Source: Rhodovulum steppense (GTDB lineage Bacteria > Pseudomonadota > Alphaproteobacteria > Rhodobacterales > Rhodobacteraceae). From it: DNA of 64,000 nucleotides. Shown here one piece after another: positions 1 through 64,000 of the stretch. A program made the position numbers and the translations under genes. Positions within the stretch are counted from its first letter, which is position 1; every line of letters begins with the position of its first letter. The DNA lies in the NCBI RefSeq assembly GCF_004339675.1, contig NZ_SLVM01000003.1, forward strand, positions 62,001 through 126,000. The letters are read 5' to 3'. The notes beneath the pieces are model-generated. The model was given only the letters and a program-made list of their open reading frames with translations, made no database searches and was not told where the DNA came from.

Positions 1-884
1 GCGGGGTCGAGATGCTGGCCTGGGAAAGCTTCGGCGCGGGCTGGGTCACGGATGTCGTCAAGCAGCTGAAACTGGACGCCGTGGTGCGCGAGGCGCCCTA
101 TGGCGAGATCGTGGATTTCGCGCAGGTCGATTTCGACAAGGACGTGGTGTTCACCTGGAACGGCACCACCTCGGGCGTGCGCGTGCCGAATGGCGATGCG
201 ATCCCGGCCGACCGTCAGGGCCTGACGATCTGCGACGCGACCAGCGCGGCCTTTGCGATGGACCTGCCCTGGGACAAGCTGGATGTGACCACGTTCAGCT
301 GGCAGAAGGTGATGGGCGGCGAGGGTGCGCATGGCATGCTGATCCTGTCCCCGCGCGCGGTCGAGCGGCTGGAAAGCTACAAGCCCGCCTGGCCGCTGCC
401 GAAGATCTTTCGCATGACCAAGGGCGGCAAGCTGATCGAGGGCATTTTCGAGGGCGAGACGATCAACACGCCCTCGATGCTGGCGGTCGAGGATTACCTT
501 GTGGCGCTCGCCTGGGGCAAATCCATCGGCGGGCTGCCCGCGCTGATCGCGCGGTCGAACGCGAATTTCGCCGCCGTGCAATCCTTTGTCGACAGCAAGC
601 CCTGGATCGAGAATCTGGCGGTGGATCCGGCGACGCGGTCGAACACCAGCGTCTGCCTGAAATTCACCGACCCGCGCATCGCGGATGGCGCAGCCTTTGC
701 CAGGGCCATCGCCAAGCGGCTGGAAAAAGAGGGCGTCGCGCTGGATATCGGCGCCTATCGCGATGCGCCCGCGGGCCTGCGGATCTGGTGCGGCGCCACC
801 GTGGAAACGGCGGATGTCGCGGCCCTGATGCCCTGGATCGAATGGGCCTTCGAGGCCGAGATCGCCGCGCAGGCCGCCGCCTGA
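1..884 (+). CDS. serC: Phosphoserine aminotransferase, 5'-truncated by window edge
   Basis: PLP enzyme of serine synthesis that converts 3-phosphohydroxypyruvate and glutamate to phosphoserine. The reading frame is open from base 3; about 293 C-terminal residues are visible and roughly 90 are missing from the usual 385 or so. The motif [10 protein letters not shown] carries the PLP-binding lysine, and the flanking aromatic-rich sequence is typical of the alphaproteobacterial/Methanosarcina-type SerC. It lies 96 bases upstream of serA on the same strand, the next enzyme-coding gene of the pathway. Function is confident from the active-site motif and the serA neighbour; the true start lies outside the window. 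Confidence 0.92.
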
Positions 885-892
885 GCCGGGAC

Positions 893-947
893 GGTGGGTT
901 TCACCCACCCTACAGACCGCATTGAAGGGTGGGGGCACCCCCACCCT
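893..947. repeat. Two tandem GC-rich hairpins between serC and serA
   Basis: The first hairpin has 7-bp arms GGTGGGT/ACCCACC (893-899 and 903-909) with a 3-nt loop. The second has perfect 10-bp arms AGGGTGGGGG/CCCCCACCCT (926-935 and 938-947). Both share the core GGGTGGG. No T-run follows, so they do not look like an ordinary intrinsic terminator. They could be processing or attenuation hairpins, or copies of a REP-like repeat. Confidence 0.6.
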
Positions 948-980
948 CTTTCCCCAGACATTCTGCAAAGGACCACGAAA

Positions 981-2576
981 ATGGCTCCCAAGGTTCTCGT
1001 TTCCGACGCGCTGTCCGAAACCGCTGTCCAGATCTTCCGTGACCACGGGATCGAGGTCGATTTCCGCCCCGAACTGGGCAAGGACAAGGATGCGCTGATC
1101 GCGGCCATCGGCCAGTATGACGGGCTGGCCATCCGCTCGGCCACCAAGGTCACCGAAAAGGTGCTGGAGGCCGCCACCAACCTCAAGGTCATCGGCCGCG
1201 CCGGGATCGGGGTGGACAACGTGGACATCCACGCCGCCTCCAAGAAGGGCGTGATCGTGATGAACACGCCCTTCGGCAACTCGATCACCACGGCCGAGCA
1301 CGCGATTTCCATGATGATGGCGGTCGCCCGCCAGATCCCCGAGGCCAACGCCTCGACCCATGCGGGCAAGTGGGAAAAGTCCCGCTTCATGGGCGTGGAA
1401 CTGACCGCCAAGACGCTGGGCCTGATCGGCTGCGGCAATATCGGCTCGATCGTGGCCGACCGCGCCATCGGGCTGAAGATGAAGGTGCTGGCCTATGACC
1501 CGTTCCTGTCCGAGGAACGCGCCGACAAGCTGGGCGTGCACAAGGTCGAGCTGGACGAGTTGCTGCACCGGGCGGATTTCATCACGCTGCACGTTCCGAT
1601 GACCGAGAAGACGGCGAACATCCTGTCCCGCGAGAACCTGGCCAAGACCAAGAAGGGCGTGCGCATCGTCAACTGCGCCCGCGGCGGGCTGGTCGACGAG
1701 GCGGCGCTGGCCGAGATGCTAAAAACGGGCCATGTCGCGGGCGCGGCCTTCGACGTGTTCGCCGAGGAGCCGGCCAAGGAGAACGTGCTGTTCAACCTGC
1801 CCAACGTGGTCTGCACGCCGCATCTGGGCGCGTCCACGACCGAGGCGCAGGAAAACGTGGCGCTTCAGGTGGCCGAGCAGATGGCGGACTACCTGCTGAC
1901 GGGTGCGGTGACCAACGCGATCAACATGCCGTCCATCACCGCCGAGGAAGCCAAGGTGATGGGGCCGTGGATCGCGCTGGCGGGCCATCTGGGCAGCTTT
2001 GCCGGGCAGATGACCGACGAGCCGATCAAGGCGATCAACATCCTGCATGACGGTCTTGCTGCCGGGATGAATATCGAGGCCCTGAACTGCGCCGCCATCG
2101 CCGGTGTGCTGAAAGAGGCGAATCCCGCGATCAACATGGTCTCGGCCCCCATCGTCGCCAAGGAACGCGGCATCGCCATGTCCACCACGACGCAGGGCAA
2201 GTCGGGGGCCTTTGACGGTTACATCAAGCTGACCGTGGTGACCGAGAAGCGCGAACGCTCGATCGCGGGCACCGTGTTCTCGGATGGCAAGCCGCGCTTC
2301 ATCCAGATCAAGGGCATCAATATCGACGCCGAGATCGGCGAGCACATGCTTTACACCACCAACAAGGACGTGCCCGGCATCATCGGCGCGCTGGGGGCCA
2401 CGATGGGCGCCCATGGCGTGAACATCGCGAACTTTACCTTGGGCCGCACCGGGCCGGGCGAGAACGCCATCGCGATCCTATACCTCGACGATCCGATCCC
2501 GCAGGTGGTGATCGACGAGTTGAAGGCCACGGGCCTGTTCCAGCAGGTCCGCCCGCTGGAATTCGAGGTCGGCTGA
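981..2576 (+). CDS. serA: D-3-phosphoglycerate dehydrogenase
   Basis: First committed step of serine synthesis: oxidises 3-phosphoglycerate with NAD. The protein has 531 residues, the usual long form with an intervening domain and a C-terminal ACT domain. The Rossmann motif appears as GLIGCGNIGS, the catalytic region as NCARGGLVDE, and the His-containing VVCTPHLGAST lies near residue 290. The C-terminal 80 residues resemble the ACT serine-sensing domain. The start at 981 is chosen because MAPKVLVSD matches the family N-terminus and AAAGGA lies just upstream; the frame is open further upstream, but that stretch would be translated through the two hairpins. It follows serC and ends in a strong terminator. 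Confidence 0.97.
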   Translation: MAPKVLVSDALSETAVQIFRDHGIEVDFRPELGKDKDALIAAIGQYDGLAIRSATKVTEKVLEAATNLKVIGRAGIGVDNVDIHAASKKGVIVMNTPFGNSITTAEHAISMMMAVARQIPEANASTHAGKWEKSRFMGVELTAKTLGLIGCGNIGSIVADRAIGLKMKVLAYDPFLSEERADKLGVHKVELDELLHRADFITLHVPMTEKTANILSRENLAKTKKGVRIVNCARGGLVDEAALAEMLKTGHVAGAAFDVFAEEPAKENVLFNLPNVVCTPHLGASTTEAQENVALQVAEQMADYLLTGAVTNAINMPSITAEEAKVMGPWIALAGHLGSFAGQMTDEPIKAINILHDGLAAGMNIEALNCAAIAGVLKEANPAINMVSAPIVAKERGIAMSTTTQGKSGAFDGYIKLTVVTEKRERSIAGTVFSDGKPRFIQIKGINIDAEIGEHMLYTTNKDVPGIIGALGATMGAHGVNIANFTLGRTGPGENAIAILYLDDPIPQVVIDELKATGLFQQVRPLEFEVG

Positions 2577-2592
2577 CAGCGGCCGGTTTGAC

Positions 2593-2634
2593 AAAGGGGG
2601 CCCGTCGCGGGATATGCGACGGGCCCCTTTTCCC
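2593..2634 (+). terminator. Intrinsic terminator after serA
   Basis: Twelve-bp perfect stem GGGGCCCGTCGC/GCGACGGGCCCC (2597-2608 and 2616-2627), 7-nt loop, followed by TTTT and a pyrimidine-rich tail. It sits 20 bases after the serA stop and 18 bases before the next start codon. Confidence 0.9.
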
Positions 2635-2652
2635 TTTCCGGAAGGCCTCGAC

Positions 2653-3399
2653 ATGCTGCGCAGCTATGCCATCGGCGATATTCACGGCCAGCTTGTCCGG
2701 CTTGAGGCGGCCCATGCGCTGATCGCGGCGGACCGGGCGCGGGTGGGCGACAACGCGGCGCCGGTGGTGCATCTGGGCGATTATGTCGACCGCGGCCCCA
2801 ATTGCCGCGGCGTGCTGGAGCATCTGGTGCAGGGGCTTGCGGCGGGCGCGCCATGGATCCTGTTGCGGGGCAATCACGACCGCTTCATGCAGTATTTCCT
2901 GCGCCCCGGCTGTCCGCCCGAACCGGCGCGGCCCGATCTGGACTGGCTCTTGCCCAGCGTCGGCGGGCGCGAGACGCTGACCTCCTACGGGGTCGAGACG
3001 GGGATGCATCCCGACCGCGCCGCCCTGCACGCCGCGGCGGTGCGCGCGGTGCCCGACAGTCACAAGGCGCTGCTGGACTCGCTCTTGCCCTTCCATCGGC
3101 GGGGCGAGGTGTTCTTCTGCCATGCGGGCATCCGTCCCGGCGTGCCGCTTGAGGATCAGGTCGAGGACGATCTGATCTGGATCCGGGGCGAGTTCCTGGA
3201 CGACCCGCGCGACCATGGCGTTCTGGTCGTGCATGGCCATACCCCCGTCGACCGCGTCACGCATTACGGCAACCGCGTCGATCTGGATACCGGCGCGGGC
3301 TATGGCGGGCCGGTCTCGGCGGTGGTGATCGAGGGGCGTGAGGTCTTTCTGCTGACCCCCGAAGGCCGCGTGCCGGTCACGCCACGGGCCGGCCGGTGA
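2653..3399 (+). CDS. Calcineurin-like (PPP-family) metallophosphatase
   Basis: 248-residue phosphoesterase with the ordered metal-binding motifs GDIHG (8-12), GDYVDRG (42-48), GNHD (73-76), FCHAGIRPG and VVHGHTP. This is the PPP family of bacterial Ser/Thr phosphatases and ApaH-like dinucleotide hydrolases. Substrate cannot be assigned from sequence; a protein phosphatase or a diadenosine polyphosphatase is possible. The start at 2653 is preferred because an earlier in-frame ATG at 2614 lies inside the loop of the serA terminator, and GGAAGG lies 8 bases upstream of 2653. It overlaps the following DUF1643 gene by 4 bases. Confidence 0.85.
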   Translation: MLRSYAIGDIHGQLVRLEAAHALIAADRARVGDNAAPVVHLGDYVDRGPNCRGVLEHLVQGLAAGAPWILLRGNHDRFMQYFLRPGCPPEPARPDLDWLLPSVGGRETLTSYGVETGMHPDRAALHAAAVRAVPDSHKALLDSLLPFHRRGEVFFCHAGIRPGVPLEDQVEDDLIWIRGEFLDDPRDHGVLVVHGHTPVDRVTHYGNRVDLDTGAGYGGPVSAVVIEGREVFLLTPEGRVPVTPRAGR

Positions 3400-3902
3400 T
3401 AACCCGCACCCACCAGAAGGGCGATGCCGCCTCCGAGGCGGTCTATTCCCCCTGCGAGGCCTATCGCTACCTCCTGACCCGCATCTGGAATCCGGCCGGG
3501 CCGAGGGCGCTGTTCGTGATGCTGAACCCCTCGACCGCGACCGAGCTGCAGAACGATCCCACCGTGGAACGCTGCGAACGCCGCGCCCGCGCGCTGGGCT
3601 TCGGCGCGTTCCGGGTGACCAACATCTTTGCCTTCCGGGCCACCGACCCCAGGGTGATGCGCGCCGCCGCCGACCCCATCGGCCCGGCAAACGATGCCGC
3701 GATCCGCGACAGCGCGCCCTGGGCCGACCGGATCGTTTGCGCCTGGGGCGGTCATGGCGCACATCTGGACCGCGGCCGGGCGGTCGAGCGGTTGTTGCGC
3801 GCGACCGGGCGGCCGCTGTTCCATCTGGGGCTGACAAGGGACGGCCAGCCGAAACACCCGCTTTACATCGGGTATGCGCAGCAACCGGAGTTGTGGACGT
3901 GA
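3396..3902 (+). CDS. DUF1643 family protein
   Basis: 168-residue protein with the DUF1643 hallmarks: FVMLNPSTA near residues 40-50, then DPTVERCERRARALGFG, a TNIFAFRATDP segment and a conserved Trp/Gly-rich CAWGGHG. No biochemical function is established for this family. It starts with GTG overlapping the upstream phosphatase stop (GTGA), so the two are probably translationally coupled. No signal peptide or membrane segment is visible. Confidence 0.8.
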   Translation: MITRTHQKGDAASEAVYSPCEAYRYLLTRIWNPAGPRALFVMLNPSTATELQNDPTVERCERRARALGFGAFRVTNIFAFRATDPRVMRAAADPIGPANDAAIRDSAPWADRIVCAWGGHGAHLDRGRAVERLLRATGRPLFHLGLTRDGQPKHPLYIGYAQQPELWT

Positions 3903-3941
3903 CGGCGGCCCGGTCCTAGGCTGCGCCCGGGAGGGCGCGCC

Positions 3942-4841
3942 ATGACATCGGACCTGCCGGATTTCACATGCGAACGGATCGCCACCAACGGCATCACGCT
4001 GTCGGTGCATCGGGCGGGGCGGGGCGCGCCGCTGATCCTGCTGCATGGCTATCCGCAGAACCACATGTGCTGGCTGAACGTGGCGCCCGCGCTTGCCGAG
4101 CGGTTCCATGTGATCGTGCCCGACCTGCGCGGCTATGGCGACAGCGACGCGCCGCCAGATGACGTGGCCCACAATGTCTATTCCAAGCGCGAGATGGCGC
4201 GCGACATCACCGGGCTGATGGATGCGCTGGGGATCGGCCGGGCGCATCTGCTGGGCCATGACCGGGGTGCGCGGGTGGCCTATCGGCTGGCGCTGGACGC
4301 GCCGGAGCGGGTGGACCGGCTGGGGATCATAGAGATCGTGCCGACGGGCGATTTCTGGGCTGCGTGGAATGCCGATCTGGCGCTCAGGGCCTATCACTGG
4401 ACCTTCCTTGCCCAGCCCGCGCCCTGGCCCGAGCGGATGATCGGCGCCGATCCCGTGGGCTATGTCGAGCACACGCTGGCAAGCTGGACGCTGGCGAAAT
4501 CGCTGGCGGCGTTCCCGCCCGCCGCGCTGGCCGCCTATCGCAGACAGGCCGCCGACCCCGCCCGGATCGCCGCGATGTGCGCCGATTACCGCGCGGGTGC
4601 GACAACCGACCGTCGCATCGACGAAGCCGACCGAGCGGCGGGCGGACGCATCGCGGCGCCGGTGATGTTCCTCTGGGCCGAGACCGGCTTTCCCGCACGC
4701 ACCGGACGGCCTGCCGAGATCTGGCGCGCCTGGGCGGACGACGTGCGCGGCGCCGCCTGCCGGTCGGGGCATTTTGCAATGGAAGAGAACCCGAGCGCGG
4801 TTCTGGACAGCTTCCTGCCCTTCTTCGAGGGGCAGGTCTAA
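3942..4841 (+). CDS. Alpha/beta hydrolase, fluoroacetate-dehalogenase-like
   Basis: 299 residues. Residues seen: oxyanion HGYPQN (35-40), nucleophile motif GHDRGAR with Asp107 plus Arg108 and Arg111 (the carboxylate-binding arginines of fluoroacetate dehalogenases), the halide-pocket pair His152-Trp153 in YHWTFLAQPAP, a DYRAG tyrosine, and the catalytic base His277 in SGHFAMEENP. The position of the usual acidic triad member (D-I-I-P-T in Rhodopseudomonas FAcD) is Glu131 here (E-I-V-P-T). Nearly the whole haloacetate-dehalogenase set is retained, so dehalogenation is plausible, but related epoxide hydrolases share the fold and activity is not proven. It begins 39 bases after the DUF1643 gene. 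Confidence 0.8.
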   Translation: MTSDLPDFTCERIATNGITLSVHRAGRGAPLILLHGYPQNHMCWLNVAPALAERFHVIVPDLRGYGDSDAPPDDVAHNVYSKREMARDITGLMDALGIGRAHLLGHDRGARVAYRLALDAPERVDRLGIIEIVPTGDFWAAWNADLALRAYHWTFLAQPAPWPERMIGADPVGYVEHTLASWTLAKSLAAFPPAALAAYRRQAADPARIAAMCADYRAGATTDRRIDEADRAAGGRIAAPVMFLWAETGFPARTGRPAEIWRAWADDVRGAACRSGHFAMEENPSAVLDSFLPFFEGQV

Positions 4842-5096
4842 AACGGGACTGCCCCGGCAGCGGCATTAACCACTACACGCAAAAGTTGCGGGCCGTAAAA
4901 CCTTTAAACTTCAATCAGCTGAACATCATGTCGCGCGACGCAATGCAGCCGCAGGGCGAGAAGAGGCGGAAAATGGCTCCCGATCCGTTTACCAGTTAAC
5001 CGCCCTGCCTTATTCTCGCCCCTTTACCAAGAGTATTCTTGTTCCGAATGGCGCTCCGTACGGGCGGCAAGCGGGAAACTGCGAAGGGTTCGGGCC

Positions 5097-5669
5097 ATGA
5101 TTACTCTTGCAAGCCTTCTGGGTCTGATGATGGTCAGTTCCACCGTGGACTTCAGCGACGCGCTGGATCGCATCGGAGGTTCGGACGATGACGACGTACC
5201 GGGCGACGAGCCCGAGGACTACCGCGGGGAAACGCTCGCCTTCGGCTTTGGGCTTGATGATCTGCTTGCCCATGCGGTCTCGACGGACGCGTTTGCAGAA
5301 ACCGAGGTCGACCTTGCCCACTATCTCGCGAACGAGGCAGCATGCGACGCAATGGCAGAGGGCGCGCAAGCGGCCGACATGTCGGTCGGATCAAACCTCG
5401 ACGACTGGCTGGCAATGACCAGTGGCGCACCGACGCTGATCGACGACTACGACGAATTGGAGGACGCGCTGTTCGTCGTCTACGACGCCGAGACGCATCC
5501 CGATCCGGTGCTGTCGGTCGGCCCCTCGGACACCGGCGCGGAAGATGCGACGATCCTGCTGGACGGGATGCCGCTTGCCGTGGTCAGCGGTGGGGCCGGT
5601 CTGGACCTGTCGATGGTCAGCCTTGTGCCGACGGCGCAGTTCCCCGCCGCGCTGGCCGCTGGCGCCTGA
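5097..5669 (+). CDS. Hypothetical, extremely acidic protein
   Basis: 190 residues, not recognised. It has about 38 Asp/Glu but no lysine and only two arginines, with an acidic cluster GSDDDDVPGDEPED near residues 28-41. The first 15 residues are hydrophobic but no clear signal-peptide cleavage site is seen. The C-terminal part (ATILLDGMPLAVVSGGAGL) faintly resembles segments in rhodobacterial acidic calcium-binding or type-I-secreted proteins, though no RTX nonapeptides are present. It is preceded by 255 bases without a convincing gene (AT-richer than the neighbours) and is probably monocistronic. Codon use and length argue for a real gene. Confidence 0.65.
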   Translation: MITLASLLGLMMVSSTVDFSDALDRIGGSDDDDVPGDEPEDYRGETLAFGFGLDDLLAHAVSTDAFAETEVDLAHYLANEAACDAMAEGAQAADMSVGSNLDDWLAMTSGAPTLIDDYDELEDALFVVYDAETHPDPVLSVGPSDTGAEDATILLDGMPLAVVSGGAGLDLSMVSLVPTAQFPAALAAGA

Positions 5670-5742
5670 CGGCGACGGGCTTGGCGCTGGCCGCGGCCTT
5701 GGCTAGGCTGGCCCCATCCGCCGAAGCCGCCTGCGAGCCCCG

Positions 5743-6042
5743 ATGCCTGACCCGACCCCAGCGCCCCGCCCGGATACGGACCTTGCCAGCGAGGTGGCCG
5801 CCTTGCGGCACGAGGTGCGGGCCCTTAACGGCCAACGCTTCTTCGTGATCCACGGCTCGGTGCGCCGGATCCTGGCGGTGCAGTTCCTGCGCGGGCTTGC
5901 GATGGGCTTTGGCACGGTGGTCGGCGCGACCGCGCTGGTCTCGATCATCGCCTATTCGCTCAGCCAGATCGACTTCATCCCGGTCATTGGCGAATGGGCG
6001 GGCCAGATCGCCCGGGAAATCCAGGAAAGCGCCGCCCCCTGA
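5743..6042 (+). CDS. Small membrane protein, DUF5665-like
   Basis: 99 residues. A polar Pro-rich N-terminus is followed by a short helix (DLASEVAALRHEVRAL) and one strongly hydrophobic stretch near residues 48-75 (FLRGLAMGFGTVVGATALVSIIAY), then a short hydrophilic tail. This architecture matches the small DUF5665 family found in Rhodobacterales. Function unknown. It lies 73 bases after the acidic protein gene and 135 bases before rpsO, on the same strand. Confidence 0.65.
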   Translation: MPDPTPAPRPDTDLASEVAALRHEVRALNGQRFFVIHGSVRRILAVQFLRGLAMGFGTVVGATALVSIIAYSLSQIDFIPVIGEWAGQIAREIQESAAP

Positions 6043-6177
6043 CACCCGGCCCTTTACAAGGCGAGGGGGAATCCCCTATACGCCCGCATCCGTTCCGCCC
6101 GCCGGACGGATTTCTCCAAGGGCCCTGCTGGACGACATCCCGGCTTGTGCCGTCAATCCCTTGCATAGGAGGCCCCG

Positions 6178-6447
6178 ATGTCGATCACCGCCGAAGAAAA
6201 AACCCGTCTGGTCAAGGAATTCGCCACCAAGGAAGGCGACACCGGTTCGCCCGAAGTGCAGGTCGCGATCCTGACCAGCCGCATTGCCACGCTCACCGAG
6301 CATTTCAAGACCCACAAGAAGGACAACCACTCGCGTCGTGGCCTTCTGATGATGGTCGCCCAGCGCCGCAAGCTGCTGGACTATGTCAAGGGCAAGGACG
6401 AGGCCCGTTATCAGAACCTGATCCAGCGCCTCGGCATCCGCCGCTGA
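6178..6447 (+). CDS. rpsO: 30S ribosomal protein S15
   Basis: 89 residues, the canonical length. The S15 core is clear: [16 protein letters not shown], then [22 protein letters not shown] and RRKLLDYVK. An excellent Shine-Dalgarno AGGAGG lies at 6168-6173. It is followed by an intrinsic terminator and then pnp, the conserved rpsO-pnp arrangement. S15 binds the central domain of 16S rRNA in the small subunit. Confidence 0.99.
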
Positions 6448-6470
6448 TCCGGCCCGGACCGCATCGACCG

Positions 6471-6502
6471 AAACGCCCGCCCAATCGGCGGGCGTTTTTC
6501 GT
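6471..6502 (+). terminator. Intrinsic terminator after rpsO
   Basis: Stem CGCCCGCC/GGCGGGCG (6474-6481 and 6487-6494) extended by AAA/TTT, 5-nt loop, then five T residues. It separates rpsO from the pnp leader. Confidence 0.9.
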
Positions 6503-6733
6503 TCCGACGGCGCGATTGCGGCAGGGCCATGCCGCGGGCGGGACCGGGCGAGCGAATCGTTAAGCTTTGAAAGCTTTCCAACAGGGTCAAAAACCTGTAT
6601 GGCCCGCGCTATCTGAGACGTTGCGCCCGGACCCCGGCGCTCGGGATGGTGGAAGGGGTCGGCGGCAATGGGGCCGCCATTTCAACGGGAGACCCGGGAT
6701 ACGCCCGGGAGCGCTCCCACACAGGATACGATG

Positions 6734-8872
6734 ATGTTCAACGTAACGACGAAAAGCATGCAGTGGGGGCAAGAGACCCTCACCCTCGAAACGGGCAAGG
6801 TTGCCCGTCAGGCCGACGGCTCGGTCATCGCCACTCTGGGCGAGACGAGCGTCATGGCCAACGTGACCTTCGCCAAGGCGGCGAAGCCGGGTCAGGATTT
6901 CTTTCCGCTGACCGTCCATTACCAGGAAAAATACTACGCGGCGGGCAAGGTGCCCGGCGGCTTCTTCAAGCGCGAGGCGCGTCCTTCGGAAAAGGAAACC
7001 CTGACCGCACGGCTGATCGACCGGCCGATCCGGCCGCTGTTCGCGCCGGGCTTCAAGAACGAAGTGCTGGTGATGTGCACGGTGCTGTCGCACGATCTGG
7101 TCAACGATCCCGACATCGTGGCGATGATCGCGACCTCGGCCGCGCTGACGATTTCGGGTGTGCCCTTCATGGGGCCGATCGCGGGCTGCCGGGTGGGTTT
7201 CGTGGATGGCGAATACATCCTGAACCCCGAAGTCGAGGACATGCAGAACCTGCGCAACAATCCCGACCAGCGGCTGGACCTCGTGGTGGTCGGCACCCGC
7301 GACGCGGTGATGATGGTCGAGTCCGAGGCCTATGAACTGACCGAGGCCGAGATGCTGGGCGCGGTGTCCTTCGCGCATGAGCAGATCAAGCCGGTGATCG
7401 ACCTGATCGTGAGCCTTGCCGAGGATGCCGCGAAAGAGCCTTTCGACTTCCAGCCGCCGGATTACTCGGCGCTTTACGAGGTCGTGAAGGGGCTGGGCGA
7501 AGACAAGATGCGTGCCGCCTATGCGATCACCGACAAGCAGGAGCGTGTCACCGCCCTTGCCGCCGCCAAGGCGGATATCAAGGCGGGCCTGAGCGAAGAG
7601 CAGCTTGAGGATCCCAATCTCGACGCGGCGATCAAGAAGCTGGAATCGGCGGTGCTGCGCGGCGACGTGGTGAAACACGGCCGCCGGATCGACGGCCGCG
7701 CGCTGGACAAGGTGCGCCCGATCGAATGCGAGGTGGGCCTTCTGCCCCGGACCCATGGCTCGGCGCTGTTCACCCGCGGCGAGACGCAGGGCCTGGTCGT
7801 GACCACGCTGGGCACGGGCGACGATGAACAGATCATCGACGCGCTGCACGGCAATTCGCGCTCGAACTTCCTGCTGCATTACAACTTCCCGCCCTATTCG
7901 GTGGGCGAGGCCGGGCGCGTCGGTCCCCCCGGACGGCGCGAGATCGGCCATGGCAAGCTGGCCTGGCGCGCGCTGCAGGCGGTGCTGCCGGCGCCGACCG
8001 ACTTCCCCTATACGATCCGCGTGGTCTCCGAGATCACCGAATCGAACGGTTCCTCATCGATGGCATCCGTCTGTGGCGGTTCGCTGTCGATGATGGATGC
8101 GGGCGTGCCGCTGAAGGCGCCGGTGGCGGGCGTGGCCATGGGCCTTGTGCTGGAGGAGGACGGGTCGTTCGCGATCCTGACCGACATTCTCGGCGACGAG
8201 GATCACCTAGGCGACATGGACTTCAAGGTCGCGGGCACCGAGAAGGGCATCACGTCCTTGCAGATGGACATCAAGGTGGCGGGCATCACGCCCGCGATCA
8301 TGGAAAAGGCGCTGGCCCAGGCGAAAGAGGGCCGGTTGCACATCCTTGGCGAGATGGCCAAGGCGCTGACTTCGGCTGGCGAATTCTCGGTGCATGCGCC
8401 GCGGATCGAGACGATGACCATCCCCACCGACAAGATCCGCGAAGTGATCGGCTCGGGCGGCAAGGTTATCCGCGAGATCGTCGAGGTCTCGGGTGCCAAG
8501 GTCGACATCAACGACGACGGCGTGATCAAGATCGCCTCGCCCAATGGCGAGGCCATCAAGAAGGCCTATGACATGATCTATTCGATCGTGGCCGAGCCGG
8601 AAGAGGGCAAGATCTACAAGGGCAAGGTCGTCAAGCTGGTCGATTTCGGCGCCTTCGTGAACTTCTTCGGCAAGCGCGACGGCCTGGTGCATGTCAGCCA
8701 GATCTGCGGCAAGCGGCTGAATCATCCTTCGGACGAGTTGAAGGAAGGTCAGGAAGTCTGGGTCAAGCTTCTGGGCTTCGACGATCGCGGCAAGGTGCGG
8801 CTGTCGATGCGGATGGTCGATCAGGCCACCGGCGAGGAGCTGAAAAAGGAACAGGAAGAAGTCAGCGAGTAA
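6734..8872 (+). CDS. pnp: Polyribonucleotide nucleotidyltransferase (PNPase)
   Basis: 712 residues. Phosphorolytic 3'-5' exoribonuclease of mRNA decay. Two RNase PH domains are seen (first in residues 1-220, second from about 310 to 540, with FTRGETQ and the [17 protein letters not shown] region), then a KH domain (near 555-615, [15 protein letters not shown]) and an S1 domain (near 622-690, [17 protein letters not shown]). The start at 6734 (MFNVTT) matches the family; AGGA lies 7 bases upstream, whereas the adjacent ATG at 6731 would have only 4. The 231-base leader after the rpsO terminator has a CCCGGG/CCCGGG hairpin near 6693-6709, a place where PNPase autoregulation could act (inference). 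Confidence 0.98.
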
Positions 8873-8894
8873 TCCGGCTTCCGGAATGTCATCG

Positions 8895-8922
8895 AAAGGC
8901 CCCGGTTTTCCGGGGCCTTTTT
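8895..8922 (+). terminator. Intrinsic terminator after pnp
   Basis: Stem GGCCCCGG/CCGGGGCC with TTTT loop, flanked by AAA on the left and a run of T on the right; 22 bases after the pnp stop. Confidence 0.92.
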
Positions 8923-9015
8923 CGTTGGTCCTGACGGTCGGCAGGGAATGGCCCTTGCCATCCGGCCGGGGGCCGGAGAAGGTCCGGAAAACACTAGGAC
9001 CAAAGGGGGGGAGAC

Positions 9016-10497
9016 ATGATCGAACGCAGGGATTTCTACATCGGCGGCGCGTGGGTCGCACCGCAGTCTGGCGCCGCTTGCGACGTGATCGACCCCTCGA
9101 CCGAGGAGCCGTTCGCGGTGATCTCGCTGGGCGGGCAGGCCGATACCGACGCCGCCGTGGCCGCCGCCCGCGCCGCGCAGCCGGGCTGGGCCGCAACGTC
9201 CAAGGCCGAGCGTTCCGAACTGCTGGCGCGCATCCTCGGGCTCTACAAGGCGCGCGCCGAGGATCTGGCCCAGGCGATGAGCCGCGAGATGGGCGCGCCC
9301 ATCGACTTTGCCCGCACCAGCCAGGTCGGGGCGGGGGCCTGGCATATCAAGAGCTTCATCCACGCGCTGGACATGTTCGAGTTCGACCGCCCGCTGGGAT
9401 CGCATGCGCCCGGCGACCGCATCCTGATGGATCCGGTGGGGGTCGTGGGCATGATCACGCCCTGGAACTGGCCGATGAACCAGATCACGCTCAAGGTGAT
9501 CCCGGCGCTGGCCACGGGCTGCACGATGGTTCTGAAACCGTCGGAAATCGCGCCGCTCTCGGCGATGATCTTTGCCGAGATCCTGCATGAGGCGGGCGTG
9601 CCGCCGGGTGTCTTCAACCTGGTGAACGGCGACGGGCCGGGGGTGGGCACGCAGCTGTCGGGCCATCCCGATATCGACATGATCTCGTTCACCGGCTCGA
9701 CCCGGGCGGGCATCGCGATCTCGAAGAACGCCGCCGATACGCTGAAGCGGGTACATCTGGAACTGGGCGGCAAGGGTGCGAACCTGATCTTCGCCGATGC
9801 CGACGACACGGCGGTGAAACGCGGCGTGCTGCATTGCTTCCAGAATACCGGGCAATCCTGCAACGCGCCGACGCGGATGCTGGTCGAGCGGGCGGTCTAT
9901 GACGCGGCCGTGGAAACCGCCCGCGCCGTCGCCGAAAAGATGGAGGTCGGCCCCGCCGACCGCGAGGGCCGCCATATTGGCCCGCTGGTCAGCGCGACGC
10001 AGTTCGACAAGGTGCAGGCGCTGATCCAGACCGGCATCGACGAGGGCGCGCGGCTGGTCGCGGGCGGGCCGGGACGGCCCGAGGGCGTCAACCGGGGGTA
10101 TTTCGTGCGGCCCACGGTCTTTGCCGATGTGACCAACGCCATGACCATCGCGCGCGAGGAGATCTTCGGCCCCGTGCTGTCGATCATCCCCTTCGACAGC
10201 GAGGAGGAGGCGGTCACGATCGCCAATGACACCGAATACGGGCTGACCAACTATGTGCAGTCCCAGGACGGCGCGCGCTGCAACCGGCTGGCCCGGCGCC
10301 TGCGCGCAGGCATGGTCGAGATGAACGGCGCTTCGCGCGGCGTGGGCAGTCCGTTCGGCGGCGTGAAACGGTCGGGCAACGGGCGCGAGGGCGGCATCTG
10401 GGGGCTGGAGGAATTCTGCGAGGTCAAGGCCGTCAGCGGCTGGCACGAGGAAGCGGCTTGCCATACCCACGGGCATGGCGGCTGCGACTGCTGCTGA
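9016..10497 (+). CDS. NAD(P)-dependent aldehyde dehydrogenase with His/Cys-rich tail
   Basis: 493-residue ALDH-superfamily enzyme. Motifs: TPWNWPMNQ (cofactor site), FTGSTRAG, the general-base Glu in LELGGKG, and the nucleophile Cys282 in NTGQSCNAPTRM; EEIFGPVL follows. Substrate unknown. The last twelve residues (482-493, CHTHGHGGCDCC) form a His/Cys-rich tail beyond the normal end of the fold, resembling a metal-binding peptide. A GGGGGGAG ribosome site precedes the ATG. It stands alone, between the pnp terminator and a convergent pseudouridine-synthase gene. Confidence 0.93.
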   Translation: MIERRDFYIGGAWVAPQSGAACDVIDPSTEEPFAVISLGGQADTDAAVAAARAAQPGWAATSKAERSELLARILGLYKARAEDLAQAMSREMGAPIDFARTSQVGAGAWHIKSFIHALDMFEFDRPLGSHAPGDRILMDPVGVVGMITPWNWPMNQITLKVIPALATGCTMVLKPSEIAPLSAMIFAEILHEAGVPPGVFNLVNGDGPGVGTQLSGHPDIDMISFTGSTRAGIAISKNAADTLKRVHLELGGKGANLIFADADDTAVKRGVLHCFQNTGQSCNAPTRMLVERAVYDAAVETARAVAEKMEVGPADREGRHIGPLVSATQFDKVQALIQTGIDEGARLVAGGPGRPEGVNRGYFVRPTVFADVTNAMTIAREEIFGPVLSIIPFDSEEEAVTIANDTEYGLTNYVQSQDGARCNRLARRLRAGMVEMNGASRGVGSPFGGVKRSGNGREGGIWGLEEFCEVKAVSGWHEEAACHTHGHGGCDCC

Positions 10498-10502
10498 ATC
10501 GA

Positions 10503-10618
10503 GCGCCTGCGGCGCACGCCGTTTCATTGGCGCCCTTGCGGGCGCGGTTCGGGTATTTGGACCAAGAAGAAGCCCATGGGTTTTCTTCCTGACAGAAATA
10601 CCCGCCCGCCGCAGGCGC
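10503..10618. repeat. Head-to-head pair of hairpin + GGGTATTT...CAAGAAGAAG elements
   Basis: On the + strand two small hairpins (GCGCC/GGCGC at 10503-10515 and GCGCCC/GGGCGC at 10530-10545) are followed by GGGTATTT-GGAC-CAAGAAGAAG at 10551-10572, downstream of the aldehyde dehydrogenase. On the - strand (10617 down to 10579) a CGCC/GGCG hairpin is followed by GGGTATTT-CTGT-CAGGAAGAAA, downstream of the pseudouridine synthase. The two arms together form an inverted repeat. A third copy sits after dnaN at 47263-47307. Confidence 0.7.
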
Positions 10619-10641
10619 ACCGGCCGGCAGGGTCGGCCCGG

Positions 10642-11289
10642 TCAGAACGGGCAGTCGGCGCGGAACGCCATGCCCTGTCCGCCCTCGGGATGGCGCAGGC
10701 GCAGTTCCTCGGCATGCAGCATCATCCTTGGCGCCTCGCGCGCCGGACCGTCGGCATAGAAGGGATCGCCGAGGATCGGGTGGCCGATCTCGCGCATGTG
10801 GACGCGAAGCTGGTGGCTGCGCCCGGTCCTGGGGAACAGGCGCACGCGGGTCGTTCCGCCCTCGTGGCGCAGCACGCGCCAGTCGGTGATCGCCTGCTTG
10901 CCCTTCGCGTGGTCGACCATCTGCAGCGGGCGGTTCGGCCAGTCGACGATCAGCGGCAGATCGACTGTTCCGGTCTTCGGTTCGAGCAGGCCCCAGAGCC
11001 GCGCGACATAGGTCTTCTTGGTCTGCCGCTTCTCGAATTGCAGGCCGAGATGGCGCTGGGCCTGGGGCGTCAGGGCAAAGATCATCACGCCCGAAGTGTC
11101 GCGGTCCAGCCGGTGGACCAGAAGCGCCTCGGGAAAGGCGGCCTGAACGCGCGAGAGCAGGCAATCGGCCAGATGTGCACCCTTGCCCGGCACCGACAAC
11201 AGGCCATGCGGCTTGTTCACGACAAGCAGCGCGTGATCGAGGTGGATCACCTCGAGCGGGGTATCGGGGGGGGCGTAATCTTCGCTCAT
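10642..11289 (-). CDS. RluA-family pseudouridine synthase
   Basis: 215 residues. The catalytic signature HRLDRDTSG (59-67, Asp61 or Asp62 the nucleophile) and the LFPRTGRSHQLRVHMREIGHPILGDPFY segment near 165-195 define the RluA family, closest in style to the RluA (23S U746/tRNA U32) type. There is no S4 domain at the N-terminus, as expected for RluA proper. The start at 11289 (MSEDYAPP) is preferred; an in-frame start 36 bases upstream is possible. It may be the last gene of the leftward run crtI-crtB-tspO-msrC. Confidence 0.9.
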   Translation of the reverse strand: MSEDYAPPDTPLEVIHLDHALLVVNKPHGLLSVPGKGAHLADCLLSRVQAAFPEALLVHRLDRDTSGVMIFALTPQAQRHLGLQFEKRQTKKTYVARLWGLLEPKTGTVDLPLIVDWPNRPLQMVDHAKGKQAITDWRVLRHEGGTTRVRLFPRTGRSHQLRVHMREIGHPILGDPFYADGPAREAPRMMLHAEELRLRHPEGGQGMAFRADCPF

Positions 11290-11331
11290 GCGCCGGGCGG
11301 TAGCGGGTTCAGGACCGCCGTGCAACCGGGC

Positions 11332-11784
11332 TTAGCGGGCGAAGGTCCGGGCCAGCAGCGCCGCAAGGCCCTCGGCATCGTCCTGATCGAAGGCGGCGGG
11401 CCGGTTGCTGTCGATGTCTAGCACGCCCAGAAGATCGCCACGCGCGTTCCAGACGGGCAGCACGATTTCCGACCGCGTTGTCGCCGCGCAGGCGATATGG
11501 CCGGGAAAGGCGTCGACATCGGGCACCAGCTGCACCTGGCCCGTGCGGGCCGCGGCCCCGCAGACGCCGCGCGAGAAGGGGATCGTCAGGCAGCCATGGC
11601 CGCCCTGGTAGGGGCCGATCTTCAGCGTTTCGTTCCCGACATGGCGGTAGAAGCCGGTCCAGTCGAATCGGTCATCGGCATGGTGCAATTCGCAGGCCAT
11701 GGTCGCCATCAGCGCCACGGTATCGGTTTCGCCCTCGGTGAGTGCGGCAAGCCGGGCGGCCATTTCGGCATAGTCGATCCGCAT
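11332..11784 (-). CDS. msrC: Free methionine-(R)-sulfoxide reductase, GAF domain
   Basis: 150-residue single GAF domain. The three redox cysteines are present at 65, 75 and 99, with the same spacing (10 and 24 residues) as C84, C94 and C118 of the E. coli enzyme, inside GPYQGGHGCLTIPF, GVCGAAA and FPGHIACAAT. SEIVLPV follows as in the family. It reduces free Met-R-sulfoxide using thioredoxin and acts in the cytosol against oxidative damage. It lies 38 bases downstream of tspO on the same strand, possibly cotranscribed with the carotenoid genes. Confidence 0.9.
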   Translation of the reverse strand: MRIDYAEMAARLAALTEGETDTVALMATMACELHHADDRFDWTGFYRHVGNETLKIGPYQGGHGCLTIPFSRGVCGAAARTGQVQLVPDVDAFPGHIACAATTRSEIVLPVWNARGDLLGVLDIDSNRPAAFDQDDAEGLAALLARTFAR

Positions 11785-11822
11785 GCGCCCTGCCCCGTTT
11801 GTTCGCGTTCAGGCCGGCGCCG

Positions 11823-12308
11823 TCATGCCCCGGCCATCTGCGCGGCATCCGGGTTGCGCCGCCAGATCGAGAAATTCAGCGCGAAGGCGACGCTTGTCCA
11901 GACCAGATAGGGCGCGACCAGAAGCCCGGCGAAGAGGTCGATCCGCCAGAAGGCGACGACCATTGCCAGGACCGAGGCCCACATGCCGAAGAGCACGATG
12001 AGCGCCGGGAACAGGCGGTGCAAGCCGAAGAAGATCGGCGACCAGAGAGTGTTGAACACGATCTGCAGGCCCCAGATCGCCAGTGCGAAGGCCATTTCCG
12101 GATGGCCTGACAGCGCGATCCGCATCGCCGCATAGGCCATGGAGATGTAGAGGACGAACCAGGCCAGCGGGAACAGCCAGTTGGGCGGCGTCCAGGGAGG
12201 TTTGGACAGCGCCTCGTACCAGCGGCCCGGCGAGAAGAATGCGCCCGTCGATCCCGCCGCGAAGGCGGTTGCGAGGAACACGGCGAAGAGCGGCCAGTCG
12301 ATCATCAT
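11823..12308 (-). CDS. tspO: Tryptophan-rich sensory protein TspO/CrtK (MBR family)
   Basis: 161-residue inner/outer-membrane protein with five hydrophobic segments. The start MMIDW resembles Rhodobacter TspO. Family landmarks: STGAFFSPGRWYEALSKPPW near residues 20-40, PPNWLFPLAW, FNTLWSPIFFG and the C-terminal LVWTSVAFALNF. In Rhodobacter sphaeroides TspO binds tetrapyrroles and down-regulates photosynthesis genes in response to oxygen. It lies 5 bases after crtB, the usual crtI-crtB-tspO order, and so is almost surely in that operon. Confidence 0.95.
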   Translation of the reverse strand: MMIDWPLFAVFLATAFAAGSTGAFFSPGRWYEALSKPPWTPPNWLFPLAWFVLYISMAYAAMRIALSGHPEMAFALAIWGLQIVFNTLWSPIFFGLHRLFPALIVLFGMWASVLAMVVAFWRIDLFAGLLVAPYLVWTSVAFALNFSIWRRNPDAAQMAGA

Positions 12309-12313
12309 GCGTG

Positions 12314-13369
12314 TCAGATAGCGCGCTTTCGGTCCTCGGCCAATGCGGCACGGTGCCTTGCTGCCTCGCGCGCCTTGAGTTGGGCGAGCACCGCGATGAC
12401 CTCGCCCGCGCGGCCCTCGCCCCAGGAGTTGCCGGAGGGCAGGCGGTCGGCGGCGGCCTCGACGAGATAGGCGCATTCGGGAAGCGGCTTGCCATACAGA
12501 ACCGCCGAGCGCGGCATGGCCGAGGCGGCCACCGCCTGCATCGAGGAGAGGATCAGCCAGCCGATCTTCTGCCCCTTGGTGGTAAAGGCGCGGCGGGTGA
12601 TGCTGTCGTAATCCGCCCGCGCGATCTCGCGCCCGATGCCGCAATAGATGTGGCGCGCGGCATAGATGCCGGGCCGACAGGCGAAGGGCAATTCGGCCAC
12701 GCCCGGTTCGGACCGGAAATAAAGCCGGGTGGCGTCGGACAGCAGGTGCTTGACCATCCGGCGGATCGGCTTGATGGGCTGCGGATCGGCGAGGAATGCC
12801 TCGATGTCGATGCCAGCCTGATCCATCCACTCGGTCGGCAGGTAGAACCGCCCCTCGCGCGCATCCTCGCCCACATCGCGCGAGATGTTCGACAATTGCA
12901 TCGCGACGCCCAGATCGCAGGCGCGCGCCAGCGCATGCGGGCAGCGCACGCGCATGAGCACCGTCATCATCACGCCGACCGCCGCCGCCACCCGCGCGGA
13001 ATAGGCATAGACATCCGACAGCGTGGCATAGCGCTTTCCCATCGCGTCCCAGGCCATACCCTCAAGCAGCGCCTCGGGCAGGGTGCGGGGCATCTGGAAT
13101 TCCTCGACCACGGCGGCAAAGGCGCGGTCGGCGGGCGCGTTGCGCGGCGTGCCGCGATAGATCAGTTCCAGCCGTTCGCCCAGGGTCAGCACCGCGGCGG
13201 CCTTGTCCTGCGTCAGGTCCACCGAATCGTCGGTCATCCGGCAAAAGGCATAGAGCGCGAGCGCAGGGTTGCGCACGCGGTCGGGCAAGAGCCGGGATGC
13301 GGCGTGGAAGGAATACGAGCCCGTCCGGATCGAGGCTTCGCAATGCGCAAGATCCGCGGGGTCGATCAT
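12314..13369 (-). CDS. crtB: 15-cis-phytoene synthase
   Basis: 351 residues. Condenses two geranylgeranyl diphosphates to phytoene. Both aspartate-rich Mg/diphosphate motifs are seen: DDSVD (47-51) and DVGED (165-169, followed by AREGRFYLP). AMQLSNISRD is the usual lead-in to the second motif. It starts one base after the crtI stop and is translated from the same transcript. Confidence 0.98.
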   Translation of the reverse strand: MIDPADLAHCEASIRTGSYSFHAASRLLPDRVRNPALALYAFCRMTDDSVDLTQDKAAAVLTLGERLELIYRGTPRNAPADRAFAAVVEEFQMPRTLPEALLEGMAWDAMGKRYATLSDVYAYSARVAAAVGVMMTVLMRVRCPHALARACDLGVAMQLSNISRDVGEDAREGRFYLPTEWMDQAGIDIEAFLADPQPIKPIRRMVKHLLSDATRLYFRSEPGVAELPFACRPGIYAARHIYCGIGREIARADYDSITRRAFTTKGQKIGWLILSSMQAVAASAMPRSAVLYGKPLPECAYLVEAAADRLPSGNSWGEGRAGEVIAVLAQLKAREAARHRAALAEDRKRAI

Positions 13370-13370
13370 C

Positions 13371-14939
13371 TCAGCCTGCCGTCACGGAGGCGGCATCCGG
13401 CACCAGCCTGGCCATCACCTCGGCCGAGGTGATCACGCTGGGCAGGCCCGCGCCGGGATGGGTTCCGGCACCGACCATGTATAGGCCGTCGACCTCCTCC
13501 GAGATGTTGTGGGGGCGGAAATTCGCGCTCTGGAAGATCCGCGGCTCCAGCGAGAAGCCCGCGCCATAGGGCGAGAGGTAGCGGTCGCGGAAATCCTCGG
13601 GCGTGAAGAACAGGCTGGTGGAGACATGCTTGCCCAGTCCCGGCATCAGCTTGTCTTCCATGAAATCCTGCACCGCCTGGCGATAGCGTTCGCCATTGGC
13701 CTTCCAGTCCACGGGGCTGTCTGTGTGCAGATTCGGCACCGGAGAGAGCGCATAGAAGGTGTCGTCGCCCTCGGGCGCGGCGCTGGGGTCGGTGACGCTG
13801 GGCCGGTGGATGTAAAGGCTCATGTCATCGCACAGCTTTTCCTGGTGGAAGAAGATGTCGTTGACGAGGCCCTTGTAGCGCGGGCCGTTCAGCACCGTGT
13901 GATGGCCCACGTCCTTCCACATCCCCCGCGTTCCCTTCGTCCCGAAATACCAGACGAACAGGCCCATCGACCAACGTTTCTTCGCCAGCGATTCGTCGGT
14001 CCAGCGCCAGCGGCGGTGGTTTCTGAGAAGCGTGTTGTAGGTAAAGCCCGAATCGGCGTTCGAGACCACGATATCGGCCTTGACCACCTCGCCCGAGGCA
14101 AGGCGGACGCCCGTGGCCTTGTGCGAATGGGGGAGCCGTTCGACGAGGATCTCGTCGACCTCGGTGCCCATGCGCATCACGCCGCCCTGCCCCTCGATCA
14201 CGCCGGCCATGGCCTTGGCGATCGCGGCGACGCCGCCCATCGCGTAATGCACCCCGAATTCCTTTTCGAGGTAGCTGACGAGGATATACATCGAGGTCAC
14301 GTTGAACGGATCGCCGCCGATGAACAGCGGGTGGAAGGACAGCGCCATGCGCAGGCGTTCGTCCTTTACCCGGCTGGCGGCATGGGCATAGACCGACTTG
14401 TCGGCGCGCAGCATCCCGAAGATGTGCAGCACCTTCACCAGGTCCATCCACTTGTGCATCGGTTTGCGGCCGAGATTCTCGAAGCCGAACCAGTAGCGTT
14501 TCTCGCTGTCCTTCAGGAACTGGTCATAGCCCGCAAGGTCCGAGGGCGACAGGCGGGCCACCTCGGCGCGCATGCCGTCGGTATCCTGCTGCGCGCGGAA
14601 TCGTTCGCCGTCGGGGAAGACGATCTCGTAGAAAGGGTCCATCGGGACCAGCTTGACGTCCTTGTCGAAATCGCGCCCGCAGACCTCCCAGAGCGAGCGG
14701 AAGATCTGCGGGACCGTCACGATGGTCGGGCCAAGGTCGAAGCGGTGGCCGTCCTGCCAGATCGCCGAGCCGCGCCCGCCGGGCACGTCGAGCTTGTCGA
14801 TCACGGTGACGCGATAGCCCTTGGCGCCAAGGCGCATGGCCGCGGCGAGACCGCCAAGCCCCGCCCCGATCACGACCGCATGCGGACCAGCGGCCCGGAC
14901 TGCTTCCTCCGCCAGGGCGGGATCAACTCGTGTCATCAT
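13371..14939 (-). CDS. crtI: Phytoene desaturase
   Basis: 522 residues. FAD-dependent desaturation of phytoene towards neurosporene/lycopene. The N-terminal dinucleotide fold is VVIGAGLGGLAAAMRL (GAGLGG at 25-30) with the VIDKLDVPGGRG acidic turn. The C-terminal carotenoid-oxidoreductase signature is YMVGAGTHPGAGLPSVITSA. Two adjacent ATGs (14939 and 14936) are possible starts. It is transcribed divergently from crtA; a PpsR box lies 17 bases upstream of the start codon. Confidence 0.98.
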   Translation of the reverse strand: MMTRVDPALAEEAVRAAGPHAVVIGAGLGGLAAAMRLGAKGYRVTVIDKLDVPGGRGSAIWQDGHRFDLGPTIVTVPQIFRSLWEVCGRDFDKDVKLVPMDPFYEIVFPDGERFRAQQDTDGMRAEVARLSPSDLAGYDQFLKDSEKRYWFGFENLGRKPMHKWMDLVKVLHIFGMLRADKSVYAHAASRVKDERLRMALSFHPLFIGGDPFNVTSMYILVSYLEKEFGVHYAMGGVAAIAKAMAGVIEGQGGVMRMGTEVDEILVERLPHSHKATGVRLASGEVVKADIVVSNADSGFTYNTLLRNHRRWRWTDESLAKKRWSMGLFVWYFGTKGTRGMWKDVGHHTVLNGPRYKGLVNDIFFHQEKLCDDMSLYIHRPSVTDPSAAPEGDDTFYALSPVPNLHTDSPVDWKANGERYRQAVQDFMEDKLMPGLGKHVSTSLFFTPEDFRDRYLSPYGAGFSLEPRIFQSANFRPHNISEEVDGLYMVGAGTHPGAGLPSVITSAEVMARLVPDAASVTAG

Positions 14940-14955
14940 GTCGCTAGGTTAAACC

Positions 14956-14973
14956 TGTCTAGTTTAGTTTACA
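14956..14973. promoter_or_regulatory. PpsR/CrtJ operator in crtI-crtA spacer
   Basis: TGTCTAGTTTAGTTTACA, a perfect TGT-N12-ACA match to the PpsR/CrtJ recognition palindrome, in the 129-base divergent spacer. It is placed to act on crtI (17 bases from its start codon) and possibly crtA. Known PpsR targets include the crt genes; occupancy here is inferred. Confidence 0.8.
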
Positions 14974-15068
14974 ATGCTTCTACCGGATGCGCGCCGGGTG
15001 CGTCATGTCCCTTTCGGTCGCACCTCGAACTGACATAGACGAACGACAGCTGCGAAGGAGAATCGCCA

Positions 15069-15878
15069 ATGCAAGTCGTCACCATCAGCTTCTTCCGTTA
15101 CAACAACTGGGCGTCCCGACTCGAGGCGCTCAGCCAGATGGCGCGCGGCCGCTTCGCGCTGAAGAATGTGCCGGGGCTGGAATTTTTCAAGATGCTCGGC
15201 ACCGGCTCGGACGCGGGTTTCAACCCCAAGCCCAATGTCGACGTCAACGCGATCCTGTGCGTCTGGCCGGACATGGCGACCGCGAAGAAGGGGCTGAAGG
15301 AAAGCATCACCCATCGCATGCTGCGCGACCATTCCTGCGAGACCTACACGATCTACCTGACGCCGATCTCGGCCAAGGGGCTGTGGTCCGGCGTCGAGCC
15401 GCTGCGGGTCAGCGAAAAGCCCGACGCAAACGGCAAGATGGCGGTGCTGACGCGCGCCACCGTCAAGCTGCCCATCGCGCTGAAATTCTGGGCCGAGGTG
15501 CCGCAGATCCAGTCGCTGGTGGCCGAACACCCGAACTGCGCCTTCCATATCGGCATGGCCGAGGTGCCCTGGGTGCAGCAGGTGACCTTCTCGCTGTGGA
15601 ACGACAAGCGCGAGATGACGACCTTTGCCCATGGCGATTGTCCGCATGGCCGCGCGGTGCAGCATGTCCGCGAAGGCAACTGGTTCAAGGAAGAGCTGTA
15701 TGCGCGCTTCAACATCCTCGAAGAAGAGGGTAGTTGGGAAGGCGGGAGCCCGCTGAAGCGGCTGGATGCACCGAAGTCGGCGCCCGAGACCAAGGCCCAA
15801 CCCAAGGCCGAGACATCGACGGACAAGGCGGCGCCGGGCAAGTCCAAGGCGCCCAGGAAATCGAAAGAGACTGCATGA
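15069..15878 (+). CDS. crtA: Spheroidene monooxygenase
   Basis: 269 residues. Inserts a keto group at C2 of spheroidene/hydroxyspheroidene, giving the red spheroidenone series in the presence of oxygen. N-terminal FFRYNNWASRLEALSQM and WVQQVTFSLWND, plus HGDCPHGRAVQHVREGNWF near 195-215, are typical of the family. The last 40 or so residues are Ala/Lys/Pro-rich (APKSAPETKAQPKAETS and similar), a low-complexity tail probably not needed for catalysis. The RBS GAAGGAG precedes the ATG by about 8 bases. It overlaps bchI by 4 bases (ATGA). Confidence 0.96.
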   Translation: MQVVTISFFRYNNWASRLEALSQMARGRFALKNVPGLEFFKMLGTGSDAGFNPKPNVDVNAILCVWPDMATAKKGLKESITHRMLRDHSCETYTIYLTPISAKGLWSGVEPLRVSEKPDANGKMAVLTRATVKLPIALKFWAEVPQIQSLVAEHPNCAFHIGMAEVPWVQQVTFSLWNDKREMTTFAHGDCPHGRAVQHVREGNWFKEELYARFNILEEEGSWEGGSPLKRLDAPKSAPETKAQPKAETSTDKAAPGKSKAPRKSKETA

Positions 15879-16888
15879 GACAACCCTTTCCCTTCTCCGC
15901 CATCGTCGGGCAGGAGGAGATGAAGCAGGCGATGATCCTCACGGCAATCGACCCGGGGATCGGCGGCGTTCTTGTGTTCGGCGACCGCGGCACCGGCAAG
16001 TCGACCGCCGTCCGCGCGCTGGCAGCCCTTCTGCCGCCGATCCAGGCGGTGGAAAGCTGTCCGGTGAATTCGCCCTCGCGCGATCAGTGCCCGGAATGGG
16101 CGCACCTGACCTCGACCGCGATCATCACGCGGCCCACGCCCGTCGTGGACCTGCCGCTGGGCGTGACCGAGGACCGGGTGGTGGGGGCGCTCGACATCGA
16201 GAAGGCCCTGTCCTCGGGCGTCAAGGCGTTCGAGCCGGGCCTTCTGGCGCGGGCCAACAGGGGCTACCTCTATATCGACGAGGTGAACCTGCTGGAGGAT
16301 CACATCGTCGACCTGCTTCTTGACGTCGCCCAGTCGGGCGAGAACGTGGTGGAACGGGAAGGGCTGTCGATCCGGCACCCGGCGCGCTTCGTGCTCGTCG
16401 GGTCCGGCAACCCCGAGGAGGGCGAGTTGCGCCCGCAATTGCTGGACCGCTTCGGCCTGTCGGTCGAGGTGGTCTCGCCCAAGGATGTCGACACGCGGAT
16501 CGAGGTGATCCGCCGCCGCGACACCTACGAGACCGATTTCGATGCGTTCATGGAGAAGTGGCGCCCGGCCGATGCCGAACTGCGCGACCGGATCCTTGCC
16601 GCGCGAGCGCATCTGAAGACCATGGAAAGTTCGGACGACGTGCTGCGCGACTGCGCGGAACTGTGCCTTGCGCTGGGCTCGGACGGGCTTCGGGGCGAAC
16701 TCACGCTGCTCAAGGCCGCGCGCGCGCTGGCTGCCTTCGAGGGGGCCGACAAGGTCAACCGCGAGCATGTGCGCAAGGTCGCGCCTTCGGCGCTGCGCCA
16801 CCGGCTGCGGCGCGATCCGCTGGACGAGGCGGGCTCTACCACGCGCGTTGCCCGTGTCGTCGACGAGGTGCTGGGTGAGCCTGCCTGA
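15875..16888 (+). CDS. bchI: Magnesium chelatase subunit I
   Basis: 337-residue AAA+ ATPase that with BchD drives Mg insertion by BchH. Walker A GDRGTGKST (36-44), Walker B YLYIDEVNLLED, and the sensor region VGSGNPEEGELRPQLLDRFGL are all present. The start is the ATG overlapping the crtA stop; it gives MRQPFPFSAIVGQ, matching the family N-terminus. The 3' end overlaps bchD by 14 bases. Confidence 0.98.
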   Translation: MRQPFPFSAIVGQEEMKQAMILTAIDPGIGGVLVFGDRGTGKSTAVRALAALLPPIQAVESCPVNSPSRDQCPEWAHLTSTAIITRPTPVVDLPLGVTEDRVVGALDIEKALSSGVKAFEPGLLARANRGYLYIDEVNLLEDHIVDLLLDVAQSGENVVEREGLSIRHPARFVLVGSGNPEEGELRPQLLDRFGLSVEVVSPKDVDTRIEVIRRRDTYETDFDAFMEKWRPADAELRDRILAARAHLKTMESSDDVLRDCAELCLALGSDGLRGELTLLKAARALAAFEGADKVNREHVRKVAPSALRHRLRRDPLDEAGSTTRVARVVDEVLGEPA

Positions 16889-18581
16889 CAATTCCGTCTG
16901 GACCCGGGTCGAGGTCGGCCTGAACGCGCTGGCCGTCGATCCGGTGGGGCTGGGGGGGCTGTGGCTGCGCGCGCGGTCCGGCCCCGTCCGCGACCGCGTG
17001 ACCGAGGCGCTGGGGGGCCTTCCCCTGCCGCTGAAACGGCTGCATCCGTCCATCGGCGACGACCAGCTTTTCGGCAGCATCGACCTGACCGCCACGCTGT
17101 CCTCGGGCAAGCTGGTGGAACGGGCGGGCATCCTGGCCCAGCCCGCCGTTCTGGTCCTGCCGATGGCAGAACGCACCCAGCCGGGCCTGGCCGCACGGCT
17201 GGCGGGCGCGCTGGACCAGGGGACCGGGCATTGCCTGATCGCGCTGGACGAGGGCGCCGAGCCCGGCGAGACCCTGCCCGAGGCGCTGACCGACCGGCTG
17301 GCGCTGCATGTCGATCTGGACGCCCTGCCCTGGGGCGAGACCGACCGGATCGTGCTGGACCAGGCCGCACTGGCCGAGGCGCGCGACCGGCTGCCCGGTA
17401 TCCGCGCCTCGGGCAAGGTGCTCGAAGACCTGACGCTGCTGGCCGTCCGGCTGGGCGTTCACAGCCTGCGCGCGCCGATGCTGACGCTGCGCACCGCGCG
17501 CGCCCTGGCCGCCATCGCGGGTAGTGACGAGGTGGGCGTGGACGACCTGAAAGCGGCGGTGGAACTGGTGCTGGCGCCCCGGGCGACCCAGTTTCCCGAG
17601 GCCGAAGACGACCAGCCCCCCGAGCAACCGCCCGACCAGCCCCCGCCCGAGCCGGAACCCGAAAAGGGCGAGCAAGACGAGGGCGAGGGCCAGTCGCTGG
17701 ACGATCTGCCCTTGCAGGACATCCTGCTGGAGGCCGCCAGGGCCACCCTGCCCGCCGACCTGCTGGCCATGCTGGCGGCGAAACGGGCCAACCGGGGCGG
17801 CGGCGGCAATTCCGGCGCGGGAGCCAAGCGCAAGGGCAACCGACGCGGACGGCCGATCCCCTCGCGGCGCGGGCGGCTGGAAACCGGCGCGCGGCTGGAC
17901 GTGATCTCGACCCTGCGCGCGGCCGCGCCGTGGCAGACCATCCGCAAGCAGGAAAGCCGGTTCGAGCGGTCGCTGCACATCCGGTCCGACGATTTCCGCA
18001 TCAAGCGGTTCGAGGAGAAATCCGACCGTCTGCTGATCTTCGTGGTGGACGCCTCGGGCTCGGCGGCGATGACCCGGCTGGCCGAGGCCAAGGGCGCGGT
18101 CGAACTCTTGCTGGCCGAAGCCTATGCGCGGCGCGACCATGTCGCGCTGGTGGCTTTCCGGGGCGAGGGGGCGGAACTGCTGCTGCCGCCCACGCGATCG
18201 CTGGTGCAGACCAAGCGGCGGCTGGCGGCCCTGCCCGGCGGGGGCGGCACGCCGCTGGCCGCGGGGCTGAAGGTGGCGCTGGAGGTCGCGATCCAGTCCA
18301 AGGGGCGCGGCATGACGCCCACCGTGGCGCTGCTGACCGACGGGCGGGCCAATATCGCGCTGGACGGGTCGGCCAACCGGACGCTGGCAGGCGAGGATGC
18401 CGAGCGCATGGCCACCGCGATCCGGTTGCAGGGCTTCCCCTCGATGGTGATCGACATGGGCCAGCGGCCCGAACGCTCGCTCAAGGCGCTGGCCGACACG
18501 CTGGGCGCCCCCTACATTCCGTTGCCAAGGGCCGATGCGAACCGGCTGTCCTCTGCCGTGTCGGCCGCCCTCGACGCCTAG
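16875..18581 (+). CDS. bchD: Magnesium chelatase subunit D
   Basis: 568 residues. N-terminal AAA-like domain without an intact P-loop (usual for BchD), a Pro/Glu-rich linker near residues 240-275, and a C-terminal von Willebrand A (integrin I) domain with the MIDAS motif DASGS at 392-396. Starts with GTG (SLPDNSVW) inside the end of bchI; upstream in-frame sequence is bchI read in another frame and is not family-like. Bridges BchI hexamers to BchH. Confidence 0.96.
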   Translation: MSLPDNSVWTRVEVGLNALAVDPVGLGGLWLRARSGPVRDRVTEALGGLPLPLKRLHPSIGDDQLFGSIDLTATLSSGKLVERAGILAQPAVLVLPMAERTQPGLAARLAGALDQGTGHCLIALDEGAEPGETLPEALTDRLALHVDLDALPWGETDRIVLDQAALAEARDRLPGIRASGKVLEDLTLLAVRLGVHSLRAPMLTLRTARALAAIAGSDEVGVDDLKAAVELVLAPRATQFPEAEDDQPPEQPPDQPPPEPEPEKGEQDEGEGQSLDDLPLQDILLEAARATLPADLLAMLAAKRANRGGGGNSGAGAKRKGNRRGRPIPSRRGRLETGARLDVISTLRAAAPWQTIRKQESRFERSLHIRSDDFRIKRFEEKSDRLLIFVVDASGSAAMTRLAEAKGAVELLLAEAYARRDHVALVAFRGEGAELLLPPTRSLVQTKRRLAALPGGGGTPLAAGLKVALEVAIQSKGRGMTPTVALLTDGRANIALDGSANRTLAGEDAERMATAIRLQGFPSMVIDMGQRPERSLKALADTLGAPYIPLPRADANRLSSAVSAALDA

Positions 18582-18590
18582 AGGTGCCCT

Positions 18591-19457
18591 ATGGACTGGA
18601 CCCGGGACGGAAGCGACTGGCCGAACCGGGAGCATTCCCGCTTCGTCCGCCACCGCCCGCATTACTGGCATATCCAGGAGGCTGGCGTGGGGCCGGTCGT
18701 GCTGCTGCTGCATGGCACGGGCGGGGCCAGCCATAGCTGGCGCGACGTCTTCCCGATCCTCGCGCGGCATTACCATGTCGTCGCGCTGGACCTGCCCGGG
18801 CAGGGCTTTACCCGGATGGGCGCACGGCAGCGCTGCGGACTCGATTCTATGAGCCAGGACATCGCGGCGCTTCTGGATGGCGAGGGGCTGTTGCCGGACG
18901 CGATCGTGGGCCATTCGGCGGGGGCGGCGCTGGCGCTGCGGCTGGTGCGCGACCTGAAGCGCCCGCCCAAGGCCATCGTCGGGATCAATGCCGCGGTAGA
19001 GAATTTCAAGGGCATGGCCGGATGGCTGTTTCCGATGATGGCGCGGATGATGGCGCTCAACCCGTTCTCGGCCTCGGAGATCTCGCGCTGGCTGGGGAAC
19101 GCCACGGGCGTCGAATACATGATCGCCGGGATCGGCAGCCATATCTCGCCCGAAGGGCTGGCGCTTTACCGGCGGCTGGTGGCCGACCGCAACCACACCG
19201 ACGCGACGCTGGCCATGGTGGCGCAGTGGACGCTGGACGGTCTTTGGCACGATCTGCCGGGGATCGAGGTTCCGACGCTGCTGCTGGTTGGCGAGACCGA
19301 CCGCGCCGTACCGCCCGCATCCTCGGCCCGAGCCGCCGCGCGACTGCCGCGGACCGAGATCGTCCGGATGCCCGGGCTGGGCCACCTCGCCCACGAGGAG
19401 GCCCCCGAAGACGTCACCGCGCTGATTTCAGCCTTTCTGACGGCGCATCTCGGATGA
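18591..19457 (+). CDS. bchO: BchO alpha/beta hydrolase, magnesium chelatase accessory protein
   Basis: 288 residues. Alpha/beta-hydrolase fold: oxyanion HGTGGASHSW (41-50), nucleophile elbow GHSAGA with Ser109, acid near GETDRAVPP and base His in GLGHLAHEEAP. Its substrate is not firmly known; it always sits after bchI-bchD in Rhodobacter clusters. It is 9 bases after bchD with GAGGTG as ribosome site, hence in the crtA-bchIDO operon. It ends convergent with cycA. Confidence 0.92.
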   Translation: MDWTRDGSDWPNREHSRFVRHRPHYWHIQEAGVGPVVLLLHGTGGASHSWRDVFPILARHYHVVALDLPGQGFTRMGARQRCGLDSMSQDIAALLDGEGLLPDAIVGHSAGAALALRLVRDLKRPPKAIVGINAAVENFKGMAGWLFPMMARMMALNPFSASEISRWLGNATGVEYMIAGIGSHISPEGLALYRRLVADRNHTDATLAMVAQWTLDGLWHDLPGIEVPTLLLVGETDRAVPPASSARAAARLPRTEIVRMPGLGHLAHEEAPEDVTALISAFLTAHLG

Positions 19458-19473
19458 ACAGGCGGAGAGCAAA

Positions 19474-19510
19474 GGAAAGGGCCACCGGGATTGCCCTGGC
19501 GGCCCTTTCA
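19474..19510. terminator. Bidirectional terminator between bchO and cycA
   Basis: Inverted repeat AAAGGGCC/GGCCCTTT (19476-19483 and 19501-19508) with an inner GC-rich extension. T-rich sequence follows on both strands, so it can serve both convergent genes. Confidence 0.7.
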
Positions 19511-19530
19511 CTCTGTCCTTTATTTCCGGC

Positions 19531-19968
19531 TCAGTCGTGCACGCCCATGCTGACGAGATAGGCGTAGATATCCACCGCCTCATCTTCCTTGCGGACCTTG
19601 TGAGTCATCGCGCCGCGCGCGCTGCTATCGCCGAGATATTCGCGCAGATAGCCCGTGGGGTCCAAGGCGTATTTGACGAATTCCTCTTCGGTCCAGACAA
19701 GTCCCTTCTCGCCCGCGGCCAGCAGGGACGCGGAATACTTGAAGTCCTCGACCTCGCCGGCGTGGCGACCGGGCACCTTGTAGAGGTTCGGGCCGACCCG
19801 GGCGTTGCGGCCGGCAAGAGTCTCACCTTCGTCGTTCACGACGACATGGCAGGTGATACACTGGCGGAACGCCTTCTCGCCGGCCTCGGCATTGCCCGAC
19901 GCCTCCTGGGCCAATACCGGGCCCGCGACCAGGGCGGCGGCCGCGACAAGAGCGAACTGGTTCTTCAT
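19531..19968 (-). CDS. cycA: Cytochrome c2 precursor
   Basis: 145 residues including a signal peptide cut near AQ-EAS (residues 20-22). One haem site CITCH (37-41) and an axial Met121 in ARGAMTHKV; the fold segment NARVGPNLYKVPGR is typical of class I c2. It is the soluble periplasmic electron carrier from cytochrome bc1 to the reaction centre and to oxidases. The start at 19968 gives a clean signal peptide; AGGGAGAG lies just upstream. The location between bchO and puhE is unlike the R. sphaeroides arrangement and puts a reaction-centre donor inside the photosynthesis cluster. Confidence 0.96.
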   Translation of the reverse strand: MKNQFALVAAAALVAGPVLAQEASGNAEAGEKAFRQCITCHVVVNDEGETLAGRNARVGPNLYKVPGRHAGEVEDFKYSASLLAAGEKGLVWTEEEFVKYALDPTGYLREYLGDSSARGAMTHKVRKEDEAVDIYAYLVSMGVHD

Positions 19969-20237
19969 TAGTCTCTCCCTAGACTCGAATGGTCGCTGCA
20001 TACCATGGGGTGCGGTTTTTTCAAGGTCAAAGCAAATGCCTGCCAACCCGCGAAGGTCCGGGAAAGACACAGAAGTGAACGGTCTGCCCAAGGATCGACA
20101 CACCATCTCCTTAGATTTGTTCTAATCACCCTCTGGCGAGGCCTTGACACCGGCCTACTGAACCAGAAGGGGCGCATCCGCTCTAGGCTGCGGCATTGTG
20201 TCGCATTTCCATAATTGCCCCAACGACTCGCCCCAAA

Positions 20238-21059
20238 CTAGATCTCCCGAAGATCCTCGCGCCTCCGTTCGGACTTCTCGGACGAGACCTTGCGCGCGGG
20301 CAGCATCCAGCGCCAGAGCTTTTCATCGGGCAGCGGAAGCACCATCAGCCAATGTTCGAGCAGCGCCAGCGCCGTGATCGCGGACAGCAGCGCGAAGCCC
20401 ACGACCTCATGCGGGGCGGACACCGATACCAGCCGCTCGAGCCAGCAATAGACAGCGAAGGTCAGGAACGAGACCGAAAACGGAAAAAGCCAGTTCAGGC
20501 GCGAGATGCGGAAATGGCTGGGCAGATGCGCAAGCGGTGTGGGCAGGAATTCGACATTGATTTTGGGCACGCCGAGAAACAGGTTCAGCTTGGCCGAGAT
20601 GCGCGCGAAGAACAGCACGATGAAGGTCCACAGGCCCACCGTGTTCGGCGAATCGTATGTCGTCACGAGCATCACGAACAGGATCATCACCAGCAGCGTC
20701 TCGTGATACGCGATCGTGCCATAGGCCCGCATGAAGCGTTCCCAGCCGCGCGCCTCTTCGTGGCAATGGGTGGTGTTCGGGCCCGTGATCACCCCGGTCA
20801 GGAAGGCAAGCTCGACCCAGCCCCAGATCGCGAGGGCCGCGAGGAACGCCAGATAGGAGGCGCCCGCCGTTTCCATGTACCGGGTCAACTCGTAGAGCAG
20901 GACCCCGCCCCCAAGAAGGGGCAGGGCCACGATCGTGGCGCGCAGATGCGCCAGGCGTCCGCGATGCTCGGCCCGGCGCACGACCACGAGGATCGCTCCG
21001 GTGGAGAACCACCAGATGAAAAGCGCCGCGAGCGCCGCGAACCAGGCCGACTCGATCAA
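20238..21059 (-). CDS. puhE: Photosynthetic complex assembly protein PuhE
   Basis: 273 residues, about seven hydrophobic segments, matching the PuhE (DUF3623) membrane family involved in reaction-centre/light-harvesting assembly and BChl control. Characteristic pieces are FIWWFSTGAILVVVRR near the N-terminus, FLTGVITGPNTTHC and WHEAR-like polar turns. The start is a TTG overlapping the acsF stop (TTGA), the only start that leaves a family-like N-terminus; longer in-frame starts would run through acsF. It is the last gene of the bchF-to-puhE superoperon. Confidence 0.9.
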   Translation of the reverse strand: MIESAWFAALAALFIWWFSTGAILVVVRRAEHRGRLAHLRATIVALPLLGGGVLLYELTRYMETAGASYLAFLAALAIWGWVELAFLTGVITGPNTTHCHEEARGWERFMRAYGTIAYHETLLVMILFVMLVTTYDSPNTVGLWTFIVLFFARISAKLNLFLGVPKINVEFLPTPLAHLPSHFRISRLNWLFPFSVSFLTFAVYCWLERLVSVSAPHEVVGFALLSAITALALLEHWLMVLPLPDEKLWRWMLPARKVSSEKSERRREDLREI

Positions 21060-22171
21060 TAGACGGGCTCCAGTCTGGTCTTCACGGGGACCTGATGTTT
21101 CTTCGCCGGGATCGTGAAGAGCATGGCAAAGGCCCATGCCGCCCGGGCGCTGCCGACCCATTGCGAGAGCTTGCCGCCCACGCCGCCCGCCTTTTTCGCC
21201 CGGTCGACCTGGACCGAGGCCACCTGAAGGGCCTTGAGCCCCTTCATCCAGCGCGGGTGGTCGATGTCGAGGGTGATCGGGAAGACCTGTTTCGACAGTT
21301 CCGAGGTCTTGCGGAACACCTCCTGTCCGTACCAGTCGGTATCGACGTCAAGCGCCTTGTGGAAGGCCGGGCGCTGGTGGTCGCGGACATACATCGTGGC
21401 ATAGACCGCGGTCAGGAAGAACTTGATCCACCAGACATTGATGCCCGAGGTCAGTTTCGGATCGGTCTTCATCAGCAGGGCGAAGGCCTCGCCATGGCGG
21501 AACTCGTCATTGCACCACTCGCGGAACCACTTGAAGATCGGGTGGAACCGCTTGTCGGGATGTGCCTCGAGATGGCGGTAGATCGTGATGTAACGGGCGT
21601 AGCCGATCTTTTCGCTCAGGTAGGTGGCGTAGTAGATGAACTTGGGGCGGAAATGGGTGTATTTCTTCTTCTGCGTGAGAAAGCCCAGGTTCACCGCGAT
21701 CCCCGCCTCGCGCAGCGCGTCGTTGATGAAGCCCGCATGCCGCGCCTCGTCGCGCGCCATCAGCTGGAACAGCTCGGTGATGTCCTGGTTCTTGCCGCGC
21801 CGCTTCATCTCCTTGTAGAGCACGCAGCCCGAGAACTCGGCCGTGCAGGAGGAGATCAGGAAGTCGATGAATTCCTTGCGCAATTCGGGGTCCATGCCGT
21901 CCCAGTCGACATGGTCCCAGTTCTCGTCCTTCTTGAAGTGGCCCTTGTTCGGGTCGGCCTTCATTTCCTCAATGAGCTGGTCCCAGTCCTTGCGGACGGG
22001 GGTGACGTCGATCGCGTCAAGCTCGTCGAAATCGGTGGTGTAGAAGCGCGGGGTCAGCAGGGTGTCCTGCATGGCGACCGCGGTTGCGCTTTCGGAGTCG
22101 AGGACGGCCTGGGCCTCCTGGATGGCAAGGCCCTCTTCGACGGTAGCGGCATCGGCGGTATGAACGTTCAC
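21056..22171 (-). CDS. acsF: Aerobic Mg-protoporphyrin IX monomethyl ester oxidative cyclase
   Basis: 371 residues. Di-iron monooxygenase that forms the isocyclic ring E using oxygen. Diiron ligands visible: Glu112 (AEFSGC), E142 and H145 in DEARH, E223 and H226 in NDEFRH. The start is GTG overlapping the bciE stop (GTGA). The oxygen-independent cyclase gene bchE is not in this window, so within the cluster ring E is made by the aerobic route. Confidence 0.96.
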   Translation of the reverse strand: MNVHTADAATVEEGLAIQEAQAVLDSESATAVAMQDTLLTPRFYTTDFDELDAIDVTPVRKDWDQLIEEMKADPNKGHFKKDENWDHVDWDGMDPELRKEFIDFLISSCTAEFSGCVLYKEMKRRGKNQDITELFQLMARDEARHAGFINDALREAGIAVNLGFLTQKKKYTHFRPKFIYYATYLSEKIGYARYITIYRHLEAHPDKRFHPIFKWFREWCNDEFRHGEAFALLMKTDPKLTSGINVWWIKFFLTAVYATMYVRDHQRPAFHKALDVDTDWYGQEVFRKTSELSKQVFPITLDIDHPRWMKGLKALQVASVQVDRAKKAGGVGGKLSQWVGSARAAWAFAMLFTIPAKKHQVPVKTRLEPVY

Positions 22172-22464
22172 AGCGTGGCCTCCTCGGAAAAGGAGAACTC
22201 GCAGAGTTCCATGACTTCCAGATCGCCGGTCAGCCGCGTCCACAGACGCTCGACGGCCGAGGCGCGGGTGATGGTGGCCACGCGATCCTCTGTCACGACC
22301 TCGCCATAGGGGGCCATGATCTCGGGGCCGTGCACGAGAACCTCGTCGCCCGGGTGGACGACGGCCCCGTTGTTGAACCGCACATGAGCGTGGAGGCTCT
22401 CGAACTTGTGGGAAACCTCAACCGTGCAGGGTGCGGTCTCCTTCTCTCGTGTAAAAAGTCCCAT
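22168..22464 (-). CDS. bciE: Oxygen-dependent cyclase accessory subunit BciE
   Basis: 98-residue soluble protein immediately upstream of acsF. Sequence such as MGLFTREKETAPCTVEV, VRFNNGAVVHPGDEVLVHG and GEVVTEDRVATITRASA matches the small protein found next to acsF in Rhodobacter sphaeroides and shown there to be required for the AcsF cyclase. The start at 22464 has AGGAA right before the ATG; a start 42 bases upstream is less likely. It overlaps acsF by 4 bases. Confidence 0.85.
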   Translation of the reverse strand: MGLFTREKETAPCTVEVSHKFESLHAHVRFNNGAVVHPGDEVLVHGPEIMAPYGEVVTEDRVATITRASAVERLWTRLTGDLEVMELCEFSFSEEATL

Positions 22465-22486
22465 TTCCTGGTTCCCTGTTTTTTGT

Positions 22487-22513
22487 GGGAGGACCCATGT
22501 TCCCAATCCTCCC
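22487..22513 (-). other. Intercistronic hairpin between puhC and bciE
   Basis: Perfect 7-bp inverted repeat GGGAGGA/TCCTCCC (22487-22493 and 22507-22513). On the transcribed strand it is followed by ACAAAAAAC rather than U-residues, so it is not an intrinsic terminator; a stability or processing hairpin in the superoperon mRNA is a plausible role. Confidence 0.45.
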
Positions 22514-22515
22514 GG

Positions 22516-22986
22516 TCAATCCAGCAGCCGCGCGAAAGCTGCCGCGTTATCGGCACCGAAGCCGATCAGTTCCGCACGCCAACCGGTCAGGTCGTCGTAC
22601 AGAGAGAGCCGCCCGCTTTCAAAGCGAACGAGCCTTACGGGCGCATCAAGGGGGGCGTCGATCTTGCCCCGCTCGTGTCTCAGCACCCGCCATACACCGG
22701 AAATGAACCCCCCCTCCAGAGGACCGAATTCCCGTATGATGTTCCCCTCGATGTCATAGACAATGGCCCGGCCGGAATTGCTGCCTTCGATCACAATCTG
22801 GCGCTCGACCGCGATGGGCGCATCGTGATCCGGCAAAGCCGAAAGGGGCTGGTCCGTCAGCCGCGCCCAAGCAACCACAACAAGGGCGAACAGCACGAGG
22901 CCAAACATTGCCCTGATCAGGATCGGAGGAATTTTCTCCATTCCGTCCTGCTGCCGGGGTTGCTTGTGGGGATCAGTGGCGGCCAT
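22516..22986 (-). CDS. puhC: Photosynthetic complex assembly protein PuhC
   Basis: 156 residues. A short polar N-terminus, one transmembrane helix near residues 24-42 (ILIRAMFGLVLFALVVVAW) and a periplasmic beta-rich domain. This architecture and the position after puhB identify PuhC, needed for reaction-centre/LH1 organisation in Rhodobacter capsulatus. It starts 3 bases after the puhB stop. Confidence 0.9.
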   Translation of the reverse strand: MAATDPHKQPRQQDGMEKIPPILIRAMFGLVLFALVVVAWARLTDQPLSALPDHDAPIAVERQIVIEGSNSGRAIVYDIEGNIIREFGPLEGGFISGVWRVLRHERGKIDAPLDAPVRLVRFESGRLSLYDDLTGWRAELIGFGADNAAAFARLLD

Positions 22987-22989
22987 CTT

Positions 22990-23622
22990 TTACTCCGCTG
23001 CCAGCGCGTCCTCGTCGGGAACGCGCGCGAGCCTAGGTTCGGAAACCCGCGTTTCCGCGGCTTCGGCGATCAGCCTTGCGACCTTCGCCGCGTCAGGGAT
23101 GCAGCGGAACGCGGGTTCCGTGCGGGCCATCCGCCAAGGACGGACATGTGGCCAGCACAACAGATAGGAAAATTGCGTCGTCCCCATCAGTTCGAAAGCG
23201 ATGGTTCCTACGCCGGATTTCCGCAGGTCGAGATTCGCGTTGCCGATCCAAGTATAGGGCAGGTTCAGCGTCATCGTGAGCGCCGCCCCGATCCGCAGCG
23301 CAACGCGCTTGTTGGTGACAGTGTAGACCGTCGCCTTTGCTTGGACAAAGGCCGTGATCATGAGCAAGGCACAGACCACGCCCCCCAGGATCAGGTAGAA
23401 CGAGGAGGCGACCGCCGCCTGGGCCAGAGACATCGTCTCGGTAGCGACGATCACCCTCCAGAGGAAGAGCACGACGAAATAACCCGCGACCCAATACAGC
23501 GAGAGGCTTTCCCGGGCCAGCACCCACCAATCAGGCGAACCCTGCCAGAGGATTTCCTCCCCCTCGGGCAGGTGCGTGGGCAGGCCCCTGATGGGCTCGA
23601 TGGAAAAATCGTCGTGGGACAT
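22990..23622 (-). CDS. puhB: Photosynthetic complex assembly protein PuhB
   Basis: 210 residues. N-terminal soluble part (GLPTHLPEGEEILWQGSPDW), two or three membrane helices between about 45 and 95, and a bacterial PH-like domain (VYTVTNKRVALRIG onward, near 100-150). PuhB is a reaction-centre assembly factor. It begins 15 bases after puhA. Confidence 0.92.
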   Translation of the reverse strand: MSHDDFSIEPIRGLPTHLPEGEEILWQGSPDWWVLARESLSLYWVAGYFVVLFLWRVIVATETMSLAQAAVASSFYLILGGVVCALLMITAFVQAKATVYTVTNKRVALRIGAALTMTLNLPYTWIGNANLDLRKSGVGTIAFELMGTTQFSYLLCWPHVRPWRMARTEPAFRCIPDAAKVARLIAEAAETRVSEPRLARVPDEDALAAE

Positions 23623-23637
23623 GCGTCATCTCGCTCC

Positions 23638-24417
23638 TTACAGTTGCGACTCCTGACGCGCGGGATCGGCGTAGAGCATACCGCCGCCGTAGTAGGCGCA
23701 GATCTTCTCTTCCTCGAGCTTGGTCACCTTGGTCGACGACTTGATAGTCGGCACGTCGGCAAAGTGCTTGCCATAGATCAGGCGCACGTTCACCTCGGGC
23801 CGGAACCAGCTGATCTTGGACACTTGCATGGGGATCAGCCGACGCCCGCCGCCATGATCGGCGTCCAGTTCGACTTCGAGATAGCGCACAAGCTGCTCGG
23901 GCTCATCGACCCACATGTCGACGATCTTGCCGACCACCTCACCGTCACCGGCGACAACGTTCATGCCACGCGGGTCACGCCCGGCCGACACCTTGAAACC
24001 GGCCAGCGCTGCCATCGGCTGGATCTTGGGATGGCCGCGGCCGTCGAGTTCGGGCTCGTCCTTGCGGGCGCACCACGCGGCCGGCCCCACACCGTCCAGC
24101 ATCGGATCGCCGGTCGGAATCAGCGGATAGCCGTTGTTGGGCGTCCCCTTCTTCAGCGGCAGATCAACGTTGCGCGGGTCGGTCTGCAAGTCGGGAACGG
24201 TCTTGTCGCCCTGGCCATGCGGCAGCTTGTAGGTCTTCTTTTCAGGAACCCAGAACAGGCCTTGGTTGGGTGCGGGTTTGCCCATCTCGTCCTCTAGCGG
24301 GAAGCCCTCGTGCATGTTTGCGCGCTGAAGGTAGAAGATCAGCCCGGCGAAGAAGAGCCAGAACGCCCAGATGGACAGACTGGCAAGATCGAAATTTCCG
24401 AAAAATGCGTTGACCAT
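23638..24417 (-). CDS. puhA: Photosynthetic reaction centre H subunit
   Basis: 259 residues. One N-terminal membrane helix (SIWAFWLFFAGLIFYLQ near 15-31) followed by the cytoplasmic PRC-barrel domain with GYPLIPTGDPMLDGVGP, GEVVGKIVDMWVDEPE and the C-terminal ICAYYGGGMLYADP. The H subunit caps the L/M heterodimer (pufLM, not in this window) and gates proton uptake to QB. It follows lhaA by 17 bases in the superoperon. Confidence 0.98.
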   Translation of the reverse strand: MVNAFFGNFDLASLSIWAFWLFFAGLIFYLQRANMHEGFPLEDEMGKPAPNQGLFWVPEKKTYKLPHGQGDKTVPDLQTDPRNVDLPLKKGTPNNGYPLIPTGDPMLDGVGPAAWCARKDEPELDGRGHPKIQPMAALAGFKVSAGRDPRGMNVVAGDGEVVGKIVDMWVDEPEQLVRYLEVELDADHGGGRRLIPMQVSKISWFRPEVNVRLIYGKHFADVPTIKSSTKVTKLEEEKICAYYGGGMLYADPARQESQL

Positions 24418-24434
24418 GGGTTCGGTCCTCCGGG

Positions 24435-25874
24435 TCAGGTTGGGAAGTCGGCCAGCCCGATCTTGGCCGATGAATCCCTGTTGGGATGGTTGCCGTCCTG
24501 TGGCCGCACCAGCGGCCCCAGAACCATGAGTGTCACGAACAGCAGGACGATCTCAATGTGGTAGACCGCCGCGTATCCGGTGGCCGGGGTTTCGAGCCCC
24601 GCGCCGAACGCGCCCGAAAGCGCAAAGTGATTCACGACATCGCGCAGCGTGCCGCCCGCCGCCACGGCAAGCCCCGCGGCCGTCGCCTGCGCCGCGCCCC
24701 AGGCGCCCAGCGCAAGCCCGCGCCCCGCCTTGGCATCGGCGGGCAGAGACATAGCGGCCGTCAGTGTCGCCACGGCGAAAAGACCGCCGCCGAAACCGAT
24801 CGCGCCCGCGCCCAGGAAGAACAGAGGCACCGAGCCGAGCGGCCCCGACAGGATCACCAGCGTGAAGGCGCCGATCCCCGACAGGATCCCGGTCGCGCCC
24901 ATGCGGTAGAGGTTCATGCCCTGGCTGAGCCAGCGCGCGGCCAACCCGAAGCCCAGAAGCGCCCCCGCCGCCCAGGTGCCGGTCAGAAGCGTGGTCGTGC
25001 CGACCGGCAGGCCGAGAACCTGACCGCCATAGGGTTCAAGCAGCACGTCCTGCATGTTGAAGGCCAGCGTGCCCAGGGCCACCACCGCCAGCAACCGGCC
25101 GGCCCGTCCACCGCGCAGGAAATCCGCCCAGGCATCGCCGAAGCTGGGCGGGCGGGTGGACCGCTCTTCCCTGCTCATGGGGTTCATCGGCTCCTGTTTC
25201 CAGAGCGCGATGAGGTTCAGAACGACGGTTGCAACGGCGGCACCCTGCACGACCCGGATCAGGGTCAACTGGCTGAAATCCCGAAGCAACCAGCCGATCA
25301 CCACGGCCGACACGCCCATGCCCACGAGGAACATGACGTAGAGCAGCGCCACCACCCGCGGGCGGGTCTCGTCGGTGGCCCGGTCGGACGCCAGCGCAAG
25401 GCCCACGGTCTGGGTCATGTGGATGCCAAGCCCGGTCATCAGGAAGGCAATGCCCGCCAGAACCTCGCCCGCCCAGGCCGGTCCCAGCGTCTGGTCCCCC
25501 GACAGCACGATCAGCGCGAAGGGCATGATCGCCAGCCCGCCCATCTGCCAGAGCGTGCCGAACCACATGTAGGGAATGCGTTTCCAGCCGATGGCCGAGC
25601 GGTAATTATCCGACTTGAAGCCCAGCAGCGCCCGGAACGGCGCCGTCATGACCGGCAGCGCGATCATGATCGCGACCATCGTGGCCGGGATCGACAGCTC
25701 GACGATCATCACCCGGTTCAGCGTGCCCAGCAGCATGACCGTGGCCATGCCGACCGAGACCTGGAACAGCGACAGCCGCAGGATCTGGCGCAGCGGGAAA
25801 TCGTCGGACACCGCGTCCGCGAAGGGCAGGTAGCGCAGGCTCAGCTGAGCCATTCTGCGGGCGCCGATGATCAA
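24435..25874 (-). CDS. lhaA: LhaA, light-harvesting 1 assembly protein (BCD family MFS)
   Basis: 479 residues with about twelve hydrophobic segments. PucC/LhaA family markers include NRVMIVELSIPATMV, PFRALLGFKSD, RIPYMWFGTLWQMGG and FNMQDVLLEPYGGQVLGL. LhaA is needed for LH1 assembly and may deliver bacteriochlorophyll. Start ATG overlaps the bchM stop by 4 bases (ATGA). A second paralogue, here called bchP2, is encoded at 37899. Confidence 0.95.
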   Translation of the reverse strand: MIIGARRMAQLSLRYLPFADAVSDDFPLRQILRLSLFQVSVGMATVMLLGTLNRVMIVELSIPATMVAIMIALPVMTAPFRALLGFKSDNYRSAIGWKRIPYMWFGTLWQMGGLAIMPFALIVLSGDQTLGPAWAGEVLAGIAFLMTGLGIHMTQTVGLALASDRATDETRPRVVALLYVMFLVGMGVSAVVIGWLLRDFSQLTLIRVVQGAAVATVVLNLIALWKQEPMNPMSREERSTRPPSFGDAWADFLRGGRAGRLLAVVALGTLAFNMQDVLLEPYGGQVLGLPVGTTTLLTGTWAAGALLGFGLAARWLSQGMNLYRMGATGILSGIGAFTLVILSGPLGSVPLFFLGAGAIGFGGGLFAVATLTAAMSLPADAKAGRGLALGAWGAAQATAAGLAVAAGGTLRDVVNHFALSGAFGAGLETPATGYAAVYHIEIVLLFVTLMVLGPLVRPQDGNHPNRDSSAKIGLADFPT

Positions 25875-26554
25875 GGGTCCAGCTCCATCGCCTGGCTGAT
25901 ATAGAAGCCCCGTGCGACCCGATGCACCGGCCGCAGATGGCCCTTGACGCCCGCCTTGCGCAGCGCGTTCGCGATCCGGGCCTCGGAATGGGGAATGATC
26001 CGCGGCGAGCGGTCGGAGCGCGGGAACAGCTTGCCGGTCACATGCATGACCGACAGAAGCGGGGTCTTGGGCGCGACGGTGAAGACGATCTTGCCGCGGG
26101 TCCGGGGCGCAAGGCGGCCCAGCGCCGCCGCGATATCGGCCGCCTTGTAGTGGATCAGGCTGTCCATCGCCATGACGTAGTCGAAACTGCCCAGCCGGTC
26201 GGACAGCATGTCGCCGGCGACAAAGGTGATCTGCCGGTGGTATTTCTCCGGGATGCGGCTTTTCGCAACATCAAGAAGGCTTTGCGAGATGTCGCAGGCG
26301 ACGACCTCGGCCCCCTTCTTGACCAGTTCCAGCGTCATCGGACCGGCGCCGCAACCGGCATCGAGCACGCGCCTGCCGCTCAGGTCATCGGGCAGGCGCG
26401 CGAGCATCGCCGCGCGCATCTGGTCGCGTCCCTCGCGCACCGTCTGGCGAATGCGTGAAACGGGCGCGTCCGAGGTCAGCCTTTCCCAGGTCTTCGACGC
26501 CGTGCGATCGAAGTAGTGTTCCAGCCGTTCTCGGGTCTTGGCGTAGCTGTCCAT
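25871..26554 (-). CDS. bchM: Mg-protoporphyrin IX O-methyltransferase
   Basis: 227 residues. SAM-dependent methylation of the C13 propionate. SAM motif VLDAGCGAG at 63-71, DISQSLLDVA and the VMAMDSLIHY motif IV region. Start at 26554 (MDSYAKTRERLEHYFDR) matches family N-termini and excludes an Arg-rich upstream stretch. 13 bases after bchL and overlapping lhaA by 4. Confidence 0.97.
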   Translation of the reverse strand: MDSYAKTRERLEHYFDRTASKTWERLTSDAPVSRIRQTVREGRDQMRAAMLARLPDDLSGRRVLDAGCGAGPMTLELVKKGAEVVACDISQSLLDVAKSRIPEKYHRQITFVAGDMLSDRLGSFDYVMAMDSLIHYKAADIAAALGRLAPRTRGKIVFTVAPKTPLLSVMHVTGKLFPRSDRSPRIIPHSEARIANALRKAGVKGHLRPVHRVARGFYISQAMELDP

Positions 26555-26567
26555 CTGCGGCCGTTCC

Positions 26568-27485
<918 letters not shown>

Positions 27486-30400
27486 CTATTCGGCCGCCAC
27501 TATGCCTTCGAGCCGGTCTTCCAACTCGTCGGCGGCCGCCTGAAGCGCGGCCAGGGTTTCGGCGTCGGGTTGCCAGTAGTTGCGGTCATGCGCTTCCAGA
27601 AGCCGGTTTGCCAGCTTGGCCGAAGCCGCCGGGTTCAGGCTGGACAGCCGTTTGCGCATCTCTTCGTCCAGGACGAAGGTTTCCGACAGCCGTTGATACA
27701 CCCAGGGCTCCACTTGGCCAGTCGTTGCCGACCATCCCAGGGTGTTGGTGACCTGCGCCTCGATCTGGCGCACGCCTTCGTGCCCGTGCTTCAGCATGCC
27801 CTCGAACCATTTGGGGTTCAGGCTGCGGGACCGGGTTTCCAGGGCGACCTGCTCCTTGAGCGTGCGCACCTTGCCTTCGCCGCGGGTCGTGTCGCCGATA
27901 TAGACGGCGGCCTCTTCGCCCTTGGCCCGTTTCACCGCGCGGGAGATCCCGCCCAGCGTATCGAAATAGTGATCGACCGTGGTCACGCCCAGTTCCACGC
28001 TTTCGAGGTTCTGATAGGCGATGTCCACATCCTTCAGCGTCTGCTGCAGCAGCGCGGCATTGGCCTTGGACTTGCCGTCGCGGCCATAGGCAAAGCTCTT
28101 GCGCGCCTCGTAGGCGTCGGCCAGTTCGTCCTCTTCGCCCCAGGCGCCCGAGTCGATCAGTCCGTTGACATTCGCGCCATAGGCGCCCTCAGCGTTCGAG
28201 AAGACCCGCAGGCTGGCGGTGTCCATGTCCACGCCCATCTTTTCGGCATGGGCAAGCGAATGGGCGCGGATGAAGTTCATCTCCAGCGGCTCGCCCTCGG
28301 CCATCGCGGCCTTCCAGGCGGCTTCGGCCAGCATCTTGGTCTGCAGGGGCAGCAGATCGCGGAAGATGCCCGAAAGCGTCATCACCACGTCGATCCGCGG
28401 GCGTCCCAGTTCCGCGAGCGGCACCAGGTCGGCCCCGCACAGACGGCCATAGCTGTCAAAGCGCGGCTTCGCCCCCATCAGCGCCATCGCCTGCGCGATC
28501 GGCCCGCCGTCCGACTTGATGTTGTCCGACCCCCACAGCACCATCGCGACGGACCGGGGCAGGGTCGGGTGCGCCTCCAGAATCTTCTGCGCCTGTTTCG
28601 CGCCTTCCTGCATGGCGAACATCGTCGGCATGCGGAACGGGTCGAAGGCGTGGATGTTGCGCCCCGTCGGCAGCACCTCGGCCGACCGGATCAGGTCGCC
28701 GCCGGGCACCGGCTGGATGTAGCGGCCGCCCAGCGCGCGCAGCAGCGCGGGGATTTCCACGTCCTGTTGCAGCCAGTGATCGACGCGCGCGCGGGTGTCG
28801 TCATCGACCTCGCACATTACGCGCAGGTGTTCGTTACGCTCGGCATCGGTGACCGGACGGCCCAGAACGTGCAGCCCGTCCGGGATCAGCGCATCCTCGG
28901 TTTCCAGCAGTTTCAGCCACAGCTTTTCGGGCGGGGTGCCGCCCATGTCGACCGCCTCGGCCTGCATCCGGATCAGTTCTTCCAGATCGGCTTGCTCGGG
29001 CGAGCCGGGCTCCATCTGGCGCCAGCGGGTCAGACTGTCCTTGAGTTCCTGCAGCCCCTTGTAGAGGCCCGAGGCCGCCAGCGGGGGCGTCAGGTGGGTG
29101 ATCGTCACCGCGTTCGACCGCCGCTTGGCCAGCGTCGCCTCGGAGGGGTTGTTGGAGGCATAGAGATAGACGTTCGGCATGTCGCCGATCAGCCGGTCGG
29201 GCCAGTCGCGCGCGCCCATGCCCGCCTGCTTGCCCGGCATGAATTCCAGCGCGCCATGCATCCCGAAATGCAACAGCACATCCGCGCGGAAGCTGTTCTT
29301 GAGCCACAGGTAGAAGGCACTGAAGGCATGCGTCGGCGCGAACCCCTTTTCGAACAGCAGGCGCATCGGGTCGCCCTCGTAGCCGAAGGTCGGCTGCACA
29401 CCCACGAAGACGTTGCCGAACTCGCGCCCCAGCACGAAGACGCCGCGCCCGTCCGAGCGGATCTTGCCCGGCGCAGGCCCCCAGACCGCCTCGATCTCAT
29501 TAAGCCACGGCGTGCCGCGCACCAGGTCGTCGGCGGGCACATGGGCGGCGACATTCGCCTCCTGGCCGTATTGCTTGGCGTTGCCGTCGAGGATCGCCTT
29601 GCGCAGGTCGTCCACGCTGGCGGGCAGCTCGCCGACCTGATAGCCCTCGGCCTTCATCCGGTGCAGCGTGTTGAACAGGCTTTCGAAAACCGACAGATAG
29701 GCGGCGGTGCCGACCGCGCCGGCGTTCGGCGGGAAGCCGAACAGGATGACGCCGACCTTGCGTTCGGCGACCTCGGATCGGCGCAGGCGTGCCAGTTTCT
29801 CGACACGGGCAGCCAGGATCGCCACCCGTTCCGAACAGGCGGCCATTTCCTTGGTTTCGGCGATGCAGGCGCAGCCCTTGGGGCAGCCCTGGCAACCCTC
29901 GGGGCCGTGGCGGCCGCCGAAGACGGTGGGCGAAATGGCCCCGTCCAGTTCGGGCAGCGCGATCAGCATGGTGGTTTCCACCGGGCCGAGACCGCCCGAG
30001 GACGCCCCCCACTGGCCCAGCGTCTGGAATTCCAGCGGATGTGCGGCGACGTAAGGAACGTCAAGTTCGCTCAGCACCTCGACAGCGGCATCGCTGTCGT
30101 TATAGGCGGGTCCGCCGATCAGACTGAACCCGGTCAGTGAAACCAGCGTGTCGACATGAACACCCTCCCCGCCCTTGAAGTAGGCGTCGATCGCGGGACG
30201 CGCGTCCAGACCGCCGGCGAAGGCCGCGATCACCCGGATCCCGCGCTCCTCGAGCGCGCGGATCACCGCGTCGTAATGCGCGGTGTCGGATGCCAGGATA
30301 TAGGATCGCATCAGCAGGATGCCGACGGTGGCCACGGGCTGCGCAGGGCGCGGCAGGTCGGCGGGATCGGTGGTGATGCCATGCGGCAGGCCGGGGTGGT

Positions 30401-31047
30401 AAAGGCCGACCTCGGGGTACTCGACCGGAGCCTCGGAATGTGCGCCGCGCCACGCCTTTTCATGGGCATAGCGCGAAATCAGGAAGCGGATCATCTGCTC
30501 GACGTTGTCGTCCGAGCCGCCCAGCCAGTATTGCATGGTCAGGAACCACGCGCGCAGGTCCTGCGCCTTGCCGGGGACGTATTTCAGCATCTTCGGCAGG
30601 CGGCGCAGCATGGCCATCTGCTTTTCGCCGCCGCCCTTAGGGGCGCCGCCCTCCTTGGAGCCGCGCAGCTTCTTCAGCAGCTTCATCGGCCCCGAGGCGG
30701 GTTTCATCATGTCCAGATCGCCCATGCGGGTCAGTTGGACGACCTGCTTGTCGGCGATGACACCGATCATCGCGTCACAAGCGTCGCGCCGGGCCTGAAG
30801 CTCGGGCAGGATCGCGGTGATATGTTCCTCGATGAAAAGCAGGTTGGCGATGATGATGTCGCCATGAGCCACGTCGTCCTTGGCGCGGGCCAGCGCCTCG
30901 GGGTTCTCGGCCCAGGTCGCGGCGGCGTGGACGGAAACGGTCAACCCCGGAAAGTCGTCGCGCAGCCGCTCGGTGACGCGGGCGGCGGGGCCGGCCGAAT
31001 GCGAATCCAGCGTGACGATGACGACTCGGTAGCCGGGGATGTGGCGA

Positions 31048-31058
<11 letters not shown>
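27486..31058 (-). CDS. bchH: Magnesium chelatase subunit H
   Basis: 1190 residues, the usual size. Porphyrin-binding catalytic subunit of Mg chelatase, CobN/BchH family; it inserts Mg into protoporphyrin IX with BchI and BchD (encoded at 15875-18581). Family segments such as [36 protein letters not shown] and [17 protein letters not shown] are present. The start ATG overlaps the end of bchB by 11 bases. Confidence 0.98.
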
Positions 31059-34381
<3,323 letters not shown>

Positions 34382-34437
34382 CCTCCGACTCCCTGACAGA
34401 CGGTGGCGGGATCAAGGTAGACCCCGAGAGCGGAAAG

Positions 34438-34455
34438 TGTCAATTGTAATTTACA
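34438..34455. promoter_or_regulatory. PpsR/CrtJ operator upstream of bchF
   Basis: TGTCAATTGTAATTTACA, a perfect TGT-N12-ACA palindrome 57 bases upstream of the bchF start. bchF is a classic target of PpsR/CrtJ aerobic repression. Confidence 0.85.
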
Positions 34456-34581
34456 CTCTTTCCGTCTACACTCTCCCCGTGAGGAGAGGTTTCCCCCTGC
34501 GGGGGTCAGCGGCCAAAGCCACTTAAAATCATAAGGCTAGACCGTTTTGACTTGATTCCTCTCCACAGGGCGGCGAGGAAG

Positions 34582-34599
34582 TGTCAATTGGTTTTGACA
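34582..34599. promoter_or_regulatory. PpsR/CrtJ operator upstream of ppaA
   Basis: TGTCAATTGGTTTTGACA, the best match in the window, with symmetric TGTCAA/TTGACA half-sites. It is 80-97 bases upstream of the ppaA start codon and could pair with the bchF-proximal box through looping. Confidence 0.85.
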
Positions 34600-34678
34600 A
34601 TGCTGGACAGTGGCAGGACGGGGGCCGCGGCCGGGTGGCGGCGAATCCGCTCCGAAGACGATCGGGAGGGTCCGCAGG

Positions 34679-35476
34679 ATGCATGACACGCGCAAGAACC
34701 CGGCATCCGGGGATCATGACCGGCATGGCGATGTCGAGTCCCTTGCCGCGCAGGTGCTTTCGGCCCTGGCCCAGCGCTCGGGGCAACCCGGGCATGCGCT
34801 GGACGAGACGATCCTGGCGCGTTTCTGCAGCGACATCCTGAAGAGCGGCAAGTCGATCCAGACGGATTCGGTGACCGAACTGCAGCGCCATGGGGCCGAT
34901 GTCGCGACGATCCTCGATGGCTATATCCCCGCGGCGGCGCGCGAACTGGGCGAACGCTGGTGTCGGGATGAACTCAGCTTTGCGGATGTCACCATCGGCG
35001 CAGCGCGGTTGCAGGCCATCCTGCGCGAACTCAGCGCGCCCTGGGTCACCGACGCGATGACACCGACGGATGCACCGAATGTCATGCTGATCGTGCCGCT
35101 CGAGGAATTCCATACGCTTGGCGGCATGAGCGCGACAAGCCAGTTGCGCCGGATGGGCATCTCGGTCTGCCTCTGTCTCGGCCAGTCCGAGGAAGAGATC
35201 CTGCAGAAGGTCGCGGCGCGCCGCTTCGACATGATCGCGATTTCCGTCTCTTGCCGCCATAAGCTTGACGCGGCGCGTCGCCTGATCGGCGAGATCCGCT
35301 CGGCGGCAAGCGGTGCGGTGCCGATCGTGATCGGCGGGCGGGTGGTCGAGACATCGGATGATGTCTGCGCGCTGACCGGGGCGGATCACGCCACGGCCGA
35401 CCCGCGCGAAGCCTTGAACCTGTGCGGGGTCCGGGCGCCGGTTCCGGCGCCGCATGATCGCCTAGCGAGGATCTGA
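34679..35476 (+). CDS. ppaA: PpaA/AerR, cobalamin-binding antirepressor of PpsR
   Basis: 265 residues. N-terminal helical region (about 15-120, with DGYIPAAARELGERWCRDELSF-like B12-domain cap residues) followed by a B12-binding Rossmann domain. His145 in LEEFHTLGGM is at the place of the cobalamin-ligating histidine of AerR. PpaA/AerR binds cobalamin in light and modulates PpsR/CrtJ DNA binding. The start at 34679 has GGGAGGG 8 bases upstream; an earlier in-frame start at 34610 would read through the operator region. Confidence 0.92.
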   Translation: MHDTRKNPASGDHDRHGDVESLAAQVLSALAQRSGQPGHALDETILARFCSDILKSGKSIQTDSVTELQRHGADVATILDGYIPAAARELGERWCRDELSFADVTIGAARLQAILRELSAPWVTDAMTPTDAPNVMLIVPLEEFHTLGGMSATSQLRRMGISVCLCLGQSEEEILQKVAARRFDMIAISVSCRHKLDAARRLIGEIRSAASGAVPIVIGGRVVETSDDVCALTGADHATADPREALNLCGVRAPVPAPHDRLARI

Positions 35477-35513
35477 ACATGTGGGGGCGGCCGGAATGGC
35501 CGTGTGAGTCAGG

Positions 35514-36938
35514 GTGACGTCACGGGGCACGAAATACTGGAGCAGTGGCGCAGTGCCGCTGATCGCCCCCGAGATGCTGGGCGAGATCATCGCCACGGCG
35601 TCCGACCTTGCGATCGTCATCTCGCTGGAGGGCCGGATTCTCTCGGTGCTGGTGAATGCCGGGCATCGCGCCCATGGCCATCTGGACCATTGGGAAGGCC
35701 GTGACATCCGCGACGTGCTGACCGAGGACAGCCAGCCCAAGCTGGAGGCCAAGCTGAGGCTGTTCTCCGAGGGCGGCGACAGCGCCCGGCCGGTCGAGCT
35801 CAACCACACCGACGGCAAGAGCTGGGATTTCCCGGTGCGCTACTCCTTCCACCGCATCGGCCCGAACGGCAGCGTCCTGTTGATGATGGGTCGCGACCTG
35901 CGCCCCATCGCCGAGATGCAGATGCAGCTGATCGAGGCGCAGATGGCGCTGGAGCGGGATTACGAGACCCAGCGCGAATACGATACCCGCTATCGCGTGC
36001 TCAGCGAGGCGACGCGGGACGCCTTCGTCTTCGTGGGAACAAGATCCGGCCGGGTGGTCGACGCCAACCCTGCGGCCTGCGCATTGCTTGGTGCGTCACG
36101 AAATGACCTTATCGGCGCTGCCTTCGCCCAGGAATTCGATGGCCGACGGCGGGCCGAGTTCGTCGAAGCGCTGAACCTGCGCGCGATGGACAATGCAGCC
36201 GGACCGCTGGAAGCCGAAGCCCGGCGCAGCAAAACCCCGGTCCGGATCGTTCCCACGGCCTTCCGTGCGGCGGGCGAGCCGCTTGTCCTCTGCCGGATCG
36301 AACTCGCCGACGGCGCGGGCACCGGCGCGACCGAGATGGCCGAAACGCTGCGCGCCTTCTTCGAGGAAGGGGTGGACGCGATCGTCTTCACCGATCCCGA
36401 CGGCACGATCCTGACCGCGAACGAAAGCTTCCTGGGGCTGGCCGACGCCCCGCAGGTCGCCTCGGTCAAGGGGCGTTCGCTTGGCGATTACCTGGTGCGC
36501 GGCAGCGTCGATCTGCGGGTTCTGGTCGAGAACGCGATCCGCTCGGGCCAGATGCGGATGTTCGCGACCAAGCTGGCCGGGGAATATGGCGCGCAGATCT
36601 CGGTCGAGATCTCGGCCACCTACCTGTCGGATCAGTCCCATCCCTGCATCGTCTTCGTGATCCGCGACGCAAGCCGACTGGAAGGCGTCCGCAAGCCCGG
36701 TGTCGCCGTGTCGGACGACGCGATGCGCAGCGTGATGGAACTGGTGGGTTCTGCCACGCTGAAGGATATTGTCGCCGAGACGACCGATGTGGTGGAAAAG
36801 ATGTGCATCGAGACCGCGGTGGAACTGACCCGCAACAACCGGGTGGCCGCCGCCGAAATGCTGGGTCTGTCGCGACAGAGCCTTTATGTGAAGCTCCGCA
36901 AATACGGGCTTCTGAGCCGAGACGGGGGCCACGACTGA
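35514..36938 (+). CDS. ppsR: PpsR/CrtJ transcriptional repressor of photosynthesis genes
   Basis: 474 residues. N-terminal PAS-like domain (about 16-130), coiled Q-linker (130-160, MQMQLIEAQMALERDYETQRE), two PAS domains (about 163-280 and 285-400) and a C-terminal FIS-type helix-turn-helix (about 437-468, NRVAAAEMLGLSRQSLYVKL). The redox cysteines are conserved: Cys260 and Cys431 correspond to C251 and C424 of R. sphaeroides PpsR. The start is uncertain: GTG 35514, or GTG 35553, which has GGAG upstream and better fits family length. Confidence 0.95.
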   Translation: MTSRGTKYWSSGAVPLIAPEMLGEIIATASDLAIVISLEGRILSVLVNAGHRAHGHLDHWEGRDIRDVLTEDSQPKLEAKLRLFSEGGDSARPVELNHTDGKSWDFPVRYSFHRIGPNGSVLLMMGRDLRPIAEMQMQLIEAQMALERDYETQREYDTRYRVLSEATRDAFVFVGTRSGRVVDANPAACALLGASRNDLIGAAFAQEFDGRRRAEFVEALNLRAMDNAAGPLEAEARRSKTPVRIVPTAFRAAGEPLVLCRIELADGAGTGATEMAETLRAFFEEGVDAIVFTDPDGTILTANESFLGLADAPQVASVKGRSLGDYLVRGSVDLRVLVENAIRSGQMRMFATKLAGEYGAQISVEISATYLSDQSHPCIVFVIRDASRLEGVRKPGVAVSDDAMRSVMELVGSATLKDIVAETTDVVEKMCIETAVELTRNNRVAAAEMLGLSRQSLYVKLRKYGLLSRDGGHD

Positions 36939-36946
36939 GCCCCGAC

Positions 36947-36997
36947 ATGAGGATTTTCAGCCCCGAGCGGGTCAGGGAGAGCATGCGCAAGACATGA
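36947..36997 (+). other. Possible 16-codon leader ORF before bchG
   Basis: ATG at 36947 opens a frame encoding MRIFSPERVRESMRKT whose TGA overlaps the bchG ATG (ATGA). It lies wholly between the ppsR stop and bchG, contains many Arg codons, and would couple translation into bchG if used. There is no strong ribosome site in front; it may be chance. Confidence 0.3.
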
Positions 36998-37902
36998 CCG
37001 ACATATCCAACGCCCAGCCCCGGCGCCTGCCGGAGCCCGCCGCCATGGTGACGCTGATCAAGCCGATCACCTGGTTCCCGCCGATGTGGGCCTATCTCTG
37101 CGGCACCGTCTCGTCGGGGGTCTCGCCGCTGTCCAGCCCCGGCCTTGTGCTTCTGGGCATGTTCCTTGCGGGCCCCGTGGTCTGCGGCATGAGTCAGGCG
37201 GCGAATGACTGGTGCGACCGGCATGTGGACGCGATCAACGAGCCCTATCGCCCGATCCCTTCGGGGCGCATCCCGGGCCGCTGGGGGCTGTGGATCGCGC
37301 TGGCGATGTCGGCGCTGTCGCTGGTGATCGGCTGGCAGCTTGGCCCTTGGGGCTTTGGCGCGACCGTGCTGGGCGTGGCCGCGGCCTGGGCCTATTCGGC
37401 GGAACCCGTGCGGCTGAAGAAATCGGGCTGGTGGGGTCCGGGTCTGGTCGGCCTGTCCTACGAATCCCTGCCCTGGTTCACCGGGGCCGCGGTGCTCGCG
37501 GCGGGGGCGCCGTCGATCTATGTCGTGGTGATCGCGCTGCTTTACGGGATCGGTGCGCATGGGATCATGACGCTGAACGATTTCAAGGCGCTGGAAGGCG
37601 ACCGCAAGATGGGCGTCAACTCGCTGCCCGTGACGCTGGGCCCAGAAAAGGCGGCCTGGGTGGCCAGTATCGTGATGGCGGTGCCGCAGGTCGTGGTGAT
37701 CGCGCTGCTCTGGCTCTGGGATCGGCCGTTCCATGCCGCGGGCGTCGGCGCCGTTCTGCTGGTGCAGTTCTGGGCGATGTCGGTGATGATGAAGGATCCC
37801 AAGGGCAAGGCGCCCTGGTATAACGGCGTCGGCGTCGTGCTGTACGTCTCGGGCATGATGATCTCGGCCTTCGCGATCCGCACGCTGGGGGCCGGTGCAT
37901 GA
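36994..37902 (+). CDS. bchG: Bacteriochlorophyll synthase (geranylgeranyl transferase)
   Basis: 302 residues, UbiA superfamily with about eight membrane helices. It esterifies bacteriochlorophyllide a with geranylgeranyl/phytyl diphosphate. Both Asp-rich motifs are seen: NDWCDRHVD (71-79) and LNDFKALEGDRKMG (near 194-207). AGGGAGAG lies about 12 bases upstream. It overlaps the next gene by 4 bases (ATGA). Confidence 0.97.
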   Translation: MTDISNAQPRRLPEPAAMVTLIKPITWFPPMWAYLCGTVSSGVSPLSSPGLVLLGMFLAGPVVCGMSQAANDWCDRHVDAINEPYRPIPSGRIPGRWGLWIALAMSALSLVIGWQLGPWGFGATVLGVAAAWAYSAEPVRLKKSGWWGPGLVGLSYESLPWFTGAAVLAAGAPSIYVVVIALLYGIGAHGIMTLNDFKALEGDRKMGVNSLPVTLGPEKAAWVASIVMAVPQVVVIALLWLWDRPFHAAGVGAVLLVQFWAMSVMMKDPKGKAPWYNGVGVVLYVSGMMISAFAIRTLGAGA

Positions 37903-39188
37903 CGCTTTCCTGGCTCCAGATCGTCCGGCTGGGCCTGGTGCAGATGTGCATCGGGGCGGTCGTGGTGCTGACCACCACGACCTTCAACCGGCTGATGGTG
38001 GTCGAGTTGGCACTGCCGGCGATGCTGCCGGGCTTTCTGGTGGGCCTGCATTACGCGATCCAGATCACGCGGCCGAACTGGGGTTTCCTGTCCGACACCA
38101 AGGGCCAGCGCACGCGGTTCATCATCGGCGGCATGGCGGTTCTGGCGCTGGGCGGGTTCGGGGCGGCGGCGGGCGTCGTCGTTCTGGAACAGGACTATGT
38201 CTGGGGCCTTGTGGTTTCGCTGCTGGCCTATGTGCTGATCGGCATCGGGGTGGCGGCGTCCGGCACCTGCCTTCTGGCGCTGCTGGCGACCGCCACCGCG
38301 CCCGAACGGCGGGCGGCGGCGGCGACGATCACCTGGCTGATGATGATTGGCGGCATCGCTTTGACGGCGGGCGTGGTCGGCCAGTTCCTCGACCCCTACA
38401 GCCCCGAGCGGCTGTTGCGCGTGGTGGGCACCGTGGTGATTGCGGCGTTGATGGTCACGACGCTGGCGATCTGGGGCGTCGAGCGGGGCGTCGTCACCCG
38501 GCGCGAGCCCGAATCCACCCCCTTCCTGCAAGGCTTCCGCGAGATCTGGGCAGAGCGGCGCGCGCGCATCTTCACCTTCTTCGTGTTCCTGTCGATGACC
38601 GCCTTCTTCATGCAGGAACTCATCATCGAGCCCTATGCCGGCCTTGTCTTCGGCTATACGCCGGGGCAGTCCACCTCGCTTTCGGGGCTGCAACATGCGG
38701 GCGCCTTTGTCGGCATGGTGGTCGTGGGCATCGCCTGCTCGGCGCTTCGGATCGGCCCGTTGCGCAACTGGGTGGTGCTGGGCTGCATCGGCTCGGCGCT
38801 GGGGCTGTCCTCGGTCGCGGCGCTGGGCAATTACGCGCCGCATCTGCCGCTGGCGCCTGCGGTGATCGCAACGGGCTTCTTCAACGGCGTGTTCACCGTG
38901 GCCGCGATCAGCGCGATGATGGCCATGGCGGGCGAAGGCCGCAATGCGCGCGAGGGCACCCGCATGGGAATGTGGGGCGCGGCGCAGGCGATCGCGGCGG
39001 GCTTCGGCGGCTTCCTCGGCACTGCTGCGGCGGACCTGATGCGAAGCTTCATTGATGACGCACCGGCCTTCGGCACGGTGTTCATGACCCAGGCGGTGCT
39101 GTTCCTGCTCGCGGCCTGGATGGCAGCGAGAATCATCGACTCGAACCGACCCACAACAGAAAACGCGGGCCTTGTCCCGGGGGAGTGA
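37899..39188 (+). CDS. BCD-family MFS transporter, PucC/LhaA paralogue (BchP2/Orf428 type)
   Basis: 429 residues, about twelve hydrophobic segments. Markers parallel to LhaA: NRLMVVELALPAMLPG, NWGFLSDTKGQRTRF, FMQELIIEPYAGLVFG, ATGFFNGVFTVAAISAMM. It is the conserved gene between bchG and bchP in Rhodobacter clusters, proposed to handle bacteriochlorophyll delivery; exact function is not settled. It is translationally coupled to bchG. Confidence 0.9.
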   Translation: MTLSWLQIVRLGLVQMCIGAVVVLTTTTFNRLMVVELALPAMLPGFLVGLHYAIQITRPNWGFLSDTKGQRTRFIIGGMAVLALGGFGAAAGVVVLEQDYVWGLVVSLLAYVLIGIGVAASGTCLLALLATATAPERRAAAATITWLMMIGGIALTAGVVGQFLDPYSPERLLRVVGTVVIAALMVTTLAIWGVERGVVTRREPESTPFLQGFREIWAERRARIFTFFVFLSMTAFFMQELIIEPYAGLVFGYTPGQSTSLSGLQHAGAFVGMVVVGIACSALRIGPLRNWVVLGCIGSALGLSSVAALGNYAPHLPLAPAVIATGFFNGVFTVAAISAMMAMAGEGRNAREGTRMGMWGAAQAIAAGFGGFLGTAAADLMRSFIDDAPAFGTVFMTQAVLFLLAAWMAARIIDSNRPTTENAGLVPGE

Positions 39189-39193
39189 AACAC

Positions 39194-40375
39194 ATGATCT
39201 TTGACGTTGTCGTTGTTGGTGGCGGCCCTGCCGGGGCCACGGCCGCAGAGGATCTTGCCCGGTCGGGCAAGAAGGTCGCCCTGCTCGACCGCGAGGGGCG
39301 GATCAAGCCCTGCGGCGGCGCGATCCCGCCCCGCCTGATGAAGGATTTCGACATCTCCGACGAGCAGCTCGTGGCCAAGATCGACACCGCGCGAATGGTC
39401 TCGCCCTCGGGCCGCTTTGTCGACATCCCCATCGAGAACGGTTTCGTCGGCATGGTCGACCGCAAGGATTTCGACCCCTTCCTGCGGGCGCGTGCCGAAC
39501 GCGCCGGGGCCACGCGGTTCACGGGCACCTTCCTGCGCGTCGAGCGCGAGGAGGAAAAGACCTTCCTCGTCTTCCGCGACAAGGAAAGCCGCGAGGAGAT
39601 CCGGCTTCAGACGAAATACGTCATCGGTGCGGACGGGGCGCGCTCGGACGTGGCCCGCGCCGAGGTGCCGGGCGGCGACAAGATCCCCTATGTCATCGCC
39701 TATCACGAGATCATCGACGCCCCGATGGCGGTGGGCAACTACCAGCCCAACCGCTGCGACGTGATCTATGACGGGCGCATCAGCCCCGATTTCTACGGCT
39801 GGGTCTTCCCGCACGGGCATACCTGCTCGGTCGGCATGGGCACCGGCGTCGACGGGTTCGACCTGAAGCAGGCCACCGCCGACCTGCGCCGGATGGCCGG
39901 GCTGGAGCAGGCCGAGACGCTGCGGAAAGAGGGCGCGCCGATCCCGCTGCGCCCGATGGATCGCTGGGACAATGGCCGCGACGTGGTCGTGGTGGGCGAT
40001 GCCGCGGGCACCGTGGCGCCATCCTCGGGCGAGGGCATCTATTACGCCATGTATGGCGGGCGGATCGGCGCGATGGCGGTGTCCGCGGCGCTGGCCTCGG
40101 GACGGGCGTCGGATCTGAAACTGGCGCGCCAGATGTTCATGAAGGATCACAAGATGACCTTCCGCGCCCTGCAAAGCATGCAGGATGCCTATTACCACAG
40201 CGACGAACGGCGCGAGCGGTTTGTCTCGCTCTGCCATGACGTGGACGTGCAAAGGCTGACCTTCGAAAGCTACATGAACAAGAAGCTGACGAAGAAGCGC
40301 CCGCTGGCCCATATCAAGATCGGCATCAAGAACGTCGCCCACCTGACCGGCCTCGTCTCGCCGCAATACACATGA
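39194..40375 (+). CDS. bchP: Geranylgeranyl diphosphate/bacteriochlorophyll reductase
   Basis: 393 residues. Flavoprotein that reduces the geranylgeranyl tail to phytyl. FAD fold VVVVGGGPAGATAAEDL (GGGPAG at 9-14); GDAAGTVAPSSGEGIYYAM is the second FAD signature. ATG 39194 is chosen: GGGGGAG ends 8 bases upstream, giving MIFDVVVVGGG. A GTG at 39185 overlapping the upstream stop (GTGA) would add three residues and is the alternative. It overlaps idi by 4. Confidence 0.97.
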   Translation: MIFDVVVVGGGPAGATAAEDLARSGKKVALLDREGRIKPCGGAIPPRLMKDFDISDEQLVAKIDTARMVSPSGRFVDIPIENGFVGMVDRKDFDPFLRARAERAGATRFTGTFLRVEREEEKTFLVFRDKESREEIRLQTKYVIGADGARSDVARAEVPGGDKIPYVIAYHEIIDAPMAVGNYQPNRCDVIYDGRISPDFYGWVFPHGHTCSVGMGTGVDGFDLKQATADLRRMAGLEQAETLRKEGAPIPLRPMDRWDNGRDVVVVGDAAGTVAPSSGEGIYYAMYGGRIGAMAVSAALASGRASDLKLARQMFMKDHKMTFRALQSMQDAYYHSDERRERFVSLCHDVDVQRLTFESYMNKKLTKKRPLAHIKIGIKNVAHLTGLVSPQYT

Positions 40376-40902
40376 GCGAGATGATCCCGGCCTGGGTGAA
40401 TGGCGAACTGACCCCCGTCGAGAAGCTGGAGGCCCACAGACAGGGCCTTCGGCACAAGGCGATCTCGGTCTTCGTGATGGATGGCGACCGGGTGCTGTTG
40501 CAGCGCCGGGCGCTGGGCAAGTATCACACGCCCGGTTTCTGGACGAATACCTGCTGCACCCATCCCGCATGGGACGAAAGCGCCGAGGATTGTGCAAGAC
40601 GTCGGCTGCGCGAGGAATTGGGGATCACCGGCCTGCCGCTCGATTTCCGCCAGCGGGTGGAATACCGCGCCGATGTGGGCAACGGGCTGATCGAGCATGA
40701 GGTGGTCGATATCTTCGTCGCGCCCGCCGGGCCTGACCTGCGGATCGAGATGAACCCCGACGAGGTGATGGATGTCAGGTGGATCGACCTGCGCGACCTC
40801 GACCGTGCGGTAAGGGACGAGCCCGACGCCTACACGCCCTGGCTGAGGATCTATCTCGACCAGCACCGCGAGAGCATCTTCGGTTCCCTGTCGCCCGCCT
40901 AG
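40372..40902 (+). CDS. idi: Isopentenyl-diphosphate delta-isomerase, type I
   Basis: 176 residues. Interconverts IPP and DMAPP for carotenoid and phytyl synthesis. NUDIX fold with the active-site cysteine in NTCCTHP (C61/C62) and the ARRRLREELGI helix; the Glu-containing GLIEHEVVDIF follows. It is the last gene of bchG-bchP2-bchP-idi and the right-hand edge of the photosynthesis cluster here. Confidence 0.97.
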   Translation: MSEMIPAWVNGELTPVEKLEAHRQGLRHKAISVFVMDGDRVLLQRRALGKYHTPGFWTNTCCTHPAWDESAEDCARRRLREELGITGLPLDFRQRVEYRADVGNGLIEHEVVDIFVAPAGPDLRIEMNPDEVMDVRWIDLRDLDRAVRDEPDAYTPWLRIYLDQHRESIFGSLSPA

Positions 40903-40945
40903 GCGGCCTGGCCGCCGGTCGGCCGGATCATCATCCGGTCGGCCG
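40902..40945. repeat. Hairpin and 11-bp direct repeat between idi and NUDIX gene
   Basis: GGCGGC/GCCGCC hairpin at 40902-40916 directly at the idi stop, then two perfect copies of CCGGTCGGCCG (40915-40925 and 40935-40945) with period 20, spaced by GATCATCAT. No T-run. It lies between convergent genes and may form alternative structures acting as a bidirectional 3' end. Confidence 0.45.
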
Positions 40946-40955
40946 ACGGGGCCTG

Positions 40956-41435
40956 TCAGTCGAACCAGGAAAACAGGCTGCCAAGCGCGGTGCGCTGCGG
41001 TGGCTTGCAGGAGAGCTTGCGCAAGAACTCGGCGAGTTCGGCCTCCTCGACCTGAGTTGCGGCCACGGCCACTTCGAACCAGCGCCGCCGCCGGGTCCGG
41101 CGATACTTCCAGTCGCGCCGCAATCGTTCGACCAGCATCGGAAACAACTCGACCTCGCAGGAGATCGCCGCGCCATCCGGCATGATCCTATCGTAACGGT
41201 AACGGCCGATAGGGTTGATGCCGACATGGCCAACGGCACCGGCGCGATCCAGAGCCTGGATTTCGGCGGATTTCCATGGGATCGCTCCGTTGATGCGCCA
41301 TCCCTTGGGCATGACCCAGCGCCCCGAACCGCGCGCGGCGACCATCAGCACGAAAAGCGTTCCGTCCGAACTCCAGCGCATCGGGATTGCGGCGATTTCG
41401 GTTCCGTTTCGGGATCTGTCGCGATGGGCCATCAT
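40956..41435 (-). CDS. NUDIX-fold protein with degenerate NUDIX box
   Basis: 159 residues, similar in layout to diphosphoinositol-polyphosphate-type NUDIX hydrolases (GRWVMPKGW at 38-46). The box itself is eroded: where G-x5-E-x7-R-E-U-x-E-E-x-G is expected, positions are A51, I59, Q60, D63 and R64, so nearly every metal-binding glutamate is missing. The rest of the fold (IGRYRYDRI, FPMLVERLRRDWKYRRTRRRRWF) is intact, so it may be a binding rather than hydrolytic protein. Convergent with idi. Two adjacent start codons (41435, 41432). Confidence 0.75.
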   Translation of the reverse strand: MMAHRDRSRNGTEIAAIPMRWSSDGTLFVLMVAARGSGRWVMPKGWRINGAIPWKSAEIQALDRAGAVGHVGINPIGRYRYDRIMPDGAAISCEVELFPMLVERLRRDWKYRRTRRRRWFEVAVAATQVEEAELAEFLRKLSCKPPQRTALGSLFSWFD

Positions 41436-41577
41436 GTCCTGAGCACCTCTCGCCGGCTTGAACCCTCACATCTTTCGCGGATTGACCGGCGACGGACCGA
41501 AAACCGCAGGAAAACAACAACAGTCCACACTGTAGTCGGCGAAGGACAAGGGAACGTTGCCGGGGCGCGCGCTGGTC

Positions 41578-42540
41578 TCAGACGTTGCGCGAGAACAACC
41601 CCATCACCGGCATGACCGCGAATTTCACCAGCGGGATCATCAGCGCACCCAGCAGAAGGCCGATCATTCCGTCAAGCCCGGCGGTCACCGCCCATTCGGT
41701 AGCCGCACGGACCTGATCGGGAACGGCCTGGGCCGCAGCGGACGCAAGATGGTGGATGCCGAGATAGGGCGCCTTTACCCCCAGTTCGTAAAGGCCGTGG
41801 ACGATGATCGAGCCTCCGACCCAGATCATGGCCGCAGTGCCGACAATAACCAGAAGCCGCATGAAATGCGGCATGCCGCGCACGATACCGACGCCCAGCG
41901 CCCGGATTGCCGCCAGCCGCCCCCTTGCGGCCATGGCAAGCCCCGCGTCGTCGGCCTTCACGATCAGCCCGACAACGCCATAGACCGCAACCGTGATGAT
42001 CAGCCCCGCCACCGCCAGGGCACCGGCCACCTGCCACAACGCCATCCCGTCGGGCAGTGCGGCCAGGGTGATCGTCATGATCTCGGCCGACAGGATGAAA
42101 TCGGTCTTGATCGCCCCTTTCACCTTTTTCGCTTCCAGGTGGGGGTCGGCCTCTTTCCGGTGGACCAGCGCCTGCCCGTCATGGCCGGGGTGCAGCGCGT
42201 GCCAGATCTTTTCTGCCCCCTCGAAGCACAGATAGGCGCCCCCCAGCATCAGCAGCGGCGCAATCGCCCATGGCGCAAAGACCGACAACAACAGCGCCAG
42301 CGGCAACAGGATCACCAGCTTGTTGAAGGCCGACCCCCTGGCGATGCTCCAGACGATCGGCAATTCGCGGTCGGCGGAAAAGCCATGGACGTATTTCGGC
42401 GTTACGGCGGCATCGTCGATCACCGCCCCTGCGGCCTTGGAGGATGCCTTGACGGCCTGCCCCACGACATCGTCCACCGAGGCCGCCGCCACCTTGGCGA
42501 TGGCCGCCACGTCGTCGAGAAGCGCCAGCAGCCCGCTCAT
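41578..42540 (-). CDS. DUF808 family membrane protein (YedI-like)
   Basis: 320 residues with about seven hydrophobic stretches. Family hallmarks are SGLLALLDDVAAIAKVAAASVDD at the N-terminus, AAVTPKYVHGF, GGAYLCFEGAEK and AIKTDFILSAEIM. Function unknown. The start at 42540 gives the conserved MSGLLALLDD; an in-frame ATG 33 bases upstream is less likely. Single gene, with a 142-base AT-moderate spacer downstream that holds no clear gene. Confidence 0.85.
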   Translation of the reverse strand: MSGLLALLDDVAAIAKVAAASVDDVVGQAVKASSKAAGAVIDDAAVTPKYVHGFSADRELPIVWSIARGSAFNKLVILLPLALLLSVFAPWAIAPLLMLGGAYLCFEGAEKIWHALHPGHDGQALVHRKEADPHLEAKKVKGAIKTDFILSAEIMTITLAALPDGMALWQVAGALAVAGLIITVAVYGVVGLIVKADDAGLAMAARGRLAAIRALGVGIVRGMPHFMRLLVIVGTAAMIWVGGSIIVHGLYELGVKAPYLGIHHLASAAAQAVPDQVRAATEWAVTAGLDGMIGLLLGALMIPLVKFAVMPVMGLFSRNV

Positions 42541-42606
42541 CCACCCGCCCCGCGGCAGCAACACCGATTTCAAGCATAATCGCCGTCAGTCGGCAAACAA
42601 GCCCGT

Positions 42607-42885
42607 TCAGACAGGCTGCGCTCCGGCGTGCGAGGCGTTGCGCATCGCCGCAAGGACCGCCCAAAGCACGCAGATCGGCAGGGTCAGCAGCACCCCGAAA
42701 CCCAGCGTCGGCAGCGCGACAAGAACGGTCAGCACGATCATCACGATGGCGCCGACCCTCGTGGCATAGAACATGCCGAAGGGGCCGAGCAGCAGCGCCG
42801 CGAGTGCGGCGACGGCGACATTGTCGCCGCAACAAAGGCAGGTGTCGTCGTCGAGCGGGCGGGCGTCACCGAAGCTTCGGGCCAT
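42607..42885 (-). CDS. Small cysteine-containing membrane protein, hypothetical
   Basis: 92 residues. The N-terminus has a compact CLCCGDN motif (CxCC, near residues 16-22) followed by two hydrophobic segments (AVAALAALLLGPFGMFYATRVG and IVMIVLTVLVALPTLGFGVLLTLPICVLWAVLA). Not assigned to a named family with confidence; the motif FGMFYATRVGA recalls small DUF-type membrane proteins. The start at 42885 (MARSFGDARPLDDD) is chosen because upstream in-frame sequence overlaps the gyrB terminator. Confidence 0.6.
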   Translation of the reverse strand: MARSFGDARPLDDDTCLCCGDNVAVAALAALLLGPFGMFYATRVGAIVMIVLTVLVALPTLGFGVLLTLPICVLWAVLAAMRNASHAGAQPV

Positions 42886-42907
42886 GTCTGTCCTCGCATG
42901 TTGCCTG

Positions 42908-42937
42908 AAGGCCCGGCGCCGTGCTGCGCCGGGCGTC
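42908..42937 (-). terminator. Probable gyrB terminator
   Basis: 9-bp stem GCCCGGCGC/GCGCCGGGC (42911-42919 and 42926-42934) with a 6-nt loop, followed on the - strand by CTTCAGG. The tail is T-poor, so confidence is moderate. Confidence 0.55.
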
Positions 42938-43031
42938 CATGCCCAGATTCTAAGTTCGGAATGAGGCCAAAACCGTGCACGTCCAAGGGCAGCACGGGGC
43001 GCTTCGGAACAAATCGAACGGTCAGACCGGA

Positions 43032-45527
<2,496 letters not shown>

Positions 45528-46148
45528 TCAGGTGAACGGGATCACCAGCCCCACAAGGATCAGCAGCCCGCCCGCAATGCGGTTCGTCCGCCTCAGCGCC
45601 GTGGGCGAGGTCAGCGTCCGCCGCGCCCGGTCCACGAACAGCGCAAAGACCAGGTTCCCGGCGAACGGAACCGCCATCGAGATCGCCACGATCGCCGCAA
45701 TATCCGGCGCGCCCACCCGGCTGAGATCGAAGAAGCCCGGTAGAACCCCCATGTAGAACAGGATCGCCTTGGGATTGCCCAGGATCGCCAGAAGCCCCGC
45801 CAGGAACCCCGGCCAGAGCCCCGGGCGCGTGAGTCGGCTGTCGGTCGAGATCGCGGCCCCGGCATGGCGGATCAGAAGGACGCCCATGACCAGGAACACA
45901 AGGCTTGCCACATAGCGCAGCACCACGAGGATCTCGCCGTAGGACGAGACCACCCAGCTGACCCCCAGGATCGCCAGCAGCGGCCAGAGTGCATCGCCGA
46001 TCACCACGCCCAGCGCCAGCGGCCAGGCCGCCCGGAACCCGCCCGACAGCGCCCGCGCCGCCAGTGCCACCCAGACCGGACCGGGCGTCAGGAACAGAAC
46101 GAACATCGTTCCCGCATAGAGTAACAGTTCCGAACCCGTCACATTCAC
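45528..46148 (-). CDS. LysE-family translocator
   Basis: 206 residues, about six membrane helices. N-terminal LYAGTMFVLFLTPGPVWVALAARAL carries the LysE/RhtB proline-glycine motif; NPKAILFYMGVLPGFFDL is the second signature. Exports an amino acid or similar metabolite; substrate unknown. GTG start overlaps the recF stop (GTGA), so it is coupled to recF and interrupts the usual recF-gyrB order. Confidence 0.88.
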   Translation of the reverse strand: MNVTGSELLLYAGTMFVLFLTPGPVWVALAARALSGGFRAAWPLALGVVIGDALWPLLAILGVSWVVSSYGEILVVLRYVASLVFLVMGVLLIRHAGAAISTDSRLTRPGLWPGFLAGLLAILGNPKAILFYMGVLPGFFDLSRVGAPDIAAIVAISMAVPFAGNLVFALFVDRARRTLTSPTALRRTNRIAGGLLILVGLVIPFT

Positions 46149-47257
46149 CGCATTTCCCTTTCCGCCACATGGCTTGTGCCATCGGTTTCCATGACTTCCA
46201 GATATTGCGCCCGGCCGCCCAGCGTCTCGAACAGCTCCGCCCCGGTGCCCGTCATCCAGGCTTGCGCGCCCAGCGCGCAGATCTCGTCGTAAAGCGCCGC
46301 CCGCCGCCCCGCATCCAGATGCGCCGCCACCTCGTCCAGCAACACCAGGGGCGGCGCCCCGAAATCCGCCGCCAGCGCGCGCGCATTGGCCAGGATCAGC
46401 GCGATCAACAGCGCCTTCTGCTCGCCGGTCGAACAATGCCGCGCGGGAACGCCCTTGGCGGTGAACACCGCCTCAAGATCGGCGCGGTGCGGCCCGGTCA
46501 GCGTGCGCCCCGCCGCCATGTCGCGCCCCCGCCCCGCCGCCAGCGCGCCCCCCAGCGCCTCGGCCGTTTCGGGATCGGCCCCGTCAGGTCCCGACAGCGC
46601 CAGGTCCGCCGCAGGAAACGCCGTCTCGGCGCCCTCCTGCGCCGCCGCCAGACGCGCCAGAGCCGCGCGCCGATTCATCCCGATCGCCGCGCCCGCCTCG
46701 GCCATCTGCCCTTCGAGCGCGGCGAACCAATGGGCATCCCGCACCTCGTCCCGCAGCAGCCGGTTGCGCTCGCGCATGGCCTTGTCATAGGCCAGCACGG
46801 CCTCGGCATGGGCGGGCTCGAAACTCAGCGCGATCCGGTCCAGGAACCGCCGCCGCCCCTCGGCCCCCTCGATCCACAGCCGGTCCATCGCGGGCACCAG
46901 CCACAACACCCGCGCGATCCGCCCAAGCGCCACCTGCGCCGCCGCCTTGCCGTCGATCCGGACCTGCCGCGTTCCGCCCGGCTCGGCCCAGGTCTCGACC
47001 TCATGGACCTGACCGGGAACGTCCAGAACCGCGCCGACCTTCCAGCCCAGCGCCCCCGGCGCCCGCGCCAGATCCTCGGCCGCCGCCCGGCGCAGGCCCC
47101 GACCCGGCGACAACAGCGACACCGCCTCCAGAAGATTGGTCTTGCCCGCCCCGTTCGGTCCGAAGATCGCCACCGGCCGTCCGTCCAGCGCCAGCCGCGC
47201 CCGCGAATGCGAGCGGAACTGGGCCAGCGTCAAGCCTGTCACCGCGAGCCTGAGCAC
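46145..47257 (-). CDS. recF: DNA replication and repair protein RecF
   Basis: 370 residues. SMC-like ATPase loading RecA at gaps. Walker A FGPNGAGKTN near residues 32-41, signature STGEQKALLIALILANA and Walker B PLVLLDEVAAHLD. Located after dnaN with a repeat element between them. Confidence 0.97.
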   Translation of the reverse strand: MLRLAVTGLTLAQFRSHSRARLALDGRPVAIFGPNGAGKTNLLEAVSLLSPGRGLRRAAAEDLARAPGALGWKVGAVLDVPGQVHEVETWAEPGGTRQVRIDGKAAAQVALGRIARVLWLVPAMDRLWIEGAEGRRRFLDRIALSFEPAHAEAVLAYDKAMRERNRLLRDEVRDAHWFAALEGQMAEAGAAIGMNRRAALARLAAAQEGAETAFPAADLALSGPDGADPETAEALGGALAAGRGRDMAAGRTLTGPHRADLEAVFTAKGVPARHCSTGEQKALLIALILANARALAADFGAPPLVLLDEVAAHLDAGRRAALYDEICALGAQAWMTGTGAELFETLGGRAQYLEVMETDGTSHVAEREMR

Positions 47258-47262
47258 GCCCT

Positions 47263-47307
47263 GTCCTTCTTCTGGCCGGAAATATCCCCGCCGGAGGCAA
47301 TCCGGCG
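47263..47307 (-). repeat. Hairpin + GGGATATTT...CAGAAGAAG element after dnaN
   Basis: On the - strand: 7-bp stem CGCCGGA/TCCGGCG with loop TTGCC (47289-47307), then GGGATATTT-CCGGC-CAGAAGAAGG ending at 47263. Same design as the two copies at 10503-10618. Begins 9 bases after the dnaN stop and ends 6 bases before the recF start. Confidence 0.7.
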
Positions 47308-47315
47308 AAGAAGGG

Positions 47316-48434
47316 CTAGACCCGCATCGGCATCACGACATAGACCGCAGAGCTGTCATTGCCCTCGCGCATCAGCGTCGGATCGCCCGCCGAGTTGAAC
47401 AGGAACACCGCGTTCTCGCGGTCCACCTGGCTGGCGATTTCCAGCAGGTATTTCGCGTTGAACCCGATCTCCAGCCGCTCGTCGCCATAGGCAACGGCCA
47501 GTTCCTCCTCGGCGGCGCCGCTGTCGGGGGCATTGACCGACAGCGTCAGCCGGTCCTCCTCGAGCGCCAGCTTGACCGCGCGCGACCGTTCCGAACTGAC
47601 CGTCGCCACGCGATCGACCGCCTGGGCGAATTCGGCGGCATCAACCTCAAGACGGCGGGTGTTCCCGGTCGGGATCACCCGGCTGTAATCGGGGAAGGTG
47701 CCATCAATCACCTTGGAGGTCAGCGTGATCTCGGGCGTGGCAAAGCGCACCTTGGTCTCGCTGACCGAGACCGCGATCTGCGCCTCGTCATCGTCCAGCA
47801 ACTTGCGCAGCTCGCCCACCGTCTTGCGCGGGACGATCACGCCCGGCATCGTCTCGGCGCCTTCGGGCAGGGCCGCATCGATCCGCGCCAGCCGGTGGCC
47901 GTCGGTCGCCACGCAGCGCAGCACCCGGCCACCCTCGCCATCGGCCACATGCATGTAGACGCCGTTCAGGTAATAGCGGGTCTCCTCGGTCGAGATCGCG
48001 AATTTCGACTTGTCGAACAACCGCCGCAGAACCGGGGCGGGGGCCGCGAAATTCGACGAATACTCGGCCGAGGCCATCACCGGGAAATCCTCGCGCGGCA
48101 GCGTGGCCAGCGTGAAATGCGATCGCCCGGCCCGCACCGTCATCCGCCCCGCGGCCCCGTCATCGGCCAGCTCGACCAGCGCGCCGTCGGGCAGCTTGCG
48201 CACGATCTCGTGCAGGGTCACCGCGGGCACCGTGGTCGCGCCCGCCCGCTCGACCTGGGCGGGCACCTTGTCGACCACCTCGATATCCAGATCGGTGGCG
48301 CGAAAGCTGACCTTGTCCCCCTCGGCCTCTATCAGCACATTGGCCAGGATCGGGATCGTGTTGCGCCGCTCGACCACAGATTGCGCCTGACCGACCGCCC
48401 TCAGAAGGGTGCCGCGTTCGATGCTGAATTTCAT
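47316..48434 (-). CDS. dnaN: DNA polymerase III subunit beta (sliding clamp)
   Basis: 372 residues, three clamp domains. MKFSIERGTLLRAVGQAQSVVERRNTIPILANV is the family N-terminus, and C-terminal DDSSAVYVVMPMRV ends as in alphaproteobacterial clamps. The start at 48434 is preferred over an in-frame ATG 15 bases upstream. The clamp ring tethers polymerase III to DNA. The 116-base spacer to dnaA has no second gene. Confidence 0.99.
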   Translation of the reverse strand: MKFSIERGTLLRAVGQAQSVVERRNTIPILANVLIEAEGDKVSFRATDLDIEVVDKVPAQVERAGATTVPAVTLHEIVRKLPDGALVELADDGAAGRMTVRAGRSHFTLATLPREDFPVMASAEYSSNFAAPAPVLRRLFDKSKFAISTEETRYYLNGVYMHVADGEGGRVLRCVATDGHRLARIDAALPEGAETMPGVIVPRKTVGELRKLLDDDEAQIAVSVSETKVRFATPEITLTSKVIDGTFPDYSRVIPTGNTRRLEVDAAEFAQAVDRVATVSSERSRAVKLALEEDRLTLSVNAPDSGAAEEELAVAYGDERLEIGFNAKYLLEIASQVDRENAVFLFNSAGDPTLMREGNDSSAVYVVMPMRV

Positions 48435-48550
48435 GCCCTCGCTCCTCATGCCGACGGGAGGCGAACCGTAGCGGTTCCGCCCCCCGGCTCAAGCGTTTTC
48501 TGGACTGTCCGAGACTTTCGCAAGGGCGTCAAGGCCGTAGCCGAGCGCCC

Positions 48551-49897
48551 TCAGCCTTCCAACGTGCGGCGCAGCATTTCCAGATCCTCGGCAATCTGCG
48601 AGTCCGTCGCGCGCAATTCCTCGATGCGCTTGACGGCGTGCATCACCGTGGTGTGGTCGCGCCCGCCGAAACGGCGCCCGATCTCTGGAAGGCTGCGCTG
48701 GGTCAGTTGCTTGGCCAGCCACATCGCGATCTGGCGCGGCCGCGCGATGGTGCGGTGCCGCTTCGGCCCGACCATGTCGGCAAGCCGCATGTTGAAATGC
48801 TCGCTGACCTTGCGCTGGATTTCCTCGACCGTGACCTTGCGCTCGGACGCCCGCAGGATATCGGCCAGACAATCCTGCGCCAGATCCAGCGTGATTTCCT
48901 TGCCCACCAGCGAGGCAAAGGCAAAGAGCCGGGTCAACGCGCCCTCCAGCACGCGGACATTGGTCGTGATCCGGTGCGCCAGGAATTCCAGCACCCCGTC
49001 GGAAATCACCAGACCGGGATATTGCTGGCGATACATGTCCACCTTCTGCTGCAGAATCCCGAGGCGCAGTTCGTAATCGGTGGGGTGCAGGTCCACCACC
49101 AGCCCGCATTGCAGGCGGCTCTTGATCCGGTCCTCGAGATCCTTGATCTCGCCCGGCGCGCGGTCGGCCGAGATGACGATCTGCTTGCCCTGATCGACTA
49201 GCGCATTGAACGTATGGAAGAACTCCTCTTGCGTGGAATCCTTGCCCGCGATGAACTGCACATCGTCCACCATCAGCACATCGACCGAGCGGAACAGCGA
49301 CTTGAAGCCCATCATGTCGCGCTCGCGCAGCGCCTGCACGAAGCGGTACATGAACTGCTCGGCCGACAGGTAGACCACCTTGGCCTCGGGCACGCGTTCG
49401 CGCAATTCCCAGGCAATGGCATGCATCAGGTGGGTCTTGCCGAGCCCGACGCCGCCATACAGGAACAGCGGGTTGAATGTTACCGCCCCGCCCTCGGCCA
49501 CGCGGCGCGCCGCGGCGTGGGCCAGTTCGTTCGGCTTGCCGGTCACGAAGGTCTCGAAGGTGAAGCGCGCGTCCAGGGTTGCACCGGGCAGGTCGACATC
49601 GCTGCGCGCTTCGGGCTGGGGCGCGGGCCGCGTCGCCGCGGCAACGGACGCTTTCGCACCGGACACGGCGAATTCCAGCCGATCGACCACCACGCCGTTT
49701 CGAACGAGATGTTCGACGATCCGGTCCCCGAAGTTTCGCTTGACCCATTCACCGACGAAATTCGTCGGCACTCCGAACCGTGCGACCCCGTTCTCGAGAG
49801 CATGGAACTCGAGCGGTGCGATCCAGGTCACATAGTTGTTCTTTCCGATCGTTTTTTCGAGGTCCCTGCAAACACGTCCCCAGGTGTCTTCTGTCAT
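48551..49897 (-). CDS. dnaA: Chromosomal replication initiator DnaA
   Basis: 448 residues. Domain I at 1-80, AAA+ domain III with Walker A GGVGLGKTH and Walker B VDVLMVDDVQF, and domain IV with the DnaA-box signature GRDHTTVMHAVKRI near the C-terminus. ATP-dependent origin unwinding. Leads the leftward dnaA-dnaN-recF-gyrB block. Confidence 0.99.
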   Translation of the reverse strand: MTEDTWGRVCRDLEKTIGKNNYVTWIAPLEFHALENGVARFGVPTNFVGEWVKRNFGDRIVEHLVRNGVVVDRLEFAVSGAKASVAAATRPAPQPEARSDVDLPGATLDARFTFETFVTGKPNELAHAAARRVAEGGAVTFNPLFLYGGVGLGKTHLMHAIAWELRERVPEAKVVYLSAEQFMYRFVQALRERDMMGFKSLFRSVDVLMVDDVQFIAGKDSTQEEFFHTFNALVDQGKQIVISADRAPGEIKDLEDRIKSRLQCGLVVDLHPTDYELRLGILQQKVDMYRQQYPGLVISDGVLEFLAHRITTNVRVLEGALTRLFAFASLVGKEITLDLAQDCLADILRASERKVTVEEIQRKVSEHFNMRLADMVGPKRHRTIARPRQIAMWLAKQLTQRSLPEIGRRFGGRDHTTVMHAVKRIEELRATDSQIAEDLEMLRRTLEG

Positions 49898-49949
49898 CTT
49901 CGCCCGCTTTCGCTCCGTCCCAGATCATCCGGCTGACGAGTGCCCCCGC

Positions 49950-49964
49950 CGTTTTGGCAAAACG
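49950..49964. promoter_or_regulatory. Palindrome upstream of dnaA
   Basis: CGTTTTGGCAAAACG: perfect 7-bp arms around one base, 53 bases upstream of the dnaA start codon. Size and position suggest an operator or promoter element; the protein is unknown. Confidence 0.45.
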
Positions 49965-50423
49965 CACACGCCCCCACGCCCAACCGACGAGAGAGGTCAA
50001 AGACCCGGCCCGCACCAGTCGGACAGAAGAGCGACCGAGACACTCCCGGTCGCACCCGCTCCCAGGCACCGGTTCCTGTTCCGTTCGGCTCCGCTTCCGC
50101 GCGGGCAACAATGGACATGAGGCTCAGGCCGTTCCGGGCGGTATCCGCCGGGCAACGCCTGTGTCGCGTCCGATCTTCACGAATCCCCTATTCGCGAGTT
50201 CCGGATTGCTCCCCGAAGACGCCCCGGCCGCGCACCCACGGCCCTCGGAACATCCGCGGGGACCGCGTGCGCCATGTCCCCCCAAGTCGATATGAATCGC
50301 TTGCAAGACGGTAGACCGCCCCCTGCGAGGGGCGCAACAGAACTTCGGCCTTGACGGAAGCTTTACCGGAAACGAATCCGGACCCCGTGTCCGGACCGCC
50401 ACGCGGGCGAAGTGATCGGCCCG

Positions 50424-50456
50424 AAAGCAAAGGGGCGCGGCCTGCGCCACGCCCCT
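50424..50456 (-). terminator. Intrinsic terminator after rpsT
   Basis: 10-bp stem GGGGCGCGGC/GCCACGCCCC (one G-U pair in RNA; 50432-50441 and 50446-50455), 4-nt loop, then TTTGCTTT on the - strand. Confidence 0.85.
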
Positions 50457-50480
50457 GAAATGCCTTGTTTTTATGGCCGA

Positions 50481-50747
50481 TCAGGCCCCCAGAGCCTTCA
50501 CCCGGGCCGACAGCCGCGAGATCTTGCGGGCGGCGGTGTTCTTGTGGACGACGCCTTTTGTCACGCCGCGCATCAGTTCGGGTTGGGCGAGGCGGAGGGC
50601 GGCGGTGGCGGCGGCCTGGTCGCCGGTCGCGATGGCCTCCTCGACCTTGCGAAGGAAGGTGCGGATGCGCGAGCGGCGGGCCTTGTTCACCGCGGTGCGG
50701 CGTTCGATCTGGCGGGCGCGTTTCTTGGCCTGGGGCGAATTTGCCAT
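50481..50747 (-). CDS. rpsT: 30S ribosomal protein S20
   Basis: 88 residues, the normal size, very basic. [17 protein letters not shown] and the [18 protein letters not shown]-terminal helix are S20-specific. Binds 16S rRNA at the bottom of the body. Preceded by a 242-base leader/spacer with unusual repeats and followed by its own terminator. Confidence 0.98.
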
Positions 50748-50900
50748 GGTTTTCAGATACCTCTGTGTCCGGGTCGTCGTTCAAAATCCTCGCGCGACGA
50801 GTTCCCGGCCGGGTGTCCAGATCACCGGCTGATTCCGGCCAGAGCGGGCCTCACGCGCATGCAGGCCCCGGCCTATAGGGCAGATCGGGACCGAAGGAAA

Positions 50901-50965
50901 GGCCGAAAAACCGGATCGGAATTCCATATGAAACCCATATGAATTCCATATGACTTTTTTCGGCC
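50901..50965. repeat. Three 11-bp CCATATG repeats inside an inverted repeat
   Basis: CCATATGAAAC, CCATATGAATT and CCATATGACTT start at 50924, 50935 and 50946, exactly one helical turn apart. They are enclosed by GGCCGAAAAA (50901-50910) and TTTTTCGGCC (50956-50965), which can pair. Each CATATG is itself palindromic. Lies between the enoyl-CoA hydratase stop (50990) and rpsT start (50747), both leftward. Confidence 0.7.
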
Positions 50966-50989
50966 CCCCCGCGAGGCTATTTCGCGGGA

Positions 50990-51766
50990 CTACTTGTCGC
51001 GGAACTGCGGTTCGCGTTTCTCGACGAAAGCCTGCATGCCCTCGGTCTGGTCCTCGGTGGCGAACATCATGTGGAACATGCGCCGCTCGAACAGCAGCCC
51101 CTCGCGCAGGGTCGTCTCGTAGCTGCGGTTGACGCATTCCTTGACGGCCATCGCGGTCAGCGCCGATTTCTCGGCGATCTTCTGGGCGGCGGCCATCGCC
51201 TCTTCCATCAGCTTCTTGGCGGGCACCACGCGGCTGACCAGCCCCGAGCGTTCCGCCTCTTCGGCATCCATGAAGCGGCCGGTCAGGTGCATGTCCATCG
51301 CCTTGGACTTGCCGATGATGCGGGTCAGCCGCTGGGTGCCGCCGATGCCCGCGACCACGCCCAGATTGATCTCGGGCTGGCCGAATTTCGCGGTGTCGGC
51401 GGCGATGATGAAATCGCACATCAGGGCCAGTTCGCAGCCCCCGCCGAGGCAATAGCCCGACACGGCCGCGATGATCGGCTTGCGGCAGGCGAGAAAGCGT
51501 TCGGTCTCGGGGGTGAAGAGGTCGCCCGCGAAGACGTCGACAAAGCTTTTCTGGCTCATCTCGCGAATGTCGGCCCCGGCGGCGAACGCCTTTTCCGAGC
51601 CGGTCAGCACGATGCAGCGCACCTTGTCATTGGCGTTGGCCTGGGCCACCGCGTCGGCCAGTTCGGCCATCAGCTCGGCATTCAGCGCGTTCAGCGCGTC
51701 GGGCCGGTTCAGCCGGATCAGCGCGACATGGTCTTCGATCTCGACGATCAGCGTCTTGTAAGCCAT
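50990..51766 (-). CDS. Enoyl-CoA hydratase (crotonase family)
   Basis: 258 residues. Hydrates trans-2-enoyl-CoA in fatty-acid or phenylacetate-type breakdown. Oxyanion loop [11 protein letters not shown] near 60-70, [17 protein letters not shown] and [20 protein letters not shown] with catalytic glutamates are all present, as in mitochondrial-type ECH (PaaF/FadB1-like). Single gene, so the exact pathway is not shown by context. Confidence 0.93.
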
Positions 51767-51828
51767 CTGGGGCTCGCCTCCGTTCCGTTCGGAGCCGAAC
51801 CCTTAACCTTCTGGCCCGGGCTTTCAAG

Positions 51829-52680
51829 CTATCTTTGGCATTGCGGACAGTAGAAGGTCGACCGCCCGGACTGGACGATTCGCCCGATTGTCCCGCCACA
51901 ACCGGGGGTCGGGCAGGGCCCGCCCGCGCGGCCATAGGCGCGGAACGCATGCTGGAAATAGCCGAGTTCCCCGTCGGTTCGGCGGTAATCGCGCAAGGAC
52001 GATCCGCCCGCCTCGATCGCCTCGGCCAGAACGTCGCGGATCACGGGCACGAGGCTTGCCGCGCGGGGTGCGGCAATCCGGCCCGCCTGCCGTTTCGGCG
52101 AGATGCCCGCGCGGTGCAGCGCCTCGCAGACATAGATATTGCCCAGCCCCGCCACGACATGCTGATCCAGCAGCGCGGCCTTGATCGGCGTCATCCGGCC
52201 GCGCAGGCGGGCCACCAGATAGGGTTCGTCGAAGGCGTTGCCGAGCGGTTCCGGGCCAAGCCCCGCCAGAAGGCGATGGGTTTCCAGGCGGTCGGTCGCG
52301 ATCAGGTCCATCGCGCCGAAGCGGCGCGGGTCGTTGAAGGTGATGCGCGCGCCGCCCTCGATATCCAGCACGACATGATCGTGTTTCTCGGGCGCGGGAT
52401 GGGCGTGGACGAACGCGCCCAGCATCTGCCCCGAGACCAGCACCCGGCCCGACATGCCCAGATGCCAGATCAGCGTCTCGCCGGTGTCGAGATCGGCCAG
52501 CAGGTATTTCGACCGCCGCCCCAGCCGGATCACCCGCGCGCCGGTCAGCCGGTCGGCCATCCCTTCGGGAAAGGGCCAGCGCAGGTCGGGGCGGTTGACC
52601 TGTGCGCGGGCGATCACCCGGCCCTCCAGCACCGGCGACAGGCCGCGACGCACTGTCTCTACCTCTGGCAATTCGGGCAT
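51829..52680 (-). CDS. mutM: Formamidopyrimidine-DNA glycosylase (Fpg/MutM)
   Basis: 283 residues. Removes 8-oxoguanine and nicks by beta/delta elimination. N-terminal [12 protein letters not shown] supplies the catalytic Pro2-Glu3; [10 protein letters not shown] carries the active lysine; the C-terminal zinc finger is [10 protein letters not shown]...YCPQCQ. Start at 52680 is fixed by the required MPELPE. Divergent from ubiE. Confidence 0.98.
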
Positions 52681-52765
52681 CGGGGCCTTCCTTGTGGTCC
52701 GCTTCGCATTGTAGTCCCCGCAGGGCGCCCTATAAGAAGGGCGCGGCAGATCAACGGCAAGGCCC

Positions 52766-53518
52766 ATGACAGAGCAAGCCCAGAACACCACGCATTTCGG
52801 TTTCCAGACGGTGCCCGAAGAGGAAAAGGCGGGGATGGTGCACGGGGTCTTTACCCGCGTCGCCTCGCGCTATGACCTGATGAACGATCTGATGTCGGCG
52901 GGCATTCACCGCGTCTGGAAGGATGCGATGATGGACTGGCTGGCGCCGCAGCCCTGGCAAAGGCTGCTGGATGTGGCGGGCGGCACGGGCGATATCGCGT
53001 TCCGGTTCCTCAAGCGCGCGCCGGGGGCGCAGGCGGTGGTCTGCGACCTGACCGAGTCGATGCTGGTCGAGGGCCAGAAACGCGCCGAGGCCGAGCGGCT
53101 GGGCGAGGATCTGGACTGGGTGGTGGGCGACGCGATGGCGCTGCCTTTCGAGACGGGCAGTTTCGACGTGGTGACCAACGCCTTCGGCACCCGCAATGTC
53201 ACCCGCATCCAGGACTGGCTGAACGAGGCCTATCGCGTGCTGCGCCCCGGCGGGCGGCTGATGGTTCTGGAATTCAGCCAGATGCCCAACCCGATGCTGC
53301 AATGGGCCTATGACCGCTATTCCTTCAACGTGATCCCGGTGATGGGGCAGATCGTGACGAACGATCGCGGCAGCTATCAATACCTAGTGGAATCGATCCG
53401 CAAGTTCCCCGATCAGGACACGTTTGCCGACATGATCCGCCGGGCCGGGTTCGAGCAGGTGAAATACCGCAACATGTCGATGGGCATCGCGGCGCTGCAT
53501 TCGGGCTGGAAGATCTAG
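52766..53518 (+). CDS. ubiE: Ubiquinone/menaquinone C-methyltransferase UbiE
   Basis: 250 residues. SAM-dependent C-methylation in ubiquinone synthesis. [34 protein letters not shown] (SAM motif I, near 70-82), and [22 protein letters not shown]-type motifs are conserved. Runs directly into ubiB with no gap. Confidence 0.97.
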
Positions 53519-55048
53519 GTGCGCGGTCCCCACAATATCGTCCGGCTGGTGCAGACGCTGGCCACCTTCGAGCGCACGGGCGCGAACCGCTTTGTCCTTG
53601 AGGCGATGGAGGCGCCCGCCAGCGTGCGGGTGGCGGCGCGCATCCTGGGCTGGCCGTTCAAGGTGCTGGGCAAGAAGGGCGATCCCGACCAGCCCCCGGT
53701 GACGCGGGCGCTGACCGCGCTGGGGCCGGCCTATATCAAGTTCGGCCAGATCCTCTCGACCCGGCCCGATGTGGTGGGCGACGAGCTGGCGGTGCAGCTG
53801 CGCGTGTTGCAGGACAAGCTGCCGCCGTTTCCGATCGAGGTGGCGAAGGAAACCGTGGGGCTGGAGCTGGGCCGCCCGGCGGACGAGCTGTTCTCGGAGT
53901 TCTCGGAACCGATCGCGGCGGCCTCGATCGCGCAGGTGCACAAGGCACGGGTGCGCGAGACCGGGGAACTGGTGGCGGTCAAGGTGCTGCGGCCGAATAT
54001 CGAGCGCGATTTCCGCAAGGATGTGGATGCGTTCTACCTGGCGGCCTCGACCATCGAGATCCTGGCGCCGTTCTCGCGGCGGCTGCGGCCGACCGGCGTG
54101 ATCGCGCATTTCGACAGCGTGGTGGCGGGCGAGCTGGACCTGCGGATCGAGACGGCGGCGGCGGGCGAGTTCGCGGCGAATACCGAGGGCGATGCGGGGT
54201 TTGTCGTGCCGCGGGTGATCTGGCCGCTGTCGGGCAAGCGGGTGATGACGCTGGGCTGGTGCGAGGGCGAGCCGATCGGCGACAATGCGGCGCTGGACGC
54301 GGCGGGGCATGACCGGCGGGTGCTGGGCGAGCGGGTGCTGTCGATGTTCCTGCGGCATGCGCTGCGCGACGGGTTCTTTCATGCCGACATGCACCAGGGC
54401 AACATGAAGGTCGCGCCGAACGGCGATATCCTGGTGTTCGATTTCGGCATCATGGGGCGGATCGACGAATATACCCGCCGGGTCTATGCCGAGATCCTGT
54501 TCGGCTTCATCCGGCGCGATTACCGCCGGGTGGCCGAGGTGCATTTCGAGGCCGGATACGTTCCCTATGACCGCGATATCGACGAGTTCGCGCAGGCGTT
54601 GCGCTCGGTCGGCGAGCCGATCTTCGGGATGGATGCGAGCCATATCTCGATGGCCCGGCTTCTGGCCTATCTGTTCGAGGTCACCGAACGCTTCGGCATG
54701 GCGACGCGGACCGAACTGATCCTGCTGCAGCGCACGATGGTCGTGGTCGAGGGGGTGTCGCGGTCGCTGAACCCGTCGATCAATATCTGGGAAGTCGCCC
54801 GGCCCATCGTCGAGGACTACATCAAGCAGAATATCGGACCCAAGGCGCTGATCCGGGATCTGAGGCGCACCGCGCTGGTGCTGGCGCGGTTCGGCCCGCG
54901 GCTGCCGGAAATGGCCGAGGCCGCGCTGATCCGCCAGTCGAACCCGCCGCCCGAGCCGACGCGATCCAGGGCGCTGAAGCCCGCCTTGTGGGCGGGGCTG
55001 GGCGCGGTGGCGGGCGGTGCGGCGGTGGCGCTGGCGCTGCTGGTCTGA
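53519..55048 (+). CDS. ubiB: UbiB, atypical kinase/ATPase of ubiquinone synthesis
   Basis: 509 residues, ABC1/ADCK/UbiB family. KxGQ motif in YIKFGQILSTRPD, Ala-rich loop AAASIAQVHKA, lysine in VAVKVLRPNIE, HADMHQGNM catalytic loop and VFDFGIMG metal loop. The C-terminus carries two membrane helices (LWAGLGAVAGGAAVALALLV). GTG start immediately follows the ubiE stop. Together they supply quinone for both respiration and photosynthesis. Confidence 0.96.
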   Translation: MRGPHNIVRLVQTLATFERTGANRFVLEAMEAPASVRVAARILGWPFKVLGKKGDPDQPPVTRALTALGPAYIKFGQILSTRPDVVGDELAVQLRVLQDKLPPFPIEVAKETVGLELGRPADELFSEFSEPIAAASIAQVHKARVRETGELVAVKVLRPNIERDFRKDVDAFYLAASTIEILAPFSRRLRPTGVIAHFDSVVAGELDLRIETAAAGEFAANTEGDAGFVVPRVIWPLSGKRVMTLGWCEGEPIGDNAALDAAGHDRRVLGERVLSMFLRHALRDGFFHADMHQGNMKVAPNGDILVFDFGIMGRIDEYTRRVYAEILFGFIRRDYRRVAEVHFEAGYVPYDRDIDEFAQALRSVGEPIFGMDASHISMARLLAYLFEVTERFGMATRTELILLQRTMVVVEGVSRSLNPSINIWEVARPIVEDYIKQNIGPKALIRDLRRTALVLARFGPRLPEMAEAALIRQSNPPPEPTRSRALKPALWAGLGAVAGGAAVALALLV

Positions 55049-55054
55049 GCGGCC

Positions 55055-55729
55055 TCAGCCCGGCTGGCGCAGCGCGGTCACGTTGCTGGCCGATGTCTCG
55101 CCGCCGCCCTGGAAGACCAGCTTGACGCCGCTGGCATCGCTGCGCACCTCGACGATGGGGGCATAGATCTCGGCCGCGCTTTCGCCGATGCGCGCGCCTT
55201 CCGAAAAGCTCTCGACCACGAAGCTGTAGCGGCCCGAGGCAAGCGTGGCCCCGTCCTGTCCCACACCGGTCCATTGCACCGGCGAGCCATCGGTGGCGAT
55301 GGGCAGGCGCTGCACTTCGCGGCCACTGGCGTTGCGCACGACAAGCTGGGCGCTGTCGGCCGCAGGCAGGGGCTGGGGCAGGACCGTGATCGGAGTGCCC
55401 GTGAACTGTGCGGGCACCGCGGCGCGCCCCTCCATCCCGACCCAGGTGCCGTATTGCGCGAGCCCGGCGCCGCCCATGTTCTCGGTCAGTTGCTTGAGCA
55501 GGTCGTTGGTGCGCACCTGCTGTTCCACCCCCGAAAAGGTCGCGAGCTGCACCGCATAATCGGTCGACTCGATCGGATTGAGCGGATCCTGGTTCTTCAT
55601 CTGGACCGTCAGCATCTTGAGGAAGGTCTCGAAATCGCTGCTGATATTGGCGGCCTTGGCGCTGGGCGAGGCGGCGGTGGTCGTGGCGGCGGTGGTCGTG
55701 GCGGCGGTCGGGTAGGTCACGCTGGTCAT
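55055..55729 (-). CDS. flgD: Flagellar hook assembly (capping) protein FlgD
   Basis: 224 residues. The N-terminal FlgD domain has FETFLKMLTVQMKNQDPLNPIESTDYAVQLATFSGVEQQ, the hallmark; a beta-rich C-terminal part follows. FlgD caps the growing hook. The start at 55729 has GGAG 8 bases upstream; the alternative 55747 ATG overlaps the fliK stop (ATGA) and would add six residues. The first 30 residues are Thr/Ala repeats (PTAATTTAATTTAAS). Confidence 0.93.
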   Translation of the reverse strand: MTSVTYPTAATTTAATTTAASPSAKAANISSDFETFLKMLTVQMKNQDPLNPIESTDYAVQLATFSGVEQQVRTNDLLKQLTENMGGAGLAQYGTWVGMEGRAAVPAQFTGTPITVLPQPLPAADSAQLVVRNASGREVQRLPIATDGSPVQWTGVGQDGATLASGRYSFVVESFSEGARIGESAAEIYAPIVEVRSDASGVKLVFQGGGETSASNVTALRQPG

Positions 55730-55743
55730 CTGGATCACTCCGT

Positions 55744-57552
55744 TCAAAGGCGCAGGTCGAGCCCGCCCGCGGCCATGGTCCGGCCTGCGGTCGCGGGTGG
55801 GGCGGACGGGGCGCTGTCATCGCCCGTCATGCCGGGGGTGGGGGCACTGTCAGGGGCCTGCCCCTGCCGCCCGCCCTTGCCCCGGAAATCGAGCACCACC
55901 TCGCCATAGCCAAGCTCGCGCATCGCATTGCCCAGAAGGTCGGCATGGCGGCGCATCAGGTCGAGCGTATCGGCGCGGTCGGCATTGATCGTGACGGTGA
56001 TGCCGTTCTCGCCCGGCGCCAGCGTCAGGCGCACCCGGCCCAGTTCCTCGGGGCTGAGCGTCAGTTCCACCGCGCCGTCGGCGGCCCGGTGCAGGGCCTC
56101 GGCCATGGTGCGCATCGCCGGGCGCGGGGCATCGGCAAGCTGCGGCGCGGGGACGGAAGACCGGGGCGCGTCGGCGCCCGGGCGTTCGGGTCCGGGCGCA
56201 TCGCCGCGCGCCGCGGTCTCGGTCACGGCGCCATCGCCCGACACGGCGGACGCGCGCGCGGGATCGGTTGGCGTGACATCCTGGGGCGGGACCAGGGCGG
56301 CGGCGGGCGCGCTGCCCGAATCGGGGCGCAGGACGGGGCCGACCGGGGGTGGCAGGTCGGCAGACCGATCGGCGCGGACCGCGCGCTTGCCGACGCGCGC
56401 GGGTTGGGGGTCGGCATCCGCCGCCTGGCGCAGCGCCGTTGCAGGGGTGTCGGGGCCTGATTTGCCGGGCATCGCCGGGGGGGCGGGGCGGGCCTCGGCA
56501 AGCGGCGGCCTGTCATCCGTGGCCGCGGAGGGGGCGTCGCCCGTCGGCAGAGCCTCCGGCTCCGGCGCCTCCGCCCCGGCGGGGGCGGCAAGGGGGGGCG
56601 TCTGCCGCGCGGCCATCACGGGCGGAGCGGGAACGGGACGCGGGTCCGGGCGCGTTTCGTTCCGGGTTTCGGGCTGGATTTCAGGGCGCGCCTCCGGGCC
56701 GGTTCCGGGCTGCCGTGCCTCGGCCGGGGGCGGCATGGCGCGGGACGGGAGGGGGGCTGCGCCCGGATCGGGGCGCGCGGTGGCGGACGCCCCGGCGGCG
56801 GGGGGCGTAACCTCCGGCGCACGGGGCGCTGCGGGATCCGCCGGGGAGCCCAGCGCGGGCCGGGCAGGCGCTGCCCCGGGAAACGCATCGACGCGGCCGG
56901 GCGCTGCGGGGCGCTGCGCGGCAACCTGCTCGGCAACGCGGTCCAGGACGGGGGCGGGAAGGGGCGCGCCGGGCATCGCGGGGCCTGCCGCCCCGGGAAC
57001 GCGCAGTTCCGCCGCGGGGAGCGGTGCATCGGCGCGGCGGGACGGCGGAACGGTATCGGGGTCGGTGTCGTCGGACCCTGCCAGCGGAGCGGGCGGGGCG
57101 AGCGGGGGCGCCATGTCGGGGCGGACGCTGTCCGCATTCCCGTCGGTCGCCTCGGCGGGCGGGAATGCGGCGACGGGCCGGGATCCGTTGTCCCCGGCGG
57201 GGTCGCGGAGCACCGGCTCCTCGGTCGGTTGCGCAGCGGAACCAAGCAGCAGGGCCATCCCGGCCGCGAGACGCGCGCCGGGTTCGGCCGGGCGCCACAG
57301 GGCAAGCCCGGCGGTCGATCCGGCCCCGTCATCGGCGGGGACCAGGTGCAGGGGCAGCGCCGCGGCCACCCCGGAACCGTCGGACAGGCCGGGGGGCAGG
57401 CGGGCGGGCGCGGCGCCCTGTTCCCCGGCGAAGGCGGCAAGGAAGGCGCCGGGCTCTGCCCCGGGCAGCGCCGCGCCGGGACGGGCCGCGTCGGGCTGCA
57501 CGGGCAGGCCGCCCGCCGCAAGGTCGAAAAGGGGAAAGGGTTGCATGCGCAT
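55744..57552 (-). CDS. fliK: Flagellar hook-length control protein FliK
   Basis: 602 residues, extremely Ala/Pro/Gly/Arg-rich and disordered from about 20 to 480. The last 110 residues form the Flg_hook domain (EALHRAADGAVELTLSPEELG, LGYGEVVLDF). FliK sets hook length and switches the export gate. Start near 57552 (MRMQPFPLFDL); MQPFPLF at 57546 is equally possible. 14 bases before flgD. Confidence 0.88.
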   Translation of the reverse strand: MRMQPFPLFDLAAGGLPVQPDAARPGAALPGAEPGAFLAAFAGEQGAAPARLPPGLSDGSGVAAALPLHLVPADDGAGSTAGLALWRPAEPGARLAAGMALLLGSAAQPTEEPVLRDPAGDNGSRPVAAFPPAEATDGNADSVRPDMAPPLAPPAPLAGSDDTDPDTVPPSRRADAPLPAAELRVPGAAGPAMPGAPLPAPVLDRVAEQVAAQRPAAPGRVDAFPGAAPARPALGSPADPAAPRAPEVTPPAAGASATARPDPGAAPLPSRAMPPPAEARQPGTGPEARPEIQPETRNETRPDPRPVPAPPVMAARQTPPLAAPAGAEAPEPEALPTGDAPSAATDDRPPLAEARPAPPAMPGKSGPDTPATALRQAADADPQPARVGKRAVRADRSADLPPPVGPVLRPDSGSAPAAALVPPQDVTPTDPARASAVSGDGAVTETAARGDAPGPERPGADAPRSSVPAPQLADAPRPAMRTMAEALHRAADGAVELTLSPEELGRVRLTLAPGENGITVTINADRADTLDLMRRHADLLGNAMRELGYGEVVLDFRGKGGRQGQAPDSAPTPGMTGDDSAPSAPPATAGRTMAAGGLDLRL

Positions 57553-57598
57553 CGCCGGACTTCTGCCACTGGTCGGGAGCAGACTGGCCGACAAGCGG

Positions 57599-57618
57599 TT
57601 ACCGCTTCTTTACCGCTT
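57599..57618. promoter_or_regulatory. TTACCGCTT direct repeat, CtrA-like, in fliK/flgJ spacer
   Basis: Two copies of TTACCGCTT 11 bases apart (57599-57607 and 57610-57618), giving TTAC-N7-TTAC, two mismatches from the CtrA box TTAA-N7-TTAA. The first copy also forms AAGCGG-TTA-CCGCTT. It lies in the divergent spacer. Confidence 0.35.
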
Positions 57619-57663
57619 GCCCCGCATAACCGGGAAAACGACTCGCAATTTAGGGATCATGCC

Positions 57664-57945
57664 ATGCTGCCTCCCGTTACCGCACCCGTTGGCGGCCAGA
57701 GCCACGCCGTTCAGGAAACGCGCCTGCGCGAGGCCGCGCAGAAGCTGGAGGCGCAGTTCCTGGCCGAGATGCTGAAACATGCCGGCCTGGGCGAGACCCA
57801 GGGGCCGTTCACCGGCGGGGCGGGCGAGACGCAGTTCGCCTCGTTCCTGCGCGAGGCGCAGGCCGGGGAGATGGTGCGCGCGGGCGGAATCGGGCTGGCG
57901 GAACGGCTGTTCGAAGCGCTGAAGGAGCGGGCCGATGGCAAGTGA
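57664..57945 (+). CDS. FlgJ-like rod-binding protein without muramidase
   Basis: 93 residues. The FlgJ N-terminal rod-binding segment KLEAQFLAEMLKHAGLGETQG and FASFLREAQAGEMVRAGGIGLAERL. The peptidoglycan hydrolase domain of enterobacterial FlgJ is absent, usual for alphaproteobacteria. AGGGA lies 7 bases upstream of the ATG. Ends overlapping the next gene by 11 bases. Confidence 0.85.
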   Translation: MLPPVTAPVGGQSHAVQETRLREAAQKLEAQFLAEMLKHAGLGETQGPFTGGAGETQFASFLREAQAGEMVRAGGIGLAERLFEALKERADGK

Positions 57946-58270
57946 GGCGCTGGAGGATCTTCTGGAGCGCGAGGCCGAGGCGCTGCGCCGGGCCGATTTC
58001 GCGGCGCTGACCGGGATCGCCGAGGAGAAGGAACGGCTGGCCGCGGCCCTGGCGGCGGCGCCCGAGGAGGATGCCGACAGGCTGGCGCGGCTCAGGGCGC
58101 TGGCCGAGCGCAATGCCGGGCTGCTGGAGGCGGTGCGTCGCGGCGTGGACAGCGCGGCCGAAACCCTGCGCCGCGCGCGCGAACCGGCCGCGCCGCTCAG
58201 CACCTATGACAAGAGCGGCCAGTGCAGCCCGATCGGCGCCACGCAAGGGTCGCTGACCCGCCGTGCCTAG
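57935..58270 (+). CDS. FlgN-like flagellar protein
   Basis: 111 residues. Ala/Glu/Arg-rich amphipathic helices (EALEDLLEREAEALRRADFAAL, LARLRALAERNAGLLEAV) and a C-terminal TYDKSGQCSPIGA, as in short FlgN-type export chaperones of Rhodobacteraceae. Probable chaperone for hook-associated proteins. Overlaps the upstream flgJ-like gene and lies 209 bases before fliC. Confidence 0.7.
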   Translation: MASEALEDLLEREAEALRRADFAALTGIAEEKERLAAALAAAPEEDADRLARLRALAERNAGLLEAVRRGVDSAAETLRRAREPAAPLSTYDKSGQCSPIGATQGSLTRRA

Positions 58271-58311
58271 GCCTCATTTTCGCCCAGACGCCCCGGTAAT
58301 ACCCAGTTTCA

Positions 58312-58326
58312 TTAGCCGTCGTTTAA
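58312..58326. promoter_or_regulatory. CtrA-like box upstream of flagellin
   Basis: TTAG-CCGTCGT-TTAA: one mismatch from TTAA-N7-TTAA, 154 bases upstream of the fliC start. CtrA controls fla2 flagella in Rhodobacterales; binding here is inferred. Confidence 0.4.
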
Positions 58327-58479
58327 CCCGCAGCTGAAATGCTCGGGACCGCGTCCGGAAGATGGATGGCACGGCACGGGACCTCTCCACAGCCGTAAGG
58401 GTGAGAACACCTCGGATCGTCGTTACAGGCGGCTTCAACCCGTGGCGCAAAGCGCCATACGCAAGGAAGGACCGGAACC

Positions 58480-59688
58480 ATGTCCAGCATCAACACGAAT
58501 AGCGGCGCAATGGTCGCGCTGCAGACCCTCAAGGGCATCAACAACAACCTCGCCAAGGTGCAGTCGGAAATCTCGACCGGCAAGTCGATCGACTCCGCCA
58601 AGGACAACGCCGCCGTCTGGGCCATCGCCAAGACGATGGAAGCCGACGTCTCGGGCTTCAAGAAGATCTCGGACGGCCTGTCGGGCGCCGAAGCGACCGT
58701 TTCGGTGGCGCGCAACGCAGCCGAATCGATCACCGACCTGCTCAAGGACATGAAGGACCAGATCGTTCAGTCCGTGGGCGCCGCGAACGACGAAGAGCGG
58801 ACGAAGATCCAGGCCAACGTGAACGCGCTGCGCGAGCAGGTCGCCTCGGTCGTCGGCGCCGCCCAGTTCAACGGCGTCAACCTGATCGACGGCACCGCCG
58901 GCACGATGGAGGTGCTGTCGTCGCTGAACCGCGACTCGGCCGGTCTGGTGACCTCGGCCAAGATCGACGTGGCCTCGCAGGATCTCTCGATCGGCGACTA
59001 TACGGCCAAGGATGCGTTCTCCGGCACCACCGGTGCATCGACCAACGGGGACGCCGCCGCCTTCTCGCTGGATGCCACCGGCGGGTCCGACGACATCCTC
59101 ATCCTGGATGCGACCTACGAGGTTGGCGACAGCCTCAGCGTGCGGATCGGCGAGAAGACGGTGACCCACACCTTCTCGCAGGCGGATATCGACTCGACCA
59201 CGCCCGAGGCCGTGGCCGCGACCTCGCTGAAGGCCAAGATCGAGGCGCTCGGCATCAGCGGACTCGAGGTGGACTATGACGCCGCCGCCGCCGGAACGCT
59301 CAGCCTGACCAATAACGGCGCGAACGACCTGTCGGTGAGCATGCAGTTCAAGAATGCCGGGACGGGCGGACTGGGTGCCCTCGAGGCGATCAACGTGTCG
59401 GACGCTACCGGCGCCACCAATGCGCTTGCGGCAATCGACGGCCTGATCAAGACCTCGATCGACGCTGCCGCCGCCTTCGGCACGTCGCAGAACCAGCTCG
59501 AGACCCAGAACGATTTCGTCAGCAAGCTGATGGACTCGATGAAAACCGGCATCGGCTCGATGGTCGATGCCGACATGGAGGCGGTCTCGGCCCGGCTCCA
59601 GGCGTTGCAGGTCCAGCAGCAGCTGGCCACCCAGTCGCTGTCGATCGCCAACCAGGCGCCGCAGAACCTGCTGTCGCTCTTCCGCTAA
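58480..59688 (+). CDS. fliC: Flagellin
   Basis: 402 residues. Conserved D0/D1 N-terminus (LKGINNNLAKVQSEISTGKSI, DGLSGAEATVSVARNAAES; residues 1-140) and C-terminus (about 315-402, KLMDSMKTGIGSMVDADMEA to QSLSIANQAPQNLLSLF). The Asp/Thr-rich middle is the variable surface domain. Codons are strongly biased to C/G-ending forms, as expected for high expression. Leader of about 200 bases, the kind of 5' UTR bound by FlbT in Caulobacter; AAGGA lies upstream of the ATG. Confidence 0.97.
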   Translation: MSSINTNSGAMVALQTLKGINNNLAKVQSEISTGKSIDSAKDNAAVWAIAKTMEADVSGFKKISDGLSGAEATVSVARNAAESITDLLKDMKDQIVQSVGAANDEERTKIQANVNALREQVASVVGAAQFNGVNLIDGTAGTMEVLSSLNRDSAGLVTSAKIDVASQDLSIGDYTAKDAFSGTTGASTNGDAAAFSLDATGGSDDILILDATYEVGDSLSVRIGEKTVTHTFSQADIDSTTPEAVAATSLKAKIEALGISGLEVDYDAAAAGTLSLTNNGANDLSVSMQFKNAGTGGLGALEAINVSDATGATNALAAIDGLIKTSIDAAAAFGTSQNQLETQNDFVSKLMDSMKTGIGSMVDADMEAVSARLQALQVQQQLATQSLSIANQAPQNLLSLFR

Positions 59689-59697
59689 GGCAAGGCA

Positions 59698-59726
59698 GGG
59701 CCGGGGCAAAAGCCCCGGCCCTTTCC
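59698..59726 (+). terminator. Intrinsic terminator after fliC
   Basis: 10-bp perfect stem GGGCCGGGGC/GCCCCGGCCC with AAAA loop, followed by TTTCCT. Begins 10 bases after the stop. Confidence 0.92.
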
Positions 59727-59765
59727 TGACGCACCTAGCCCCCTCTCAGAACGGAAGGACAGACA

Positions 59766-60146
59766 GTGAACGCCCTGCACATGGCCCGGAATGCCTATTC
59801 GGCCCCCACCCAGGCCCAGACCCGCCCCCCCCGCGCCACCGAATACGCGGCCTTTGCCCGCATCACCGCCCGGCTGAAGGCCGCAGATGCCGACGGACGG
59901 AAGAACTATCCCGCCCTCGCCGCCGCAATCCACGAAAACCGCAAGCTGTGGACGATGCTGGCCGCGGATGTCGCCGATGGCGACAACGGGCTGCCGACGC
60001 AACTGCGCGCGCGCATCTTCTACCTGTTCGAATTCACCACCCATCACAGCCGCGAGGTGCTGAACGGCAAGGCCGATGTCGGCCCTCTGGTCGAGATCAA
60101 TACCGCCGTGATGCGCGGCCTCGGGAAATCGGAGGCGGAGGCATGA
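59766..60146 (+). CDS. flaF: Flagellar biosynthesis regulator FlaF
   Basis: 126 residues. FlaF family: NALHMARNAYS at the start, EYAAFARITARLK and RIFYLFEFTTHHSREVL. FlaF promotes flagellin translation or export in alphaproteobacteria and works with FlbT. GTG start with AAGGA 6-7 bases upstream. Overlaps flbT (ATGA). Confidence 0.93.
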   Translation: MNALHMARNAYSAPTQAQTRPPRATEYAAFARITARLKAADADGRKNYPALAAAIHENRKLWTMLAADVADGDNGLPTQLRARIFYLFEFTTHHSREVLNGKADVGPLVEINTAVMRGLGKSEAEA

Positions 60147-60550
60147 GCGGTCTTGTCCTGAAGCTGGGTCCCAAGGAACGGGTGCTGGTCAATGGCGCGG
60201 TGATCGAGAATGGCGACCGCCGCACCCGACTGTCGATCAAGACGCCCAACGCCAACATCCTGCGGCTGCGCGACGCGATCCACCCCGAAGAGGTGAACAC
60301 GCCCGTGCGCCGGGTCTGCTACATGGCGCAACTGGTGCTGTCGGGCGATTCGGTGCCCGAGGACATCCGCCCGCAATTGCTGCGCGGGATCGAACAGCTG
60401 AGCCAGGTGCTGACCGACCATGACAGCCGCACCCAGCTGACACTGGCCACCCAGGCGGTGCTGGCGGCGGATTACTACCAGGCGCTGAAGGCGTTGCGCA
60501 GCCTGTTGCCGCGCGAGGAACGCCTGCTGGCGGGTACGAGGCCGTCATGA
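60143..60550 (+). CDS. flbT: Flagellar biosynthesis repressor FlbT
   Basis: 135 residues. MSGLVLKLGPKERVLVNGAVI and KTPNANILRLRDAI with VRRVCYMAQLVLSGD are FlbT-specific. In Caulobacter FlbT binds the flagellin mRNA leader and promotes decay when the hook is unfinished. Strong GGAGGCGGAGG site upstream; overlaps both flaF and the next gene by 4. Confidence 0.95.
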   Translation: MSGLVLKLGPKERVLVNGAVIENGDRRTRLSIKTPNANILRLRDAIHPEEVNTPVRRVCYMAQLVLSGDSVPEDIRPQLLRGIEQLSQVLTDHDSRTQLTLATQAVLAADYYQALKALRSLLPREERLLAGTRPS

Positions 60551-61341
60551 GCTTTCAGCCGATCCTGCCGATCGGCGGTTACGCCGGCTGGCGCTTTCTC
60601 GAACGCACGATGGAGCGCCAGCAGGAGGCTTTCAACAAATCCACGACGGTTCAGCGCGAGATCGACTATTTCGCGGAGAAGATCGGCAAGGTCACGAATG
60701 CGGACGAGATCGTCTCGGACTACCGGCTGCTGAAGGTGGCGCTGGGGGCGTTCGGGCTGCAGGACGATATCGGCTCGAAATTCTTCATCCGAAAGGTGCT
60801 GTCCGAGGGCACCAGCGCCGATGACGCGCTGGCCAACAAGCTGGCCGACAAGAGCTATTTCAAGCTGGCCGAGGCCTTCGGCTTTGGCGGGTCCGGCCCG
60901 CCACGCACCCAGGAGCCGGGTTTTGCGGAACGGATCGCCAAGGCCTATCGCGAGCGCAGCTTCGAGGTGGCGGTCGGCCAGCAGAACAACGACATGCGCC
61001 TGGCGCTGAACATCGACCGCGACCTGGGCGGCATCGCACAGGACGAGTCAAGCGACCGGGGCAAATGGTTCAGCGTGATGGGCTCGGGCCCGCTGCGGCA
61101 GGTCTTCGACACCGCGTTCGGGCTGCCCACCGCCTTTGCCGCGCTGGATCTCGACCGGCAGCTCGAAGTCTATCGCGACAAGGCCAAGGCGATGTTCGGC
61201 AGTTCCGAGGCGGCGCAGTTCACCGACCCGGACAAGCGCGAGAAGCTGATCAAGATGTTCCTGATCCGCAGCGAGATCGCCTCGGGCGGCGGCAATTACA
61301 GCCCGGGCCAGACCGCGCTGACATTGCTGCGCGGCGGCTGA
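60547..61341 (+). CDS. DUF1217 family flagellar-associated protein
   Basis: 264 residues. Helical throughout, with DYFAEKIGKVTNADEIVSDYRLLKVALGAFGL and KFFIRKVLSEG, typical of the DUF1217 family that occurs in alphaproteobacterial flagellar loci. Function not established. ATGA overlap with flbT indicates a flaF-flbT-DUF1217 operon. Ends convergent with fliI, 16 bases apart. Confidence 0.88.
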   Translation: MSFQPILPIGGYAGWRFLERTMERQQEAFNKSTTVQREIDYFAEKIGKVTNADEIVSDYRLLKVALGAFGLQDDIGSKFFIRKVLSEGTSADDALANKLADKSYFKLAEAFGFGGSGPPRTQEPGFAERIAKAYRERSFEVAVGQQNNDMRLALNIDRDLGGIAQDESSDRGKWFSVMGSGPLRQVFDTAFGLPTAFAALDLDRQLEVYRDKAKAMFGSSEAAQFTDPDKREKLIKMFLIRSEIASGGGNYSPGQTALTLLRGG

Positions 61342-61357
61342 GGCGCACCGGGCCGGA

Positions 61358-62698
61358 TCAGCCCCGGGAACCGGCCGGATCGGCCGCCGCGAGGACGTCG
61401 GACAGACGGGCGAAGCTGGTTGCGACATCGCCTGGCGCGTCTTCGGAGAGGAAGGCGTCGAGCCCGGGCCAGACCCGGATCGCGGCGTCGATCTCGGGGT
61501 CGGACCCGGCGGCGTACAGTCCCGCCTGGATCATCATCTCGGCGCGGTCATAGGCCCCGAGCAGGCGACGCGCCTGCGCGATCAGGGCGTTCTCGGGACC
61601 GCTGGCCGCCCGCGGCAGGCTGCGCGAGACCGAGCGCAGCAGATCGACTGCCGGGAACCGCCCGCGTTCGGCGATGCGCCGGTCGAGCACCACATGGCCG
61701 TCGAGCACGCCGCGCAGGATGTCGGCGACCGGCTCTTCCATGTCCGAGCCCGCCACCAGCACCGAGAAGACGGCGGTGATGTCGCCCGCGCCCTCGACGC
61801 CCGGGCCGGCGCGTTCGGCAAGCGCCATGATCGCCTGCGCGGTCGAGGGCGGATAGCCGCGCAGCGCCGCGGGTTCGGCCGCGGCAAGGGCAAGCTCGCG
61901 ATGCGCCTCGGCGAAGCGGGTAACCGAATCGGCGAGGAACAGGACATGGTGGCCCTCGTCGCGGAAATGCTCGGCCACGGCCATCGCCGCCCAGGCCGCG
62001 CGGCGGCGCACCATCGGCGACTGGTCGGAGGTGGCCGCGACGATCACCGAGCGCGCCATGCCCTCGGGCCCCAGCACATGCGAGACGAACTCGCCGACCT
62101 CGCGGCCGCGTTCGCCGACCATGGCGATCACCGCCATGTCGGCCTGAACGCCGCGGGCGAGCTTGGCCAGCAGCGTCGACTTGCCGACGCCCGAACCCGC
62201 GAACAGGCCGATGCGCTGGCCGCGCACGATGGGCAGAAGCGTGTCGAAGGCTGCAAGCCCGGTGCCGAGCCGCGGGCCGAGGCCCCGGCGCGCGGTGGCA
62301 GGGGGCGGCGCGGCGCGCAGCGGCCGCGGTTCCGGTCCCGGCATCAGCGGGCGGCCGTCGAGCGGCTGGCCGAACGGATCGACGATCCGGCCAAGCCAGC
62401 CGCGATGCGGCGCGATATGGCCCGGGCCGGTCAACACGACGCGGTCGCCCACCGACAGCCCCTCGGGCGTGCCGTCGGGCAGCACGGTCACCGTGCCCTG
62501 GGCCAGCGCCAGCACCTCGCCCCGCCGACGCACGCCACGGCCATGCCGGATCTCGACCAGATCGCCCAGCCCGGCCTCGGCCGACAGGCCCGAGACGGTC
62601 ACCGTGCCGCTGCCCGCGGCGGTGACGCGGCCGACCGCGCGGATCGGGGCCAGCGCGGCGATATGCGCCTGAAGGGCGGCGAAGGGGCTTTCGGGCAT
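61358..62698 (-). CDS. fliI: Flagellum-specific ATPase FliI
   Basis: 446 residues. Type III export ATPase. P-loop GLFAGSGVGKSTLLAKL near 160-175, GERGREVGEFV, Walker B VLFLADSVTRFAEAHRELA and LRGYPPS are all conserved. Start at 62698 (MPESPFAALQ); upstream in-frame sequence overlaps flgB/flgC on the other strand. Divergent from flgB. Confidence 0.96.
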   Translation of the reverse strand: MPESPFAALQAHIAALAPIRAVGRVTAAGSGTVTVSGLSAEAGLGDLVEIRHGRGVRRRGEVLALAQGTVTVLPDGTPEGLSVGDRVVLTGPGHIAPHRGWLGRIVDPFGQPLDGRPLMPGPEPRPLRAAPPPATARRGLGPRLGTGLAAFDTLLPIVRGQRIGLFAGSGVGKSTLLAKLARGVQADMAVIAMVGERGREVGEFVSHVLGPEGMARSVIVAATSDQSPMVRRRAAWAAMAVAEHFRDEGHHVLFLADSVTRFAEAHRELALAAAEPAALRGYPPSTAQAIMALAERAGPGVEGAGDITAVFSVLVAGSDMEEPVADILRGVLDGHVVLDRRIAERGRFPAVDLLRSVSRSLPRAASGPENALIAQARRLLGAYDRAEMMIQAGLYAAGSDPEIDAAIRVWPGLDAFLSEDAPGDVATSFARLSDVLAAADPAGSRG

Positions 62699-62748
62699 GC
62701 GGGGTCTCCGGTCCGGGCCGACACTTACCGTTTCTAAAGGAATCATCC

Positions 62749-62763
62749 TTAAGCCTTGATTGA
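62749..62763. promoter_or_regulatory. CtrA-like box in fliI/flgB spacer
   Basis: TTAA-GCCTTGA-TTGA: one mismatch from TTAA-N7-TTAA, in the 84-base divergent spacer, 20 bases upstream of the flgB start. Confidence 0.4.
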
Positions 62764-62782
62764 AGCCGAGGGAGAATCCCCG

Positions 62783-63178
62783 ATGTTCGAAAAGCTGGAA
62801 ATCTTTCGCATGGCGCATGGGCTGGCAACGCATGCCGGCACGCGCCAGGCCGTCGTGGCCCGCAACGTGGCCAATGCAGACACGCCCGGATACCGGGCGC
62901 AGGACATCGCGGCATTCGCCGACACCTACCGCAAGACCGGGGACGAGATGGGCCTGCGCAGGACGCGCGAGGGGCACATGCCGGCGCGCGACCCCCTGCC
63001 CTTCCGCACCGAGCTGCGCGCCGACGACGTGCCCGGCGAGCCGAACGGCAACAGCGTTGCCCTGGAAGAGGAAATGCTGAAGGCGGCCGACACCAAGAGC
63101 AAGCACGACCTGGCGCTGGCGGTCTACCGCTCGTCGCTCAGCATCATCCGCACCAGCCTTGGCCGGTCGGGGGGATAG
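62783..63178 (+). CDS. flgB: Flagellar basal-body rod protein FlgB
   Basis: 131 residues. Rod motif NVANADTPGYRA at 28-39 and C-terminal SKHDLALAVYRSSLSIIRTSLGR, both FlgB-like. Start at 62783 with GAGGGAGA upstream. First gene of the flgB-flgC-fliE-fliQ run. Confidence 0.95.
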   Translation: MFEKLEIFRMAHGLATHAGTRQAVVARNVANADTPGYRAQDIAAFADTYRKTGDEMGLRRTREGHMPARDPLPFRTELRADDVPGEPNGNSVALEEEMLKAADTKSKHDLALAVYRSSLSIIRTSLGRSGG

Positions 63179-63187
63179 GAGGCTTGA

Positions 63188-63580
63188 ATGACCGATCTCA
63201 GCGATAGTCGCGGCCTTTCGGCCAGCGGGTTGCGCGCCCAGGCACAGCGGCTGCGCCACCTGTCCGAGAACATCGCCAATGTCGATACGCCCGGCTATCG
63301 GCGCAAGCTGACGAGTTTCGAGGCCGAATTGGCGTCCAAGGGGCCGGAGGGCGCGGTCCGGACGGGGCCGGTTCGGCTGGACCGGACCGAGCTGCCGAAG
63401 GTCTATGACCCCTCGCATCCGATGGCCGATGCGACCGGGCATTACGACGGCTCGAACGTCAACCTCATCATCGAGATCGCCGACGCGCGCGAGGCACAGC
63501 GCAGCTACGAAGCGAACCTGAAACTGTTCGATCAGGCCCGGCAGATGTCGCGCGGCCTGTTCGACCTTCTGCGCCGTTAG
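63188..63580 (+). CDS. flgC: Flagellar basal-body rod protein FlgC
   Basis: 130 residues. Rod motif NIANVDTPGYRR at 28-39; VYDPSHPMADATGHY and NVNLIIEIADAREAQRSYEANLKL are typical FlgC. Nine bases after flgB, with TAGGAGGC as ribosome site. Confidence 0.97.
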   Translation: MTDLSDSRGLSASGLRAQAQRLRHLSENIANVDTPGYRRKLTSFEAELASKGPEGAVRTGPVRLDRTELPKVYDPSHPMADATGHYDGSNVNLIIEIADAREAQRSYEANLKLFDQARQMSRGLFDLLRR

Positions 63581-63591
63581 GAGATCGATCC

Positions 63592-63876
63592 ATGGATATC
63601 CGTTCCAGCATCGCCGCCAATGCCTATGCATCGGCCAGGCCCGCGACCCAGCCGCAGAAACCCGAGCAGGGCGGCGTCTTTGCCGATGCGGCCCAGAAAT
63701 TCGGCCAGATGCTGCAGAATGGCGAGCAGACGGCGATGGCGGCGATGTCGGGGGGCGCCGATCCGCATGCGCTGGTGCAGGCGCTGGCCCAGACCGAACT
63801 GGCCGTCGAGACCGCCGTGACCGTGCGCAACAAGGTGGTCGAGGCCTATCAGGAAATCCTCAGGATGCCGGTGTAG
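63592..63876 (+). CDS. fliE: Flagellar hook-basal body complex protein FliE
   Basis: 94 residues. VFADAAQKFGQMLQNGEQTAMA followed by DPHALVQALAQTELAVETAVTVRNKVVEAYQEILRM is the FliE signature. It joins the MS ring to the rod. 11 bases after flgC. Confidence 0.95.
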   Translation: MDIRSSIAANAYASARPATQPQKPEQGGVFADAAQKFGQMLQNGEQTAMAAMSGGADPHALVQALAQTELAVETAVTVRNKVVEAYQEILRMPV

Positions 63877-63879
63877 GCC

Positions 63880-64000
63880 ATGACCGAATTCGTCTTCTAC
63901 GACACGTTGCGCCAGGGGCTGTGGATCGCGGTGATCATCTCGATCCCGATCCTGACCGCCGCGCTGGTCACCGGGGTCGCGATCGGCCTGTTCCAGGCGC
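63880..64000 (+). CDS. fliQ: Flagellar export protein FliQ, 3'-truncated by window edge
   Basis: 40 residues visible; the frame is open at the right edge (FliQ is normally about 88). MTEFVFYDTLRQGLWIAVIIS then a hydrophobic helix ending AIGLFQA is the FliQ first transmembrane segment. Starts 3 bases after fliE. Component of the export gate in the inner membrane. Confidence 0.9.
   Translation, partial: MTEFVFYDTLRQGLWIAVIISIPILTAALVTGVAIGLFQA

Follow-up and report, generated by a model that had tools for sequence, protein, structure and literature searches.

REP and BIME elements are extragenic repeats that lie in convergent and tandem gaps, often as inverted pairs; they are lineage-specific, number about 100 copies and consist of a palindromic hairpin with a GTAG-type foot. 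DNA uptake sequences form dialects by clade, and protein roadblock terminators, such as the Reb1 and mTERF sites, would depend on a site at transcript ends that is about 20 bp long and asymmetric. Here, we describe an element at gene ends of Rhodovulum steppense, recognized in a stretch of 64,000 nucleotides that was analysed as a whole (the window), which shares features with each of these systems and differs from each.

Two copies of the element lie in the 144 nt gap (positions 10498–10641) between the convergent genes for an aldehyde dehydrogenase (9016–10497, forward strand; PF00171) and a pseudouridine synthase (10642–11325, reverse strand; PF00849), with their tails facing each other. 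A small GC hairpin, GCGCC-TGC-GGCGC (10503–10515, forward strand), is found 3' of the dehydrogenase stop codon; five of the six aligned species have a CTTTT run after it, and R. steppense itself lacks the run. A further GC hairpin, GCGCCC-TTGC-GGGCGC (10530–10545, forward strand), lies immediately 5' of copy 1, and by reading its letters differ in the same gap of relatives with the GC stem kept. Copy 1, located by pattern matches (10551–10572, forward strand), reads GGGTATTTGGACCAAGAAGAAG and has the A-type core GGGTATTT-GGA-CCAAGAAGAAG. Its tail is separated by 9 nt (10573–10581) from that of copy 2 (10582–10603, reverse strand), which reads GGGTATTTCTGTCAGGAAGAAA and has the variant core GGGTATTT-CTG-TCAGGAAGAAA. 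This core departs from that of the family in R. steppense, and the copy reads TATTTCTGCCAAGAAGAA in genome G008. A GC hairpin, GCGCCTGCGGCG (10607–10618, reverse strand), stands 5' of copy 2, and both copies of the gap have GC hairpins on their outer side. Across the six-species alignment TATTTGG(A/G)CCAAGAAGAAGC is invariant and the hairpin letters change.

As judged by reading, a copy in the sense direction of the dehydrogenase is present in six of 16 genus genomes (G000, G007, G008, G004, G013 and G002), in two of which copy 1 is spelled GAGTATTT, with GAG replacing GGG. Only the opposite-strand copy is found in the gap of G006, the convergent gap of G003 and G009 holds no copy at all and the remaining seven genomes have different neighbours beside the dehydrogenase. 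A search of the whole window against Rfam 15 gave no match at the gathering score; the four matches around the site (E values of 0.87–9.3) all fell under it. Elsewhere in the window, positions 13371–18581 hold genes that we take, from the starts of their proteins, to be of carotenoid and bacteriochlorophyll type and which fit a phototrophic Rhodovulum-like host.

The third copy in the window, GGATATTTCCGGCCAGAAGAAG (47266–47287, reverse strand), follows dnaN (PF00712/02767/02768) at a distance of 28 nt and precedes a RecF/SMC-type gene. It has the B-type core GGATATTT-CCGG-CCAGAAGAAG and a mini-hairpin, GCC-TCC-GGC, just 5' of it (47290–47298, reverse strand). The first-pass annotation had located all three copies correctly and had taken them for a repeated, family-specific element, which they are on a far larger scale than three: the core GG(G/A)TATTT-N3/4-CCA(A)GAAGAA(G/A) occurs in about 97 copies in the 3.66 Mb genome, with no match in a reversed-pattern control. 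A genome scan with the exact pattern GGGTATTTN{3,6}CARGAAGAAG gave 53 matches, and 97 were found with GGGTATTTNNNCCAAGAAGAAG at up to three mismatches, against none in either control. The looser pattern TATTTN{5,9}GAAGAAR matched 100 times, again against none, and about 97 of these are family members by reading. The spacing from TATTT to GAAGAAR is exactly seven letters in nearly all of the 100 matches, and the starts of TATTT and GAAGAAG are 12 bp apart, which is about one helical turn.

The copies fall into two subtypes with the same block-to-block spacing. Subtype A, GGGTATTT-N3-CCA(A/G)GAAGAA(G/A), accounts for 66 of 96 copies; subtype B, mostly GGATATTT-N4-CCAGAAGAA(G/A), accounts for 26, and four belong to neither. 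The fixed letters have frequencies of 0.92–1.00 in both subtypes, apart from A at position −1 of B (0.88) and G as the final letter of A (0.79). The spacer, initially described as four bases, did not hold in that form: its length is nearly fixed, N3 in A and N4 in B, and its letters are widely variable; the commonest N4 is CCGG, found in 12 of the 26 B copies.

A constant GC hairpin had also been described, and this did not hold. A perfect stem of at least 6 bp within 14 nt 5' of the core is present in 47 of 96 copies, compared with 6–14 in five shuffle sets. Another 45 copies have a stem of at most 4 bp; by reading, about 20 of them lack a hairpin, and some are multi-hairpin modules that the perfect-stem test does not credit. 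Since good stems are confined to these 47 copies and the class with AT(N)GGG directly 5' of the core is practically hairpin-free, we regard the hairpin as enriched but optional. Unlike the perfect-stem counts, which separate the copies from the shuffles, folding-energy z-scores over the 45 nt upstream failed to distinguish them from other gene ends (the mean z was −0.42 to −0.65 across the three main classes of copies and −0.94 in 174 control ends). By reading, the hairpins 5' of the cores belong to a few repeated module families. Upstream of one copy (L023, about 9500–9850) we noted a run of extremely long homopolymers of G and of C, together with Ns, probably an assembly fault at a hard GC hairpin.

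Placement was determined with a gene caller retrained from 15 seed genes, of which 13 had Pfam matches and two were window genes confirmed later by Pfam. The 96 copies comprise 46 between convergent genes, 29 sense and 18 antisense copies between tandem genes and three at stretch ends. All 93 placeable copies lie beside a gene end, in agreement with the proposed location 3' of genes; none is inside a gene and none is in a divergent gap, which is why we reject a promoter function. Background gaps of at least 50 nt in the 20 kb stretches and the window number 157 tandem, 64 divergent and 33 convergent, although most of these stretches were picked for holding copies and are not a random sample. 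If copies were distributed by gap number alone the chance of 0/93 divergent would be about 2e-12, a value that treats the copies as independent, whereas some form pairs and the majority of the stretches were selected around copies. The accompanying claim of strand-specific placement was not supported: tandem copies are 29 sense to 18 antisense in R. steppense and 19 to 15 in G001, another genome of the genus. The antisense copies are real, as Pfam matches in the flanking tandem genes confirm at several sites, for example between two acyl-CoA-carboxylase-type subunits (L028) and in an AAA/CoxE-type pair (L076). In 13 of the 18 the tail lies 0–21 nt from the stop codon. A strict sense rule for the hairpin-free AT(N)GGG copies was considered and rejected, the ratio being 13:2 in R. 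steppense but 5:5 in G001.

The 63 copies of G001, where the gene calls are less certain (the caller covers 0.80–0.81 of bases), comprise 26 convergent, 19 tandem sense, 15 tandem antisense, two intragenic and one divergent; one of the two intragenic copies is by reading a chance match without GGG. In the ten close facing pairs of this genome, counted by hand, the tails are 10–16 nt apart, and in six of them the distance is 11 nt (examples are C1 539010–539058 and 3167903–3167951). Seven pairs among the matches listed for G011 have tail gaps, also counted by hand, of 8 or 17–20 nt. A helical-phase or loop-length rule for facing pairs is possible. Orientation with respect to the replication arms was counted by hand for 41 single G001 copies, with origin and terminus guessed from GC skew; 18 point with the arms and 23 against, so that a KOPS-type orientation is rejected.

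Ordinary terminators were sought as a hairpin with a T-rich tail, the element core being masked. Between convergent genes, such a terminator is present at 12 of 54 ends that have no copy, compared with one of 47 ends whose copy, single or paired, is in sense (Fisher p = 0.0025) and one of 41 ends whose copy is antisense (Fisher p = 0.006). When only gaps of at least 80 nt are considered the counts are five of 20 without a copy, one of 35 with a sense copy (p = 0.02) and one of 29 with an antisense copy (p = 0.035). The rarity of T-tail terminators beside copies suggests that the element may replace the terminator between convergent genes, for both sides. No such exclusion was seen in tandem gaps, in which two of 29 ends with sense copies or both orientations have a T-tail terminator, compared with 19 of 196 without (p = 1); for tandem ends with antisense copies the count is 0 of 16.

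Using a relaxed pattern, the element is present at dnaN–recF in 30 of 80 named Rhodobacteraceae species and is in the sense orientation in 29 of the 30; reversed stretches gave 0 of 80, and five shuffle sets and stretches within dnaN also gave none. With the strict pattern the figures are 15 of 80 and 14 of 15. Among the named relatives the highest DnaN identity, 94%, is that of Rhodovulum bhavnagarense. The dnaN–recF tails of Pseudooceanicola batsensis (GGCAAGATGAA) and Actibacterium sp. MT2.3-13A (CCAAGAAGAAG) match the commonest tails among those listed for the respective genomes. Just past the dnaN stop codon in other genera we also noted a different recurrent hairpin pair, approximately GGAATTTTTGAAAATTCC and then CCGTTTTCTTTGAAAGAAAACGG (L190, L221, L233, L259 and L260, with L241 similar by reading); in those genera the position seems to be taken by a second family of repeats.

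Across 120 genomes of the family, TATTTN{5,9}GAWGAAG gave 20–151 matches in each of 53, counted by hand, and fewer or background numbers in the rest. In 51 of the 53 the count is far over the control; the controls of G072 and G129 reach 14 and 17, and these genomes lack a constant tail. Many Rhodobacteraceae carry the element with constant spacing and a genus-specific spelling. Among the matches listed, and by hand count, the dialect of G149 is GCAAGATGAAG (97 of 100; 151 matches counted), that of G025 is CAACGAAGAAG (26 of 33; 64 counted) and that of G177 is CCAAGATGAAG (25 of 26; 106 counted). Both N3-GCAAGATGAAG and N4-TCAGATGAAG occur in G109, paralleling the A and B types of R. steppense, and tails are mixed in some genomes, for example G250.

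The order-level sample consisted of one family throughout (149 of 149). Outside the family, 141 genomes of the class have at most 18 matches each, with no constant tail among those listed; their total of 674, with 378 for the control, amounts to a modest general excess without a dialect-like pattern. In one genome of another family of the class (G042; contigs C1, C165 and C197) three listed matches read TATTTTGACCAAGGAAGAAG, possibly an unrelated repeat. A 42 nt query of plasmids returned 13 records, 12 from Rhodobacterales and one from Xanthomonas, with every match in a stretch without a listed gene, although the gene table is incomplete. A literature search, with subscription journals mostly outside its reach, found no description of the element, and there is none in the accessible parts of PMC5107571, PMC5089854, PMC6238624, PMC2267715, PMC7866481 and PMC1852404.

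Use of the signal by phages was rejected: phage records gave one poor match, only six of 56 viral stretches matching TATTTNNNCCAAGAAGAAG have element-like contexts by reading, and the flanking proteins tested from five of the six are terminase, portal or head proteins in gene-transfer-agent-like clusters, the exception being L174, which is counted as gene-transfer-agent-like from layout similarity alone. With L174 included, five of six such GC-rich clusters (about 10–14 kb) have the element in the sense orientation between the large terminase and portal genes (L160, 1411–1429; L163, 12459–12504; L170, 10852–10870; L174, 12357–12375; L181, 12650–12668), one of them with an additional facing copy. 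In the sixth, L142, the copy is antisense and 3' of the portal gene.

Comparison with the sister species G007 indicates how the copies change. G007 has 112 matches, mostly of B type among those listed, and its flanks are mostly 90–99% identical to those of R. steppense (lowest 75%). The 70 G007 loci contain 83 matches, some double-counted through overlapping loci; 57 have an R. steppense copy in the same place and orientation, seven have one in the opposite orientation (pair partners), 15 have no R. steppense locus for comparison and four have no R. steppense match. Core changes were found in four R. steppense copies, three of them at unmatched G007 places and one a pair partner at L067; the fourth unmatched place gave no flank match. 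By reading, one of these core-changed copies has also lost hairpin complementarity (L080 versus L384). In the 40 same-type pairs the differences number 14 of 136 in the N letters, 41 of 320 in the 8 nt downstream, 16 of 480 in the 12 upstream letters and 0 of 704 in the fixed core letters, the last figure overstating the constancy of the core because the search pattern required those letters.

After deduplication the types in R. steppense and G007, in that order, are A–A in 24 cases, B–B in 16, A–B in 11, B–A in none and unusual in four, the direction of change between A and B being unpolarised. Each of the 11 A-to-B differences involves several simultaneous letter changes, and all are in hairpin-module copies; support is weak in three of them, with one flank only in L358 and L406 and flanks more than 1 kb apart in L425. 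In at least four (L390, L412, L418 and L424) the hairpin letters beside the core differ little or not at all. The simplest explanation of these differences is block replacement through gene conversion between copies; lineage-specific selection in favour of a single type is a possible alternative.

In our view, the reading that best accommodates these data, to which we would give somewhat less than an even chance, is that the 22 bp core may act sequence-specifically to end transcription units or to set their boundaries. A more specific version, in which TATTT-N3-CCAAGAAGAAG would be a factor-dependent termination signal read by a Rhodobacteraceae DNA- or RNA-binding factor at about 100 loci, with or without a hairpin, and with dialects that co-evolved with it, is possible but considered less likely. 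In the sense direction RNA polymerase would slow or release at the weak U-rich (GGG)UAUUU-NNN, assisted where present by the upstream GC hairpin; UAUUU-NNN would be the point of release or of 3' processing. A putative trans-acting factor would bind the invariant CCA(A)GAAGAAG that follows, most likely as duplex DNA; we infer such a factor because at least ten letters past any plausible release point are invariant and change in concert from genus to genus. Both genes of a convergent pair could be served by facing copies or by a single copy with a hairpin, and inside clusters (dnaN–recF and terminase–portal) the element would yield partial 3' ends. Homogenization of copies within each genome would produce the genus dialects.

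The antisense copies are the main difficulty for a transcript-end signal: 18 stand against 29 sense copies in tandem gaps, and the copy in L142 is also antisense. Possibly they mark boundaries in both directions, or they arose through the copying itself. Also against it are the tandem gaps, in which terminators are not excluded, the lack of a good hairpin in all but 47 of 96 copies and the length of the U stretch, which is only five letters; moreover, REP-like repeats would likewise avoid promoters and genes. In Rhodobacter sphaeroides, the accessible part of one study reports no motif upstream of PNPase-affected RNA 3' ends, which are a subset of all 3' ends (PMC7866481).

The same observations bear on several other explanations. 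The near-random orientation in tandem gaps would be expected of a REP-like, non-autonomous dispersed repeat that persists 3' of genes since it is harmful elsewhere and affects transcripts only secondarily, through stem-loop protection. The few hairpin module families, the one-way A-to-B replacements in hairpin-module copies, the N4 that is often common to B copies and the BIME-like look of the facing pairs all suit this explanation, but plain copying would not be expected to leave a variable N3 between invariant flanks. The hairpin-free copies, the positions kept across species and the sense orientation of 29 of 30 dnaN–recF elements are further points against it, and we consider it unlikely, though a serious contender. 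The occurrence of both orientations could instead reflect a DNA site for a chromosome-organizing protein (boundary, gyrase or nucleoid) that collects at the ends of transcription units and takes no direct part in termination. Such a protein would suit the spacing of one helical turn within the core, the 10–16 bp between facing tails in G001 (11 in six of ten) and, if it co-evolved with its sites, the genus dialects. It would not account for the dnaN–recF sense bias or the exclusion of T-tail terminators from convergent gaps, and the orientation of the 41 single G001 copies does not follow the replication arms; we regard this explanation as rather unlikely.

Genus dialects, few degenerate copies and facing inverted pairs at gene ends are also what would be seen if the element were a DNA-uptake-type signal of the Neisseria and Pasteurellaceae kind with a secondary use at gene ends. 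The accessible part of PMC1852404 places uptake sequences in terminators and gives them at least 1,000 copies, ten or so times the number found here; none of the present copies lies in a gene although the A-type core is open in all frames by reading, and an uptake signal appears very improbable. The GC hairpin before TATTT in 47 of 96 copies might suggest ordinary intrinsic terminators whose shared letters are coincidental in GC-rich DNA. The 97–100 matches against none in the controls, the invariant letters beyond the expected release point, the hairpin-free copies and the dialects of other genera all argue otherwise; as a full account this explanation is refuted by the control counts, hairpin data and dialects, and we give it hardly any weight.

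Should the element end transcripts, as many as 100 gene ends or more in each genome would escape programs that look for T-tail terminators, and this in a family that is large and of ecological importance (Rhodobacter, Rhodovulum, Paracoccus and Roseobacter relatives). How some 100 dispersed copies changed in concert into genus dialects is an evolutionary question that can now be tested, and the one-way A-to-B difference between the sister species belongs to the same question of what reads the core and how its copies are homogenized.

With intrinsic terminators the element shares a GC hairpin and a short U-rich stretch 3' of stop codons, but the hairpin is optional, a fixed UAUUU followed by variable letters replaces the run of about seven or more U, and an invariant 10–11 nt follows that intrinsic terminators do not need. 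Like REP and BIME elements it is extragenic and 3' of genes, forms inverted pairs, numbers about 100 copies and is lineage-specific; its conserved part, however, is a 22 nt core with free N3 or N4 and not a palindrome, its hairpins vary or are absent and by reading the copies listed have no GTAG foot. Clade dialects, inverted pairs at gene ends and near-perfect copies recall the DNA uptake sequences of Neisseria and Pasteurellaceae, from which it differs in its 97–100 copies, their absence from genes and the two-part core with a spacer. Unlike KOPS-type sites, its single copies in G001 do not follow the replication arm in their orientation. The candidate likeness to Reb1 and mTERF roadblock sites lies in its asymmetry, its length of about 20 bp and its position where transcripts would end, although the antisense tails that lie so close to a stop codon leave little room for a roadblock on that side.
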